Shown: piece after piece, positions 1 through 46,355 of the stretch | Layout of the letters: every line of letters begins with the position of its first letter | Position numbering within the stretch: the first letter of the stretch is position 1 | Source of the DNA: a virus | IMG/VR virus record: IMGVR_UViG_3300029985_000061 | Span: 1 to 46,355 of that record | DNA: 46,355 bases | Direction: 5' to 3' (one strand) | Translations under genes and position numbers: made by a program | Notes under the pieces: generated by a model | The model's database searches: none | Told to the model about the DNA's origin: nothing | What the model saw: only the letters and a program-made list of their open reading frames with translations

Positions 1-2
1 GC

Positions 3-3000
3 AATGATGATCTTGCTTTTGCAAAATTAACTTGGGAAGGAACCCCTCCCGCTGGAAATGCCAATGGTATTGGAATTCCAATTATTGTGCCATCCGTTAG
101 CTCCGTAGTTAATATTGATTTTACCCTTAATCCATATGGAAATGGCGGTGGATCAGATTCAATTTTAAATTATATATCTGGAACTAATCTAACCGCTACT
201 ATTTTATGTAACTTGTTATTTGTTGGCGGGCCGGATTCGGGTGTTGGTCAGACATCAATAGTTCTTCCTTTAAATATTCCCGGAACAATATTAGATGTTC
301 TGGCATTTAATACTACAGATTATATAACTTATACTACTGGAGACGCTTCACTAAATCCAGACAATGTTATTCATGCAAATGTAACATGGTCCGGTATCCC
401 CCCCGCTGGAAATTCAAATGGTTTAGGTGTTCCTATTATTGTTCCAAATGTTCCAGCAACCGTAACCATTGGTTTTAACTTAACATTTGGTGGTGGATTA
501 TTTAATGAAGGGGTTGTTCAAATCGTATTTTCTGGAACAGGTGGTCCAATTGTTTTTGCTGATGGAACGTGTCGTGTTGTTTTTACTTCCACAACTACCT
601 CTAATACCTCTAATACATCATCGCAATCAACACAAACATCATTTGAAATTATTAATACTGGAACCTATCAAATTACTGGTTATAACAATATAAACCCATT
701 TTTTACTATATATCCAGCAAATACATATGGTCCATCAATTCAAATTGGTGTAAAACCAAACTTTTATAAATATCCAACCAAATTTTCTTCAACGCCAAGT
801 GTTGTAGCATATAATACTATTTTTCCAGATATTCAAAGTGTTATTAATTTTATTGCTGGATATGAGGCATTTTTAATTTCAAATGGTCTTACTTTTATTA
901 CAAATGTTTCACAAACACAAGTTGAATGGCAATCAGCAGCTATACAATTTATTAAATGGTGTTTAACAAACTGGGGAGTTTCTCCAGTATTATCATTGAT
1001 TTTAAATCCTAGTTCCTCAATTATTCAATACAATGCTACGTCTGGAACATTATATGATCTTACTGATCCACTAAGTAGTTTGGTTCTCGATGTTAATGGG
1101 GATACTATTACAAATAAATTTTTAGATGTGTATCGAGATGTTAACTCTGTTACTATAACTCATCAAGGTGGAGGAATTTTTGCTTGTGTTGAAGCAGATA
1201 TTGTTAGTTATGAACATCGAGTAGTTTTTGATAATATTACTGCTTTCAATGATACTATATATGATCCTATATCCGCTATCCGACAAACTAGACTTTCTTT
1301 TTCTGGACAAAAAAGTGCAAACTGGAATGGAACACTAGATAGTCCGGGATTTTTAATTTGCACAAACAACGTTCCATTATGGATTCCAAACAAAGATTAT
1401 TTATTGGGTAGTTTAGTTCAATGGAAAAATAATAATTATATTGCTACCCAAGATACCATTGGTGCGCCTACATTTCAATATAGTCAATTTCAACTTATTT
1501 CTACGATATTTACAAATAATATATTACCAAATTTATCACTTAAATCAGTTGATTATCTTAATGCATATAATATTAACTATCGACCATTCCTTACTGATTT
1601 TATGTCTTTACGTAATAACACCATTGGTTATATTGAAAGAGATTGGTTAACTATTTTAGACATTGATGCTGGTGGTCAAACAGATTTTTATAAAGGGTGG
1701 ATAAAGGAAAAGGGTTCCTTAAATTCTCTTAATAGTTATGGACGAGGATCAACGTCACAATTAAACACGATTATTGGTATTAATGAAGAATATGCTATGA
1801 AAATTGGTGTTTATGGTAGTGATTTAAGAACAGGTTATGGAGAAGTTAGTCTACCACCTATAATCAATACCCAAAATCCATTGATAATTTCGTTCGTTGA
1901 TTATTCAAATTCAAATGATACGAATAGTATTCAAGTTACACCAAATAGCCTTTATGAGAAATCTTCTAATTGGACGAATGATTTTATTCAAAATTATGGA
2001 AATTTAAAACTAAACACAAGCAATTTCACAAGCGGTGGACCCGTAATACCACAAGCTCTTGTTACCTTGGCGAAAAATACTGTTCCAGATTTTATTAAAT
2101 CAGATGAAAATTCGTTAAATTTTTCATCTTTTAATTCAATGGTTGCAGCACCACAAAATAGTATATTAAAAATTGCTGAAAACGGCGGTAGTTTCTGGAT
2201 TGAAAATAATAATCTGATTGCTGGTTCAAATCAATGGGATGTTATTACTTTTAGTTCTGTCAGCACAGAAATTTCTTCTATCACACAACTTAATAGTAAC
2301 ACTATATGTTTTATATTATCGACTAATATTGGAACTGTGGCTAACAGCGTCATTGTAATTGATTACACTGACTTTAGTTCTAATATCTCTATTTCTGGAT
2401 CATTTATTGTCAATGATTATTTTATAGCACCTTTTAGAACTGCAAATAGCAGCGGATATTCTAATCTTACAATTACAACTACACCAAATCAATTTGGAAA
2501 TATATTTGTAAATTATGCAAATTTAGTTCCAACTAGTGGAATTTATGTTTCTCGAAGCCTTCGTGCAAATAGTATTGCCGAAGGAACAACTATTGATTTA
2601 GATTCTACACAATATGTAATAAATGATGCTACTGGAGAAGCAGCTTATAATTTAACAGCACCATATCAAACAGAAATTACTTATTCTGATGTTTTAGGTG
2701 GTATTCCAATTGGTTCCATTGCATATGATAGCCCAAATCAAATAGTTTGGAATGGGAAACCATCTGCAATTCCATCTGGTATATTGGAACTGCGTGTGGT
2801 TGGCTCTAATATTTTATCAAATGGAAATATATTACCTACAATTAATACAGAAATTTATACCATTCAACCAAAAAATCCATATTCAATAAATTTTGGAAAT
2901 GTTTTAGTTGCTGCTAATAATTTCGCGGCGGCTTCGGCAGATACCGACGGTCAACCGGGACAAATTTATATATGTAACAATGTTATAAGACATGCTCCAA

Positions 3001-4118
3001 TCGTAACACAAATATTAAATGGAAATACATTAATTCCATATAAAGTTACTAATATGGCTATTAGTGATGATGCCTCATGGTTATATGCTGTTGAACAATC
3101 CAATGGAAATATCAGTGATATTGCAGTATATGCGCTACAAAATAATCCAAATATTAATCAAACTTGGTTCCCAACATATACTATTATTCCAACAGGCGCT
3201 AATTCATCTATAACACTTGGAGAAATAATTCCAAATGAATATGCTATAACTGTTTCTATTACAAATAACATAGATTATTCCAGTCGTGTTTTGATACCGG
3301 AATATGAATATACTACAGTTGGAACCATAATTAACGTTAACCTAACCACTTCTGGAATTGCAAATATTAGTGATGCAAATAACACAATTGCTGTAACAGG
3401 AATATCTAATTATTATCAATATCAAGGAACAATCGTTGCCGCTGATTATGGTTTAACTGAATTTACACCACTTAGTCAATTTGGTGCATCTATTGCATGT
3501 GATTCCGACGGAAAAACTATTGCTATAGGTGCTCCTAATAATCAAGGAAATGTTATTGTTTTTTCACGTATTATTGAAAATCAATATTCTCAAAATGGTG
3601 GTTTAATAACTCCATTTAATTCATATGATACTATTACAAATATTAAAGTAAATGGTTTATCAGTTCCTCCGACACCCAATGTCATTGTTCAAGCCTATAG
3701 CTTAATTCAATTTGAAGGTTTTTGCTTCAATGTTCAACAAATTATACCTGCTCCAAATATATTTGATAGTGGTTTTGGTAGCAGTGTAGCAATTCAAAAC
3801 AACCAACTTGTAATTGGAAGTTCTAATTCTACAATCGGTAATCAATATAATAAAGGAACAGTATATGTATATGCACTTGATACAAGCATTACTAATTCAA
3901 AAATTATTCCAATTTCTGATTTGGTTTTATCTACTACCCCGTTTATGATTAATGGTTGGTTAGTTACACCTCTTAATGCAACAATAAACGGCTTGATTGA
4001 TGCTATAAATATTACTAGTGGATATACCGGAATTACAGCAGCAACCAGCAATTCAAATCTAGTGCTTACAATAACTCCAACTCTTCAATCAACTGGTTTG
4101 GGTAATTTAGGAGCCTAG
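3..4118 (+). CDS. Giant virion/adhesion protein, 5'-truncated, with PPAGN repeats and FG-GAP motifs
   Basis: The frame is open from the left edge, so the true start lies outside the window and the GTG at 87 is internal. The visible part is about 1371 residues. It opens with two copies of a beta-rich domain of about 110 residues carrying W-x-G-x-PPAGN-x-NG-x-G-x-PIIVP; the same domains occur in the gene at 9147. A DYLLGSLVQWKNNNYIA segment (about 1400-1440) looks like a CBM5/12-type carbohydrate-binding module. The C-terminal third has propeller-like strands and two FG-GAP-type motifs (FGASIACDSDGKTIAIGAP near 3480, FGSSVAIQNNQLVIGSS near 3773). Composition is rich in N, S, T and I with almost no Cys, as in phage fibres. 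Together with the next two genes it probably forms tail or whisker fibres that bind the host surface. Family assignment is by motif only; the role is inferred. Confidence 0.8.
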   Translation, partial: NDDLAFAKLTWEGTPPAGNANGIGIPIIVPSVSSVVNIDFTLNPYGNGGGSDSILNYISGTNLTATILCNLLFVGGPDSGVGQTSIVLPLNIPGTILDVLAFNTTDYITYTTGDASLNPDNVIHANVTWSGIPPAGNSNGLGVPIIVPNVPATVTIGFNLTFGGGLFNEGVVQIVFSGTGGPIVFADGTCRVVFTSTTTSNTSNTSSQSTQTSFEIINTGTYQITGYNNINPFFTIYPANTYGPSIQIGVKPNFYKYPTKFSSTPSVVAYNTIFPDIQSVINFIAGYEAFLISNGLTFITNVSQTQVEWQSAAIQFIKWCLTNWGVSPVLSLILNPSSSIIQYNATSGTLYDLTDPLSSLVLDVNGDTITNKFLDVYRDVNSVTITHQGGGIFACVEADIVSYEHRVVFDNITAFNDTIYDPISAIRQTRLSFSGQKSANWNGTLDSPGFLICTNNVPLWIPNKDYLLGSLVQWKNNNYIATQDTIGAPTFQYSQFQLISTIFTNNILPNLSLKSVDYLNAYNINYRPFLTDFMSLRNNTIGYIERDWLTILDIDAGGQTDFYKGWIKEKGSLNSLNSYGRGSTSQLNTIIGINEEYAMKIGVYGSDLRTGYGEVSLPPIINTQNPLIISFVDYSNSNDTNSIQVTPNSLYEKSSNWTNDFIQNYGNLKLNTSNFTSGGPVIPQALVTLAKNTVPDFIKSDENSLNFSSFNSMVAAPQNSILKIAENGGSFWIENNNLIAGSNQWDVITFSSVSTEISSITQLNSNTICFILSTNIGTVANSVIVIDYTDFSSNISISGSFIVNDYFIAPFRTANSSGYSNLTITTTPNQFGNIFVNYANLVPTSGIYVSRSLRANSIAEGTTIDLDSTQYVINDATGEAAYNLTAPYQTEITYSDVLGGIPIGSIAYDSPNQIVWNGKPSAIPSGILELRVVGSNILSNGNILPTINTEIYTIQPKNPYSINFGNVLVAANNFAAASADTDGQPGQIYICNNVIRHAPIVTQILNGNTLIPYKVTNMAISDDASWLYAVEQSNGNISDIAVYALQNNPNINQTWFPTYTIIPTGANSSITLGEIIPNEYAITVSITNNIDYSSRVLIPEYEYTTVGTIINVNLTTSGIANISDANNTIAVTGISNYYQYQGTIVAADYGLTEFTPLSQFGASIACDSDGKTIAIGAPNNQGNVIVFSRIIENQYSQNGGLITPFNSYDTITNIKVNGLSVPPTPNVIVQAYSLIQFEGFCFNVQQIIPAPNIFDSGFGSSVAIQNNQLVIGSSNSTIGNQYNKGTVYVYALDTSITNSKIIPISDLVLSTTPFMINGWLVTPLNATINGLIDAINITSGYTGITAATSNSNLVLTITPTLQSTGLGNLGA

Positions 4119-4162
4119 AAAAACAATAATTTACGAGCCTAAATAATAGTAGAGGAATTTCA

Positions 4163-7100
4163 GTGATCGGAAAATCATTATTAAGTAACTTTGTTTTAAT
4201 TGACTCTGTAAAGGCCACCGACGATCAATCTATTCGATTTGGCAAGCAGATTTCTTGGTTAAGCTCCGATTTATTTTCTGTAACCAGTGATATAAACGCT
4301 CCATTTATATCTGATGATTTGTCTTTTTCTGACGCTGCTTATTTTGACGGTGGTGACACGAATTTTGGACAGCAATTTACAACATATAGTCAAAAAATAG
4401 ATATTTTTCAAATTTTAAAAACTGATAAAAATTGGATTAATACCAATGATGATATTTTAAATTCAGTCCCAGTTAATACTATTTCTGTATATGGTAATAA
4501 TAATAGTGATGCTATATATTCTGGAGCTATTGACAATATATTTTTAGCTGATAGTGGAAATCCAAATGAAGCAATAAAAATTTTTAACAACCCCTCTATG
4601 GCACATGGTTGGGCGGTATTTACCGCACAAGAACATCAATTAGATTCTGGTAGTATTGGTCAAGCATGGATATATGATTCCATAACCAAAATAAAACTCG
4701 CTGATTTAGAAGTTGTAGATTTATATGCAGGAATTCTTCCGGGATCAATTGCTAGTAATTTAGATTTTGTTTGTGATATTGATCCCGCATGTTATAATAT
4801 TTCTCCATGGGTCGCCGGAACTATATATTCAATTGGTGATAGAGTTTTATATGGCGGTCAGATATATCAAGCATTATATGCAGGTAAAAGCGGAAGTATG
4901 TTCAATGCTGCATTATGGTCTATTATTACTTCTCAACCAATAGTTAATACCGAAAGTTTTATTAAATGGGGATCATCACAAGTTGGAAAAACATGGTTTA
5001 ATACATCAAATATAAAAGTAATCAATGCTCAGTTAGGAGATTTAACTGAAAGAGCACAAAATTGGAATCAATGGTTTCCAAATTCAAATATTCAAATATT
5101 TGAATGGGTTAATAGTTCTGTTCCTCCAGCCCAATATATAAACAATGATGATAATGGTTATGTTATTGATTTAAATTCTTCATATACTTATGATACTGCA
5201 TCTTCTCAATATGGTTTTTGGGTATATGGAAAAAACTCAATTGGTCCATTGCATAATCAAACAACCGCACAATTAATAGAAGATGTAAATAATATTCCAA
5301 ATTCTGGAATTCCAATGATTACTGCTATTGATACAAATGCCGTAGCAGTTTGGAACATTAATCAATTTGTTACTAATAATACAGTTATCCTCCATATTGA
5401 TTATATCAAAGAATCTGCAAACAATCAATTACATAATGAATTTGCCCTTATTAGTAATGATGGATCAAAAGCATGGTATAACACTTCTATATATCCCAAA
5501 TTTGTTGATAGTTTGTGCGGTGTTTCAATAAATAATCAATTAGTTCCAGATTATACTCTTCCAATAAACCAACAAACTGGGATATTAAATAACCCAGTTC
5601 AATCATTGTTTGTTGACCGCATTACTGCCATAGATATATATTTTACAACTATTAACAATCAATTAGCTAATTTGGCCATTGCAACAAGTGCTATTATTTC
5701 ATCATTGAGTATTTTTGATCCTTTGCCAACCTTGGGATTTAATGAGCAAATATCTAATAGAGAAGTTTTAAATGAACTTGATCCATCTTTATATCCAGAA
5801 AATTATCGTATTCTACTTACAGAAGATGACACATTAACTCCAACAGCATGGAGCATTGTTGCAATTATTAATGGAGAATGGCAAATTGCACAATATCAAC
5901 TTTATAATTTAGCAAATAATTGGAAATATACAGATTGGTTTTCTACTAGTTATAACAATAATACTCCAACATATATTTTGAATAATATAGGAGAACTATC
6001 TCAAATCACTTATGGTGTTGGGGATATTATTCAGATTAACAATGACGGCAATGGTAATAAAATTATTTTTATAGCAGCTACAAATGATATTGATTCCAAT
6101 GTTATAGAACTTGATTCTATATATATTCAAAACGGAACCATTCAATTTTTACCAAATCTATATGATTTTTCTAATAGTGGTATTGGTTTTGATAATCAAC
6201 CGTTTGATAGTCAGCCATTTGATAATGATCCATATATTGAAATTAGACTTATCACTCAGATTCTTAACGATACTGTTTTTATCGGAAGTAATAGTTTAAC
6301 TGCTGCGGCTGATGGTGGTTTTTATGCTATTTTACAATATATATTATTTGAAAATCAAAATTTGGATTGGTTATTTAAAACTAGTTTTGTAACTGCCGAT
6401 TATAATAATAGAAATCTTTCTATTCAAGGATCATTTGAACCTGATAATCAATCTTCTATAGAAGATTTTATTAGTGAAACTCTTCCATATCACACAAGAG
6501 TTAGAGAATTCCGTGATACATATACTGAAAATGATTATGCTAATGTTGGCGCTGTAGATTTTGATTTACCAGCACAATATGATTTTAATTATGCAAACAT
6601 TATTTATGATTTTACTTCAAATCCAAAATTCAATACTCAGCTTCCATTAAGTGCTTTTAGAGGAAACACCGGCGTTTCGTTGGATTCTCGTGGTTACTAT
6701 ATTAATAGTAATGGAATTCCAGCTAACCCAACAATGACATCTAACATTCAAAATTGGTCTTTTGGTTTAGTTAAATGTCCAATAACCACAAATATTAAAT
6801 ATGATACTGTATCAGATAATGGTGGTCCAATCGCTGTTGCCATTGATGGTGTTCCATTTTTCAGTCCAAACAGTGGAACAACCGAAACACTATACTTATA
6901 TGGAAATATTAATAATCCACTTGCCAATGTAAATATTCAAAATTCATATACTATAAATAGCGTTTGGTTAGCTCAACAAGAATCACTTGATCCGGGAGCA
7001 GGTTTTACAAACGAAAAAGGTGCATATCAATATCTTACAAATCCATATGTCATGGCAAATGTTTCTATCGGAACACATAGTCCACTAATTGGATATGCTT

Positions 7101-9145
7101 GGGATGGAAACCCTATATATGGCCCATATGGTTATGCATATGCAAATGGAACGGGTGGTATTATTGTAAATACTTCAAGTTATCAATTATCTACTAATCC
7201 AAGATTAGATAAAACTGGTCAACCAATTATTAATGGTCTACAGATGGCTGTTTATGCTTCTCCAACCGGAGAATATATTGAAGATTTTGTTTATGTTCCA
7301 AACTCTGGAACATTGGACGATTGTAATGGACGATTTGTTGTTACTCCAGAATATCCATCGGGTATATATGCTTATTTTTCAACTGTTTCTCCTTCAAATG
7401 TTTCTATTCCTACATATCCATATGTTATTGGACAATGTTATAATTCTAAACCATTTGGCCTTAAATATTTGTATGTAAATGGAGTAAACACCCCGATTTA
7501 TATAAATGGTAATATTACTATACCAGAAGTTCCATTTATTAATACGGTTGATTTGGTTCGTTCTCCTGATGGTTCTATAGCATCCGATGATATTACACTA
7601 CAGGAACCAATTTATTCTTTTTGGAATAATAATCATACTTATTCAATTGGAAGTTTACTTGTTGAAAGACCGGGAAGCGGATATTTAGATTTGTCGGCTA
7701 ATATTATTGTTATTCCAACAAATAATGTTGTCGCACAGGTTACTGGTTTACAAGTTGTTTCTGCAAACATAGTATCAACTGGAAACAACTATTCAAATGG
7801 TGACATTTTAAATTTTGTTGGTGGATTATATAACAATGCTGCGGCTATACAAATTACCAATGTAAATATTGCTAATGGAAATTCAATTAGTAACTTTACT
7901 TTGCTACCAATACAAAATCAAGAATATACAGCAGTTCCTTCTAATATATCAAACGTTTCTATTTCATCTGCCAATAGCAATGGAGCAGGAGCTATTTTTA
8001 GTATCTCTTTTGGAATAGAATCTATTTCTGTTATAGATAATGGAAATAATTTTATATATACTCCAACAATAACTGTTATTGATTCAAATGCTATAATTCC
8101 AGCAACAATTTATCCAGAACTTGAAAATAATTTAGTTCGTAAAATTGAAACTACTATTAATTTTAATAGAGTTGGTTCTTCATCAGTATATCCAGAAGTA
8201 TTTTTGAAAAATGGTCCTTTTGTTGGTTCATATAGTGTTCCAACTGGAACTATTTTTGATTCCAATGATTCTACTGCTGGTCAGACATCTTTAAACATAT
8301 CATGGCGACCTGAATTAATAAGTGACACTTCTTTAAGTTCAGAATATTCTCGTTTTGGAAATACCGCTGGTGTGTTTAATGCAACAATAGATCAATATAT
8401 TATTGCAAATATAAATAGTCCAGACATAGATTCGTTAAGTATAAACGCAAATAATTTTACTCTGGAATTCTTTATGAATTTTAGTAATTTAACCAACAAT
8501 GTTGCGGTTATGTTAGATACCAGAAACAATATTTTCAGCGATAGTGGACTTGTTGTTTTTAGTAATTATGGAAATCTATGTATTGGTTCAAATACTGATA
8601 CTGCTATTATATCAACAACATCTTTGCCATTTACTATCAATGATTGGGAATATATCACAATTCAAGGTAATAATGGAAATCTATATGCTTATATGAATGG
8701 ACAATTAATTGGAACTGCAAATATTACATATAATTTTTCCGATACAAATTTAACATTTGGTGCAGATGTTTCCGGTGGAAATATAAGTTCCGGATATATG
8801 GATGAAATTCGGCTTACTAAATCTTACAATCGATATATTCCCGGCATCATAAATATTACTGTTCCAACACAAGCGTTTCCAAGATCAATTAGTGTTGATC
8901 CATATTTATTACCTGCATATACTCCTTTGTTATGGGGTTTTGAAAGTTTTATAAATGAAAGTAAAACTAATATTACTTTTGAATCTATAAATGCACAAAC
9001 ACTAATAAGTGATTTATCATGGAATCAGAAAAAATTACAATTAGTAAATTATGGTGCTAATCTTGTAATCGACAGTTCCACTTTAAATTCATTAAATGAT
9101 CCACAAGATAGTGAAATTTTAGCAGCTACTTTAAATCAAGGATAA
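4163..9145 (+). CDS. Giant virion protein with YHYH and LamG (concanavalin-like) domains
   Basis: 1660 residues. The GTG start is preceded by AGAGGA at a 6-nt spacing; a degenerate CCTAAATA box lies at 4138. Visible domains: a CBM5/12-like segment near residues 211-255 (YSIGDRVLYGGQIYQALY); a YHTRVREFRDTYT motif near 775 in a region also rich in aromatic residues; a YHYH-type domain at about 870-1076 (AVAIDGVPFFSPN, then GYAWDGNPIYGPYGYA, then LDDCNGRFVVTPEYPSGIY); and a LamG jelly roll at about 1425-1555 (FTLEFFMNF, GNLYAYMNGQLIG, GYMDEIRLTKSYNRY). Low-complexity N/I/S-rich linkers join them. The gene ends one base before the next start. YHYH and LamG domains occur in large structural proteins of marine T4-like phages, so a tail or baseplate-fibre role is likely. 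No enzymatic site is evident. Confidence 0.8.
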   Translation: MIGKSLLSNFVLIDSVKATDDQSIRFGKQISWLSSDLFSVTSDINAPFISDDLSFSDAAYFDGGDTNFGQQFTTYSQKIDIFQILKTDKNWINTNDDILNSVPVNTISVYGNNNSDAIYSGAIDNIFLADSGNPNEAIKIFNNPSMAHGWAVFTAQEHQLDSGSIGQAWIYDSITKIKLADLEVVDLYAGILPGSIASNLDFVCDIDPACYNISPWVAGTIYSIGDRVLYGGQIYQALYAGKSGSMFNAALWSIITSQPIVNTESFIKWGSSQVGKTWFNTSNIKVINAQLGDLTERAQNWNQWFPNSNIQIFEWVNSSVPPAQYINNDDNGYVIDLNSSYTYDTASSQYGFWVYGKNSIGPLHNQTTAQLIEDVNNIPNSGIPMITAIDTNAVAVWNINQFVTNNTVILHIDYIKESANNQLHNEFALISNDGSKAWYNTSIYPKFVDSLCGVSINNQLVPDYTLPINQQTGILNNPVQSLFVDRITAIDIYFTTINNQLANLAIATSAIISSLSIFDPLPTLGFNEQISNREVLNELDPSLYPENYRILLTEDDTLTPTAWSIVAIINGEWQIAQYQLYNLANNWKYTDWFSTSYNNNTPTYILNNIGELSQITYGVGDIIQINNDGNGNKIIFIAATNDIDSNVIELDSIYIQNGTIQFLPNLYDFSNSGIGFDNQPFDSQPFDNDPYIEIRLITQILNDTVFIGSNSLTAAADGGFYAILQYILFENQNLDWLFKTSFVTADYNNRNLSIQGSFEPDNQSSIEDFISETLPYHTRVREFRDTYTENDYANVGAVDFDLPAQYDFNYANIIYDFTSNPKFNTQLPLSAFRGNTGVSLDSRGYYINSNGIPANPTMTSNIQNWSFGLVKCPITTNIKYDTVSDNGGPIAVAIDGVPFFSPNSGTTETLYLYGNINNPLANVNIQNSYTINSVWLAQQESLDPGAGFTNEKGAYQYLTNPYVMANVSIGTHSPLIGYAWDGNPIYGPYGYAYANGTGGIIVNTSSYQLSTNPRLDKTGQPIINGLQMAVYASPTGEYIEDFVYVPNSGTLDDCNGRFVVTPEYPSGIYAYFSTVSPSNVSIPTYPYVIGQCYNSKPFGLKYLYVNGVNTPIYINGNITIPEVPFINTVDLVRSPDGSIASDDITLQEPIYSFWNNNHTYSIGSLLVERPGSGYLDLSANIIVIPTNNVVAQVTGLQVVSANIVSTGNNYSNGDILNFVGGLYNNAAAIQITNVNIANGNSISNFTLLPIQNQEYTAVPSNISNVSISSANSNGAGAIFSISFGIESISVIDNGNNFIYTPTITVIDSNAIIPATIYPELENNLVRKIETTINFNRVGSSSVYPEVFLKNGPFVGSYSVPTGTIFDSNDSTAGQTSLNISWRPELISDTSLSSEYSRFGNTAGVFNATIDQYIIANINSPDIDSLSINANNFTLEFFMNFSNLTNNVAVMLDTRNNIFSDSGLVVFSNYGNLCIGSNTDTAIISTTSLPFTINDWEYITIQGNNGNLYAYMNGQLIGTANITYNFSDTNLTFGADVSGGNISSGYMDEIRLTKSYNRYIPGIINITVPTQAFPRSISVDPYLLPAYTPLLWGFESFINESKTNITFESINAQTLISDLSWNQKKLQLVNYGANLVIDSSTLNSLNDPQDSEILAATLNQG

Positions 9146-9146
9146 T

Positions 9147-11579
9147 ATGAGCACAAATAGTTATATCAGAGCGACTGGAGATATTGATTATAATTTTAAT
9201 TATAATGATTTCACTGTGGAATTTTTTGTTAAACCAGTTCCAGTTAGCCCTCTAACATCATTTTCAAATATAACAACCACTGCAAATATTACAGCTATTG
9301 ATAATATATGTCCAATGACAGCAGGAGATACAACTGTTGGTAGTATTGATGGATATGGACCACTACCTATTATTAGTCTTCCAATTATTGGAGATGAGTT
9401 GGTTGTTAGTGCATTTCCTAGTCCAGAGGAAAGTTATGTTTATACTGGATTAATTAGTAATAATTTTGGTTGGGCTTATGCAAATGTATCTTGGGAAGGA
9501 ACCCCTCCTGCTGGAAATGCCAATGGAATTGGAATTCCAATTATTGTGCCATCCGTTAGTTCATCTGTCAATATTGATTTTACCGCTAATCCGTATGGCA
9601 ATGGAGGTGGTTCAAATTCAATTTTAAATTATATAGCTGGAACTAATTTAACCGCAACTATTACATGCAACGAAGCATCTGTTGGTGGACCTGATTCTGG
9701 TGTTGGAGAAGTAACTTCAATATTATTAACGAATATTCCCGGAACATTATTAGTTGTTAACGGATATAACACAACAGACTATGACATATATTCCACAGGC
9801 GATGCTTCATTAAATCCAGATAATGTAGTTCATACAAATGTAACTTGGGATGGTATTCCTCCAGCCGGAAATTCCAATGGCTTAGGTGTTCCTATCATTG
9901 TTCCAAATATTCCTGCAACAGTCACTATTGCTTTTAACTTAACATATGGCGGCGGATTATTTAATGAAGGGGTTGTTCAAATTGTATTTTCTGGAACTGG
10001 TGGTCCAGTTATTTTTGGAAATGGCTCATGTCGTGTTGATTTTATTTCTACTGGAAATATTATTCCAATAATACAACCAACACAAACATTGTTTGAAATT
10101 TCAAACAATGAATCTCCTGCTGCAAACTTATATACTAGCACCAGATTTTTAACGGTTATAGAAAATGGAAATTTAAATTCATATGCAATTCAAATAATAT
10201 CCCCATTTGTTGTTGGTGGTAATAGCAATGTATTTACTAGTCCAATTCCAATTTCAAATAATGATAAAATATTTTATAATGGCGAATTATTAAATGATTT
10301 ACAATTATCTATATCTGGTAGTTCTATTTCATTATCCAATGTAAATATAAACACATCTAACACAATAGTTGAAATAGGACAAGTATTATTTCAAGTTTTG
10401 GGTGAAGCTATAACTGAAAACACTCAACATTTTATTAGTGCGGAAAGAAGCCAAAATCAATTTTATTTGTTCTTAGATGGACAATTACAAAGTGCTCCAG
10501 TTCCAGCATTCAACGCAATTCCATCACAAGTTCTTACTAATACAATAAGCAATTCAAATATACAACGCTATGACAGTCCTGCATTACTTACTATTGGGGC
10601 CAATAAAGATGGAAAAGACCCATTTTATGGTCAGTTTGGTGATTTTAAAATTATCAATGGGACAGCGATACATATTCCAGAAACAGAAATTACCAATACC
10701 ATATATAGTTCTTTCAATGACGCAAATTTAGGTTGTGGCATAGCCGATATCATTGTTGAAGATGATAATTTTGTTGATAGTATTACTAATAATTTTCCAG
10801 AAGAATATATACCCGGACAAATATTTGATACTTTATACATTCAAGTATATCAAAGTAATACATCTAATGCCAATGCAAATATTCTTAGTTTTTCTTTATT
10901 TAAACCAACTATTATGGTTGGTCCAACTGGATATTATACATTTACTATGCCAACGAGTAACTCAAAAATTAATTTACCATGGTCTTTTTTAGACGCCGCT
11001 GCTGCAAGCATATTAGTGAATGGTGTTGCAATCCCTTCGACATCATGGGCAATTGATACTGGTGTTTTAAGTATTGTTGCTGCTCCGGGAAGCAATGTTC
11101 AAATATTTGCTACTGGACCAACTACATATTATGATGTTAATTCAAATTCGGTTTCTATTATTACTAGTAATCTATATGCCAATAGTTCAACAATTAATGT
11201 TGCCAACACCACACCTTTTATTACTCCAATTATTGGTAGCACCGCTAACATATCAAATAATGCATTATTAAATGTTCGTGGACAAATTTTTATAAACCAA
11301 GAATGTATTACATATCTATATATTGATAGAATTGGAAATACTTTATCTGGATTAACTAGAGGAACATCTGGAACAGGTGTCCCAGAAATTCATAATATTG
11401 GTTCAAGAATAATAAGTTCTTCATATACAAATGATATTCAAAATTTAGCATTTGTTGATCCACGAACTGCTAGTTGGTATACATATCCATTAGCTAATAC
11501 TAGTTTACAAAACACCAATTCAACAATTTCATCAGTGTTAGTAAACTTAGGTGGTTTACCACCAGTAACACCATTTTAG
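9147..11579 (+). CDS. Large virion protein: LamG domain split by inserted PPAGN repeats
   Basis: 810 residues, starting one base after the previous stop, so probably translationally coupled. A LamG-like domain begins at residues 20-30 (NDFTVEFFVKP), breaks off, and resumes near residue 314 (TLFEIS), continuing to FYLFLDGQLQ (about 438-447) and GDFKIINGTAIHIP (about 497-510). The material between is an array of the PPAGN beta domains found at the start of the window, including stretches nearly identical at DNA level. The C-terminal part has a phage-tail motif (ECITYLYIDRIGNTLSGLTR near 718). The arrangement suggests a receptor-binding module inserted into a loop of a carbohydrate-binding scaffold. 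It most likely works with the two giant proteins upstream as part of the same fibre. Function is inferred. Confidence 0.78.
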   Translation: MSTNSYIRATGDIDYNFNYNDFTVEFFVKPVPVSPLTSFSNITTTANITAIDNICPMTAGDTTVGSIDGYGPLPIISLPIIGDELVVSAFPSPEESYVYTGLISNNFGWAYANVSWEGTPPAGNANGIGIPIIVPSVSSSVNIDFTANPYGNGGGSNSILNYIAGTNLTATITCNEASVGGPDSGVGEVTSILLTNIPGTLLVVNGYNTTDYDIYSTGDASLNPDNVVHTNVTWDGIPPAGNSNGLGVPIIVPNIPATVTIAFNLTYGGGLFNEGVVQIVFSGTGGPVIFGNGSCRVDFISTGNIIPIIQPTQTLFEISNNESPAANLYTSTRFLTVIENGNLNSYAIQIISPFVVGGNSNVFTSPIPISNNDKIFYNGELLNDLQLSISGSSISLSNVNINTSNTIVEIGQVLFQVLGEAITENTQHFISAERSQNQFYLFLDGQLQSAPVPAFNAIPSQVLTNTISNSNIQRYDSPALLTIGANKDGKDPFYGQFGDFKIINGTAIHIPETEITNTIYSSFNDANLGCGIADIIVEDDNFVDSITNNFPEEYIPGQIFDTLYIQVYQSNTSNANANILSFSLFKPTIMVGPTGYYTFTMPTSNSKINLPWSFLDAAAASILVNGVAIPSTSWAIDTGVLSIVAAPGSNVQIFATGPTTYYDVNSNSVSIITSNLYANSSTINVANTTPFITPIIGSTANISNNALLNVRGQIFINQECITYLYIDRIGNTLSGLTRGTSGTGVPEIHNIGSRIISSSYTNDIQNLAFVDPRTASWYTYPLANTSLQNTNSTISSVLVNLGGLPPVTPF

Positions 11580-11581
11580 AA

Positions 11582-11589
11582 GATAAATA
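11582..11589 (+). promoter_or_regulatory. T4-type late promoter box (GATAAATA)
   Basis: GATAAATA differs by one base from the T4 late consensus TATAAATA, which spans -13 to -6. Exactly 5 nt separate it from the ATG at 11595, so the predicted start site is the A of that ATG. Confidence 0.5.
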
Positions 11590-11594
11590 ATATT

Positions 11595-11717
11595 ATGAAA
11601 GACTTAACAAGTGTTAAAATAAATGAACATCTAAAAATAGTAGTTAGTGAAAAAACATCGGTTAATAATATTGCAATAACGAATATAAAAACAGTTGTTT
11701 GTCAGAGGATGAAATAA
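11595..11717 (+). CDS. Small 40-residue protein, probably leaderless
   Basis: The frame MKDLTSVKINEHLK... runs 40 codons and ends TAATG, sharing its last base with the next start. There is no Shine-Dalgarno sequence, but the ATG sits exactly 5 nt after a late-type GATAAATA box, the geometry seen at four other genes here. The protein is Lys/Val-rich with no Trp, and I recognise no family. Its C-terminus (CQRMK) is encoded over the AGAGGA ribosome site of the following gene, so translating it could also help open that site. It may be a real small protein or simply a leader peptide coupling the next gene to the late promoter. Confidence 0.45.
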   Translation: MKDLTSVKINEHLKIVVSEKTSVNNIAITNIKTVVCQRMK

Positions 11718-12328
11718 TGAATCAACAAGACTCAAATGTTAGATTTGATATTAAAGGATACGTAAAAATAACCGATGCTATAACAAAAGAAGTTTTGTTT
11801 GATGGCGAAAATGGAATCCATTTTGAAAATTTTTCTGTAGCCTTAGCACAAAGTTTAGGAGGTGGACCTCTTGATCCATCAAATCCCGGTTTCATCTATA
11901 CTATGAATTTTGGTAATGGAGGAACTACGGTTAATGCTAGTGGAATTGTAACATACAATCCCCCAAACACAGTTGGTGCCACTGCCCAACTATATAATCA
12001 AACATATAGTAAAGTAGTTAACAATCAATTTTCAGCAGACATTGATCCTATTAATAACAAAATTACATATAGTCATACTCCCGGAAAAGCATACACAGAT
12101 GTTGTTATTGTTTGTAGATTAGATTATGGTGAACCCGCTGATCAATTAAGTTATGATAACTCTAATGATATTAATACCCAATATGCTTTTGATGAACTCG
12201 GTTTATTTAGTTATAATGGTCAACTTCTTACACATGTGATATATTCTCCTATTATTAAGAGTCTTAATCGACTTATAGATATTGGATATACTTTAAGAAT
12301 TAGCACATTATCATCATTGTCAATTTAA
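11717..12328 (+). CDS. Putative virion structural protein
   Basis: 203 residues from the ATG at 11717, chosen because AGAGGA lies 7 nt upstream; an in-frame TTG 18 nt earlier has no such site. The N-terminus DIKGYVKITDAITKEVLFDG...IHFENFSVALAQSL resembles a family found beside tail-fibre genes in T4-like aquatic phages. The rest is beta-rich with Asn/Thr-rich loops (NFGNGGTTVNASG) and no catalytic motif. It lies between the giant fibre genes and a clear tail fibre, so an adhesion or fibre-connector role is likely. The family memory is moderate and the exact position in the virion is unknown. Confidence 0.65.
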   Translation: MNQQDSNVRFDIKGYVKITDAITKEVLFDGENGIHFENFSVALAQSLGGGPLDPSNPGFIYTMNFGNGGTTVNASGIVTYNPPNTVGATAQLYNQTYSKVVNNQFSADIDPINNKITYSHTPGKAYTDVVIVCRLDYGEPADQLSYDNSNDINTQYAFDELGLFSYNGQLLTHVIYSPIIKSLNRLIDIGYTLRISTLSSLSI

Positions 12329-12341
12329 AGGAAATTAAAAA

Positions 12342-14048
12342 ATGTATACCATAACTTTATCCAATGGAAATATTTTAACCGCAGTTCCAGATACCCAATT
12401 AGTTTCTTCATATGGTGGGTTAAATTTAACTGGCAAAAATTATGTAGGATATGGAACAATACTCGATAATAATATTGTTCATATGACAGAAAATTTTGCC
12501 GATAGCACCCCACCAACAAATCCATTAATAGGGCAAATTTGGTTTGATACTGTTTCTAATGTCCTTAATTTTTGGAGTGGAACCCAATTTAAAGCAATAA
12601 GTGTCATCACTAATAGTGCAACTGCACCACTTAATCCACAAGAAGGTGATGAATGGTATGATAATATTAATCAACAATTAAATTTATGGAATGGAACAGC
12701 ATGGATTGTTATTGGTCCAATCAATCAAGGTGGTGTAAAAGAAGGATTTATAGTTCAAAGTTTACAGACTAATAATGGAAATATTTATTATTTAGATTTA
12801 TATGCTAATAATGAATTACTTGGTATTGTTTCTTCCGTTACGCTAACAAATCCAGATATTGTTGGTTTTGGAAATATTAGACCGGGTTTAAATTTTGTTA
12901 CAAATCCAGAATCGGCTCCATCTATTATTGAAAGCGGAATATATAATGCTTCAGAAATAACGTTGGGAAATGCAGACCAAATTACTATGTATCCTGATAC
13001 TTTTGATAATGCTATTGTTGAAGTTGCCGGTGGAAATGTTATGATTGCAACTAATAGCACAACATTTGCAAATATTAAAGCCTTTAATTCAATGATAGAT
13101 GGTAATATAGAAGGAACTGTTTATTTTAATAGAATTATAGCTAATAGTTATGGAAATCTTCCGGCCACATCTTCTCCCGGTATATCTGGACAAATTATTT
13201 ATAATAATGGAACAAGTCTTGCTGGTTCAAATGCTATTACTGTTTTTGGTGGTAATATTACAGCATCAGTTGATCATCTTTTAGTTAATGATGAAGCTGT
13301 AATAAATGCCAATCTTACTGTAAATGGTTCGAATACTTTTATTAATGGAACAATATATGCAGCAAATTATGAAAATCTTCCACCATTTAGTATTCCCGGA
13401 TCATCTGGTCAATTTTTATATAATGATGGCTCTGGTGTTGGAGCAGCATCATATATTACACTTAGCGGAACAACAATTAACATTTCAACATTAAATGTTG
13501 TCGGTAATTCTACTTTGAATACCGTAAATGTTTCCAGCACATTAAGAGTAACAGGAATTTCAACTCTTGGTGTATTAAATTCTGGAGCAACTGATGTTAA
13601 CTTATTAGTTGTTGAAAACACAGCTAATATAAAAGGTAGCACCACATTAAATTATGGAACTGCTGGTCAATTTAGTATGCCAACAACAAATGGAATTGAA
13701 AATTCTGTTATTTTATCAAATGGTGATGGAACTACTACATGGTCTAATGTTAGTATATTTGAAGAATCTGGATCAAACGTGAATGGACATTGGGTAATGT
13801 TACCGTTTGGTTTAATTATGCAATGGAATAATAGTGTTTTAAGTGGAGGAGTAGGTGGCACTAATTTTACTTTTCCAATTCCATTTACAAATGCAGCCAG
13901 TATAAATATTCAAGTATCAGAAGTATATACTAGTGGTGCCAGTATTATACCAAATGTCACTAGTGGCTCCATAACTACTACGGGATTTAATGGCGGTGGT
14001 TCAGGAAGTTCACATACTAATATTAATTGGTATGCAATAGGATTTTAA
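12342..14048 (+). CDS. Tail fibre protein with gp53-like C-terminal tip
   Basis: 568 residues, preceded by AAGGAAA. The N-terminus (YTITLSNGNILTAVPD, then GKNYVGYGT and ENFADSTPPTNPLIGQIWFD) is the attachment part seen in many phage fibres; the GQIWFDT...W motif repeats as GDEWYDNINQQLNLWNG near residues 95-115. The middle is a series of short collagen-like or beta-helical repeats (NLPATSSPGISGQIIYNNG; ENLPPFSIPGSSGQFLYNDG). The C-terminus GHWVMLPFGLIMQWNN...FPIPFTNA...TTGFNGGG...NWYAIGF matches the gp53-like fibre tip domain (residues about 480-568). It probably binds the host receptor as a trimer. It is the last gene of the adhesion block. Confidence 0.85.
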   Translation: MYTITLSNGNILTAVPDTQLVSSYGGLNLTGKNYVGYGTILDNNIVHMTENFADSTPPTNPLIGQIWFDTVSNVLNFWSGTQFKAISVITNSATAPLNPQEGDEWYDNINQQLNLWNGTAWIVIGPINQGGVKEGFIVQSLQTNNGNIYYLDLYANNELLGIVSSVTLTNPDIVGFGNIRPGLNFVTNPESAPSIIESGIYNASEITLGNADQITMYPDTFDNAIVEVAGGNVMIATNSTTFANIKAFNSMIDGNIEGTVYFNRIIANSYGNLPATSSPGISGQIIYNNGTSLAGSNAITVFGGNITASVDHLLVNDEAVINANLTVNGSNTFINGTIYAANYENLPPFSIPGSSGQFLYNDGSGVGAASYITLSGTTINISTLNVVGNSTLNTVNVSSTLRVTGISTLGVLNSGATDVNLLVVENTANIKGSTTLNYGTAGQFSMPTTNGIENSVILSNGDGTTTWSNVSIFEESGSNVNGHWVMLPFGLIMQWNNSVLSGGVGGTNFTFPIPFTNAASINIQVSEVYTSGASIIPNVTSGSITTTGFNGGGSGSSHTNINWYAIGF

Positions 14049-14066
14049 TACAATGGGATTTTAAAA

Positions 14067-14074
14067 GATAAATA
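14067..14074 (+). promoter_or_regulatory. T4-type late promoter box (GATAAATA)
   Basis: GATAAATA; the predicted start near 14080 leaves a leader of about 11 nt that includes a GAGG ribosome site before the ATG at 14091. Confidence 0.5.
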
Positions 14075-14090
14075 AAACGAGGTTAAATAT

Positions 14091-14687
14091 ATGAAATTTT
14101 TTCAAATACCAATAGTCGCTATTCTTAGTGGTCTATTAATGACTTTACCAACTGGCTGCACTGTATCTCAAGCAAAAATCAATACAGTTGTTCAAAATAT
14201 TGCAACATGGGCACCGGTTATTGTTAATGATGCAACTTCTTTAGCAGCAAACGTAGCATCTTTTGATCCTGATGATGCTGTTATTATTCAAAAATATGTC
14301 ACAACTATTCAAACAGATGGAACACTATTAACTGCCGTATCAAATCAATATTTGGCAAATCCTTCGCCTATTTTGTTAGCACAAATTTCAAGTCTTGTAA
14401 GCGATCTTGCAACAACAGATTCTTCGGCACTTCTTGCAGCATTACAAATTAAAAATGCAAATAGTTTAATGATTGCAAAAGGTGTTTTAGCAACAATTGC
14501 AACAGCAACCGTTATTCTCAGCACATATCTCACAACAATTAATGTCGCTGTCACACCCGCTGCCGCACAATCCATTGAACAGATGAAACCAGTCGTAAAT
14601 AAAGTAACTTTGATTGGTGAATTAAACAAAGCAAAAACACAAAATCTAATTCCTGAAAATACAACTCTGCAACAATTTGGATTCTAA
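14091..14687 (+). CDS. Putative phage lipoprotein
   Basis: 198 residues. The first 23 form a signal peptide (MKFFQIPIVAILSGLLMTLPTGC) whose TGC fits a lipobox at -2 to +1, although -3 is Pro rather than Leu. The mature part is Ala/Thr/Ile-rich and almost fully helical, with a hydrophobic stretch near 124-150 (LMIAKGVLATIATATVILST). It is a monocistronic late unit: a late-type box and GAGG site upstream and a strong intrinsic terminator downstream. Membrane-anchored phage lipoproteins can act in superinfection exclusion or lysis timing, but nothing here decides between them. Alternative: an uncleaved membrane protein. Confidence 0.6.
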   Translation: MKFFQIPIVAILSGLLMTLPTGCTVSQAKINTVVQNIATWAPVIVNDATSLAANVASFDPDDAVIIQKYVTTIQTDGTLLTAVSNQYLANPSPILLAQISSLVSDLATTDSSALLAALQIKNANSLMIAKGVLATIATATVILSTYLTTINVAVTPAAAQSIEQMKPVVNKVTLIGELNKAKTQNLIPENTTLQQFGF

Positions 14688-14693
14688 TATTAT

Positions 14694-14733
14694 AAAAAGA
14701 TGGTTTATTAATAAACCATCTTTTTATTTTATT
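14694..14733 (+). terminator. Intrinsic terminator after the lipoprotein gene
   Basis: Perfect 16-bp inverted repeat (AAAAAGATGGTTTATT / AATAAACCATCTTTTT, centre at 14709/14710) followed by a T-rich tract, just after the stop codon. Confidence 0.85.
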
Positions 14734-14737
14734 TTCC

Positions 14738-14766
14738 TTGACATGTTATTAACTCTATGTAACAAT
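14738..14766 (+). promoter_or_regulatory. Sigma70-type promoter with extended -10
   Basis: Perfect -35 TTGACA, 17-nt spacer, -10 AACAAT (4 of 6) preceded by TG one base upstream. It follows a terminator directly and would drive the GIY-YIG gene at 14821 as an early gene. Confidence 0.6.
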
Positions 14767-14820
14767 AAAACTACATAAATGGTTGTATTCAAATAATTAA
14801 AAACAATTAGGTATATAATT

Positions 14821-15459
14821 ATGTTTTGTGGTAAGATTTATAAAATTTCAAATAAAACTAATGGAAAAAAGTATTTTGGACAAACAATCGGCAAAAATCC
14901 AACTAATAGATGGAATCAACATCTTTCTGTAGTTAATCATCCTTTATATAAAGCAATGATATTAGAAGGTATAGATAATTTTCGTTTTGAGATGATGGAA
15001 AATAATATTAAATCTTCTTTAGCTCTTAACGAATCAGAAAAAAATTATATTTGTAATAATAAAACTTTTGATCCTAATTTTGGTTATAATATATCAAAAG
15101 GTGTTCAAACTTGTTCAAATGATAAATCTATAAATGGTATGATATACTGTATTTTAAATTTAAAAAATAACAAAGTATATATTGGAAAAACGATATATAC
15201 AGATTATTCAAGATGGAAACAACATCTTTACTATGCTAAACACCCTTTATACAAATCAATGGTAAGCGAGGGTATAGATAATTTTTCTTTTGAAGTAATT
15301 CACGATAATGTTAAATCTAAATTTTTACTGAATAAAATAGAAACCGAACTTATATTTTCAAACAAAACATTTTTAAAAAATTATGGTTATAATCAAGATT
15401 TCGGCTTGAGTAATTATTTAATCGATAAATATCATCAATCTGGTTTTAAAGCACAATAA
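14821..15459 (+). CDS. Tandem-duplicated GIY-YIG homing endonuclease-like protein
   Basis: 212 residues made of two similar halves. Half one: GKIYKISNKTNGKKYFGQTI...W..HL (from residue 4), then HPLYKAMILEGIDNFRFEMM and a NYICNNKTFDP...GYN ending. Half two: GMIYCILNLKNNKVYIGKTI...W.QHL (from about 105), then HPLYKSMVSEGIDNFSFEVI and FSNKTF...GYN. Each has the GIY-YIG-type strand pair and the W/H positions, but the classical G-I-Y is Lys-Ile-Tyr or Met-Ile-Tyr. The ELI-like glutamate (KIETELIFSNKTF) is clear in half two. Family members are intron-borne or free-standing homing nucleases. It starts on ATG after a weak GGTA site, behind a sigma70-type promoter, and stands beside a structured ncRNA. 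Whether both halves cut DNA is unknown. Confidence 0.75.
   Translation: MFCGKIYKISNKTNGKKYFGQTIGKNPTNRWNQHLSVVNHPLYKAMILEGIDNFRFEMMENNIKSSLALNESEKNYICNNKTFDPNFGYNISKGVQTCSNDKSINGMIYCILNLKNNKVYIGKTIYTDYSRWKQHLYYAKHPLYKSMVSEGIDNFSFEVIHDNVKSKFLLNKIETELIFSNKTFLKNYGYNQDFGLSNYLIDKYHQSGFKAQ
15406..15435 (+). promoter_or_regulatory. Candidate promoter for the ncRNA (late-type GATAAATA at 15424-15431)
   Basis: At the 3' end of the GIY-YIG gene, TTGAGT and TATCAT lie 18 nt apart, and the overlapping GATAAATA fits a T4 late box with a predicted start near 15437. Either would produce an RNA ending at the terminator at 15805. Confidence 0.4.
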
Positions 15460-15805
15460 TGATTGTATATTTACAAATTTCGTCAAATTTGCACAATCTC
15501 GTTGATTGAGAACAATTAGGTAAAGCCAACCTAACAAAGTTGCCTATCATGGGCTGAGTTAAAGGCTAGAAACGAGGGGTAAAACAATGTAATCCCCACA
15601 TAACTATCATTATATCCAAAGTCTATTTTGATAGTTGCGTTTGTGGAAACAAAAACGTCAAACATTCTGAGCACTCAGATATTGTGGTAAAACACGACCG
15701 CCACAACATTATTGAATCGCCAAAGGCCCAAAAAGAGGATTTGGATAACGAGGGAATAATAGGTTTGGAACTTTGAAGATGATTAACGTTAATCATCTTA
15801 TTTTA
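15437..15805 (+). ncRNA. Large structured ncRNA of unknown family
   Basis: About 370 nt with no credible reading frame, bounded by candidate promoters and an intrinsic terminator. Helices visible by eye: GATTGT(15461)/ACAATC(15493) enclosing CAAATTT/AAATTTG; TCGTT(15499)/AACGA(15571) enclosing TTAGGT(15516)/ACCTAA(15529); GGGG(15576)/CCCC near 15594; AACTATCA(15602)/TGATAGTT(15629); CTGA-GCAC-TCAG (15667); TTGTGG(15682)/CCACAA(15701); CAAAG(15721)/CTTTG(15771) enclosing CCAAA/TTTGG. I see no tmRNA, RNase P, 6S or group I core signature. The 5' end is a guess. Confidence 0.6.
15776..15805 (+). terminator. Intrinsic terminator of the ncRNA
   Basis: Perfect palindrome AAGATGATTAAC/GTTAATCATCTT (15776-15799) followed by ATTTTA. 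The arms are long enough to act on both strands. Confidence 0.8.
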
Positions 15806-15810
15806 CACAT

Positions 15811-16174
15811 TGACGCCTTGGGGCGTTTCTGTCTTTAAAAATAAACTATTTTTTAAATATAAAAACCAACGCGCTTTTAAGAAAACTAAAAGTTCGACGC
15901 CTTTAGGCGGCGGGGGTGGAAGCGAAATGCGAAGCAATTCGATTACACCCATCAAATATAATAAAAGTCCTCTTATATTTTAAATAAAAATAATTTAAAA
16001 ATTTAAATTTATTAAAAACAAAAGATGAATAGAGGTGTGTGAACCAAGCGATTTTTGTTTTTGGCGGGCATTCGCCCTGTGCTTCGCACAATACTTGCTT
16101 CGCAAGTATTTTATGTAAAGAGATTATATAGTTGTCTGCACTGCGCTGCTTCGCTGCTCGTTTGACAACTATAT
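15811..16174. repeat. Gene-free island of GC-rich TTC/TTCG-loop hairpins
   Basis: No credible gene. Hairpins: ACGCC-TTGG-GGCGT (15813-15826), CGCC-TTTA-GGCG (15898-15909), GGGC-ATTC-GCCC (16066-16077), TGTGC-TTC-GCACA (16078-16090), AATACTTGC-TTC-GCAAGTATT (16090-16110, followed by TTAT, terminator-like) and ATATAGTTGTC/GACAACTATAT (16126-16136 with 16164-16174). The heptamer GCTTCGC or its complement GCGAAGC recurs at about five places. The G+C content of these elements contrasts with the flanking genes, suggesting dispersed hairpin repeats that arrived as a unit. Confidence 0.6.
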
Positions 16175-16262
16175 TCTCATTTCGCTTCGCTTTTCTTTTT
16201 ATTGATAGAAACCAGAGGTTTTGTAATATTTGTTTTTAAGAAAATTCCGTTTATATAAAAAT

Positions 16263-16270
16263 GATAAATA
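16263..16270 (+). promoter_or_regulatory. T4-type late promoter box (GATAAATA)
   Basis: GATAAATA followed by exactly 5 nt (CTTCC) and then the ATG at 16276. An in-frame ATG at 16261 would overlap the box itself, which argues for the downstream start. Confidence 0.5.
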
Positions 16271-16275
16271 CTTCC

Positions 16276-16722
16276 ATGGAAGACATTGGACATTGGCAAT
16301 TTTTTAAAGAATTTGATCCAAAACAATTTGTTGGTTTTGTATACAAAATTACATATATACCTACAGGTAAATCTTATATCGGAAAAAAATTTTTCTGGAG
16401 TTCTATTCGTAAGATAGTAAAAAATAAAAAGAATAGAAAAAAGATAATTAAAGAGTCGGATTGGAAGAAATATACTGGTAGTTCAAAAGCACTTAATGAA
16501 GATATTGACAAATTTGGTAAAGAAAATTTTAAATTTGATATTATTAGTTTGCATGAATGTAAATCTACCTTAGCTTGGGGAGAAACAAAACAACTTGTAA
16601 TGAATGATGCATTAAGAGCTAAATTATTAGATGGAACCAAAAAATATTATAATGGTATTGTGTGTGGTATAAAATATATAGTTAAAGAGGAATCAGAATT
16701 AGAAAAACAATTTAAAACTTGA
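16276..16722 (+). CDS. GIY-YIG endonuclease-like protein (SegE type)
   Basis: 148 residues from ATG 16276 (the upstream ATG 16261 adds five residues but lies on the promoter box). MEDIGHWQFFKEFDP is followed by GFVYKITYIPTGKSYIGKK, the GIY-YIG strand pair (here G-F-V-Y and Y-I-G), then ESDWKKYTGSSKALN, the motif typical of the SegE-like branch in T4-like phages, and ETKQLVMNDAL, which should hold the catalytic Glu. Such proteins are free-standing homing nucleases or have been adopted by the phage. It lies directly before the chaperone pair with 18 nt spacing. Confidence 0.75.
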   Translation: MEDIGHWQFFKEFDPKQFVGFVYKITYIPTGKSYIGKKFFWSSIRKIVKNKKNRKKIIKESDWKKYTGSSKALNEDIDKFGKENFKFDIISLHECKSTLAWGETKQLVMNDALRAKLLDGTKKYYNGIVCGIKYIVKEESELEKQFKT

Positions 16723-16740
16723 AATGGAGGATTATAAATA

Positions 16741-17343
16741 ATGAATGAAAAAATAACACCCGAACAACTACACATTAATTTCATTCGGTTAGCAAAAATT
16801 ATTCATCCTGATAATAATCCAACAGATATAGAATCCACTGAAAAATTTCAAGAATTACAAAAACAATATGAAATAGCACAAAAATTTATTTATACAAAAA
16901 ACCAATATCACACATCAATTTCTATTACATTGAAAGAAGCAATACACGGAGCAGAAAGATATTTCACAATAGATGATTCTGGATGTTATATAATGTTAAC
17001 TATTCCTCCCGGTGTAAAAAATAAACAAACTCTTTTATATCGCAATTTAACAATTAAGACTATTCAAAATGTTAATGTATATATAAAAATATATATTGAT
17101 ATACCATATAATTTTTCAATTATTGGTGATCAGCTTATTTTGAAAGAATGGGTTCCATTTTGGAAAATGTATTTTGGAGGAGAATATATAATCACAGGAC
17201 CAGATAGAAAAAAAATTTTAGTAAAAATTCCAAAGAAAACAAAAAATGGTAAAATGTTCAAAGTGCAGGGGGCAGGGTCGCTGGATCGTATTGAAAAGAA
17301 AAGGAATCCATTATATATTCAATTTTTTGGTTCCATTATTTGA
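16741..17343 (+). CDS. dnaJ: Minimal DnaJ-like (Hsp40) co-chaperone
   Basis: 200 residues, with GGAGG upstream. The N-terminus keeps the J-domain helix II and HPD motif (FIRLAKIIHPDNNP, H22-P23-D24) and the following FQELQKQYEIAQ helix, but helix I is short. The rest matches the DnaJ C-terminal peptide-binding domains: ISITLKEAIHGAERYFTI, LTIPPGVKNKQTLLYRN, and KILVKIPKKTKNGKMFKVQG. The Gly/Phe linker and zinc-finger are absent, giving a type II/III Hsp40 much shorter than host DnaJ (about 375 residues). HPD proteins stimulate DnaK ATPase, so it probably redirects host DnaK to phage clients. It stands 42 nt before a ClpA-like unfoldase, and together they form a protein-quality-control module. 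Confidence 0.85.
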   Translation: MNEKITPEQLHINFIRLAKIIHPDNNPTDIESTEKFQELQKQYEIAQKFIYTKNQYHTSISITLKEAIHGAERYFTIDDSGCYIMLTIPPGVKNKQTLLYRNLTIKTIQNVNVYIKIYIDIPYNFSIIGDQLILKEWVPFWKMYFGGEYIITGPDRKKILVKIPKKTKNGKMFKVQGAGSLDRIEKKRNPLYIQFFGSII

Positions 17344-17384
17344 CAACCATGGTTCGCTCTGATACAATTTAATTGAGGACAAAA

Positions 17385-19697
17385 ATGGAACAAATTAATC
17401 CGAGTTCGCTACTTATTAAGAACATTATTGACATGAGCTTTAGTGTTGCAATTAGTTTAGAACAAACAATTATTACAACTGAACATGTGCTTTTTGTCAT
17501 TGCACAGAGTTCCGCTATACAGCGATATTTTACATCTAAAGGTATTGAAACTACCAAAATGAATACGGAAATATTGGATAATATTAAAGGAAAATCAAAA
17601 TTTTTAAAGAATCAGATTCCAAATGCCGATAAAAATATCATGACAGGTCAATTGACAGCCGAATTAACAGGTTTGTTTGAGTCTATTAATAATTATACAA
17701 AAAAAGAAAATAGAGATATGGATGTAGTTGATGTTTTGATGGGATTGTGGCTTCTTGATGAATCTTATGCCAGTTATTTTTTGAAAAAATATGGAATTAC
17801 ACAAGATATGTTGATGGAACTTCGCGAAAATATTCTTACATTACAGAAAGGAATAGCAATGGGTAATGCAACTTCTATGGGAGGAAACCCGTTTGGAAAA
17901 ACAAACGAAAATGCTTTGGCACAATATTGCGTTAATCTAACTGAAAAAGCAAAAACTACAACTGATCCCCTAATTGGTAGGGATAAAGAAATTTTTACAA
18001 TTGCACATACATTGAACAAGCGTAAAAAGTGTAATGTATTGCTGATTGGTGAACCCGGTGTTGGAAAGACTGCTGTTATTGAAGGTCTTGCACAACGTAT
18101 CAATAATGGCTTGGTTCCAAAGACTTTACTAAATAAAGAAATTTTTGGTCTAGATGTCGGCACCTTGATGGCTGGATGTAAATATCGTGGTGATTTTGAA
18201 GAAAAAATTCGCGATATTCTTGCTGAATTGGTTGAAAAACCAAATGCCATTTTGTTTATTGATGAAGCACATCAAATGACATCTGGTGAAGGTAGTGGAC
18301 AAATGGGAATGAGTCTATCTTCTATGCTTAAACCAGTATTGAGCCGTGGAGCAATAAAGGTTATTGCTGCAATTACATGGGAAGAATATCGCAAAAACAT
18401 TGCAAAGGATAAGGCACTTGAACGTCGCTTCCGTATTGTTCAAGTTGATGAACCAACTGCAAAAGAAGCTATTGCAATTCTCAAAGGAACAAAAACATCC
18501 GTTGAAGAATTTCATAGCGTAAGCATCGAAGATTCTGCAATTGAAGCAGCAGTAGAACTTACAATTAAATATCAACCAGAAAAGAGATTACCAGATAAGG
18601 CAATTGATATTTTGGATAGCGCCTGTGCGCGTAAGAAAGTGGTTGATAATGAAGAAATGATCATTAATCGAGCCAGTATTATTAAAGAAATTACAGAAAT
18701 GACAGGAATTACTGTTAAGAATGAAACCAATGATGCAGATGCATCAAAAAATATTCTCTCTATTGGAGATAGGATTAAGAATGTTATATTTCATCAGGAT
18801 AAGGCAATTGATCGTGTTTCACAATGCCTGATTATTAGTCAAGCTGGTTTGAAAAATCCAAAAAAACCAATTGGTAGTTTTTTGTTTACTGGACCAAGCG
18901 GTGTTGGTAAGACAATGCTTGCGCAACAACTTGCAATAGATATGAATATGAATTTTTTCAAATATGATATGAGTGAATTTCAAGAAAAACACGCGGTTGC
19001 TCGTTTGATTGGCGCTCCTCCCGGATATATTGGGTTTGGTGACGGTGGAACAGGCGAAGGACAACTTGTAAATGATCTTTTGAAGCATCCGAATAGTGTT
19101 GTTCTTTTTGATGAAGTTGAGAAGGCACACCCGGATACTTTTAATACATTTTTACAACTATTAGATGACGGTCAAATCACCGGAACCACTGGTAAAGTAG
19201 CAAATGCAAAAAATTGCATTATCATTATGACTAGTAATCTTGGAAGCAAGGATGGTGCAAAAAATAATCTTGGATTTGGACCAGAAAAAACCGGAAAGTC
19301 AGCCTCTTCTAAAGCAGTCGATGGGTTTTTCCTTACAGAAATGCGTGGGCGTATGACCGGTATTATTGAATTTTCTGCTTTGGATGATCTAAGCTATCGC
19401 CGCATTGTAATTGAAAGAATCAATGATATTAGTAAGATGATTTCTTCAAAAAATATTCGAATTGTTCCAAGTGAAGAACTTATTTCGCATATTTTAAAAC
19501 TAAATAATGGCAGTGAATATGGCGCTCGAAAGATAGCTGGTATTATTGAAGACATTATCAATTATCCATTGAGTGTAAAATTGTTGAATGGAAAAATCGA
19601 TAATAATAGTGTCATCAATCTAGATTGGCAAAACGATAATCTAATCATTAAGCAAAAGATGGTTAAAGTTATTATACCAAGTCCAATCATTAAATAG
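17385..19697 (+). CDS. clpA: ClpA-like AAA+ unfoldase
   Basis: 770 residues from ATG 17385, 5 nt after GAGGA. The order is Clp N-domain (1-150), AAA+ domain 1 with Walker A GEPGVGKT (222-229) and Walker B ILFIDEAH (289-296), then AAA+ domain 2 with GPSGVGKT (503-510) and VVLFDEVEKAH (572-582), and the D2-small domain (GSEYGARKIAGIIEDII). There is no coiled-coil M-domain between the ATPase domains, so it is ClpA-like rather than ClpB-like. LGF at about 629-631, in the NNLGFGPEKTG loop, fits the [LIVMP]-G-[FL] tripeptide that docks on ClpP, so it could feed host or phage proteins to host ClpP. Length and architecture match ClpA (758 residues in E. coli). Confidence 0.9.
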   Translation: MEQINPSSLLIKNIIDMSFSVAISLEQTIITTEHVLFVIAQSSAIQRYFTSKGIETTKMNTEILDNIKGKSKFLKNQIPNADKNIMTGQLTAELTGLFESINNYTKKENRDMDVVDVLMGLWLLDESYASYFLKKYGITQDMLMELRENILTLQKGIAMGNATSMGGNPFGKTNENALAQYCVNLTEKAKTTTDPLIGRDKEIFTIAHTLNKRKKCNVLLIGEPGVGKTAVIEGLAQRINNGLVPKTLLNKEIFGLDVGTLMAGCKYRGDFEEKIRDILAELVEKPNAILFIDEAHQMTSGEGSGQMGMSLSSMLKPVLSRGAIKVIAAITWEEYRKNIAKDKALERRFRIVQVDEPTAKEAIAILKGTKTSVEEFHSVSIEDSAIEAAVELTIKYQPEKRLPDKAIDILDSACARKKVVDNEEMIINRASIIKEITEMTGITVKNETNDADASKNILSIGDRIKNVIFHQDKAIDRVSQCLIISQAGLKNPKKPIGSFLFTGPSGVGKTMLAQQLAIDMNMNFFKYDMSEFQEKHAVARLIGAPPGYIGFGDGGTGEGQLVNDLLKHPNSVVLFDEVEKAHPDTFNTFLQLLDDGQITGTTGKVANAKNCIIIMTSNLGSKDGAKNNLGFGPEKTGKSASSKAVDGFFLTEMRGRMTGIIEFSALDDLSYRRIVIERINDISKMISSKNIRIVPSEELISHILKLNNGSEYGARKIAGIIEDIINYPLSVKLLNGKIDNNSVINLDWQNDNLIIKQKMVKVIIPSPIIK

Positions 19698-19704
19698 GTA
19701 AATT

Positions 19705-20331
19705 ATGAAAAGTAAAAAATTAATTGAATTATTGCAATCATTAGACCCCACAGGTGAAGTTGAAGTATCTGTGAATAATGCGGATATTTTATATGTTGAA
19801 TCTTTACCCGCTTATTATGATGGTTCTCTTCAAGTTCTTATAAGAGATGAAAGCAAAAAACCTTATTATGATATAGTTGGAGCAAAATATGTCAGGACTG
19901 GAGGAAAAATAGTCATTCATCCAATGAGCATTACTGATTTGTTGTGGGATGATCCAGATGCATCAGTAGATTACTCTCAATTATCAGGTTGGTCTTTGGA
20001 AAAATGCACTGAGACTAACGAAAAAACTCGGCAAGCTAGTTTGGATGTAGAAATTAAAGTCGATATGGATGCTTTTTTTAAGTGGGTTAAAAAGAAAACG
20101 TCGAATATTTATGTCGGTAATGGTGTCGCAGATTGTCTTCATGAGGCCAATAGATTCTACACAAATCATTTAAATCCAAAAGACCCAGTTAAAGATTTAC
20201 CAGCAACTATAGACAAGGATGGAAATAAGTGGTGTGCAAGTTGGAGTGAACAACGAGAAGCAATGTGGGATGATACTATTGATATAAAATGGGAAGGTGA
20301 ATGGGTAATTACAAAAAAGGAAATTAAATGA
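19705..20331 (+). CDS. Hypothetical phage protein
   Basis: 208 residues, starting 7 nt after the clpA-like stop with a weak AGGTAA site. The N-terminus MKSKKLIELLQSLDPTGEVEVSVNNADILYVESLPAYYDG resembles a small phage fold with a helix followed by a D/N-rich beta region. The C-terminal half is acidic and Trp-rich (LLWDDPD, KWCASWSEQREAMWDD, WEGEW). I do not recognise the family. Its stop overlaps the next start (ATGA), so it is translated with the following small gene. Confidence 0.7.
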   Translation: MKSKKLIELLQSLDPTGEVEVSVNNADILYVESLPAYYDGSLQVLIRDESKKPYYDIVGAKYVRTGGKIVIHPMSITDLLWDDPDASVDYSQLSGWSLEKCTETNEKTRQASLDVEIKVDMDAFFKWVKKKTSNIYVGNGVADCLHEANRFYTNHLNPKDPVKDLPATIDKDGNKWCASWSEQREAMWDDTIDIKWEGEWVITKKEIK

Positions 20332-20498
20332 ATCATGCACAACTTCACGAAGCAGTAAGAAGCCAAGTATTTGTAATAATAAAAAATTTTCCTGCTTGGT
20401 TTGTTGGAAACAGCAGTAGTAATATTAGAGATTTACATAATATTATGGCAGAAAGTTTACAAGAATCTATTGATGAATTAAAAGAAGATGTTGAATAA
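20328..20498 (+). CDS. Small hypothetical protein (56 residues)
   Basis: MNHAQLHEAVRSQVFVIIKN... ending ESIDELKEDVE. The ATGA overlap with the previous stop supports a real start. Predicted helical, with an acidic C-terminus. It is followed by an AGGAG site for the next small gene. No family recognised. Confidence 0.6.
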   Translation: MNHAQLHEAVRSQVFVIIKNFPAWFVGNSSSNIRDLHNIMAESLQESIDELKEDVE

Positions 20499-20519
20499 TA
20501 AAATATATAAAGGAGAATT

Positions 20520-20690
20520 ATGGCAAAAGTAATTGAAGAGAAGTATGTAGTTGTTCTTAGTAGATTGGTAAAAACAGATGATCAGAGTGCTGAGACAAAT
20601 GTATTAAATTCAGATCAACTCGAAACATTAACACAAGCAGTTGAAGGGTTAGTTGATGATCCAACTGTAGTAGTTGAAGTTATAGCGTAG
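20520..20690 (+). CDS. Small hypothetical protein, paralogue A (56 residues)
   Basis: MAKVIEEKYVVVLSRLVKTD... with AGGAG 6 nt upstream. It is similar along its length to the following gene (MAK[VI]IEEK start, TL[TQ]QAVEGL in the middle, V[VI]VEV near the end), so the two arose by tandem duplication. Predicted small alpha/beta fold with a conserved AVEGL helix. Function unknown. Confidence 0.65.
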   Translation: MAKVIEEKYVVVLSRLVKTDDQSAETNVLNSDQLETLTQAVEGLVDDPTVVVEVIA

Positions 20691-20715
20691 TCATATTTTA
20701 ATATAAGGAAAAATT

Positions 20716-20895
20716 ATGGCAAAAATTATTGAAGAAAAAGTGACGATTGTAATGAGTAGAATAACAACAAATGATACAAAAGAACTTCCATCTATATTAA
20801 TTGGTGATGAATTGATTACTTTACAACAAGCAGTTGAAGGATTAATTAATAATGATTCGGTTATTGTAGAAGTTTTTGCTGAAAGAGCTAGGTAA
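20716..20895 (+). CDS. Small hypothetical protein, paralogue B (59 residues)
   Basis: MAKIIEEKVTIVMSRITTND..., the tandem copy of the preceding 56-residue gene, with an AAGGAA site upstream. It keeps TLQQAVEGL and VIVEVF and has a slightly longer, basic C-terminus (AERAR). The copies differ mostly in the central loop, suggesting an old duplication kept by selection. Function unknown. Confidence 0.65.
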   Translation: MAKIIEEKVTIVMSRITTNDTKELPSILIGDELITLQQAVEGLINNDSVIVEVFAERAR

Positions 20896-20908
20896 TATAT
20901 TAGTAAGT

Positions 20909-20931
20909 TGTTCCCTGAAAGGGAACATTTT
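20909..20931 (+). terminator. Stem-loop, possible weak terminator or RNA processing site
   Basis: TGTTCCC-TGAAA-GGGAACA (20909-20927) followed by TTTTG, between the small paralogues and the next gene. Confidence 0.5.
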
Positions 20932-20946
20932 GAACATGGAGTAATA

Positions 20947-21387
20947 ATGCGAAATAAAACAGACTATGGGGAAGTATTAGTTAGTGGGTTAAGTTTTGGT
21001 GGAAGTGTGGAAGACCAGCCAACTAAACAGACTAGTTATATAAGTGAACCGGTGAAGGGTGATGGTTTAGTTCATCGTGCCTCTGGTCTTCATACCATAC
21101 AGATTCATACGATTAACACAACAGCCGATATTATGTTTGAGGCCACCCTTGATCGTGACCCATGTTCTACGGCATGGATTCCTATTTCTATTACAAATAC
21201 TTCCACTGGAAATATTTCCACTGTCCTACATTATGTTTATAATTCATCGGTTCCAAACATTCCTTCATCTGGTAAAACAATTGAACTTAATGAGTTTTTT
21301 ACAGCACAGGGTCAATATGCTTGGATTCGGGTTAATATCAGTAATATATCAAATGGGATAATTGATAGTATTAAAGTAAGTTTCTAG
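20947..21387 (+). CDS. Putative virion-associated beta-rich protein
   Basis: 146 residues from ATG 20947, preceded by GGAG; a TTG at 20908 in the same frame would be read through a stem-loop and is less likely. The sequence is beta-rich with Thr/Ser/Asn repeats (HTIQIHTINTTADIMFEATL, STAWIPISITNTSTGN, YAWIRVNISNISNG) and resembles small decoration or fibre-associated proteins of T4-like aquatic phages. No enzymatic motif. The structural role is inferred only from composition. Confidence 0.6.
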   Translation: MRNKTDYGEVLVSGLSFGGSVEDQPTKQTSYISEPVKGDGLVHRASGLHTIQIHTINTTADIMFEATLDRDPCSTAWIPISITNTSTGNISTVLHYVYNSSVPNIPSSGKTIELNEFFTAQGQYAWIRVNISNISNGIIDSIKVSF

Positions 21388-21395
21388 GAAAATGA

Positions 21396-22676
21396 ATGGA
21401 AGATATTAGAGAACAAGTTTTAGAAATAGTTAATAACAATGTTACACGAATATCTGATAAACTTAAAAAAGCTAATCTTTGGGATTGGGTTGTTGCACAA
21501 GTCCCACCAGATAAACTAGAAGTATGTAGAAACACGGCTGAAATAATATATATTGCTTTAAATCCATATAAATCTCCGTTATGTCCAAATGGACGACAAA
21601 AATATTTTTATAATATTCAACGTGGATTTTCAGAAAGATGCAATGTAAAAACGTTTTGTCCATGTCATACAAATTTTATAGAATCTGATTCATGGAAGGA
21701 ACGCTCGGTAATAGCCAAACAAAAAAGAAAAAAATCTTTTATAAATAAATGGAAGGTAGAAAATCCAAGTCAACATCCCGATATACAACAAAAGAAAATA
21801 GAAACAAATCAAAATAAATTTGGATGTGATTGGGCACCACAATCATCAGAAGTAAAAAATAAAAATAAAAATACTTGTCAAGAAAGATATGGAGTGAATT
21901 CTGGTTTGCAATTACCTCATGTTAGAGGAGCATTACAAGATTATCGTGTTGCACATTTAGAAGAGATTTTGGAGAAAACAAGAAACACTAATATTGAACG
22001 ATGTGGTTTTCCATATTCGTCACAATCAGAGAAACAGAAAGAAAAATATATTAATACTTGTATGGAACGATATGAAGTTCCGTGGACAACACTGTTGCCA
22101 TCTATGAAAGAAAAATCTATTAATACATGTATGGAACGATATAATGTTTCAAATGGTGCTCAAAGAAAATTTTCCGAAGAAACCATACAAATTTTAAATG
22201 ATCCTATTATTTTAAAAGAACGTGTGGATTTGGTTGGAAAAGTTAAACTATCTATTGCCTTGAATATTAGATTTGGAACATTACAGAGATATATGTTAAA
22301 ATATGGAATAGAATCTGATTATGGCAATAGCTATGAAATTGAAATTTCTGAATGGTTAAATGATAACAATATAATTTTTAAATTACATGATAGAACTCAA
22401 ATAAAACCACTTGAATTAGATTTTTATATACCAGATAAAAAATTTGCCATTGAATTTCAAGGAGATTATTGGCATATGAATCCAATTATATATGAAGCAA
22501 CTGATTATAATAAAAATATAGAACTTACAGCTAAAGAAATATGGAACAGAGACAAATATAAGATTAGCCGATGTGAAGAGAAAAACATATTAGTGGCTTG
22601 TATTTGGGAAACAGATTGGAATGAAAACAAAGAATATATAAAAGACAAAATCTTAAAAATTATAAAGGAACTATAA
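21396..22676 (+). CDS. Homing endonuclease with Vsr/PD-(D/E)XK-like nuclease domain
   Basis: 426 residues. The middle carries repeated DNA-binding modules of the pattern T-x-x-E-R-[YC]-G/E/N (TCQERYGVNSGLQ, TNIERCGFPYSSQ, TCMERYEVPW, TCMERYNVSNGAQ), the DUF723-like repeats of phage homing nucleases. The C-terminus PLELDFYIPDKKFAIEFQGDYWH (about 345-367) is a Vsr-like nuclease core with E-x-D, E-x-Q-G and the Trp-His pair, as in EDxHD enzymes (I-Bth0305I type). An N-terminal CxnC zinc-ribbon-like part (PLCPNGRQKYF...CNVKTFCPC) precedes the repeats. It overlaps the next start by one base, suggesting insertion between two phage genes. Confidence 0.8.
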   Translation: MEDIREQVLEIVNNNVTRISDKLKKANLWDWVVAQVPPDKLEVCRNTAEIIYIALNPYKSPLCPNGRQKYFYNIQRGFSERCNVKTFCPCHTNFIESDSWKERSVIAKQKRKKSFINKWKVENPSQHPDIQQKKIETNQNKFGCDWAPQSSEVKNKNKNTCQERYGVNSGLQLPHVRGALQDYRVAHLEEILEKTRNTNIERCGFPYSSQSEKQKEKYINTCMERYEVPWTTLLPSMKEKSINTCMERYNVSNGAQRKFSEETIQILNDPIILKERVDLVGKVKLSIALNIRFGTLQRYMLKYGIESDYGNSYEIEISEWLNDNNIIFKLHDRTQIKPLELDFYIPDKKFAIEFQGDYWHMNPIIYEATDYNKNIELTAKEIWNRDKYKISRCEEKNILVACIWETDWNENKEYIKDKILKIIKEL

Positions 22677-23587
22677 TGAATATAACACAAGAGCAAGTAG
22701 AATTTCTTCGTAAACAACATATACAATTTTCACTTCCTATGTATGGTGGAATGTGTCACGAATCACTTATGACTGGTATGGTAAAGTTTGCTATTTACGC
22801 CCAACGAATTGGAATGCCATTTTCAATCGATTCGATGTCGAATGAGTCACTTATACAACGTGCAAGATGCCATCTCACAGCGAAATTTCTCGATAATGCT
22901 GTAGCAACTCATTTAATGTTTATTGATAGTGATATTGGATTTGAACCAGAACATATTTTTAAACTTGTTCTTGCCGATAAAGATATTATTGGAGGATTGT
23001 ATCCAAAGAAATCTATTCCGCCAGATTTTGTTGTTAATGTAAGTCCAGAAGCAGTCGATGAAGCTGGTCAGGTAAAAATGACGGATGGTTTGATTCCTGT
23101 TAGTAGATTAGGAACAGGATTTATGCTTATTAAACGAGAAGTATTTGAAAAGCATATGGCGGCGTATCCACAAACAAAATTTACTAATAATATTGGTCTT
23201 GATCCAAAATATAATAAATGGTGTTATACTTTCTTTGATTGTGTAATTAGTCAAGATGAGAACCGGGAAATGCTTTCTGAAGATTGGTATTTTTGTGCAA
23301 AGAGTAGAGTATTAGGAATTGACATTTTTGCCGATCCAACAATTCGTCTCAATCATAGTGGAACATTTGTATTTCCGGGTGATCCAACTGCTCTTTATAA
23401 TAGCATGGGATTGAAATTGGATATAAATCCACATTTAACTCCAAGAATTGCTATAAGAAAAGATGAAGTAAACGATCTTTCTTGTATCAACACAGCTAAA
23501 CCAGATATGAAAGCATTTCAAGAATATTTGGATAAGAAAGTCCAAGAAAAAGAAAATGTAAATAATGGAAATATTACTATTCCATAA
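22676..23587 (+). CDS. Glycosyltransferase (GT-A fold)
   Basis: 303 residues. ESLIQRARCHLTAKFLDNA...THLMFIDSDIGFEPEHI is the nucleotide-sugar-binding start of the phage/fungal Anp1-Mnn9-like GT-A family, with DSD as the metal-binding DxD. It is followed by DIIGGLYPKK, a product-binding loop (GTGFMLIKREVF) and the late acidic motif LSEDWYFC. It could modify phage DNA, capsid or cell-surface sugar; adjacency gives no decision. It starts on the last base of the preceding homing-nuclease stop. Confidence 0.8.
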   Translation: MNITQEQVEFLRKQHIQFSLPMYGGMCHESLMTGMVKFAIYAQRIGMPFSIDSMSNESLIQRARCHLTAKFLDNAVATHLMFIDSDIGFEPEHIFKLVLADKDIIGGLYPKKSIPPDFVVNVSPEAVDEAGQVKMTDGLIPVSRLGTGFMLIKREVFEKHMAAYPQTKFTNNIGLDPKYNKWCYTFFDCVISQDENREMLSEDWYFCAKSRVLGIDIFADPTIRLNHSGTFVFPGDPTALYNSMGLKLDINPHLTPRIAIRKDEVNDLSCINTAKPDMKAFQEYLDKKVQEKENVNNGNITIP

Positions 23588-23595
23588 AGGTAAAT

Positions 23596-24018
23596 ATGAT
23601 TAACAAAAATGATACTTCTAACTATGCGGCAAAGAACTTGCCGCATAGAATTTGTAAGGACTGTAAACAACCTGTAAGTTATGATAACTATTATACTTCA
23701 TACATTTGTTATAATCATCCAAATGCAGGTTGGGAATGGACTAATCCTGTAGAAAATATTAAACCATGTGAACATAAACGGTGTTATATGCGTGATGGAT
23801 ATGATCATCCAATATGTGATAACTGTGGTGCCGATAAACCCAAAGAACAATATGATTTCTCTAAAGCAGAGGTTGGTAAGTATTATATTCCAGAAGAAAT
23901 TAAAGAATTTTTATGGAAAACAAGACCAGAATATTATGATATTAGCACAGATGCACATTATTCTGCATTAATTCATAATGAACAACTTTTAAAGTTATAT
24001 AAGAAAATGAAGGAGTAG
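23596..24018 (+). CDS. Small zinc-ribbon protein
   Basis: 140 residues with two likely zinc-binding groups: CKDC (residues 20-23) with a following C/H pair (YICYNH), and CEHKRCYMRDGYDHPICDNCG near 58-78. The C-terminus is helical. Zinc ribbons of this type bind nucleic acid or protein partners, but no family is recognised. It follows the glycosyltransferase after 8 nt with an AAAGG site. Confidence 0.65.
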   Translation: MINKNDTSNYAAKNLPHRICKDCKQPVSYDNYYTSYICYNHPNAGWEWTNPVENIKPCEHKRCYMRDGYDHPICDNCGADKPKEQYDFSKAEVGKYYIPEEIKEFLWKTRPEYYDISTDAHYSALIHNEQLLKLYKKMKE

Positions 24019-24021
24019 GTT

Positions 24022-24426
24022 ATGTTTGTATTACAACCATGGGTATCCACTGTTGGATTAAAGATGCAAAGTATTTTGTTAAGTGGATTAAGAGCGCCAG
24101 ATTTTAAAACAAATGCAGTTAAAAAATGTGTTAGATATATGCGCGGCGTATGTCAGATTGATGCTGATCCTGCAAAACAGTCTTATATGCAAAAGATTCC
24201 TATTGATAAAACACTGTTGGATGAAGCAGTTGATGAATTGGAATATTTAACAGTTCATTATGTTCATCATTTTGCAGATTCAATGAGAATTGTAGCAATA
24301 TTTCATCCCGATAAAGAAGTTAGGGATAATGTATTATATTTACATGAACAAATTGCGGTTGAATTATTTCATTTTAAAATTGAAACAGATGAAGAATTTT
24401 TGGAAAGGCACAAGGATAAAATTTAA
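24022..24426 (+). CDS. Conserved hypothetical phage protein
   Basis: 134 residues, three bases after the previous stop with GGAG upstream. The sequence WVSTVGLKMQSILLSGLRAP...AVKKCVRYMRGVCQIDADP is typical of a family I have seen in large T4-like phages but cannot name. It is mostly helical, with Cys/His residues (CVRYMRGVC, HYVHHF) that could bind metal, and an acidic C-terminus. It ends directly against the ATG of the nucleotidase-like gene. Confidence 0.6.
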   Translation: MFVLQPWVSTVGLKMQSILLSGLRAPDFKTNAVKKCVRYMRGVCQIDADPAKQSYMQKIPIDKTLLDEAVDELEYLTVHYVHHFADSMRIVAIFHPDKEVRDNVLYLHEQIAVELFHFKIETDEEFLERHKDKI

Positions 24427-24969
24427 ATGAAGATAACCGAATTGAAACAAACATCTAAAATTGGTCATGTTTATTTGGACTTAGATGGGGTGATTGCTAA
24501 TTGTGATCAGGGTATTGTAGATTACAATCATATAACTATGGAACAGCATAAAGCGGCTGGATGGGATAATGAATACTGGCATAATGTATTAGATAATGCT
24601 GATATTAAAGAATTTTATATTAATTTAGAATTTGAACCAAATGGACAAGCATTGTTAAATTGGTTTATTAGTCATCATATTCCTTTTACTTTTTTAACAC
24701 GACCATGCAAAGAGCCAAATACACAGGCTTGTATTGAAGGTAAGAAAATTTGGTTGAAAAGAAATGGATTGGGAGATATTCCTGTTTTATTTGAAAGAGA
24801 TAAAGAAAAATATGCTGTTTCTTCTAATGGATTACCAAATATTTTAATTGATGACCACAGCGGAAATATAAGTAAATGGAATAAAGCTGGCGGTGTTGAA
24901 ATTTTATATAAATGGGAATTGTTTCCAGATGTTATAAAGAAACTTGAAAAATTATTGCTTAATCAATAA
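24427..24969 (+). CDS. HAD-family 5'(3')-nucleotidase-like phosphatase
   Basis: 180 residues. HAD motif I is YLDLDGVIANCDQG (nucleophile D18, acid D20), motif II is FTFLTRPC, motif III Lys probably in GKKIWLKRNG, and motif IV ILIDDHSGN. The cap insert with GWDNEYWHNV fits the 5'-deoxyribonucleotidase (NT5C) branch, so it probably dephosphorylates nucleoside monophosphates in phage nucleotide metabolism. The N-terminus MKITELKQTSK begins like the capsid-targeting-like peptides downstream but lacks the LxE cleavage motif. There is no gap to the preceding gene. Confidence 0.75.
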   Translation: MKITELKQTSKIGHVYLDLDGVIANCDQGIVDYNHITMEQHKAAGWDNEYWHNVLDNADIKEFYINLEFEPNGQALLNWFISHHIPFTFLTRPCKEPNTQACIEGKKIWLKRNGLGDIPVLFERDKEKYAVSSNGLPNILIDDHSGNISKWNKAGGVEILYKWELFPDVIKKLEKLLLNQ

Positions 24970-24972
24970 ATA
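24965..24972 (+). promoter_or_regulatory. T4-type late promoter box (AATAAATA)
   Basis: AATAAATACTAAT-ATG: one mismatch to TATAAATA and exactly 5 nt to the ATG at 24978, close to the T4 late consensus TATAAATACTATT. It overlaps the end of the nucleotidase gene. Confidence 0.45.
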
Positions 24973-24977
24973 CTAAT

Positions 24978-25316
24978 ATGAAAATAAACGAAGTTATAAT
25001 TGATAAGAAAGCTATATTGTTCACAGTTAAAAATGCTGTTAAAAATAGCGGTGCCGTTTTTAATAAAACCAATTCTTTTCAAGTTTTAGGAATCAATTTT
25101 TCTGTAGATGTTTCAGACGGAGAACCAAAATTATATATTGGCGATATGTTGTCCACTTCAAATATTGAAGGTGGAGCAAAAGGACAATGTATAAATTATC
25201 TTTATAATATTTTGTTGAGCAAAGAACGTGATAAAGAAGAACCATTGGATTTAGATGCATCGGTTGCGAATAAATTTTTTAAGCATGTTGAATCTCAAAA
25301 GTGGCGAAATAGATGA
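24978..25316 (+). CDS. Hypothetical protein with MKI.E.-type N-terminus
   Basis: 112 residues, MKINEVIIDKKAILFTVKN..., probably translated from a leaderless late mRNA (late box 5 nt upstream, no Shine-Dalgarno sequence). A central GAKGQCINYLYNILL helix follows a beta segment (FQVLGINFSVDVSDGEPKLYIG). The first residues resemble the peptide shared by the downstream cassette but without a clear cleavage motif. Family unknown. Confidence 0.6.
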   Translation: MKINEVIIDKKAILFTVKNAVKNSGAVFNKTNSFQVLGINFSVDVSDGEPKLYIGDMLSTSNIEGGAKGQCINYLYNILLSKERDKEEPLDLDASVANKFFKHVESQKWRNR

Positions 25317-25317
25317 A

Positions 25318-25447
25318 GTCTATTAAATTAAGCTCTCTTTTCCTGATATAGACCGTGGTGAACATTGCCTTTAGGGAGCGGTATGTTAAAAGAAAGTCAG
25401 GTGCAGTATAGCCGAGGATTATATTATAATCTTAAAAACTGCCTCGG
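25318..25447 (+). ncRNA. Structured intergenic RNA with predicted pseudoknot
   Basis: A 148-nt gene-free gap. GTCTAT(25318)/ATAGAC(25348) closes a hairpin whose loop carries GCTCTC(25332), which pairs with GGGAGC(25374) downstream, an H-type pseudoknot. CCTGA(25342) can also pair with TCAGG(25397). A terminator-like CCGAGG(25412)/CCTCGG(25442) hairpin ends it, just before a late promoter. It could be a 3' UTR element of the preceding gene or a free RNA. No known family recognised. Confidence 0.4.
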
Positions 25448-25451
25448 TAAT

Positions 25452-25459
25452 TATAAATA
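25452..25459 (+). promoter_or_regulatory. T4-type late promoter box (TATAAATA, perfect)
   Basis: Perfect TATAAATA with exactly 5 nt to the ATG at 25465, so transcription should start at the initiation codon. Confidence 0.7.
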
Positions 25460-25464
25460 GTAGT

Positions 25465-26043
25465 ATGAAAATAACTGAATTATTGGAAGATTCCTCCGAC
25501 ACTATGACTTTTTGGCATGGTGGGAGGAATTTACAATTTAATCATATGGAAATGCTTGGAGCCAAGCATGGCCGATGGGAATATGGGCCGGGGCTTTATT
25601 TGACTAATCACTACGAAACTGCAAGAAAATATGCTAAAGGTGGTGGTTCGACATATAAAGTTACGGTAGAAAAAGGAACGGATATTAAACAGATTACCAT
25701 TGATCTTAAAGAAGTTATTGATTTTGTAAAAAGATATGTCATTGGAAAACATCGTTCTAATATTATTGATGATTTAAAAAACAATCTTAATAAACTTGGG
25801 ATATTACAATTAGAAGTTTTAGTTAACCTTTGTGTGAACTATGATGCCTTATCTCCAAAAAATACTGTTGAACTAAGAAAGTTTTTAGTTAATCATGGTG
25901 CAGATTATGAAATTGTTCGTGGATATGGTGGAAGAGATGAACATATTGCTATAATTTTTAACCCAACTAAAATTAAAAATATTGAGCCAATTAAAGCATC
26001 TGATGTTACGTTGGATCAATGGAAACTTCTTATAAACAAATAA
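25465..26043 (+). CDS. ADP-ribosyltransferase-like protein with capsid-targeting-like N-terminus
   Basis: 192 residues. MKITELLEDSSD is followed by TMTFWHGGRNL (H18, the ART His), then YGPGLYLTNHYETARKYAKGG (Y44 in the G-x-G-x-Y pattern and A/Y at the usual spacing of the PARP/ART fold), and an acidic residue near the C-terminus (GGRDEHIAII, E159). These are the H-Y-E-type positions of ADP-ribosyltransferases; the exact subfamily is uncertain. The N-terminus ends in L-L-E, a possible gp21-type protease site. T4 Alt, an ART packaged in the head and injected, is the obvious analogue. Expressed from a perfect late promoter with the start codon at +1. Confidence 0.65.
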   Translation: MKITELLEDSSDTMTFWHGGRNLQFNHMEMLGAKHGRWEYGPGLYLTNHYETARKYAKGGGSTYKVTVEKGTDIKQITIDLKEVIDFVKRYVIGKHRSNIIDDLKNNLNKLGILQLEVLVNLCVNYDALSPKNTVELRKFLVNHGADYEIVRGYGGRDEHIAIIFNPTKIKNIEPIKASDVTLDQWKLLINK

Positions 26044-26046
26044 TCT

Positions 26047-26054
26047 TATAAATA
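26047..26054 (+). promoter_or_regulatory. T4-type late promoter box (TATAAATA, perfect)
   Basis: TATAAATACTACT-ATG: a perfect box, nearly the full T4 late consensus, and exactly 5 nt to the start codon at 26060. Confidence 0.7.
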
Positions 26055-26059
26055 CTACT

Positions 26060-28576
26060 ATGAGATTGCGACATTTATTTGAGGCATTAACACTACGAAA
26101 AGAGCTTGTAATTTATTCGGGTTCTTTTAGTCCGTGGCATCTCGGTCATTCTGCGGTATATAAATATCTCAATAAAAAATTCCCTCAAGCTGATATTTTT
26201 GTTGCATCGTCTTCAAAAAAGACGGTGGATCGTTCATTTTCGTTTGATGATAAAAAATTTCTTGTCTCTCAAGCTGGAATTCCAGAAGATAAGTTTGTAG
26301 AAGTTATCGCTCCTTATAAAGCAAATGAAATCACGAAGAATTATGATCTAAATAATACTGTTTTAATTTTTGCTATCAGCAGAAAAGATAAAGATCGTTT
26401 GGCTCGTCCAAATAAGAAAAATGGAGAAGCTCCATATTTTTTGCCATATATTAATTCTGAAGAATGTGAACCATTTTCTAAACATGGATATTTTATAGTA
26501 GTTCCTACCGTTAAGTTTTCATTATTGGGAAAATCAATAAATTCCGCAGCGCAAATCCGTGAAATGTATAAGAATTCAAATGATAGAACCCGTTTGAAAA
26601 TATCTAAATCTCTGTATCCTAATTCAAATAAAATTCAAGAAATTAAAGATATTCTTGATACTATTCTTGTGTCATCAACGCTTATTGAATATTCAGGTGT
26701 TGTTTCGGATAAGGTTGATGACGATGGTTGGATTCTCCCAAATGGCGAATTTATACCCAATGGTTATCCTACTGGTTATGGTGGACATAGTTCAACGCTT
26801 TATAATTATAAAATTAAATCATATGATGAAGCCTACGATAAAGGATGGGTTCATTTTATAATTAGGGATAATAACGGGATATTAGATACCGACAATGCAG
26901 AGGTAGAAGATAACAAAAATATTGATACTTTTGTTCGTAATAGATTAAAAGATTTCCCATATGTGACATTAACTATCTGGCCAAAAAATGACAATGAACG
27001 TAAAACAAAAAAATTTGAATGGAATGGTAGATATTTTAATCAAGTTAATAATACAAAAGTTTATGAGTCATTAGATAACTATAATACTATTACCAATTTT
27101 GGTTGGTTACTCCCCAATGGAACTTTTTTAGAAGGATGGTCACACTCTAAGATTCTTAGAAGAGAAGGCTTGAAGGATTATATTGATGCCTATGAATTGG
27201 GATGGCTTCATTTTCAATTTGGTAATAATTATAGTAGAAGCGGTAGTATTATTTCATCTTATGGATTATTTGGAACAAACCAAAGTCTTCAAGTAGTCCA
27301 AAAAACAGTAAAAATCGGAGCAAATAGAATATCAAAAAATATTGATAATATCTATATTCAATGTTCGGAAGGTATATTTAGATATGATAGAGATTATTTT
27401 ACATTTAAAAAAGTTAGAAATACTGTTCTTGAATCGATAATTACAGAAAATGAGAACATTACAAAAGATGGTTGGTTTACTCCTAACGGCAAATTTGTTG
27501 AAAATCGTTTTGGTAGTGGGCATTTTGGAACATTGCGTAACGTTGGTATAGATTCTTATGATGAAGCCTTTGATTTAGGGTGGGTTCATTTTTCTGGAAC
27601 TAATAATCCACATGGTGTGTGTAACTTGCAAATAGGAGTTTCTTATTCAGACAATATAGAATTTATTAATAATATTGCTAAAAAACTTGAACATAATTTT
27701 CCAATTATTAAATTAATAGAAAAATGGTATAAAGTTTTTAATAGATATGAATGGGATGGAAAAGATTTTAGATCGGTAAATCGTAATAAGTTTAATGAAT
27801 CAGTTATAACAGAAAACATTAAACAAGATGGTTGGCTTCTTCCATCTGGTCAATTTATTCCTAATCCTTATGGGTCTGGACATTGGGACACTTTAAAGAA
27901 AAAAGGATTTAAATCTTATAGTGATGCATGGCAACGTGGCTGGATGCATATATCATTTTTTAATGATAGTTGTATTATATCAGCATATTCAGAATTGGAA
28001 GAAATGGAACCATTGTTAACAAAAATTGCAAAACAAACAGAAAAGGTTTATCCAATTATACGAGTTGATTGTGGCTCTGGACGTAATTATAAGAAATATG
28101 AATGGACAGGAAAAGAATTTGTTCCTATTAAAATAAAAATGTTTAATGAATCACCAGATTTCAATTATTCGATGTTTCATAATCGAGATAAAGAATTAAA
28201 AAATGTTAAATTTAACTGTGTTGTTACTCGTAATAGTGGTGGTGGAACTTATTTAGAAGTTATGGCAATGCTGGATTTAGAACAAATTGGTTATATACAT
28301 ATTTTATATGATAAAACAGCTTTCAATTATTCAATTGGTATGGTTAGGAGAAGTGATATTGAATATGAATGGAAGGGAACCGGTCTTGGACAAATGTTAT
28401 ATGATAAAGCAATTCATTATGCAAAAGAAAAAGGTTGTAAATATTTATGGTCAGATACAGAACGATCAGTAAATGCAGAAAATGCTTGGAAAAGATTATC
28501 GAAGAGATACCCAATAACTTTTGTAACAAGCAAATCAGGAATGAAATATTATCAAGTTGATTTGGACAAAATATAA
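26060..28576 (+). CDS. Candidate injected polyprotein: nucleotidyltransferase + four DGW repeats + GNAT
   Basis: 838 residues. MRLRHLFEA (possible cleavage L-F-E|A at 8/9) leads into a nucleotidyltransferase with GSFSPWHLGH (H27-x-G-H30) and a late INSAAQIREMY motif like the I-S-S-T-x-I-R of NMN adenylyltransferases; substrate unproven. From about 219 come four copies of DGWxLPxGxFxxN...SYxxAxxxGWxHF, each closed by a YEWxGKxF-like strand. They are separated by VYE|S (336), VLE|S (458), FNE|S (580) and FNE|S (697), spaced 122, 122 and 117 residues. The last segment is a GNAT acetyltransferase (EWKGTGLGQMLYDKAI) introduced by ESPDFNYSMFHNRD. Its stop overlaps the next start (ATAATG). The regular motifs suggest cutting by the prohead protease; this is inference. 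Confidence 0.75.
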   Translation: MRLRHLFEALTLRKELVIYSGSFSPWHLGHSAVYKYLNKKFPQADIFVASSSKKTVDRSFSFDDKKFLVSQAGIPEDKFVEVIAPYKANEITKNYDLNNTVLIFAISRKDKDRLARPNKKNGEAPYFLPYINSEECEPFSKHGYFIVVPTVKFSLLGKSINSAAQIREMYKNSNDRTRLKISKSLYPNSNKIQEIKDILDTILVSSTLIEYSGVVSDKVDDDGWILPNGEFIPNGYPTGYGGHSSTLYNYKIKSYDEAYDKGWVHFIIRDNNGILDTDNAEVEDNKNIDTFVRNRLKDFPYVTLTIWPKNDNERKTKKFEWNGRYFNQVNNTKVYESLDNYNTITNFGWLLPNGTFLEGWSHSKILRREGLKDYIDAYELGWLHFQFGNNYSRSGSIISSYGLFGTNQSLQVVQKTVKIGANRISKNIDNIYIQCSEGIFRYDRDYFTFKKVRNTVLESIITENENITKDGWFTPNGKFVENRFGSGHFGTLRNVGIDSYDEAFDLGWVHFSGTNNPHGVCNLQIGVSYSDNIEFINNIAKKLEHNFPIIKLIEKWYKVFNRYEWDGKDFRSVNRNKFNESVITENIKQDGWLLPSGQFIPNPYGSGHWDTLKKKGFKSYSDAWQRGWMHISFFNDSCIISAYSELEEMEPLLTKIAKQTEKVYPIIRVDCGSGRNYKKYEWTGKEFVPIKIKMFNESPDFNYSMFHNRDKELKNVKFNCVVTRNSGGGTYLEVMAMLDLEQIGYIHILYDKTAFNYSIGMVRRSDIEYEWKGTGLGQMLYDKAIHYAKEKGCKYLWSDTERSVNAENAWKRLSKRYPITFVTSKSGMKYYQVDLDKI
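26717..28138 (+). repeat. Four tandem DGW...GW protein repeats
   Basis: Coding repeats of about 120 residues: DGWILPNGEF (26720), FGWLLPNGTF (27098), DGWFTPNGKF (27467) and DGWLLPSGQF (27827), each with a downstream GWxHF. DNA identity is low, so the duplications are old. Confidence 0.75.
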
Positions 28577-31278
28577 TGATTATTGAAAATTTTATAAATG
28601 AATTATATAACGATAAGCCACTTAAAAATGCTCTTGTAGCATTGAAGCCAGAAATTGTGCGAAGAGTTCAACGGGAATATGATAAGTGGAGAGGTGGAAT
28701 GGGTATTTGTGATTATATTGCACGGACGATTCGTTATGTCATAGAAGAAGATATTCCAGATGCAAAAGTAAGTATTATAGATAAAGAAAGTTTTCATTAT
28801 TGGGTAAGAGTGTGGTTAGGAAAAGAATGTTACGATGTTGATATTCCATTCGGAAAATATGAAAGATATAACTATAAAAATGATAAATTTATAAAAATAC
28901 CAAATGTAGTATTTAATATTCATGATATTTTCATTTATCGAACCTCCACATCATTTTTAAAAGCACCATGGGAAATAAAAAAATCATACGTTCCACACAA
29001 AGATGATCAGTATTATCATTTAAATGATCATTTACTTGTTAAAGAATCTCCAGATTTTAATTATACAAGATTTAATAACAGAGATGAAGCTATTAAGAAA
29101 ATAAAATTTAAAGAAGTTGAGAGTAATTATCTTGGAGAATATTGTAATATTACTGCTTTTTATAAAAATGATGATGTGGGGGTTATAAATTTATTTAAAT
29201 ATAAACCAGATTCAGAAGTAATAGTTGAATCTATAGAAATTAAACCACGTTGGAAAGGGACAGGATTGGGGCAGTTGTTATATGAAAAGGGTATAGCATA
29301 CGCAAAGAAAAATGGTTTTGAAAATTTCTGTTCAGATACAAATAGGTCAGATGAAGCAAATAAAGCGTGGCAAAGATTGTCTCAACGATATCCAGTGAGA
29401 TTACTGAAAATAAAAATTAGGGGAGCGATGAAAAATCGTTATGAGATTGATCTTAGTAAAGTTCCTTTAAAAGAATCAATAATATTTGAAGAGCCGGATT
29501 TTGGATATAAAACCTTCAACAACAGAGACGAGGAATTAGAACAATTAAAATTTAGATATGAGGTTAAAGCATCATTAATAGCTATCACAATTTATAAAAA
29601 TTCTGATGATAGTATTAATCAACAATATCCATTAGGAGTTATTGAAGCTATAAAAGATTCTTTATGTATTACAATTGAAGGGGAAGATCAATCTAAAGTT
29701 AATTCGTGGTTTATTACCGTTGCTAGTATACCAAATGATTGGAGAGGAACTGGTTTAGGACAGATATTATATGAAAAAATGATTATTGCGGTTAGAAGTG
29801 TTGGTGGAAAATATTTATGGAGTGATGTTAGCTTAAATAAAAATTCAAGGTCTGCTTGGGAAAGACTTTCCAAAAGATTTACAGTATTAAAAATTAAAAA
29901 TAGATATAGAATGACTATACCAGAAAAACAAAAAAGATTGAGAATTAAAGAATCGCCAGATTATGGGTATAAAATCTTCAACAACAGAGAAGAAGAAATT
30001 TCTAAACTGAAATGGGTTGTTATTCATAATGAAGATGGAATTATTGTAAAAGCAGTTGAAGAGAATAGATATAATAGACCAAGTGGTGATAGTATATATG
30101 GAAATTATGAAGGTTTGATAGTTGCAAGACCTATTCCAAAAGATGCAACAATTGGAAAAGGAATTCAAATAACTTTAAGTAAATTACATAATACACAAAC
30201 AAAAACTTGGCAAAGCACCGGTTTGGGTCAAATGCTATATGATCGGATTATTCAAGAAGCTAAGAAAGCTGGTTATGATTTTATAACTAGTGATTTCGAT
30301 AGATCATTAGATGCCAATAAAGCATGGAAGAAAATATGTCAACGATATAATGTAACAAAAGTAAAAGCATTTGATGGTGATAAGTATTTTAGAATAGATT
30401 TGGAAGATGTTCCAAATAAAATAAATGAAGATATCGGTAATATTGTAAAAACAAAATCATTATATTATGGAAGTGCGGCGCGTCCAAAAACAAAAACAGA
30501 GTTGCTTATCAACAACAGGGTTAAAGGAGAGATTTATTTAAGTTCACCTATGGATTTTGATAACGATGATTTGGACTGGTCATTTGATGTTCCTATTGAA
30601 AAAACAGAAATGATAACCTACGTTGATATTGATCCTATCTATCGTAATAGAGGTTATGGAAAATTATTATATAATGCTGCTATGAAGAATGCAAAACAAC
30701 GCGGAATAAAAATAATTATAAGTGGTATGCCACAATCATCAGATGCATTACGGGTATGGAATAGTTTAGCTAGAGAAGGAAAAGTTAAGAAGAATCATGA
30801 TTGGGGAATGTATATCGATTTAGAGAATATTTCAGATAAAATAAATGAATCACCAGATTTTGGTTATCAACAGTTTAATAATAGGGATGTTGATTTTAAA
30901 AAAATTAAATTTGAAACTGAAATGAATGCAACTGGGTTTTTTATTTTTTCATATTTTGATGGTCGTGATGCCGGTCATATTGGATGCACTATTAGAGAAA
31001 AACTTTTTCCGCCACCAAAAACATATAAAGTCAGTCAATTAGTTATAATACAGAGTGTTGATACAGAAAAAGAATGGAGAGGAACAGGTTTAGGACAAAC
31101 TCTTTATGATATGGCAATTAAGAAAACTAAAGAACTTGGATATAAATATTTTAGAAGTGACATTTCATTATCAAATGATGCATTTAATGCTTGGAAAAAA
31201 TTATCACAAAGATATCCTGTTACAAAATATTTAACAAGTTTAGGAAAACCATATTTTGAAATTGATTTAGAGAATATT
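28148..31278 (+). repeat. Six tandem GNAT domains spanning two genes
   Basis: The C-terminus of the preceding gene and five domains of this one share ESPDF-x-Y...FNNRD, (R/K)GTGLGQ-x-LY, an SD-x-x-x-S/R helix and a W-x-[RK]-[IL]-[SC]-[QK]-R-[YF] ending. The fourth is the most divergent. The array indicates repeated in-frame duplication. Confidence 0.75.
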
Positions 31279-31281
31279 TAA
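28576..31281 (+). CDS. Candidate injected polyprotein: Cys-protease/transglutaminase-like domain + five GNATs
   Basis: 901 residues. MIIENFINELY precedes a domain with GGMGICDYI (C45), ESFHYWVRVW (H74) and CYDVDIP (D87/D89), a Cys-His-Asp layout of the transglutaminase/papain type. Five GNAT acetyltransferase domains follow; motif A reads RWKGTGLGQ, WRGTGLGQ, WQSTGLGQ, RNRGYGKLL and WRGTGLGQ. Each is introduced by ESPDF-x-Y-x-x-FNNRD or a variant. Hydrophobic-x-E sites stand at the boundaries: VKE|S (157), LKE|S (300), IKE|S (459), INE|D (618) and INE|S (758), spaced 143, 159, 159, 140 and then 143 to the end. GNATs transfer acetyl or other acyl groups to small molecules, proteins or tRNA; substrates here are unknown. 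Separate mature enzymes released by the prohead protease is my inference. Confidence 0.75.
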   Translation: MIIENFINELYNDKPLKNALVALKPEIVRRVQREYDKWRGGMGICDYIARTIRYVIEEDIPDAKVSIIDKESFHYWVRVWLGKECYDVDIPFGKYERYNYKNDKFIKIPNVVFNIHDIFIYRTSTSFLKAPWEIKKSYVPHKDDQYYHLNDHLLVKESPDFNYTRFNNRDEAIKKIKFKEVESNYLGEYCNITAFYKNDDVGVINLFKYKPDSEVIVESIEIKPRWKGTGLGQLLYEKGIAYAKKNGFENFCSDTNRSDEANKAWQRLSQRYPVRLLKIKIRGAMKNRYEIDLSKVPLKESIIFEEPDFGYKTFNNRDEELEQLKFRYEVKASLIAITIYKNSDDSINQQYPLGVIEAIKDSLCITIEGEDQSKVNSWFITVASIPNDWRGTGLGQILYEKMIIAVRSVGGKYLWSDVSLNKNSRSAWERLSKRFTVLKIKNRYRMTIPEKQKRLRIKESPDYGYKIFNNREEEISKLKWVVIHNEDGIIVKAVEENRYNRPSGDSIYGNYEGLIVARPIPKDATIGKGIQITLSKLHNTQTKTWQSTGLGQMLYDRIIQEAKKAGYDFITSDFDRSLDANKAWKKICQRYNVTKVKAFDGDKYFRIDLEDVPNKINEDIGNIVKTKSLYYGSAARPKTKTELLINNRVKGEIYLSSPMDFDNDDLDWSFDVPIEKTEMITYVDIDPIYRNRGYGKLLYNAAMKNAKQRGIKIIISGMPQSSDALRVWNSLAREGKVKKNHDWGMYIDLENISDKINESPDFGYQQFNNRDVDFKKIKFETEMNATGFFIFSYFDGRDAGHIGCTIREKLFPPPKTYKVSQLVIIQSVDTEKEWRGTGLGQTLYDMAIKKTKELGYKYFRSDISLSNDAFNAWKKLSQRYPVTKYLTSLGKPYFEIDLENI

Positions 31282-31292
31282 AGAGGTATAAT

Positions 31293-31726
31293 ATGCAAAA
31301 TTTAGAAATGATAATGAAAATAGCATCTGCAACGCTTTTTAGTTTTTATCTTAAAAGTCATATGATACATTTTAATATTATTGGACCAAATTTTTTCAAT
31401 ATCATAAACTCACGGATGAAATCTGGAAAGATACTATTGAAGAATTTGATGGAATTTCTGAACAGATTAGAGCATTGGATATTATTGCTCCCGCATCATT
31501 ATCAGAATTTCAAGAATTATCTCAAATTGAAGATATGATAAAACCGATAGAGGCAAAAGCAATGCTTTATGAACTTCTTCTTGATAATGAAAAATTAATA
31601 GAGCTTCTTAAAGAAGCAAACTCATTATCTGTTCCACACCCCGGACTTGGTAATTTTTTACAATCTTTGATTGATAAACATGAAAAAATAGGATGGTTCC
31701 TTCGTGTAACAGTAAAAGGAATTTAA
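31293..31726 (+). CDS. Dps/ferritin-like protein, split by a -1 frameshift
   Basis: Frame 1 from ATG 31293 encodes LFSFYLKSHMIHFNIIGPNFF, the Dps start with the conserved His pair, and would then leave the family. The -1 frame from 31397 continues at once with QYHKLTDEIWKDTIEEFDGISEQIRALD (D-x-x-x-E ferroxidase residues), then APASLSEFQELS and a C-terminal helix ending at 31726. Joined, the product is about 145 residues, normal for Dps. The junction is a T6 run holding two slippery heptamers. Dps proteins store iron and protect DNA. Options are programmed frameshifting, a recent inactivating 1-base loss in the T run, or a sequencing error. An AGAGG site precedes the start. It sits inside the candidate injected-protein cassette. 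Confidence 0.75.
31388..31397 (+). other. Slippery sequence at the Dps frame junction
   Basis: A-AAT-TTT (31388-31394) and T-TTT-TTC (31391-31397), both of the X-XXY-YYZ form and both in phase with the upstream frame. A -1 slip re-reads the C at 31397 and gives the conserved Dps sequence GPNFFQYHKL. No strong downstream stem is obvious. Confidence 0.55.
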
Positions 31727-31728
31727 AA

Positions 31729-32466
31729 ATGAAAATTAAAGAGCTTCTCCAAGAATCAACCATACCACAGAATGTAATTACTATTCTTCGAGAATTGATG
31801 CCTGTTTTGAAACCGGGATTATCAACACCATTAATTAAAATAGTAAATCATATAAATCCAAAATATTTAGGTATGGATAGTTGGGGTTATAGAATTAAAG
31901 GTGGAGTTGAATCCTGTGATACATTTACTACCATATATCTTCAAAAATATATTCTTACAGATGAAAAAACATTAAAGAGGGTTTTAGCGCATGAGCTTTG
32001 CCATCATGAAATTTCACTTACAATAGATACTGAACGATTTAATATATTGGGATTTAAAAGATATATGTCTTATTGTAAATCCCATAGAAATGAAAGTCAT
32101 GGAAAAGATTGGAAGGAAGTTGCAAATAGATTTAATGCAATATATGGAAAAGATTTTGTAACTAAAAACTCAGATATAGATTATATTTTAGATACTTCTC
32201 TTATGAAACCTTTTTATGTTGTATTACAAGATTATAAAGGAAGAAAATGGTTTGCAAGCACTGTTAGGTTTGGAGATAAACAGAAACAATATTTATCAAG
32301 ACAATATTCTCCTTGGAAAATGTTTAAAACTAATGATCGATCTTTTATGACAAAATATTTTGGTGTTGGGTGGTGTAAAGCCCCACAAACTCATATAGAA
32401 GATAAATGGGATGATCTTTGGAAGAGCGGCGAAGTCATATTATCTGGAAATTTGGATAAAGAATAA
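31729..32466 (+). CDS. SprT-like zinc metalloprotease with capsid-targeting-like N-terminus
   Basis: 245 residues from ATG 31729, behind an AAAAGGAA site; a GTG 36 nt earlier in frame would overlap the Dps gene. The N-terminus MKIKELLQESTIP ends in L-Q-E|S. The catalytic motif is RVLAHELCHHEIS (H88-E89-x-x-H92), followed by ESHGKDWKEVANRFN, the second H-G-x-x-W/F element of the SprT family with the third zinc ligand. SprT/Spartan proteases cut DNA-protein crosslinks; here it could degrade host proteins after injection. The C-terminal 100 residues resemble no zinc ribbon known to me (VVLQDYKGRKWFASTVRF). Confidence 0.7.
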   Translation: MKIKELLQESTIPQNVITILRELMPVLKPGLSTPLIKIVNHINPKYLGMDSWGYRIKGGVESCDTFTTIYLQKYILTDEKTLKRVLAHELCHHEISLTIDTERFNILGFKRYMSYCKSHRNESHGKDWKEVANRFNAIYGKDFVTKNSDIDYILDTSLMKPFYVVLQDYKGRKWFASTVRFGDKQKQYLSRQYSPWKMFKTNDRSFMTKYFGVGWCKAPQTHIEDKWDDLWKSGEVILSGNLDKE

Positions 32467-32469
32467 ATA
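32462..32469 (+). promoter_or_regulatory. T4-type late promoter box (AATAAATA)
   Basis: AATAAATA with a predicted start near 32475, a 10-nt leader and an AGGTGAG ribosome site before ATG 32485. Confidence 0.4.
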
Positions 32470-32484
32470 TAGTATAGGTGAGTT

Positions 32485-32985
32485 ATGAAAATTTCTGAAC
32501 TTTTAAAAGAGACTGCCTCTTGTGGTTCAACAAGTGCAGGTTCAATTGCGACTGTTAATGCAACAGGAACTCCACCCAAAGGTCAATTCTTTGGAGGAGA
32601 CCCATCTAGTTCAATTTATGGAGTTATACATAAAAATAGAAAAAACAGAAAGAAACCAATTAAAGAAGGTTTAACTAAAAATTCGCGTGGGACATATCTT
32701 TTTATATATAATCCTGATGTTGGTTTGTTTATTCGTAAAGGAGAATTTTCTAATCATGGTAGATTATTTGGAAAAGTATTTGATAGAGTATATCCAAAAA
32801 TACAATTTGATGAATTTGATCGCGGTTATATAGTAGTTTCTATCGATGATAAGAGTTTACTAATAATGCCAACAAGTGCTCGTGAATATTTTGATTATGA
32901 CATAGAAAAAATATTTGAAAATAAATATTCTAAGAAATATAAAATAAAAATGTCGAATCGTTTTAGAAGTTATTATTTAAATTAG
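32485..32985 (+). CDS. Capsid-targeting-like protein, paralogue of the next gene
   Basis: 166 residues. MKISELLKETASCGSTSAGS (possible cut L-K-E|T) is followed by a Gly/Ser-rich stretch with IATVNATG and FFGGDPSSSIYG, a segment type I recall from other large-phage proteins. A second site KKPIKE|G stands before the folded domain TYLFIYNPDVGLFIRKGEFSN...FDRGYIVVSIDD...MPTSAREYFDYDI. That domain is shared with the following gene, which reads FLWIYHRDTGLVVRRGRYA...FDRGYIKLDP...MPTDPREYFVYDV. Function unknown; the layout (leader, linker, site, domain) fits a packaged internal protein. Confidence 0.65.
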   Translation: MKISELLKETASCGSTSAGSIATVNATGTPPKGQFFGGDPSSSIYGVIHKNRKNRKKPIKEGLTKNSRGTYLFIYNPDVGLFIRKGEFSNHGRLFGKVFDRVYPKIQFDEFDRGYIVVSIDDKSLLIMPTSAREYFDYDIEKIFENKYSKKYKIKMSNRFRSYYLN

Positions 32986-32992
32986 AGGTAAT

Positions 32993-33658
32993 ATGAAGAT
33001 AAAAGATATAATTCGTGAAAGTGTCGATATTGGGAAGGGTGTCCCTCCAGAAGAATCAAAAAAATTCACAACATTTTTGTGGATATATCATCGAGATACT
33101 GGATTAGTTGTTCGTAGAGGACGATATGCAATGCATTCCACTATATTTTACGATATGATTCGTGATTGGCGTATGCGTTTTGATGATTTTGATCGAGGTT
33201 ATATAAAACTTGATCCAAAAACTAAAACAATGTATGTAATGCCCACCGATCCACGAGAATATTTTGTGTATGATGTTAAAAAAGTATTTGAAAAAGAATT
33301 TCCAAAATGGCATATCGAATTATTTGAAAAATGTAAATATGCCTTTAATCCCGGAAACAGATTACGCGATTCTGTTAAAGAAGCAATAAAAGAAACAATA
33401 TACCTAATTCAATATAAACTTCGTTTCTACACACCAGAAGATATACCGGATATTAAAATACAAGTATTAAATAGATTTAAGGAAACGATTGAAAGGGAAA
33501 GTTATCGAAAGAATATGATAGTTAATACAGAAATTAAAGATGAGATAGTATACGTAAAATCATCTTATGAAGGTTATAAAATAGAATTACCAAAAGTATT
33601 ATCTAATAAAAATACAATTAAAGATTTTAAAGTAACATCGGTGGCAAATGAAAAATAA
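32993..33658 (+). CDS. Capsid-targeting-like protein, paralogue of the preceding gene
   Basis: 221 residues, starting 8 nt after the previous stop with an AGAGG site. MKIKDIIRESVDIG has a possible I-R-E|S cut. The domain FLWIYHRDTGLVVRRGRYA...DDFDRGYIKLDPKT...MPTDPREYFVYDVKK matches the preceding gene but lacks its Gly/Ser linker, and it has an extra basic C-terminal part (residues about 125-221). It overlaps the next start by 11 nt. Function unknown. Confidence 0.65.
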   Translation: MKIKDIIRESVDIGKGVPPEESKKFTTFLWIYHRDTGLVVRRGRYAMHSTIFYDMIRDWRMRFDDFDRGYIKLDPKTKTMYVMPTDPREYFVYDVKKVFEKEFPKWHIELFEKCKYAFNPGNRLRDSVKEAIKETIYLIQYKLRFYTPEDIPDIKIQVLNRFKETIERESYRKNMIVNTEIKDEIVYVKSSYEGYKIELPKVLSNKNTIKDFKVTSVANEK

Positions 33659-34844
33659 AACAATAATTGGATCGACCAAACCGTTTCGTGAACCGGGTGT
33701 CTTAAAGGCAACTGACAAAGTTAAATCAGTTGGAAAGGTTCTTGGTGGTAATCCAAAAAAAGGAACATTGAGTAAGAAATTTTTTGGTTGTTCAGTTATT
33801 AAAGATATGAGTAATAAAAAAATATTGGATGAAGAAATTAATTCGTTTTCTAAATTACATGAGCTAAATGATCATGAAGGTGCAGCTTTAATATTACAGA
33901 ATAAAGAAGTTTTTATTGGAATATGGCATGCAGAATTAAGAAAAGAAGCAAGTATACAATATGGTTATAAAATGGCATCTCTTTCAAACGGCGCAATTAG
34001 AGTTAGATATACTGGTAGTGTTGAAGGGTATGGTGATGGAACAGTTATAGAATTTGAAAAGAAAGATATTAAAGTAATTTCAAATATTATAGAAGTTATA
34101 GATAATATTAATTCTCCGGCTGATATGTTTTTATTGGAATATACCGGGCCATTGGGTTATTGGTCTGCTAAAGGAAATTCATCAGAAGTAATAGAAAAAT
34201 TAGAAAAATGGGGAAATCCAGATAAACCATCTATGTCTACTAGTGTATCATATTGGCATAATTCTAATTTAGATGAATCAAAAGATAAAATTTTAGAATA
34301 TAATTACAATAATGATACACCAACACCAATGATTGGTGGTTTAGAACTTTTAAAACAAATTAATATACGAAATAGTGCAGCATTAATATCGGCGGATAAC
34401 AATGTTTATTTGGGAGATGAACATTATTTACTACGAAGATATTTTAGAAGCGTTGGTATTAATCCCGAACTTCAAACTGGTGTAGTTAGAATTAGATTCG
34501 AAGGAACCGAAGGATTTTATAATACAACTATTGAATTTGCTAAAAAAGATACAGAAACAATTCAGCGCGTGTTTACAGCATTGGATTATGTTGCTGCACC
34601 AAATGGAACATATGTAGTTGAATATACTATGTCAAATGTAAGAAAGGATTTTAGGGGAACATCTGAAGAAATAAAAAAAGAAATAGAAAAATGGTTAAAT
34701 CCAGTAGCGCCATCTTATAGTAGTAATATGAATTATTGGAGAACACAGGAATCTAAAAAATCTCTCGGTAGATTATTGGATGAAGCAAAACAAAAAAGAG
34801 AATTAACAAAAAGATTGCAGGAAGAATTTGGTAAATTTGTATGA
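33648..34844 (+). CDS. Two-repeat protein with internal LDE cleavage-like sites
   Basis: 398 residues, ATG overlapping the previous gene. A basic leader (MKNKTIIGSTKPFREPG...KATDKVKSVGKVLGGNPKK) is followed by KKILDE|E (62), a domain of about 145 residues, NLDE|S (210) and a second copy of the domain. Shared elements are AALI...NNVYLGD/NKEVFIGIW, V-R-[IV]-R-[YF]-x-G-[ST]-x-E-G-[YF], IEF-x-KKD and a late LE[YK]W-x-NP/PD-K-PS. It ends in a charged coiled segment (SLGRLLDEAKQKRELTKRLQEE). Same logic as the polyproteins: repeated domains separated by hydrophobic-x-E sites. Family unknown. Confidence 0.65.
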   Translation: MKNKTIIGSTKPFREPGVLKATDKVKSVGKVLGGNPKKGTLSKKFFGCSVIKDMSNKKILDEEINSFSKLHELNDHEGAALILQNKEVFIGIWHAELRKEASIQYGYKMASLSNGAIRVRYTGSVEGYGDGTVIEFEKKDIKVISNIIEVIDNINSPADMFLLEYTGPLGYWSAKGNSSEVIEKLEKWGNPDKPSMSTSVSYWHNSNLDESKDKILEYNYNNDTPTPMIGGLELLKQINIRNSAALISADNNVYLGDEHYLLRRYFRSVGINPELQTGVVRIRFEGTEGFYNTTIEFAKKDTETIQRVFTALDYVAAPNGTYVVEYTMSNVRKDFRGTSEEIKKEIEKWLNPVAPSYSSNMNYWRTQESKKSLGRLLDEAKQKRELTKRLQEEFGKFV

Positions 34845-35326
34845 GATTAATTGAAATGTTTTCTGATTCAGATGAGATGGCTAAAAAATATCCTGTAACT
34901 TTAAATAATTATGATACTAAACAAATTATTAGTGATTTGAAAACGTTGTCCATAGAAAAATTTACATGGATAACCTCACCGTTAAAATACTCAGATTATA
35001 TGAATTGGGGTAATATTCCATCTGAAACTAAAATGGATACATTGATAAAACATAATGAATTTGAATTTAAAAATATAAATCCGCATACATTAATAACTTA
35101 TCAGAAAGAAGTGTCAATTGAAACTATTTTATTAGCTATGAAAAATATAAATATGGGACAAGATAATAAAAGATCATATGAAAGATTTCCAATAATTAAA
35201 CAGTGGAATGGGAAAAATTATTTAATAGACGGAAATCATCGAGCCGTAGCAGCACTGTGGTCAAATAGATTACTACCTTGTAGATGTTTAAATATAGAAA
35301 TATTTTTTGATGTGGAGCCATTTTAA
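34841..35326 (+). CDS. ParB/sulfiredoxin-like domain protein
   Basis: 161 residues, ATGA overlap with the previous gene. MRLIEMFSDSDEM resembles the shared N-terminal peptide, with no clean LxE site. The C-terminal part FPIIKQWNGKNYLIDGNHRAVAALWSNRLLPCRCL is the ParB/Srx core, in which DGNHR-x-A-A is the nucleotide-binding or catalytic loop. Members act as nucleases, CTPases, DNA-binding proteins or small kinases; which applies is unknown. The upstream half is helical and unrecognised. Confidence 0.65.
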   Translation: MRLIEMFSDSDEMAKKYPVTLNNYDTKQIISDLKTLSIEKFTWITSPLKYSDYMNWGNIPSETKMDTLIKHNEFEFKNINPHTLITYQKEVSIETILLAMKNINMGQDNKRSYERFPIIKQWNGKNYLIDGNHRAVAALWSNRLLPCRCLNIEIFFDVEPF

Positions 35327-35327
35327 T

Positions 35328-36170
35328 ATGAGGCTGAACGAGTTGGCAAGAAAAAAGAAAATTGTTACTCCATATGATCCTGTTGAAGCCGCGCGTGAAA
35401 GCCTTGAATGGTATAAAGAAGATGGTATTAAAAGATGTCCAAATAATACATTACAACTTTTTGTTCCTCGAAAAATAGAACGATATGCAACAAAGAAAGA
35501 ACGCGAAGAACATATTTTACGAGATAGAGCCAAATATGCATATGACGATAATGGTGATATGATTCCTCAATATAGAGATTGGGTCAATAATGTCCACGAA
35601 TCTATAATAGATGAAGGTGCTCCGGTGCTTGCTGGTGGAAATCCATTAATTGGTGGAAGCAAACCTTTAAGTGCGTTATTATGGACAAGCACAGCTAAAA
35701 AATTAGATAATGGTAAGTGGACAAGTGACTGGAATAATTTTATCCAAGGTGGAAATCTCGGTAGTTCCAAACCATCAAAAATTGGATACTTATATAAAGT
35801 TCTGCCAAATACATTAGTATATGAATTAGATAGTGCTCAAGATGCATTAATTATATATAAAATTTTTAAAGATTTGGGAAGACCTAATAAAGCATTAGAT
35901 GATCCAAATAATTGGGAACGAACAAGTGAATTTTATAGGAATAGTAATGATACAGATATAAGTATTATACAAAAAGATTTTCCGTGGCCAGATTTGTCAG
36001 CTAATTTCGATTGTATACATCATTGGGGTGGTAGAAATAGTTTTAATTATGATTCTTTTACTGGTGGATACGATGTGGAAAGTTCGTGTTTTTTCAAACC
36101 AAATCAACTTGAATTGCTTGGACAAGTTCCACTATGGACGCCCGAAGATGATAAAGAAGATGATTTTTAA
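35328..36170 (+). CDS. Cassette protein of unknown function (possible toxin-like fold)
   Basis: 280 residues from ATG 35328, with GGAG 10 nt upstream; an earlier in-frame ATG at 35310 lacks a site. MRLNELARKKK opens like the cassette peptides. A middle segment ESIIDEGAPVLAGGNPLIGG has I-D-E|G, a possible processing site before the folded domain ALLWTSTAKKLDNGKWTSDW...GYLYKVLPNTLVYELDS...DFDC-like W/H-rich stretch and a C-terminal SSCFFKPNQLELLG. The S/T-W-rich start and late ligand-like residues recall ADP-ribosyltransferase folds, but no signature is decisive. It meets the - strand gene tail to tail, overlapping by 4 nt. Confidence 0.6.
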   Translation: MRLNELARKKKIVTPYDPVEAARESLEWYKEDGIKRCPNNTLQLFVPRKIERYATKKEREEHILRDRAKYAYDDNGDMIPQYRDWVNNVHESIIDEGAPVLAGGNPLIGGSKPLSALLWTSTAKKLDNGKWTSDWNNFIQGGNLGSSKPSKIGYLYKVLPNTLVYELDSAQDALIIYKIFKDLGRPNKALDDPNNWERTSEFYRNSNDTDISIIQKDFPWPDLSANFDCIHHWGGRNSFNYDSFTGGYDVESSCFFKPNQLELLGQVPLWTPEDDKEDDF

Positions 36171-36946
36171 ATTTTATGTCTAATCACTCCTTGAATATAA
36201 CCTAAATCTTTAAAAGATGAAAATTCTACTGGATTAATAACCTTGCAAATTCCTAATGATACGTTTTTAATATATATTTTTCCAGTGTTAGTGTGTGCTT
36301 GTTTCTTATTTGATTCTTCTTTTCTTATTCTTCCTTGAATAAATCCTTGAATTTCATATATAGGCCAGTCATTTAATTTTATAAATTTTGCTGTTTTTAA
36401 AAGCGCATGATAAATATGAATTCTATTTTTACTTGATTCTGAAACCTTTTCTTTAGTGGAAAGCGATGATTTTTTCTTACCTAAAGAAAATCCCAAATTT
36501 ATATAATATTGTAATTCTGATAGTTTAATTGGAAATTGAACTACTCCATTATTAATCCATTTTCTACCAATTTTTGATTTAGATTTTCTGGAACGAGTTA
36601 TTGCGCTATTTGGAAATGGACCAAGGGGAACACTTTCGTGTTGATTATACCACATTGGATTATTGGCGGCTTTGATTTTTGTAAGAAATTTAGATTCATA
36701 TAATAAACATTGTTTGGAATTTGTAAAAATTTTTCTAACTTCTACAATAAAAGAATCTTTGCCTTCTATTTTAATAATATTCTTTACAATTTTACTGGAT
36801 GAAAAATATTTAGTCCATAAATCAGAAGGTAGACAGCCTATTCTTGTTTTGCTTCCAGCATATCTTTTTCCATCTGAAATATGTGTTAAAATATAAAAGA
36901 ACGGTGTTCGATCTGTTGCGGTGAATAATTCTGAATAAATAGGCAT
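36167..36946 (-). CDS. GIY-YIG homing endonuclease, the only minus-strand gene
   Basis: 259 residues. FFYILTHISDGKRYAGSKTR is the GIY-YIG strand pair (here F-Y-I and Y-A-G), followed by LWTKYFSSSKIVKN and the ELLYESKFLTKI-type helix holding the catalytic Glu. The rest carries two copies of a NUMOD-like DNA-binding motif (GRKWINNGVVQFPIKLSELQ...GFSLGKKK and GKIYIKNVSLGICKV...GYIQGVIRHK). AAGGAG lies 8 nt before the start, and a T4-type late box on the same strand lies about 60 nt upstream. Its opposite orientation and position between the cassette and the ncRNA region mark it as an insertion. Confidence 0.8.
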   Translation of the reverse strand: MPIYSELFTATDRTPFFYILTHISDGKRYAGSKTRIGCLPSDLWTKYFSSSKIVKNIIKIEGKDSFIVEVRKIFTNSKQCLLYESKFLTKIKAANNPMWYNQHESVPLGPFPNSAITRSRKSKSKIGRKWINNGVVQFPIKLSELQYYINLGFSLGKKKSSLSTKEKVSESSKNRIHIYHALLKTAKFIKLNDWPIYEIQGFIQGRIRKEESNKKQAHTNTGKIYIKNVSLGICKVINPVEFSSFKDLGYIQGVIRHKI

Positions 36947-36998
36947 ATGCTGTTGCTCCTTAAAAGCGATAGAATTGGTGGGACAGTGAATCCGCGAC

Positions 36999-37012
36999 CA
37001 ATAGTATTTATC
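36999..37012 (-). promoter_or_regulatory. T4-type late promoter on the minus strand
   Basis: Read on the - strand, GATAAATACTATT (37012 to 37000) matches the T4 late consensus TATAAATACTATT at all but the first base; the predicted start is at 36999, 53 nt before the GIY-YIG start codon. Confidence 0.6.
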
Positions 37013-37060
37013 TTTTTGAAATAAAAATTATGTTGTTGAAAATAATGAACTTATTTTTAG

Positions 37061-37089
37061 TTGACAACAGGACAAAACTTTGATATACT
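37061..37089 (+). promoter_or_regulatory. Strong sigma70-type promoter
   Basis: TTGACA, 17-nt spacer, TATACT (5 of 6), with a TG one base before the -10. Drives the gene at 37125. Confidence 0.8.
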
Positions 37090-37124
37090 AATATTGTAGT
37101 TGAGAAAAAGAAAGGAATACTAAA

Positions 37125-37469
37125 ATGTTCACTCCATTGACCCCGCGCCAAAAGACCTTGCTTGTGAATAATGTCTTGTCTGCATGTAAGGACATTAGAA
37201 CGCTAAAGAAAAATGGTTACCATTTTTTATATTTGTCAAGTGGAATGATAGCCCATTATAATCGTGGAGGATTCATTGATTATTATATGGATAATGATCT
37301 TGCCACTGATATTATCAATAATGCGCAAATGAATCAGTGGAATAATTTTAGGTTCGGTGATCGGGATTATGATTATATGATGGAAAAAAAGGATATTTAT
37401 AATCGTATTCTCGCTGGTCTTGGTATAGTTGATTTGGGAGAACATATTCCAAATAAGTTTTGGTTTTAA
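37125..37469 (+). CDS. Hypothetical early protein
   Basis: 114 residues, MFTPLTPRQKTLLVNNVLSA..., with AAAGGAA upstream and a strong sigma70-type promoter 36 nt before the start, so probably an early host-takeover gene. Tyr/Asp/Asn-rich centre (GGFIDYYMDNDLATDIINNAQ), helical C-terminus. No family recognised. Its stop lies 3 nt before a long folded RNA element that may be its 3' UTR. Confidence 0.65.
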   Translation: MFTPLTPRQKTLLVNNVLSACKDIRTLKKNGYHFLYLSSGMIAHYNRGGFIDYYMDNDLATDIINNAQMNQWNNFRFGDRDYDYMMEKKDIYNRILAGLGIVDLGEHIPNKFWF

Positions 37470-37472
37470 CAT

Positions 37473-37736
37473 AATTTCAATTGGGAGGTCGGCTTAAAGG
37501 TAGCCATCCTTTAAAGAGTGAGTCGTGATACAGGGATTGCGGAAGTTATATCGGAATGATATGCAAGGGCAATCTTGGGTGCAGTTGTTTAGACCGATTG
37601 CCAAGATTAACTGCATTACAACCAAACACTATTGGCACGTGGATAATAGTTGATACGTTTTTTGCTACGCAAACTATTGTTGGTCTGATAAGGCAAGATA
37701 TGGACTCTTTGGTGTAGAAACACACCAATTGAAATT
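37473..37736 (+). ncRNA. Structured RNA element with H-type pseudoknot
   Basis: The 264-nt element is closed by a perfect 12-bp helix AATTTCAATTGG(37473)/CCAATTGAAATT(37725). Inside are hairpin TTAAAGG(37494)/CCTTTAA(37508) and a pseudoknot: GGCAATC(37568)/GATTGCC(37596) with the loop segment TGCAGTT(37580) pairing to AACTGCA(37609), 7 bp each. A hairpin TTGGTGT(37709)/ACACCAA(37722) competes with the closing helix. It contains no credible gene and is probably transcribed from the promoter at 37061. Confidence 0.6.
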
Positions 37737-37786
37737 TTATCAATCTTAGAAAAGAAAATACAAATGAATTTTATGTAAATTAATCC

Positions 37787-37815
37787 TTGACAAACAACAA
37801 ATTATATAGTATCAT
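37787..37815 (+). promoter_or_regulatory. Sigma70-type promoter for an ncRNA
   Basis: TTGACA, 17-nt spacer, TATCAT (4 of 6). No gene follows before the terminator at 38195, so its product is an RNA of about 415 nt. Confidence 0.7.
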
Positions 37816-37820
37816 AATAA

Positions 37821-38233
37821 TGTGATGATAATCAAATCACATATGTAACAAGAAAATATAGGGATGGAATGTCCCGAATTTACGCTTGTGGAGATACCAC
37901 TACTGGGCAACGTTGATAAAAAATCAATCTTGTAGGCATGTGTCGATGAAACAAGAAGCCATAATTGCTTTAGCAATTGGGTGATTCACAAAGGAATAAA
38001 GAATGTTGGTAGTTTGTAATGTTAAAAGTTTGTGTGGGCAGCGTGGATGAACACGTTTTGGGTCTTAAAGGTTTAACTCTTTTGAGGTAAGACTCGCCAT
38101 AAATACGGAAGGAACGCCGTTGAGGAGTAACGATAAAATTGTTGGTATCCAATCCAACTCCACACAATTTATATAGATACCATATATTAGAAAAGGCCAC
38201 TCTTACTACTGGTTTAACCAGAGCGGAGTGGCC
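37821..38233 (+). ncRNA. Independent ncRNA unit with omega-RNA-like segment
   Basis: Promoter and terminator delimit a gene-free transcript of about 415 nt. The 5' part has hairpins GGGA/TCCC (37861), GTGG/CCAC (37888), TTGAT/ATCAA (37913) and CTTGT(37929)/ACAAG(37951). The segment 37941-37989 reads TGTCGATGAAACAAGAAGCC, a hairpin with a CTTTAG loop (AATTG/CAATT), then GGGTGATTCAC, resembling the 3' end of IS200/IS605 TnpB omega-RNAs, after which a guide would begin (37990). The 3' part is a second domain closed by TTGTGTGG(38030)/CCACACAA(38160) with GTCTTA/TAAGAC inside. No TnpB, IscB or Cas12-like gene is in the window. RNA status is well supported; the omega-RNA reading is from memory and tentative. 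Confidence 0.65.
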
Positions 38234-38240
38234 ATATTAT
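38195..38240 (+). terminator. Intrinsic terminator of the ncRNA
   Basis: GGCCACTC(38195)/GAGTGGCC(38226) encloses an inner stem CTGGTT/AACCAG, followed by ATATTATTTTA. Confidence 0.75.
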
Positions 38241-38247
38241 TTTATGC

Positions 38248-38276
38248 TTGACATTTGAAAATGATTACTATATCAT
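38248..38276 (+). promoter_or_regulatory. Sigma70-type promoter of the dsbA-like gene
   Basis: TTGACA, 17-nt spacer, TATCAT, the same -10 as the ncRNA promoter 461 nt upstream. It immediately follows a terminator. Confidence 0.75.
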
Positions 38277-38299
38277 CGTAAATGAGGAGAAATATAACA

Positions 38300-38557
38300 A
38301 TGGCAATAACTACATTAGGACCAAATGAAATTAATAAATTACAAGATATTATTTTTGATGGTGTGCGCAATCTTGAAGAGTGCGAGGCACTACAAACCGG
38401 TATGGCAGATACAATTAAAAGTGTGGCAGAGGAATTGCAAATTCCAGCAAGTCTATTAAAAAAGGCAATAAAAACGGCATTCAAAGGTAATTATGCTGAA
38501 TTAGAAGCTGAGTTAAATGACCTTGATGCTTTGCTTCAAGCTGCGGGTAAAAAGTAA
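38300..38557 (+). CDS. dsbA: DsbA-like dsDNA-binding protein
   Basis: 85 residues from ATG 38300, with GAGGAG 10 nt upstream; an in-frame ATG at 38282 would lose that site. The helical sequence INKLQDIIFDGVRNLEECEALQTGM...IKSVAEELQIPASLLKKAIKTAFKGNYAELEAELNDLDALL matches the layout of T4 DsbA (89 residues), a double-stranded DNA-binding protein linked to late transcription. A strong early-type promoter precedes it and a tRNA follows 13 nt after the stop. Family call by pattern; moderately sure. Confidence 0.7.
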   Translation: MAITTLGPNEINKLQDIIFDGVRNLEECEALQTGMADTIKSVAEELQIPASLLKKAIKTAFKGNYAELEAELNDLDALLQAAGKK

Positions 38558-38570
38558 ATAAATTAAAAAT

Positions 38571-38645
38571 GCGGGGTTAGCTCAATGGTCGAGCGCCAGA
38601 AACCAATTCTGGAGGTTGCTATTTCGATATTAGCACCCCGCTCCA
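38571..38645 (+). tRNA. tRNA, anticodon apparently CCA (Trp), with encoded CCA end
   Basis: Acceptor GCGGGGT/ACCCCGC, T8-A9, D-stem GCTC/GAGC with GG in the loop, anticodon stem CCAGA/TCTGG, T-loop TTCGATA, discriminator T and genome-encoded CCA. By position the anticodon 38603-38605 is CCA (Trp). Oddities: position 33 is A, not the near-universal T, and base pair 53-61 is a T-T mismatch. Bacterial tRNA-Trp normally has a G discriminator, so identity is uncertain and the molecule may be decaying or specialised. Confidence 0.7.
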
Positions 38646-38654
38646 ATAACAAGT

Positions 38655-38731
38655 TTATGTGAATGACTAAAGCAGGAAAAATATGCCTTCCGCCGTAAAA
38701 TCGGGCTGGAATTAACCAGAAGTTCACATAA
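38655..38731 (+). ncRNA. Small structured RNA element
   Basis: Closed by TTATGTGAA(38655)/TTCACATAA(38723), with inner GGAA/TTCC, CCG/CGG and CTGG-AATTAA-CCAG hairpins. The flanks AAGTTT and AATTTA are shared with the next element and with the 3' domain of the 37821 ncRNA. It may be processed from a dsbA-tRNA-polymerase transcript. Confidence 0.45.
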
Positions 38732-38747
38732 TTTAAATTATAATAGT

Positions 38748-38887
38748 TTGTGCAGAGTGTGTTTTGAACGGATAACAAGTTGGACTCCATGCGCGTATAC
38801 ATTGGTAAAGACGCTGATAGGGCCAACCGGCTGTTGCGAACGGGGGATAACCAAGAAGACCCTAAAGTCTGTGACTGCTCTGCACAA
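38748..38887 (+). ncRNA. Structured RNA element upstream of the DNA polymerase gene
   Basis: Closed by a 10-bp helix TTGTGCAGAG(38748)/CTCTGCACAA(38878) around a G+C-richer core with GAC-CCTAAA-GTC near 38858. It ends 29 nt before the polymerase start. T4 gp43 binds its own leader RNA to repress translation, so a regulatory role here is possible, but no sequence match to the T4 operator is claimed. Confidence 0.5.
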
Positions 38888-38916
38888 TTTATATATTAAA
38901 GTAAAACAGGAATATA

Positions 38917-41571
38917 ATGAGTTATATTAGTGCAAAAATAAATAAAAAATCAGAACGTATAGAAGTTGTAGAAAGAATAAATGACAAACGCATTTATAAC
39001 AGCTATCCAATTGACTATTCATTTTATGTAGATGATCCAAATGGTCAATATAAAACAATATATAATACTCCTGTAACAAAAATTACACCAAGATCATCAT
39101 CGGAATTTCATAAAGAGTTAGCAAGACTTGGTAATAAAAAAGTTTGGGAAAGTGATTTAAATCTGGTTTATAAATGTCTTTCTCAAAATTATCGTCACAA
39201 AAATGCTCCAGAATTACATATTACCTTGTTTGATATAGAAGTGGATTTTGATTCTGTGCGCGGTTATGCTCCAATTGATGATCCGTTTGCTGCTATTACC
39301 GCAGTAACAATGCAACACCAATGGAATAAAGAATTAATTACTTTAGCTCTTAAACCCAAAACATATACTATAGAAAAAGCAAATGAAATTGCTGCAAAAT
39401 TTGAAAATACGATAATTTTTGAAAATGAAGTTGATATGCTTTCTGCCATTCTTGATTTATTAGAAGATACTGATATTATTAGTGGATGGAATAGTTCTGG
39501 TTTTGATATTCCTTATCTTATCAATCGAATCACAAGAATTATGAGTAAAGATGATACAAGTAGACTATGCCTATGGAATGAAAAACCAAAAGAAAAAACA
39601 GTAGAAAAATATGGAAAAGAAATTTCCACTTATGAACTAGTAGGTAGAGTTCATTTGGATTTAATGGAAGTTTATATTAAGTTCACTTATGAAGAACGCC
39701 ACAGCTATAGTTTAAATGCTATTGCAGAACATGAGTTGGGTCAAAGTAAAACACCATATACCGGTAGTCTTGATAAATTATATAATGAAGATTTTGAAAA
39801 GTTTATTGAATATAACAGGCAAGATGTTATACTTTTATCTCTTCTTGAAGATAAATTGAAGTTTATTGATTTATTAAATGGAATGGCCCATGATACAACA
39901 ACTCTTCTTTCAACATGCATGGGAACAGTTGCAGTTATTGACCAAGCTATAGTCAATAGAATTCATGATAGGGGTCAGATTGCTCCAAATAGAAAAAATA
40001 ATTCATATGAAGGTAATGAGTCTGTCGCAGGAGCATATGTTGCAACGCCAAAAAGCGGAGCACATGAATGGGTTGGAGTAATTGATATTAATTCACTATA
40101 CCCAAGCACTATTAGAGCATTGAATATGGGATTGGAAACAATTGTTGGGCAAATTAGACCTACCCTAACAGATGATTATATTTCAGAACAATTCAAAAAG
40201 CAAAATATGACATTTGCTCATGCTTGGGAAAATCAATTTGGGTCTCATGAGTATCAAGCGGTTATGGCTCGTAAACAAGGTATTGATTTAATTATTGATT
40301 GGGAAGAAACAGGAAAAAATGATACAGTTACAGCAGATCAATGTTATGATTTAATTTTTAATAGTGGGCAACCTTGGATGCTTAGTGGTAACGGAACAAT
40401 TTTTACATATGCACATAACGCTATTATTCCGGGATTATTACTGGATTGGTATACAGATCGTAAAGAATTTCAAAAGAAACAACGAGAAGCCACAGATTTA
40501 AAAATTGAGTCTTTTTTTAATCGCCGTCAGCATATAGAAAAAATAAAACTTAATAGTTTATATGGTGCATTATTAAGTCCAGCTTCTCGTTTCTTTGATA
40601 AAAGATTAGGACAAAGCGTAACTTTATCGGGTCGTATTATTTGCAAACATATTAATTCTTTTGCGAATGAATGTATTACTGGAGAATATAATATCGAAGG
40701 CGCAGCAATTTGTGCTGCTGATACTGATAGCACCCAATTTAGTGCATGGACAACAATTAAACCAATGGTTGATCGTAAAGAATTGGAATGGAATAAAGAG
40801 GCAGCGGTTCAATTATATACTGCTATTGGAGAAAAAGTTAACGAGTCTTTTCCAACTCTTATGGAAAAAATGTTTAATTGTCCACAAGAATTTGGATCGC
40901 TTATTAAGGCAAGTTGTGAAAGTGTTGGTTATCGCGGATTATATATTACTAAAAAAAGATATGCAATTTTAAATTATTGGAAAGATGGTAAGTATTTAAA
41001 AGAGCCAAAATTAAAAGCAATGGGATTGGACCTTAGACGCAGTGATACACCAGTAGTATGTCAGAAATTTTTAAAAACTATTCTTATGGAATTTTTAACA
41101 ACTGGCTCAGAGCAAAATATTATCAAAATGATAAATGATTTTAAAATTAAATTTAAAGCATTACCGCCATCCGACAGAGGAACACCAAAACGAGTAAATA
41201 ATTTAACTAATTATATGGACCTTATTCAAAAAGGAAAAGGTAATAGAGTTCCGGGGCATGTTCGTGCCGCTATAAATTGGAATATACTTCGTGAAATAAA
41301 TAATGATAAGATTCATACTAAAATTGTTGATGGAATGAAATGTGTCGTTTGTCCATTAAAGAATAATATTAATCAAATGACAAGTATTGCATATCCAACA
41401 GATGAAATAAGTTTACCTAATTGGTTCACTGTATTACCCTTTGATGAAGAATCAATGATTAAAAGCGTAGTAGAAAAAAAGATTGAGAATCTTTTTGGTA
41501 AATTACCAAATTGGAAAACAATAGAAAATGCAACTAAGAAAATTAATACTTATGAAGATTTTTTTGAATAG
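38917..41571 (+). CDS. 43: DNA polymerase, family B (T4 gp43-like)
   Basis: 884 residues (T4 gp43 has 898). The 3'-5' exonuclease has ExoI LFDIEVDF (near 105), ExoII SGWNSSGFDIPYLINR (near 189) and ExoIII YNRQDV (near 299). The polymerase has motif A DINSLYPS (near 390), motif B KLNSLYGALLSP (near 544), motif C ADTDST (near 601) and the KKRY motif (near 678). All catalytic acids are present, so it should be a proofreading replicase. The N-terminal domain fits the RNA-binding part of gp43. An AGGAA site lies upstream, and a structured leader precedes it. The clamp gene lies 0.8 kb downstream. Confidence 0.97.
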   Translation: MSYISAKINKKSERIEVVERINDKRIYNSYPIDYSFYVDDPNGQYKTIYNTPVTKITPRSSSEFHKELARLGNKKVWESDLNLVYKCLSQNYRHKNAPELHITLFDIEVDFDSVRGYAPIDDPFAAITAVTMQHQWNKELITLALKPKTYTIEKANEIAAKFENTIIFENEVDMLSAILDLLEDTDIISGWNSSGFDIPYLINRITRIMSKDDTSRLCLWNEKPKEKTVEKYGKEISTYELVGRVHLDLMEVYIKFTYEERHSYSLNAIAEHELGQSKTPYTGSLDKLYNEDFEKFIEYNRQDVILLSLLEDKLKFIDLLNGMAHDTTTLLSTCMGTVAVIDQAIVNRIHDRGQIAPNRKNNSYEGNESVAGAYVATPKSGAHEWVGVIDINSLYPSTIRALNMGLETIVGQIRPTLTDDYISEQFKKQNMTFAHAWENQFGSHEYQAVMARKQGIDLIIDWEETGKNDTVTADQCYDLIFNSGQPWMLSGNGTIFTYAHNAIIPGLLLDWYTDRKEFQKKQREATDLKIESFFNRRQHIEKIKLNSLYGALLSPASRFFDKRLGQSVTLSGRIICKHINSFANECITGEYNIEGAAICAADTDSTQFSAWTTIKPMVDRKELEWNKEAAVQLYTAIGEKVNESFPTLMEKMFNCPQEFGSLIKASCESVGYRGLYITKKRYAILNYWKDGKYLKEPKLKAMGLDLRRSDTPVVCQKFLKTILMEFLTTGSEQNIIKMINDFKIKFKALPPSDRGTPKRVNNLTNYMDLIQKGKGNRVPGHVRAAINWNILREINNDKIHTKIVDGMKCVVCPLKNNINQMTSIAYPTDEISLPNWFTVLPFDEESMIKSVVEKKIENLFGKLPNWKTIENATKKINTYEDFFE

Positions 41572-41579
41572 AGGAGATT

Positions 41580-42053
41580 ATGAAATTTTATACACTTATT
41601 TTTTTATTTTTTGTAACTTATGCTGCTTTAGCGCAAACACCGATTAAAAATATATATGCCGTTGGTAGTTCGTATAATTTTAACGCAACTCCAAATATTG
41701 CTGGAACCGCTTTATATGCCCATTATATTACAAGTCCGGGAACTTATGCTTTTACTGTTATCGATGTGCTTCCGACCAATATAAAACCACTTACTGTAAC
41801 TAATAATATTGGAGCAGGTTTGGCTCAGAAGATGTTCACTATTGGAAAAGCAAGTTTAATTATGCCAACTACTGCGGGTATAAGTTGGAGTGGAACAAAC
41901 ACTGGCTGGCAATGGACCGGTGGCACTGCGGTAATCATTTCTTTAAAATCTAATTTTTATCTTATACCAACAGTTCGTTTTCTAAAATCGTCGGTTTCTG
42001 GAGGATCAGGATACCAACCAATTTTAGGTTTGTTAGTAGGATGGGGAAAATAA
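41580..42053 (+). CDS. Exported outer-membrane-like protein
   Basis: 157 residues with a Sec signal peptide (MKFYTLIFLFFVTYAALAQT, cut after A-L-A) and GAGGAG directly before the start. The mature part alternates hydrophobic and polar residues (SYNFNATPNIAGTALYAHYI, GTYAFTVIDVLP, SWSGTNTGWQWTGGTAVIIS) and ends in ILGLLVGWGK, reminiscent of small beta-barrels or beta-sandwiches of the outer membrane. It is an unusual neighbour for replication genes. Phage-coded envelope proteins often block superinfection; that role is a guess. Confidence 0.6.
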   Translation: MKFYTLIFLFFVTYAALAQTPIKNIYAVGSSYNFNATPNIAGTALYAHYITSPGTYAFTVIDVLPTNIKPLTVTNNIGAGLAQKMFTIGKASLIMPTTAGISWSGTNTGWQWTGGTAVIISLKSNFYLIPTVRFLKSSVSGGSGYQPILGLLVGWGK

Positions 42054-42091
42054 TACTTGACTTTTTATTTGTTTTAAACTAATATACTTAT

Positions 42092-42313
42092 ATGCAAGAT
42101 TATTTAGGAACAACTATTGAGATTGGTGATTATATTTTTGGTGGAGAGTCTTCTCAACTTTTTAAAGTAACGGACAAAGATAAACTGGATGATTGTGCCA
42201 ACGTTACGAGACTTGGAGAACGAACTACACGAAGAGTTTTCCTTCGCAATTTTGTTAGAATTTCTGAGGAACAACTTACCTTATATTTTTTGACAAAAGG
42301 TTATAAAACGTAA
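42092..42313 (+). CDS. Small hypothetical protein (73 residues)
   Basis: MQDYLGTTIEIGDYIFGG..., a small beta-barrel-like protein (GDYIFGG...FKVTDKD...RVFLRNFVRI) with no clear Shine-Dalgarno site. TTGACT (42057) and TATACT (42083) stand 20 nt apart, too far for a normal promoter, and the -10 is only 3 nt before the ATG. Function unknown. Confidence 0.55.
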   Translation: MQDYLGTTIEIGDYIFGGESSQLFKVTDKDKLDDCANVTRLGERTTRRVFLRNFVRISEEQLTLYFLTKGYKT

Positions 42314-42336
42314 ATTATATAAAAGGAAATTATAAA

Positions 42337-43068
42337 ATGATAGATGAATTGCGCGAAATACTCGCATATACACATGCTCTTGGATTTCTTGAACTAGTTA
42401 AGGTAACTGGAACAATTAGTTCAACCGAATTAAATTCAATGGCCGTAGATAAAAAGGTTGTTTTAAATTCTAAGTTTGTTCAACCAGTAAATGATTTTCA
42501 AGGAACATTTGGTCTTCATGATCTTGGCAGATTGAATACAATTCTTAATATTCCAGAATATAAAGAAAAAGCTATCATTACTGTAAACAAACAAACAGTC
42601 AATGGTAATGAAGTTTTAACTGGAATAACATTTACAAATGCAAATAAAGATTTTAAAAATGAATATCGTTTCATGAGCAAGGATGTAGTTGAAATTCAAT
42701 TGCCACCCAAGACACGAAAGAATATTTCATGGGATATATCTATTCAACCAACAGTAAGTGCCATTCAACGTTTGAAGTTTCAATCTCAGGCCGCAGGTAA
42801 TTCAATTGGAAATTTTCATGCAGGAGTAGATAATCACAATCTTGTTTTTTCATTGGGAGACCATAGCACACATAGCGGAGAATTTGTATTTCAAAGTGGA
42901 GTTACTGGTTCGTTAAAAACAGTTAGGGAATGGCCATTATCTCATGTTCAGGGTATTCTTGGATTAACAGGTGATAAGGTATTAGAAATTTCAGATGCAG
43001 GAGTCATGCAAATTACAGTTACTACAGGACAAGCAGTTCATCAATATACAATTTTGGCTTCTTGTTAA
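42337..43068 (+). CDS. 45: Sliding clamp (T4 gp45-like DNA polymerase processivity factor)
   Basis: 243 residues (T4 gp45 228). The pattern FGLHDLGRLNTILNIPEYKEKAIITV corresponds to the clamp's inter-repeat segment with a DL-x-x-[FL]-x-x-[IV]-L core, and the C-terminus DKVLEISDAGVMQITVTTGQAVHQYTILA to the last beta sheet. Clamps of this family form trimeric rings that tether gp43 to DNA and also activate late transcription with gp55 and gp33, which fits the late promoters in this window. AAAGGAA precedes the start. Sequence identity to T4 is low, so this is a fold-pattern call supported by position. Confidence 0.72.
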   Translation: MIDELREILAYTHALGFLELVKVTGTISSTELNSMAVDKKVVLNSKFVQPVNDFQGTFGLHDLGRLNTILNIPEYKEKAIITVNKQTVNGNEVLTGITFTNANKDFKNEYRFMSKDVVEIQLPPKTRKNISWDISIQPTVSAIQRLKFQSQAAGNSIGNFHAGVDNHNLVFSLGDHSTHSGEFVFQSGVTGSLKTVREWPLSHVQGILGLTGDKVLEISDAGVMQITVTTGQAVHQYTILASC

Positions 43069-43081
43069 TAAGGAATAATTT

Positions 43082-43381
43082 ATGAGACAAATTGATTTAG
43101 TTTTAGACCCAACAAATTATATACCACAAGTGTGGGTTCTTATTGAACATGGGCAGGTTTTAAAATTTGAAATTTTAGAACCATTGGTAAGTAAAGATAT
43201 AGACTCATATAGTGTAATTAATAAAACTTTGGTAGAGAATAATCTCGCACCATTAACGAAGGAAGATATAGATTATTATTTTGAACGATGTGGTCAATCA
43301 TTATTGGAAGTTAAAGAAAATATTGAATTGATTTGTCGTTATGAAAAATCGAAAACTTGTCAGGGAGTAAATAAAATATGA
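43082..43381 (+). CDS. Hypothetical protein, paralogue of the next gene
   Basis: 99 residues, AAGGAA upstream. YSVINKTLVENNLAPLTKEDIDYYFERCGQ parallels HTVNHTLAKNNLYTMTEEEMEHYIYPAGR in the following gene, so the two are diverged tandem copies. Predicted alpha/beta with an acidic helix. The stop overlaps the next ATG by 4 nt. Function unknown. Confidence 0.65.
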   Translation: MRQIDLVLDPTNYIPQVWVLIEHGQVLKFEILEPLVSKDIDSYSVINKTLVENNLAPLTKEDIDYYFERCGQSLLEVKENIELICRYEKSKTCQGVNKI

Positions 43382-43716
43382 GAAAATTTGCAACATTTTT
43401 TAATACAGAAACATTTAATATAGAACTCTTAGTAAAAAACGAAGATGGTTCTGTTTCGTCGTTAGTAATTAATGATGAATCATCAGTGTCAAAATATAAG
43501 TATAATTTAGAAGAAAAAGAAAAAATTCACACGGTTAATCATACTTTAGCTAAGAATAATTTATATACAATGACCGAAGAAGAAATGGAACATTATATAT
43601 ATCCAGCAGGAAGATTGATTGGTAGCGGCGACGGTAATGAGTTATCAGAAATAGAAATACAGAAGTTAGCTGGTTTTACTGTTGAAAAGAAAATTGTTTA
43701 TGATAAACCAATATAA
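43378..43716 (+). CDS. Hypothetical protein, paralogue of the preceding gene
   Basis: 112 residues, ATGA overlap with the preceding gene. N-terminus MRKFATFFNTETFNIELLVKN and the shared V-N-x-T-L-x-x-N-N-L-x-x-[ML]-T-x-E segment. A short Gly-rich loop (IGSGDGNELSEIEI) is unique to this copy. Function unknown. Confidence 0.65.
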   Translation: MRKFATFFNTETFNIELLVKNEDGSVSSLVINDESSVSKYKYNLEEKEKIHTVNHTLAKNNLYTMTEEEMEHYIYPAGRLIGSGDGNELSEIEIQKLAGFTVEKKIVYDKPI

Positions 43717-43730
43717 TCAAAGGAGAAATA

Positions 43731-43952
43731 ATGAGCCTTCTTAGTATTATATTATTTTTATTTATGTGGTGGGCAATAGGTGTCTGTGGGTATATTTTTT
43801 GGTGGACGACAGAATATGATTTTACTACTAAGCGCCTTACACTTGCTATATATGCAGGTATTTGTGGACCAATGTCTTGGTATATTGGTTGGCGTATCCA
43901 TGGTAAATCAAATGATATTATAATTTTACAACGTAGGAAAGATAGACAATAA
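43731..43952 (+). CDS. Small membrane protein
   Basis: 73 residues. Two hydrophobic segments, LLSIILFLFMWWAIGVCGYIFWW (residues 3-25) and LTLAIYAGICGPMSWYIGW (about 36-54), then a basic tail (RRKDRQ). Preceded by AAAGGAG. Could be a holin-like, superinfection-exclusion or membrane-remodelling protein; no family signature. Positive-inside rule suggests a cytoplasmic C-terminus. Confidence 0.65.
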   Translation: MSLLSIILFLFMWWAIGVCGYIFWWTTEYDFTTKRLTLAIYAGICGPMSWYIGWRIHGKSNDIIILQRRKDRQ

Positions 43953-43962
43953 AGGTATAATT

Positions 43963-44331
43963 ATGGCACAATTTGATCTTAAAGAAGATATTTTTAACAA
44001 CGAAATAATTAGAAATAATGTTCGTAGTGAATGTTATGCTCAAAATTTATATGCCGCTCTTTGTAATATTGGATGGCGCAAGCAAGATATGCTTTCTATG
44101 TTAGAAGGATTTGAATGGGGAACAAGTTGGCGTGGAGCAGGACATTTAGTTGCTGATTTAAGAAATTCTGCATGGGATACAAAAGAAAATTATATGGATT
44201 GGTATTGTTCTGGTATTAGATCAGATGATCCAGATAAAAATATAACAGGTTTTGTTAGAGAAGGAGAAGTTACTCTTGAAATACAAAAAGATTTAGCTGA
44301 TTTGGGGTGGGTAGTAAATAAAGTGTATTAG
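43963..44331 (+). CDS. Conserved hypothetical phage protein
   Basis: 122 residues, AAAGG upstream. Trp-rich: NIGWRKQDMLSMLEGFEWGTSWRGAGHLVADLR and NYMDWYCSG. Of a type seen near replication genes in T4-like aquatic phages; role unknown. Acidic overall and predicted helical. Confidence 0.6.
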   Translation: MAQFDLKEDIFNNEIIRNNVRSECYAQNLYAALCNIGWRKQDMLSMLEGFEWGTSWRGAGHLVADLRNSAWDTKENYMDWYCSGIRSDDPDKNITGFVREGEVTLEIQKDLADLGWVVNKVY

Positions 44332-44339
44332 GAGATGTT

Positions 44340-44744
44340 ATGGGATTTTTTTCTGATTTTTTGAAAGCGTTAAAAACTGCTAAAGCTGAACGCGATTGGC
44401 AAAAAAAATTTAATAAGAAAGTTATTGTTCCTCCTGAAATTATTTCTGAAAAAGATACAATGACAGCTAAGGGAGAACCATGGGTTGGAATTTTAAGATT
44501 GGATGTTGATCCAGATGATTTATCATCGGGAATGATAGAATTGGATTGGAATGAAAAATTTATTATTAAATTGGCACGTGCTGGTTATAAAGGAAAAGAT
44601 GATAAAGCTATGGTAGATCAATGGTTTGCTAACATTTGCACAGGTATTATAACTGGTGAGTATGAAAATGAAATAGCTGATCCAGATAACCGCAAAAGAA
44701 TTCAAAGAAAACAGTTGGATGATGAAAGGACAGAAATTTCATAA
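44340..44744 (+). CDS. Conserved hypothetical protein of T4-like aquatic phages
   Basis: 134 residues, GGAG upstream. A basic helical start (FSDFLKALKTAKAERDWQKKFNKK) is followed by AKGEPWVGILRLDVDPDD...FELDWNE-type segment MIELDWNEKFIIKLARAGYKGKDDKAMVDQWF, a pattern I recall from cyanophage-type T4-like genomes. No enzymatic motif. Its stop shares a base with the next start (TAATG), indicating coupling with the RNase H-like gene. Confidence 0.65.
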   Translation: MGFFSDFLKALKTAKAERDWQKKFNKKVIVPPEIISEKDTMTAKGEPWVGILRLDVDPDDLSSGMIELDWNEKFIIKLARAGYKGKDDKAMVDQWFANICTGIITGEYENEIADPDNRKRIQRKQLDDERTEIS

Positions 44745-45742
44745 TGGCTAAATTTTTATTATTTGACGCTAGTAATATTTTCTACCGTTGCAAATATACA
44801 ATTCGCGGTGATCAATCTGAAAAACAAGGAATGTTATTACATACTTTATTTTCAAGTTTGAACAAGGTATGGAGAACATATAATGCAGATCATATTATTT
44901 TTGCATTTGACGGAAAGAATAATTGGCGCAAAGATATATATGCACCATACAAAGCAAATAGAATAGAAAAGAGAGCAAAACGCACTCCAACAGAAATGGC
45001 AGAAGATGTTTTGTTTTTTGAAGCATTTGATATTTTTAAAGATTTTATAAAAACAAAAACAAATTGCACGGTTCTTGAAAATGATAGTCTTGAAGCCGAT
45101 GATTTATTGGCGGGATTTTGTCAATCTCATCCAAATGATACACATATTATTATTAGTGGTGATGCTGATTTTGAACAGCTTTTAGCACCAAATGTAATTT
45201 TATATAATGGTGTTACTGATACAACAACTACATTAACTGGAATTGTTGATTATAAAGGAAAAGCCATAATAGAAAAGAAAACTGGGAATCCTAAACCTGC
45301 CCCCGATCCACAGTGGAGTGTTTTTGAAAAATGTATGCGAGGTTGCACAACTGATAATATATTTTCAGCTTATCCCGGTATACGAGAAAAAGGATCAAAA
45401 AATAAAACTGGATTACGAGAAGCATTTGAAGATAGATATAAGCATGGATTTGCATGGAGTTCAGTTATGCAATATCGATGGGCAGATCATTTAGGTAATG
45501 AACACAAAGTATATGATGATTATATTCGTAATAAACAATTGGTGGATTTGACAGATCAGCCAGAAAATATAAAAATTAAAATTTATGAAACTATTTTAAA
45601 TGCTTGTGTTTCGTTGAATCGCCCAATGATTGGTTTATTGTTTCTAAAATTATGTGGTAAATTTGAATTACAAAAAATAAGTGAACGAGCCAATGATTTT
45701 TCTGTATTATTAAGTGCAAAATATCCAGCAAATGACAAATAG
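44744..45742 (+). CDS. rnh: 5'-3' exonuclease, T4 RNase H/FEN type
   Basis: 332 residues (T4 RNase H 305). FEN/PIN-like metal-binding acids: LLFDASNIFYR (D8), FAFDGKNNWRK, then DSLEADDLLAGF with the E-x-D-D cluster and IISGDADFEQLL with the D-x-D pair. The arginine-rich arch segment (YAPYKANRIEKRAKRTP) and a helix-hairpin-like stretch near PGIREKGSKNKTGLREAF are present. It should remove RNA primers and DNA flaps on the lagging strand, working with the polymerase and clamp nearby. It overlaps the following gene by 11 nt. Confidence 0.88.
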   Translation: MAKFLLFDASNIFYRCKYTIRGDQSEKQGMLLHTLFSSLNKVWRTYNADHIIFAFDGKNNWRKDIYAPYKANRIEKRAKRTPTEMAEDVLFFEAFDIFKDFIKTKTNCTVLENDSLEADDLLAGFCQSHPNDTHIIISGDADFEQLLAPNVILYNGVTDTTTTLTGIVDYKGKAIIEKKTGNPKPAPDPQWSVFEKCMRGCTTDNIFSAYPGIREKGSKNKTGLREAFEDRYKHGFAWSSVMQYRWADHLGNEHKVYDDYIRNKQLVDLTDQPENIKIKIYETILNACVSLNRPMIGLLFLKLCGKFELQKISERANDFSVLLSAKYPANDK

Positions 45743-46109
45743 ATTAACTAAAACGGAATGGGAAAATATGGTAATCAAATACCATACTGATGTTCTAGGT
45801 AAACAAATACCTGATGTAGAAATAAAAATTTTGTGGCATAATTATACAGGAGAATCATTGCGGTTAGACATTTGTGGATTTAAAAGATTTAAAGAAGCAC
45901 AGATAGAATTTCATAAATATGATTGTATAATATCAGCATGGACTGGTTTAGTATATTTGGGATTAGCTCGTATTCCATGTCCATATTATTTGGAAATAAA
46001 AAAAGATTCTCCATATCAATATGATTTTTATATTTCCGATCCTGAACTTGCAATGATGCTTATGTTCATGGATAATGATTTAGTTCAATTTGTAAAGGGG
46101 TTTTTATGA
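45732..46109 (+). CDS. Hypothetical protein
   Basis: 125 residues from ATG 45732 inside the end of the RNase H-like gene; a GTG at 45714 would lengthen the overlap. MTNRLTKTEWENMVIKYHTD..., with an alpha/beta middle (VEIKILWHNYTGESLRLDICGFKRF) and an acidic, hydrophobic C-terminus (ELAMMLMFMDNDLVQFVKGF). Its stop overlaps the Acb1-like start by ATGA, so the two are co-translated. Family unknown. Confidence 0.6.
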   Translation: MTNRLTKTEWENMVIKYHTDVLGKQIPDVEIKILWHNYTGESLRLDICGFKRFKEAQIEFHKYDCIISAWTGLVYLGLARIPCPYYLEIKKDSPYQYDFYISDPELAMMLMFMDNDLVQFVKGFL

Positions 46110-46355
46110 AATTGTTTAGTGAATACTTGATGGAAGCAGAACAACATAAAAGTGGAACATATGCTGCGCTTTTATTAAAAAATGAAAGTCGAACGAAATT
46201 ATATGCTTGGATGGAAGAACATAATATAGCAAGAAAAATTCCGGCAAAAGAATATCATTGCACTGTAGTTTATTCGACTACACCTGTTCCAAATGTATCA
46301 GATATATCAATAAATTTTCCAATCAAAGCAAAATTTAAAGAATGGAAAATTTTTG
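46106..46355 (+). CDS. Acb1-like 2H phosphodiesterase (anti-CBASS), 3'-truncated by the window
   Basis: 83 residues seen. MKLFSEYLMEAEQHK (possible cut L-M-E|A at 10/11) is followed by SGTYAALLLKNESRTKLYAW...NIARKIPAKEYHCTVVYSTTPVP, with the first 2H motif H51-C-T53 and the downstream Y-S. The order SGTYA...NIP-like...HxTxxYS matches the Acb1 family (T4 57B), which cleaves cyclic nucleotide signals of CBASS defence. The second H-x-T must lie beyond the right edge. The capsid-targeting-like extension is the notable difference from plain Acb1 and suggests delivery with the DNA. Other 2H enzymes (2'-5' RNA ligase-like) remain possible until the rest is seen. Confidence 0.7.
   Translation, partial: MKLFSEYLMEAEQHKSGTYAALLLKNESRTKLYAWMEEHNIARKIPAKEYHCTVVYSTTPVPNVSDISINFPIKAKFKEWKIF

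Follow-up and report, generated by a model that had tools for sequence, protein, structure and literature searches.

Two adjacent genes of a virus genome (IMG/VR record IMGVR_UViG_3300029985_000061, positions 1 to 46,355; this whole stretch of 46,355 nucleotides is called the window) each encode a short leader followed by a row of modules, and the question raised by this locus (26060-31281, + strand) is whether the two chains are cut apart by the protease that matures the phage head. A sequence-only reading had proposed such cutting into about ten products. Our results suggest that both genes likely encode capsid-targeted polyproteins cut by the head-maturation protease, and they correct the number of products to about 12, of 14-23 kDa, although the cleavage itself is not shown. 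The leaders and predicted modules are as follows, with an arrow marking each predicted cut and its residue in brackets.

26060..26083, +: leader of polyprotein 1, MRLRHLFE↓, predicted capsid-targeting propeptide (pLDDT<50)
26084..26689, +: polyprotein 1 module 1, cytidylyltransferase-like, residues 9-210, 23.1 kDa, ends LIE↓Y (Pfam PF01467)
26690..27067, +: polyprotein 1 module 2, DGW repeat 1, ends VYE↓S (336) (DGW HMM)
27068..27433, +: polyprotein 1 module 3, DGW repeat 2, ends VLE↓S (458) (DGW HMM)
27434..27799, +: polyprotein 1 module 4, DGW repeat 3, ends FNE↓S (580) (DGW HMM)
27800..28150, +: polyprotein 1 module 5, DGW repeat 4, ends FNE↓S (697) (DGW HMM)
28151..28573, +: polyprotein 1 module 6, GNAT acetyltransferase, residues 698-838 (Pfam PF00583, HMM, motif GTGLGQ)
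28576..28602, +: leader of polyprotein 2, MIIENFINE↓ (pLDDT<50)
28603..29046, +: polyprotein 2 module 1, Cys/His domain of unknown function, ends VKE↓S (157) (homologue alignment)
29047..29475, +: polyprotein 2 GNAT 1, ends LKE↓S (300) (Pfam and HMM)
29476..29952, +: polyprotein 2 GNAT 2, ends IKE↓S (459) (HMM)
29953..30429, +: polyprotein 2 GNAT 3, ends INE↓D (618) (HMM)
30430..30849, +: polyprotein 2 GNAT 4, divergent, ends INE↓S (758) (Pfam and HMM)
30850..31278, +: polyprotein 2 GNAT 5 (Pfam and HMM)

Modules, linkers and hydrophobic-x-Glu sites

By Pfam and the GNAT and DGW HMMs, each of the two leaders heads six modules, and unlike domains share a chain: cytidylyltransferase-like, DGW and GNAT in gene 1, Cys/His and GNAT in gene 2. 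The cytidylyltransferase-like module matches PF01467 at 1.3e-4, above the family cut-off, and 1k4k, cited for this module, appears at rank 46 in Foldseek with the polyprotein 1 model. No convincing family was found in Pfam or PHROGs for the DGW repeats or for the Cys/His domain, in which Cys and His are invariant across three aligned homologues. A weak PDB profile match of the latter (3f44, E 0.0022) does not settle its function, and the whole-model Foldseek lists, mostly of GNATs, settle neither this nor the function of the DGW repeats. It could be argued that the Cys/His domain, or a SprT-like metallopeptidase, cuts the chains in place of the head protease, given that peptidases are frequent in polyvalent proteins (PMC5512222), that the Cys/His domain is present and that SprT modules occur in relatives. 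Against this, no peptidase family was matched in polyprotein 1 or polyprotein 2, the Cys/His domain included, at the thresholds used, and the junction motif is the one found in the capsid and scaffold-like proteins and differs in a lineage with another head protease, as described below; we regard this rival as very unlikely.

All nine sites claimed by the sequence-only reading are present at exactly the residues given (VYE↓S, VLE↓S and two FNE↓S in gene 1; VKE↓S, LKE↓S, IKE↓S, INE↓D and INE↓S in gene 2). The claim of a site at every domain boundary also held, with one junction missed (LIE↓Y, residue 210 of gene 1), while the claim that every gene 2 site separates GNAT domains held only in part, since the site at 157 comes after a non-GNAT domain. 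The two proteins contain 42 [VILMFYW]-x-E motifs (20 + 22), nine of them followed by Ser, and eight of these nine fall in the nine inter-module linkers, which account for 130 of the 1,739 residues; the sole hydrophobic-x-E-S elsewhere is IVES 218 of gene 2, within a GNAT strand. The same reading had suggested a statistical comparison of linkers with the remainder. When residues were shuffled within linkers, hydrophobic-x-E-S was expected in a mean of 0.30 linkers and is observed in 8/9, a number reached in 0 of 100,000 shuffles, and any hydrophobic-x-E is observed in 9/9 (3.57 expected, P 7e-5). The test left out LIE↓Y 210, the repeat copies are not independent, and the linker edges were set by the analyst, using HMM matches where possible, shortened DGW repeat ends and a hand-placed start of GNAT 4. 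Glu, Ser, Lys and Asn abound in flexible linkers, and so short a motif might recur there without function, composition alone giving some hydrophobic-x-E in 3.6 of nine linkers. Nevertheless, the observed excess of the Ser-followed form and the different motif at the same module start in another lineage leave this ordinary-linker explanation with very little likelihood.

AlphaFold models of the two chains, with mean pLDDT of 64.5 and 72.6 and based on alignments of 12 and 14 sequences, place every one of the nine sites, as well as LIE↓Y 210 and the leader sites, within segments of pLDDT<50, i.e., predicted to be unfolded; sites buried in folded domains, which would have refuted the proposal, were not seen. 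Only 9 of the 61 Glu residues of gene 2 are in such segments and all nine belong to hydrophobic-x-E, as do 6 of the 13 Glu in those of gene 1. The motif is a short one, and 27 of the 42 occurrences lie outside the predicted unfolded segments, which counts against the cleavage reading.

Two further claims concerned spacing and the residue after the cut. The even spacing of 117-122 residues, taken as telling, was rejected as evidence for cleavage sites because it equals the DGW repeat period, as measured with the DGW HMM. That the sites are mostly followed by Ser held as a count, but Ser at P1' is a preference only and was rejected as a defining trait: among relatives and leaders the P1' residue varies between S, A, G, D, E and T (A, D, G and E in relatives), and S, A and G interchange at orthologous head-protein sites.

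The head protease and the leaders

A sister contig (G001), 99.98% identical to the window across two overlapping 23-kb stretches, encodes a T4-type S77 prohead protease (PF03420, E 1.7e-24, 82.1 bits). In T4 the cut motif of the S77 enzyme is L/I-x-E. The capsid protein of G001 carries KQLRE↓SATTG close to its N-terminus, with a predicted cut at LRE↓S, and in the scaffold-like protein, the S77 protease and the capsid protein the places conserved in three phages read V/I/L/F/W-x-E followed by S/A/G/D/N. The motif of the polyprotein junctions is that of the head proteins from the same phage, although acceptance of V and F at P3 by the protease is inferred only from the head-protein sites. The scaffold-like protein is so called from its position before the capsid gene, its PHROG (10922) being without function. 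In a ranking of 54 ORFs by excess of hydrophobic-x-E[SAGD], this protein and the S77 protease occupy ranks 1-2 and the polyproteins ranks 5 and 7 (z 2.3 and 1.9); non-head ORFs at ranks 4 and 6 count against the cleavage reading.

The leaders of both polyproteins end in hydrophobic-x-E (LFE↓A, residue 8; INE↓L, residue 9). The same motif had been claimed to end leader peptides generally, and this held for the surrounding cluster (24427-36170), in which 12/12 ORFs have a hydrophobic-x-E ending at residue 5-16 vs 6/30 elsewhere in the window; without a probable gene fragment (31475-31726) the count is 11/11 (Fisher 4e-6). Among the 12 are several weak matches, and the cluster borders were picked after the genes had been viewed. 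Other members of the cluster are:

24427..24969, +: 5'-3' deoxyribonucleotidase-like protein, weak leader MKITE (phrog_2643, 1.5e-18)
24978..25316, +: unknown protein, weak leader MKINE (leader scan)
25465..26043, +: ART-like protein after leader MKITELLE↓D (PF18760, 0.0011, below cut-off)
31729..32466, +: SprT-like domain protein after leader MKIKELLQE↓S (PF10263, 8.8e-7)
32485..32985, +: unknown module after MKISELLKE↓T, with internal IKE↓G (61)
32993..33658, +: homologue of the 32485..32985 module, leader MKIKDIIRE↓S (blastp, 1.5e-21)
33648..34844, +: likely third polyprotein, LDE↓S (residue 210) separating its two homologous halves (self-blastp)
34841..35326, +: cluster protein, weak leader (hydrophobic-x-E at 5), ParB-like by eye (VapB-like match below cut-off)
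35328..36170, +: cluster protein, weak leader, internal VHE↓S (91) and IDE↓G (96)

The SprT-like module is internal within the chains of relatives, and in the likely third polyprotein, which holds 12 hydrophobic-x-E overall, residues 70-204 align with 235-365 (self-blastp 4e-22). Alternatively, the chains could escape packaging altogether and serve, uncut, as tandem acetyltransferases inside infected cells; this phage has no virion proteomics, and activity following de novo expression is possible for phage GNATs. The leaders carrying the protease motif on every cluster ORF speak against this rival, even with borders chosen afterwards, and we judge it highly improbable.

Module junctions in related phages

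Single-protein searches of viral contigs matched the sister contig alone, and further relatives were reached only via module alignments. Of 93 module matches 59 were kept, the rest being duplicates or starting past model position 12, and near-identical loci (L013/L014/L016, L015/L017, L019/L020 and L040/L042) were counted once; among 37 GNAT HMM matches, 11 starting past position 12, including GNAT 4 of polyprotein 2, were excluded from the start-site count. Site conservation in homologues, which the sequence-only reading had named as a check, was confirmed: an E-type site lies directly before 11/11 GNAT units with a PDFxY start, in four phages and regardless of the upstream module (nine units of the main module count and two on the contig of L062). 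The S77 protease was detected in three of these four E-lineage phages and was not seen on the contigs of the fourth (G002 and G003), which are possibly fragments. Modules are also shuffled among chains. In two phages the Cys/His module comes after a leader end, in another it stands within the chain behind LKE↓S, and one relative chain combines DUF6267, SprT-like (below cut-off) and DGW modules. Of 38 distinct cytidylyltransferase contexts, 29 have an E-type site 8-12 residues ahead of the core motif; the 38 exclude five loci without the anchor motif and one empty context, the S77 status of the phages in this set being undetermined. Two of three internal copies have the site (VTE↓D in L067, LNE↓S in L101), and by eye the third, in L108, has none.

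These junctions bear on the possibility that the sites are vestiges, i.e., that fused or duplicated leader-bearing genes kept their leader ends and the chains now function uncut. In its favor, modules shuffle between leader-bearing single genes and chains, and repeats within one family would copy the site along with the unit. However, the GNAT units share only 35-42% identity with the first unit and yet the site is kept in all 11, P3 and P1 are conserved at these junctions while P2 and P1' vary, as in the conserved scaffold places, and junctions between unlike modules also carry the site. Vestigial sites are thus unlikely, in our view.

A different junction motif occurs under a different head protease, in the jumbo-phage lineage of Tunturi_5 (K lineage; S77 was sought in five of its contigs and Tunturi_5 only). 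Here the PDFxY GNAT unit is preceded by K-x-A (eight) or R-x-A (one) in 9/9 cases, vs hydrophobic-x-E in 11/11 for the E lineage (Fisher 6e-6); P-values overstate independence because the contrast covers essentially two clades. The capsid propeptide of this lineage has LLK[TS]A in 10/10 sequences examined, the 10 strong ones of 13 places (the Tunturi_5 capsid protein matched 10 of 20 records, itself included, and its protease 10 of 21, itself and one weak match included). When 122 Tunturi_5 ORFs (from 189 of 309 kb) were ranked for K-x-A, gp332, annotated as hypothetical and inferred by us to be scaffold-like, and the ejection protein gp328 held ranks 1-2, with several non-head ORFs among ranks 3-7. 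Upstream of SprT modules, [KR]-x-A is present in 13/19 (background 0.11, P 5e-9) and absent within 22 residues in the other six, and an E-site is present in 5/19 (background 0.38). ART modules gave the K-x-A code partial support only (9/21), with no [KR]-x-A within 22 residues upstream in 12/21 and E-type motifs at 10/21 (background 0.29, P 0.055). A K-x-A leader as a general rule of the lineage was rejected, as only 8/23 module-bearing proteins have LL..[KR]-x-A among their first 40 residues. Among five Tunturi_5 polyvalent proteins, K-x-A excess is confined to gp225 (z 2.6), which has an E-type excess too (z 2.7), and gp272 (z 2.2), the others being gp273 (1.3), gp321 (0.3) and gp205 (-0.4). 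Virion proteomics of Tunturi_5 was sought in PMC11924767, whose main text does not contain "mass spectrometry" or "SDS-PAGE".

Proposed processing and known systems

The claim of polyproteins matured by the prohead protease is supported by several lines, namely the S77 gene, the motif common to the head proteins, the module shuffling, the linkers predicted to be unfolded and the K/R-x-A second lineage. The short N-terminal leader would bring each chain into the prohead core, as the capsid-targeting sequence of T4 does, and during head maturation the S77 protease, which by motif cuts after hydrophobic-x-Glu in scaffold, capsid and leaders, would cut the same motif in the exposed linker between each pair of modules. 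The products would be 12 folded proteins (a cytidylyltransferase-like enzyme, four DGW modules, six GNATs and one Cys/His domain), whose sizes match or approach those of T4 internal proteins. These products would remain inside the head until they were injected together with the DNA, so that one leader would carry six effectors in equal numbers. None of these steps (cleavage, packaging, injection) has been demonstrated; like the equal numbers and the effector role, they are inferred for an uncultivated phage without virion proteomics or a protease assay.

If true, tailed phages share the polyprotein strategy of RNA viruses, with the capsid protease as processing enzyme and many injected effectors per targeting signal, and the junctions provide a sequence rule for spotting head-packaged effectors in uncultivated phages, as well as a possible route from giant polyvalent proteins to small proteins able to pass the tail tube. 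A bolder reading, towards which the balance tips only slightly, is that head-packaged effector chains, many polyvalent proteins included, are true polyproteins that the capsid-maturation protease cuts in trans, following a junction code that differs by protease lineage, hydrophobic-x-E↓ for S77 phages and K-x-A↓ for the Tunturi_5 type. A chain with a single targeting leader would then gain a new effector simply through the attachment of another module, and the code could serve to predict, from sequence alone, which effectors are packaged in the head and what a head protease cuts. The idea is testable in the isolated Tunturiibacter phage Tunturi_5, in Microcystis phage Mel-JY01, which has a cytidylyltransferase fusion, and in T4.

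The sequence-only reading knew of no described equivalent, and no case of a head protease processing a phage effector polyprotein turned up in the open-access literature searched (relevant parts of PMC5512222, PMC5694885, PMC10052503, PMC9026906, PMC12810830, PMC9024508, PMC11924767, PMC7824862, PMC9503650 and PMC3012670), on which alone its absence in print rests. In phiKZ and SPN3US, S80-type prohead proteases cut head proteins after x-x-E, ejection proteins are among the substrates and several propeptide cuts occur; unlike the cuts proposed here, every identified SPN3US cut, except the protease's own, removes an N-terminal propeptide, and the literature sections bearing on these phages describe no multi-protein release from one chain. 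The Dar proteins of phage P1 are head-packaged anti-restriction proteins, of which DarA is cut by the protease Pro, in a single propeptide cut unlike those proposed here, and the 250-kDa DarB carries a packaging signal at its N terminus, with cutting not mentioned in the sections bearing on it.

The near relatives are the polyvalent proteins and the T4 internal proteins. Polyvalent proteins of phages and conjugative elements (Iyer et al. 2017, PMC5512222) have 2-15 domains per chain, combine GNAT, ART and ParB-like modules with metallopeptidases, several conflict-related domains to a chain, have been compared to RNA-virus polyproteins and are thought to be packaged and injected. Their release has been proposed to occur via embedded peptidases, including an assemblin-like one at the C terminus (not universal), and the parts of that work bearing on release mention no junction motif, whereas the cutter of the present chains would be a separate head-maturation protease with a site at each junction. 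Counting against cleavage, the N4 virion RNA polymerase, classed with the polyvalent proteins, is packaged unprocessed (PMC5512222). The T4 internal proteins are small, have a short leader cut after L/I-x-E by the S77 protease gp21, are kept in the head and in many cases are injected, and Alt is cut at both ends, at ITE-6 and LTE-619 (PMC9026906; PMC5694885). Unlike the two genes described here, with six modules per leader, T4 has one effector per leader and no effector chain.

Junction sites in the two chains and their gene cluster

The two candidate polyproteins at 26060-31281 comprise a cytidylyltransferase-like domain, four DGW repeats and a GNAT (gene 1), and a Cys/His domain followed by five GNATs (gene 2). 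A sequence-only reading had placed nine hydrophobic-x-E sites ([VILMFYW]-x-E) at their domain boundaries and taken them for prohead protease cuts, and all nine (9/9) were located at the residues it named. The two proteins hold nine hydrophobic-x-E-S motifs, eight of them inside linkers, which account for 7% of total length; eight of nine linkers carry one, against a mean of 0.30 in within-linker shuffles, while whole-protein shuffles gave a milder excess (9 vs 2.7, P 0.0016). A tenth junction reads LIE|Y, the bar marking the predicted cut. In AlphaFold models that rest on few aligned sequences (mean pLDDT 64.5 and 72.6), junction and leader sites lie in segments with pLDDT below 50, VLES 458 being modelled as a short helix in such a low-confidence segment, and the sole off-junction motif, IVES, is placed in a GNAT strand. 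Burial of the sites in folded domains would have refuted the proposal; on these models it is not refuted. If every site were cut, which is inferred, the predicted products would be of 14-23 kDa.

Hydrophobic-x-E ending at residue 5-16 was found in 12/12 ORFs of the surrounding cluster (24427-36170, borders drawn after the fact) vs 6/30 elsewhere. Clear leaders are MKITELLE, MRLRHLFE, MIIENFINE, MKIKELLQE, MKISELLKE and MKIKDIIRE; those of the ORFs at 24427, 24978, 31475, 33648, 34841 and 35328 are weak. The 33648 protein is a third chain, with two homologous halves, LDE|S in between and 12 hydrophobic-x-E overall, and a module common to the 32485 and 32993 proteins stands behind IKE|G in one and behind the leader IRE|S in the other. 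After its leader, the 32485-32985 protein reads CGSTSAGSIATVN, a close match to the predicted mature capsid protein start SATTGSTSAGNIATLN, and it is possible that this is a second targeting element.

Head genes and predicted cut motif of the S77 phages

The sister contig G001 (IMGVR_UViG_3300028854_000012, 90 kb) matches the window, a 46-kb virus record, at 99.98% identity over two overlapping 23-kb stretches, both aligned end to end, and supplies head genes beyond it: an S77 protease, a T4-type major head protein and a protein encoded ahead of the capsid gene, called scaffold-like only for that position. By eye, portal-like and tail genes are present close by.

Head genes identified in G001
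S77 protease: PF03420, E 1.7e-24; phrog_207, head maturation protease
T4-type major head protein: phrog_138

The window also holds a tRNA-Trp (CCA) gene (38571-38645) and, at 31293-31726, a Dps/ferritin-like gene apparently divided between two reading frames (31293-31538 and 31475-31726), whose second part matches PF00210 only below the cut-off (E 0.0075). Because the alignment runs end to end, the same split state is suggested in G001.

T4 gp21 cuts after L/I-x-E (PMC9026906). We compared three related S77-bearing phages (G001, G004 and G010), whose capsid proteins carry KQLRE followed by S or A. Places conserved in all three include LLES, VNEA/INES/VSEA, FSED/FAED, IAEA, IFEA/IYEA, LSEA/LAES, LHES/LKEA, VNES and VYEG/VYES/VYEA; the third residue before the predicted cut (P3) is mostly L, I, V or F, and S, A, G, D or N follows the cut (P1'). 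The polyprotein junctions vary in just this way. When 54 ORFs were ranked by excess of hydrophobic-x-E[SAGD] without using the junctions, the scaffold-like protein was listed first and the protease second; the polyproteins ranked 5 and 7 with modest z (2.3 and 1.9), and non-head proteins took ranks 4 and 6.

Shuffled modules and a second protease lineage

In S77-group relatives the same modules recur in other orders. The Cys/His module follows the leader LISE|S in locus L015 of G004, where three GNATs stand behind MRE|S, LKE|S and VAE|S, and is internal, behind LKE|S, in locus L013, the remaining junctions of which are INE|D, INE|S, FYE|S, INE|E, ISE|S and INE|A. The GNAT follows ITE|S in a 360-kb contig (L022). 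The modules of a 1,564-residue chain of G004, with borders partly drawn by visual inspection, are separated by ITE|A, LQE|D, IFE|G, ITE|D, VTE|A, INE|G, MYE|S and IFE|S. Of 38 distinct contexts of the cytidylyltransferase module, 29 show an E-type (hydrophobic-x-E) site placed 8-12 residues ahead of the core motif; the nine without it are mostly leaderless copies. Deep in chains the site keeps the distance of leader-bearing copies at loci L067 (VTE|D) and L101 (LNE|S); none was found by eye for a third deep copy, at L108. In a more distant phage, a 1,973-residue chain (L104:7971-13889) contains ESVNE four times (residues 1324, 1418, 1494 and 1566), at module borders by eye, a recurrence suggesting that the junction pattern is wider.

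The same GNAT and SprT modules occur in polyvalent proteins of Tunturiibacter phage Tunturi_5 and of contigs from soil or other sources. A search of Tunturi_5 and five contigs of this lineage gave no S77; the Tunturi_5 head-maturation protease matches phrog_18299 and no Pfam family, its capsid protein differs from that of the S77 group, and the two co-occur in eight further contigs. GNAT units starting with PDFxY are preceded by E-type sites in 11/11 cases in the S77 group vs K-x-A (8) or R-x-A (1) in 9/9 in the Tunturi_5 lineage (Fisher 6e-6). Capsid N-termini of this lineage carry LLK[TS]A in 10/10 sequences examined, and among 122 Tunturi_5 ORFs ranked for K-x-A the scaffold-like gp332 is first and the DNA-ejection protein gp328 second. 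Just upstream of SprT modules, [KR]-x-A occurs in 13/19 (background 0.11) and E-sites are at background. The fit is weaker for ART modules ([KR]-x-A 9/21, E-type motifs 10/21), for LL..[KR]-x-A leaders (8/23 proteins only) and for gp225, which has an E-type excess, and the K-x-A excess is absent in three of the five Tunturi_5 polyvalent proteins tested.

It could be argued that the junction sites are relics of fused leader-bearing genes and that the chains remain uncut. We consider this unlikely, as a vestigial site is not expected to follow the protease. Nor does domain homology account for junctions that change along with the protease. The contrast is strong in kind and limited in number, because only two clades are represented.

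Some ART modules of K-x-A phages begin VTETP, TLETP or ITETQ, E-type-like starts that might be a relic, a domain feature or chance. Near their C-termini, Tunturi_5 gp225 (L027; SRLLQP), gp203 (L028; SRLLQP) and gp321 (L029; SYLLQRP) carry LLQ-type stretches resembling the N-terminal LL leaders, conceivably a targeting or processing tag. Tunturi_5 gp224 (L027:1336-3402), annotated as a portal protein, holds a GNAT module with GTGLGQ and resembles a polyvalent protein.

Proposed processing model and known systems

Our conclusion is that both chains are probably polyproteins targeted to the capsid, where the head-maturation protease would cut them in trans, although cleavage, packaging and injection are inferred. 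A leader of about ten residues would target the chain to the capsid, the protease would cut repeatedly inside it, freeing several mature effectors, and the small released proteins would be kept in the head and then injected. Leader targeting, small internal proteins retained and injected, and T4 Alt cut at both ends are precedents (PMC9026906, PMC5694885); the new element would be the repeated internal cut releasing several mature effectors, itself inferred. In the open-access literature searched, we found no description of a head protease cutting effector polyproteins. Polyvalent proteins have been likened to RNA-virus polyproteins (Iyer et al., PMC5512222), but embedded peptidases were proposed there, whereas we propose the head protease acting in trans. 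In SPN3US, the reported cuts remove N-terminal propeptides only, the protease's own cut excepted.
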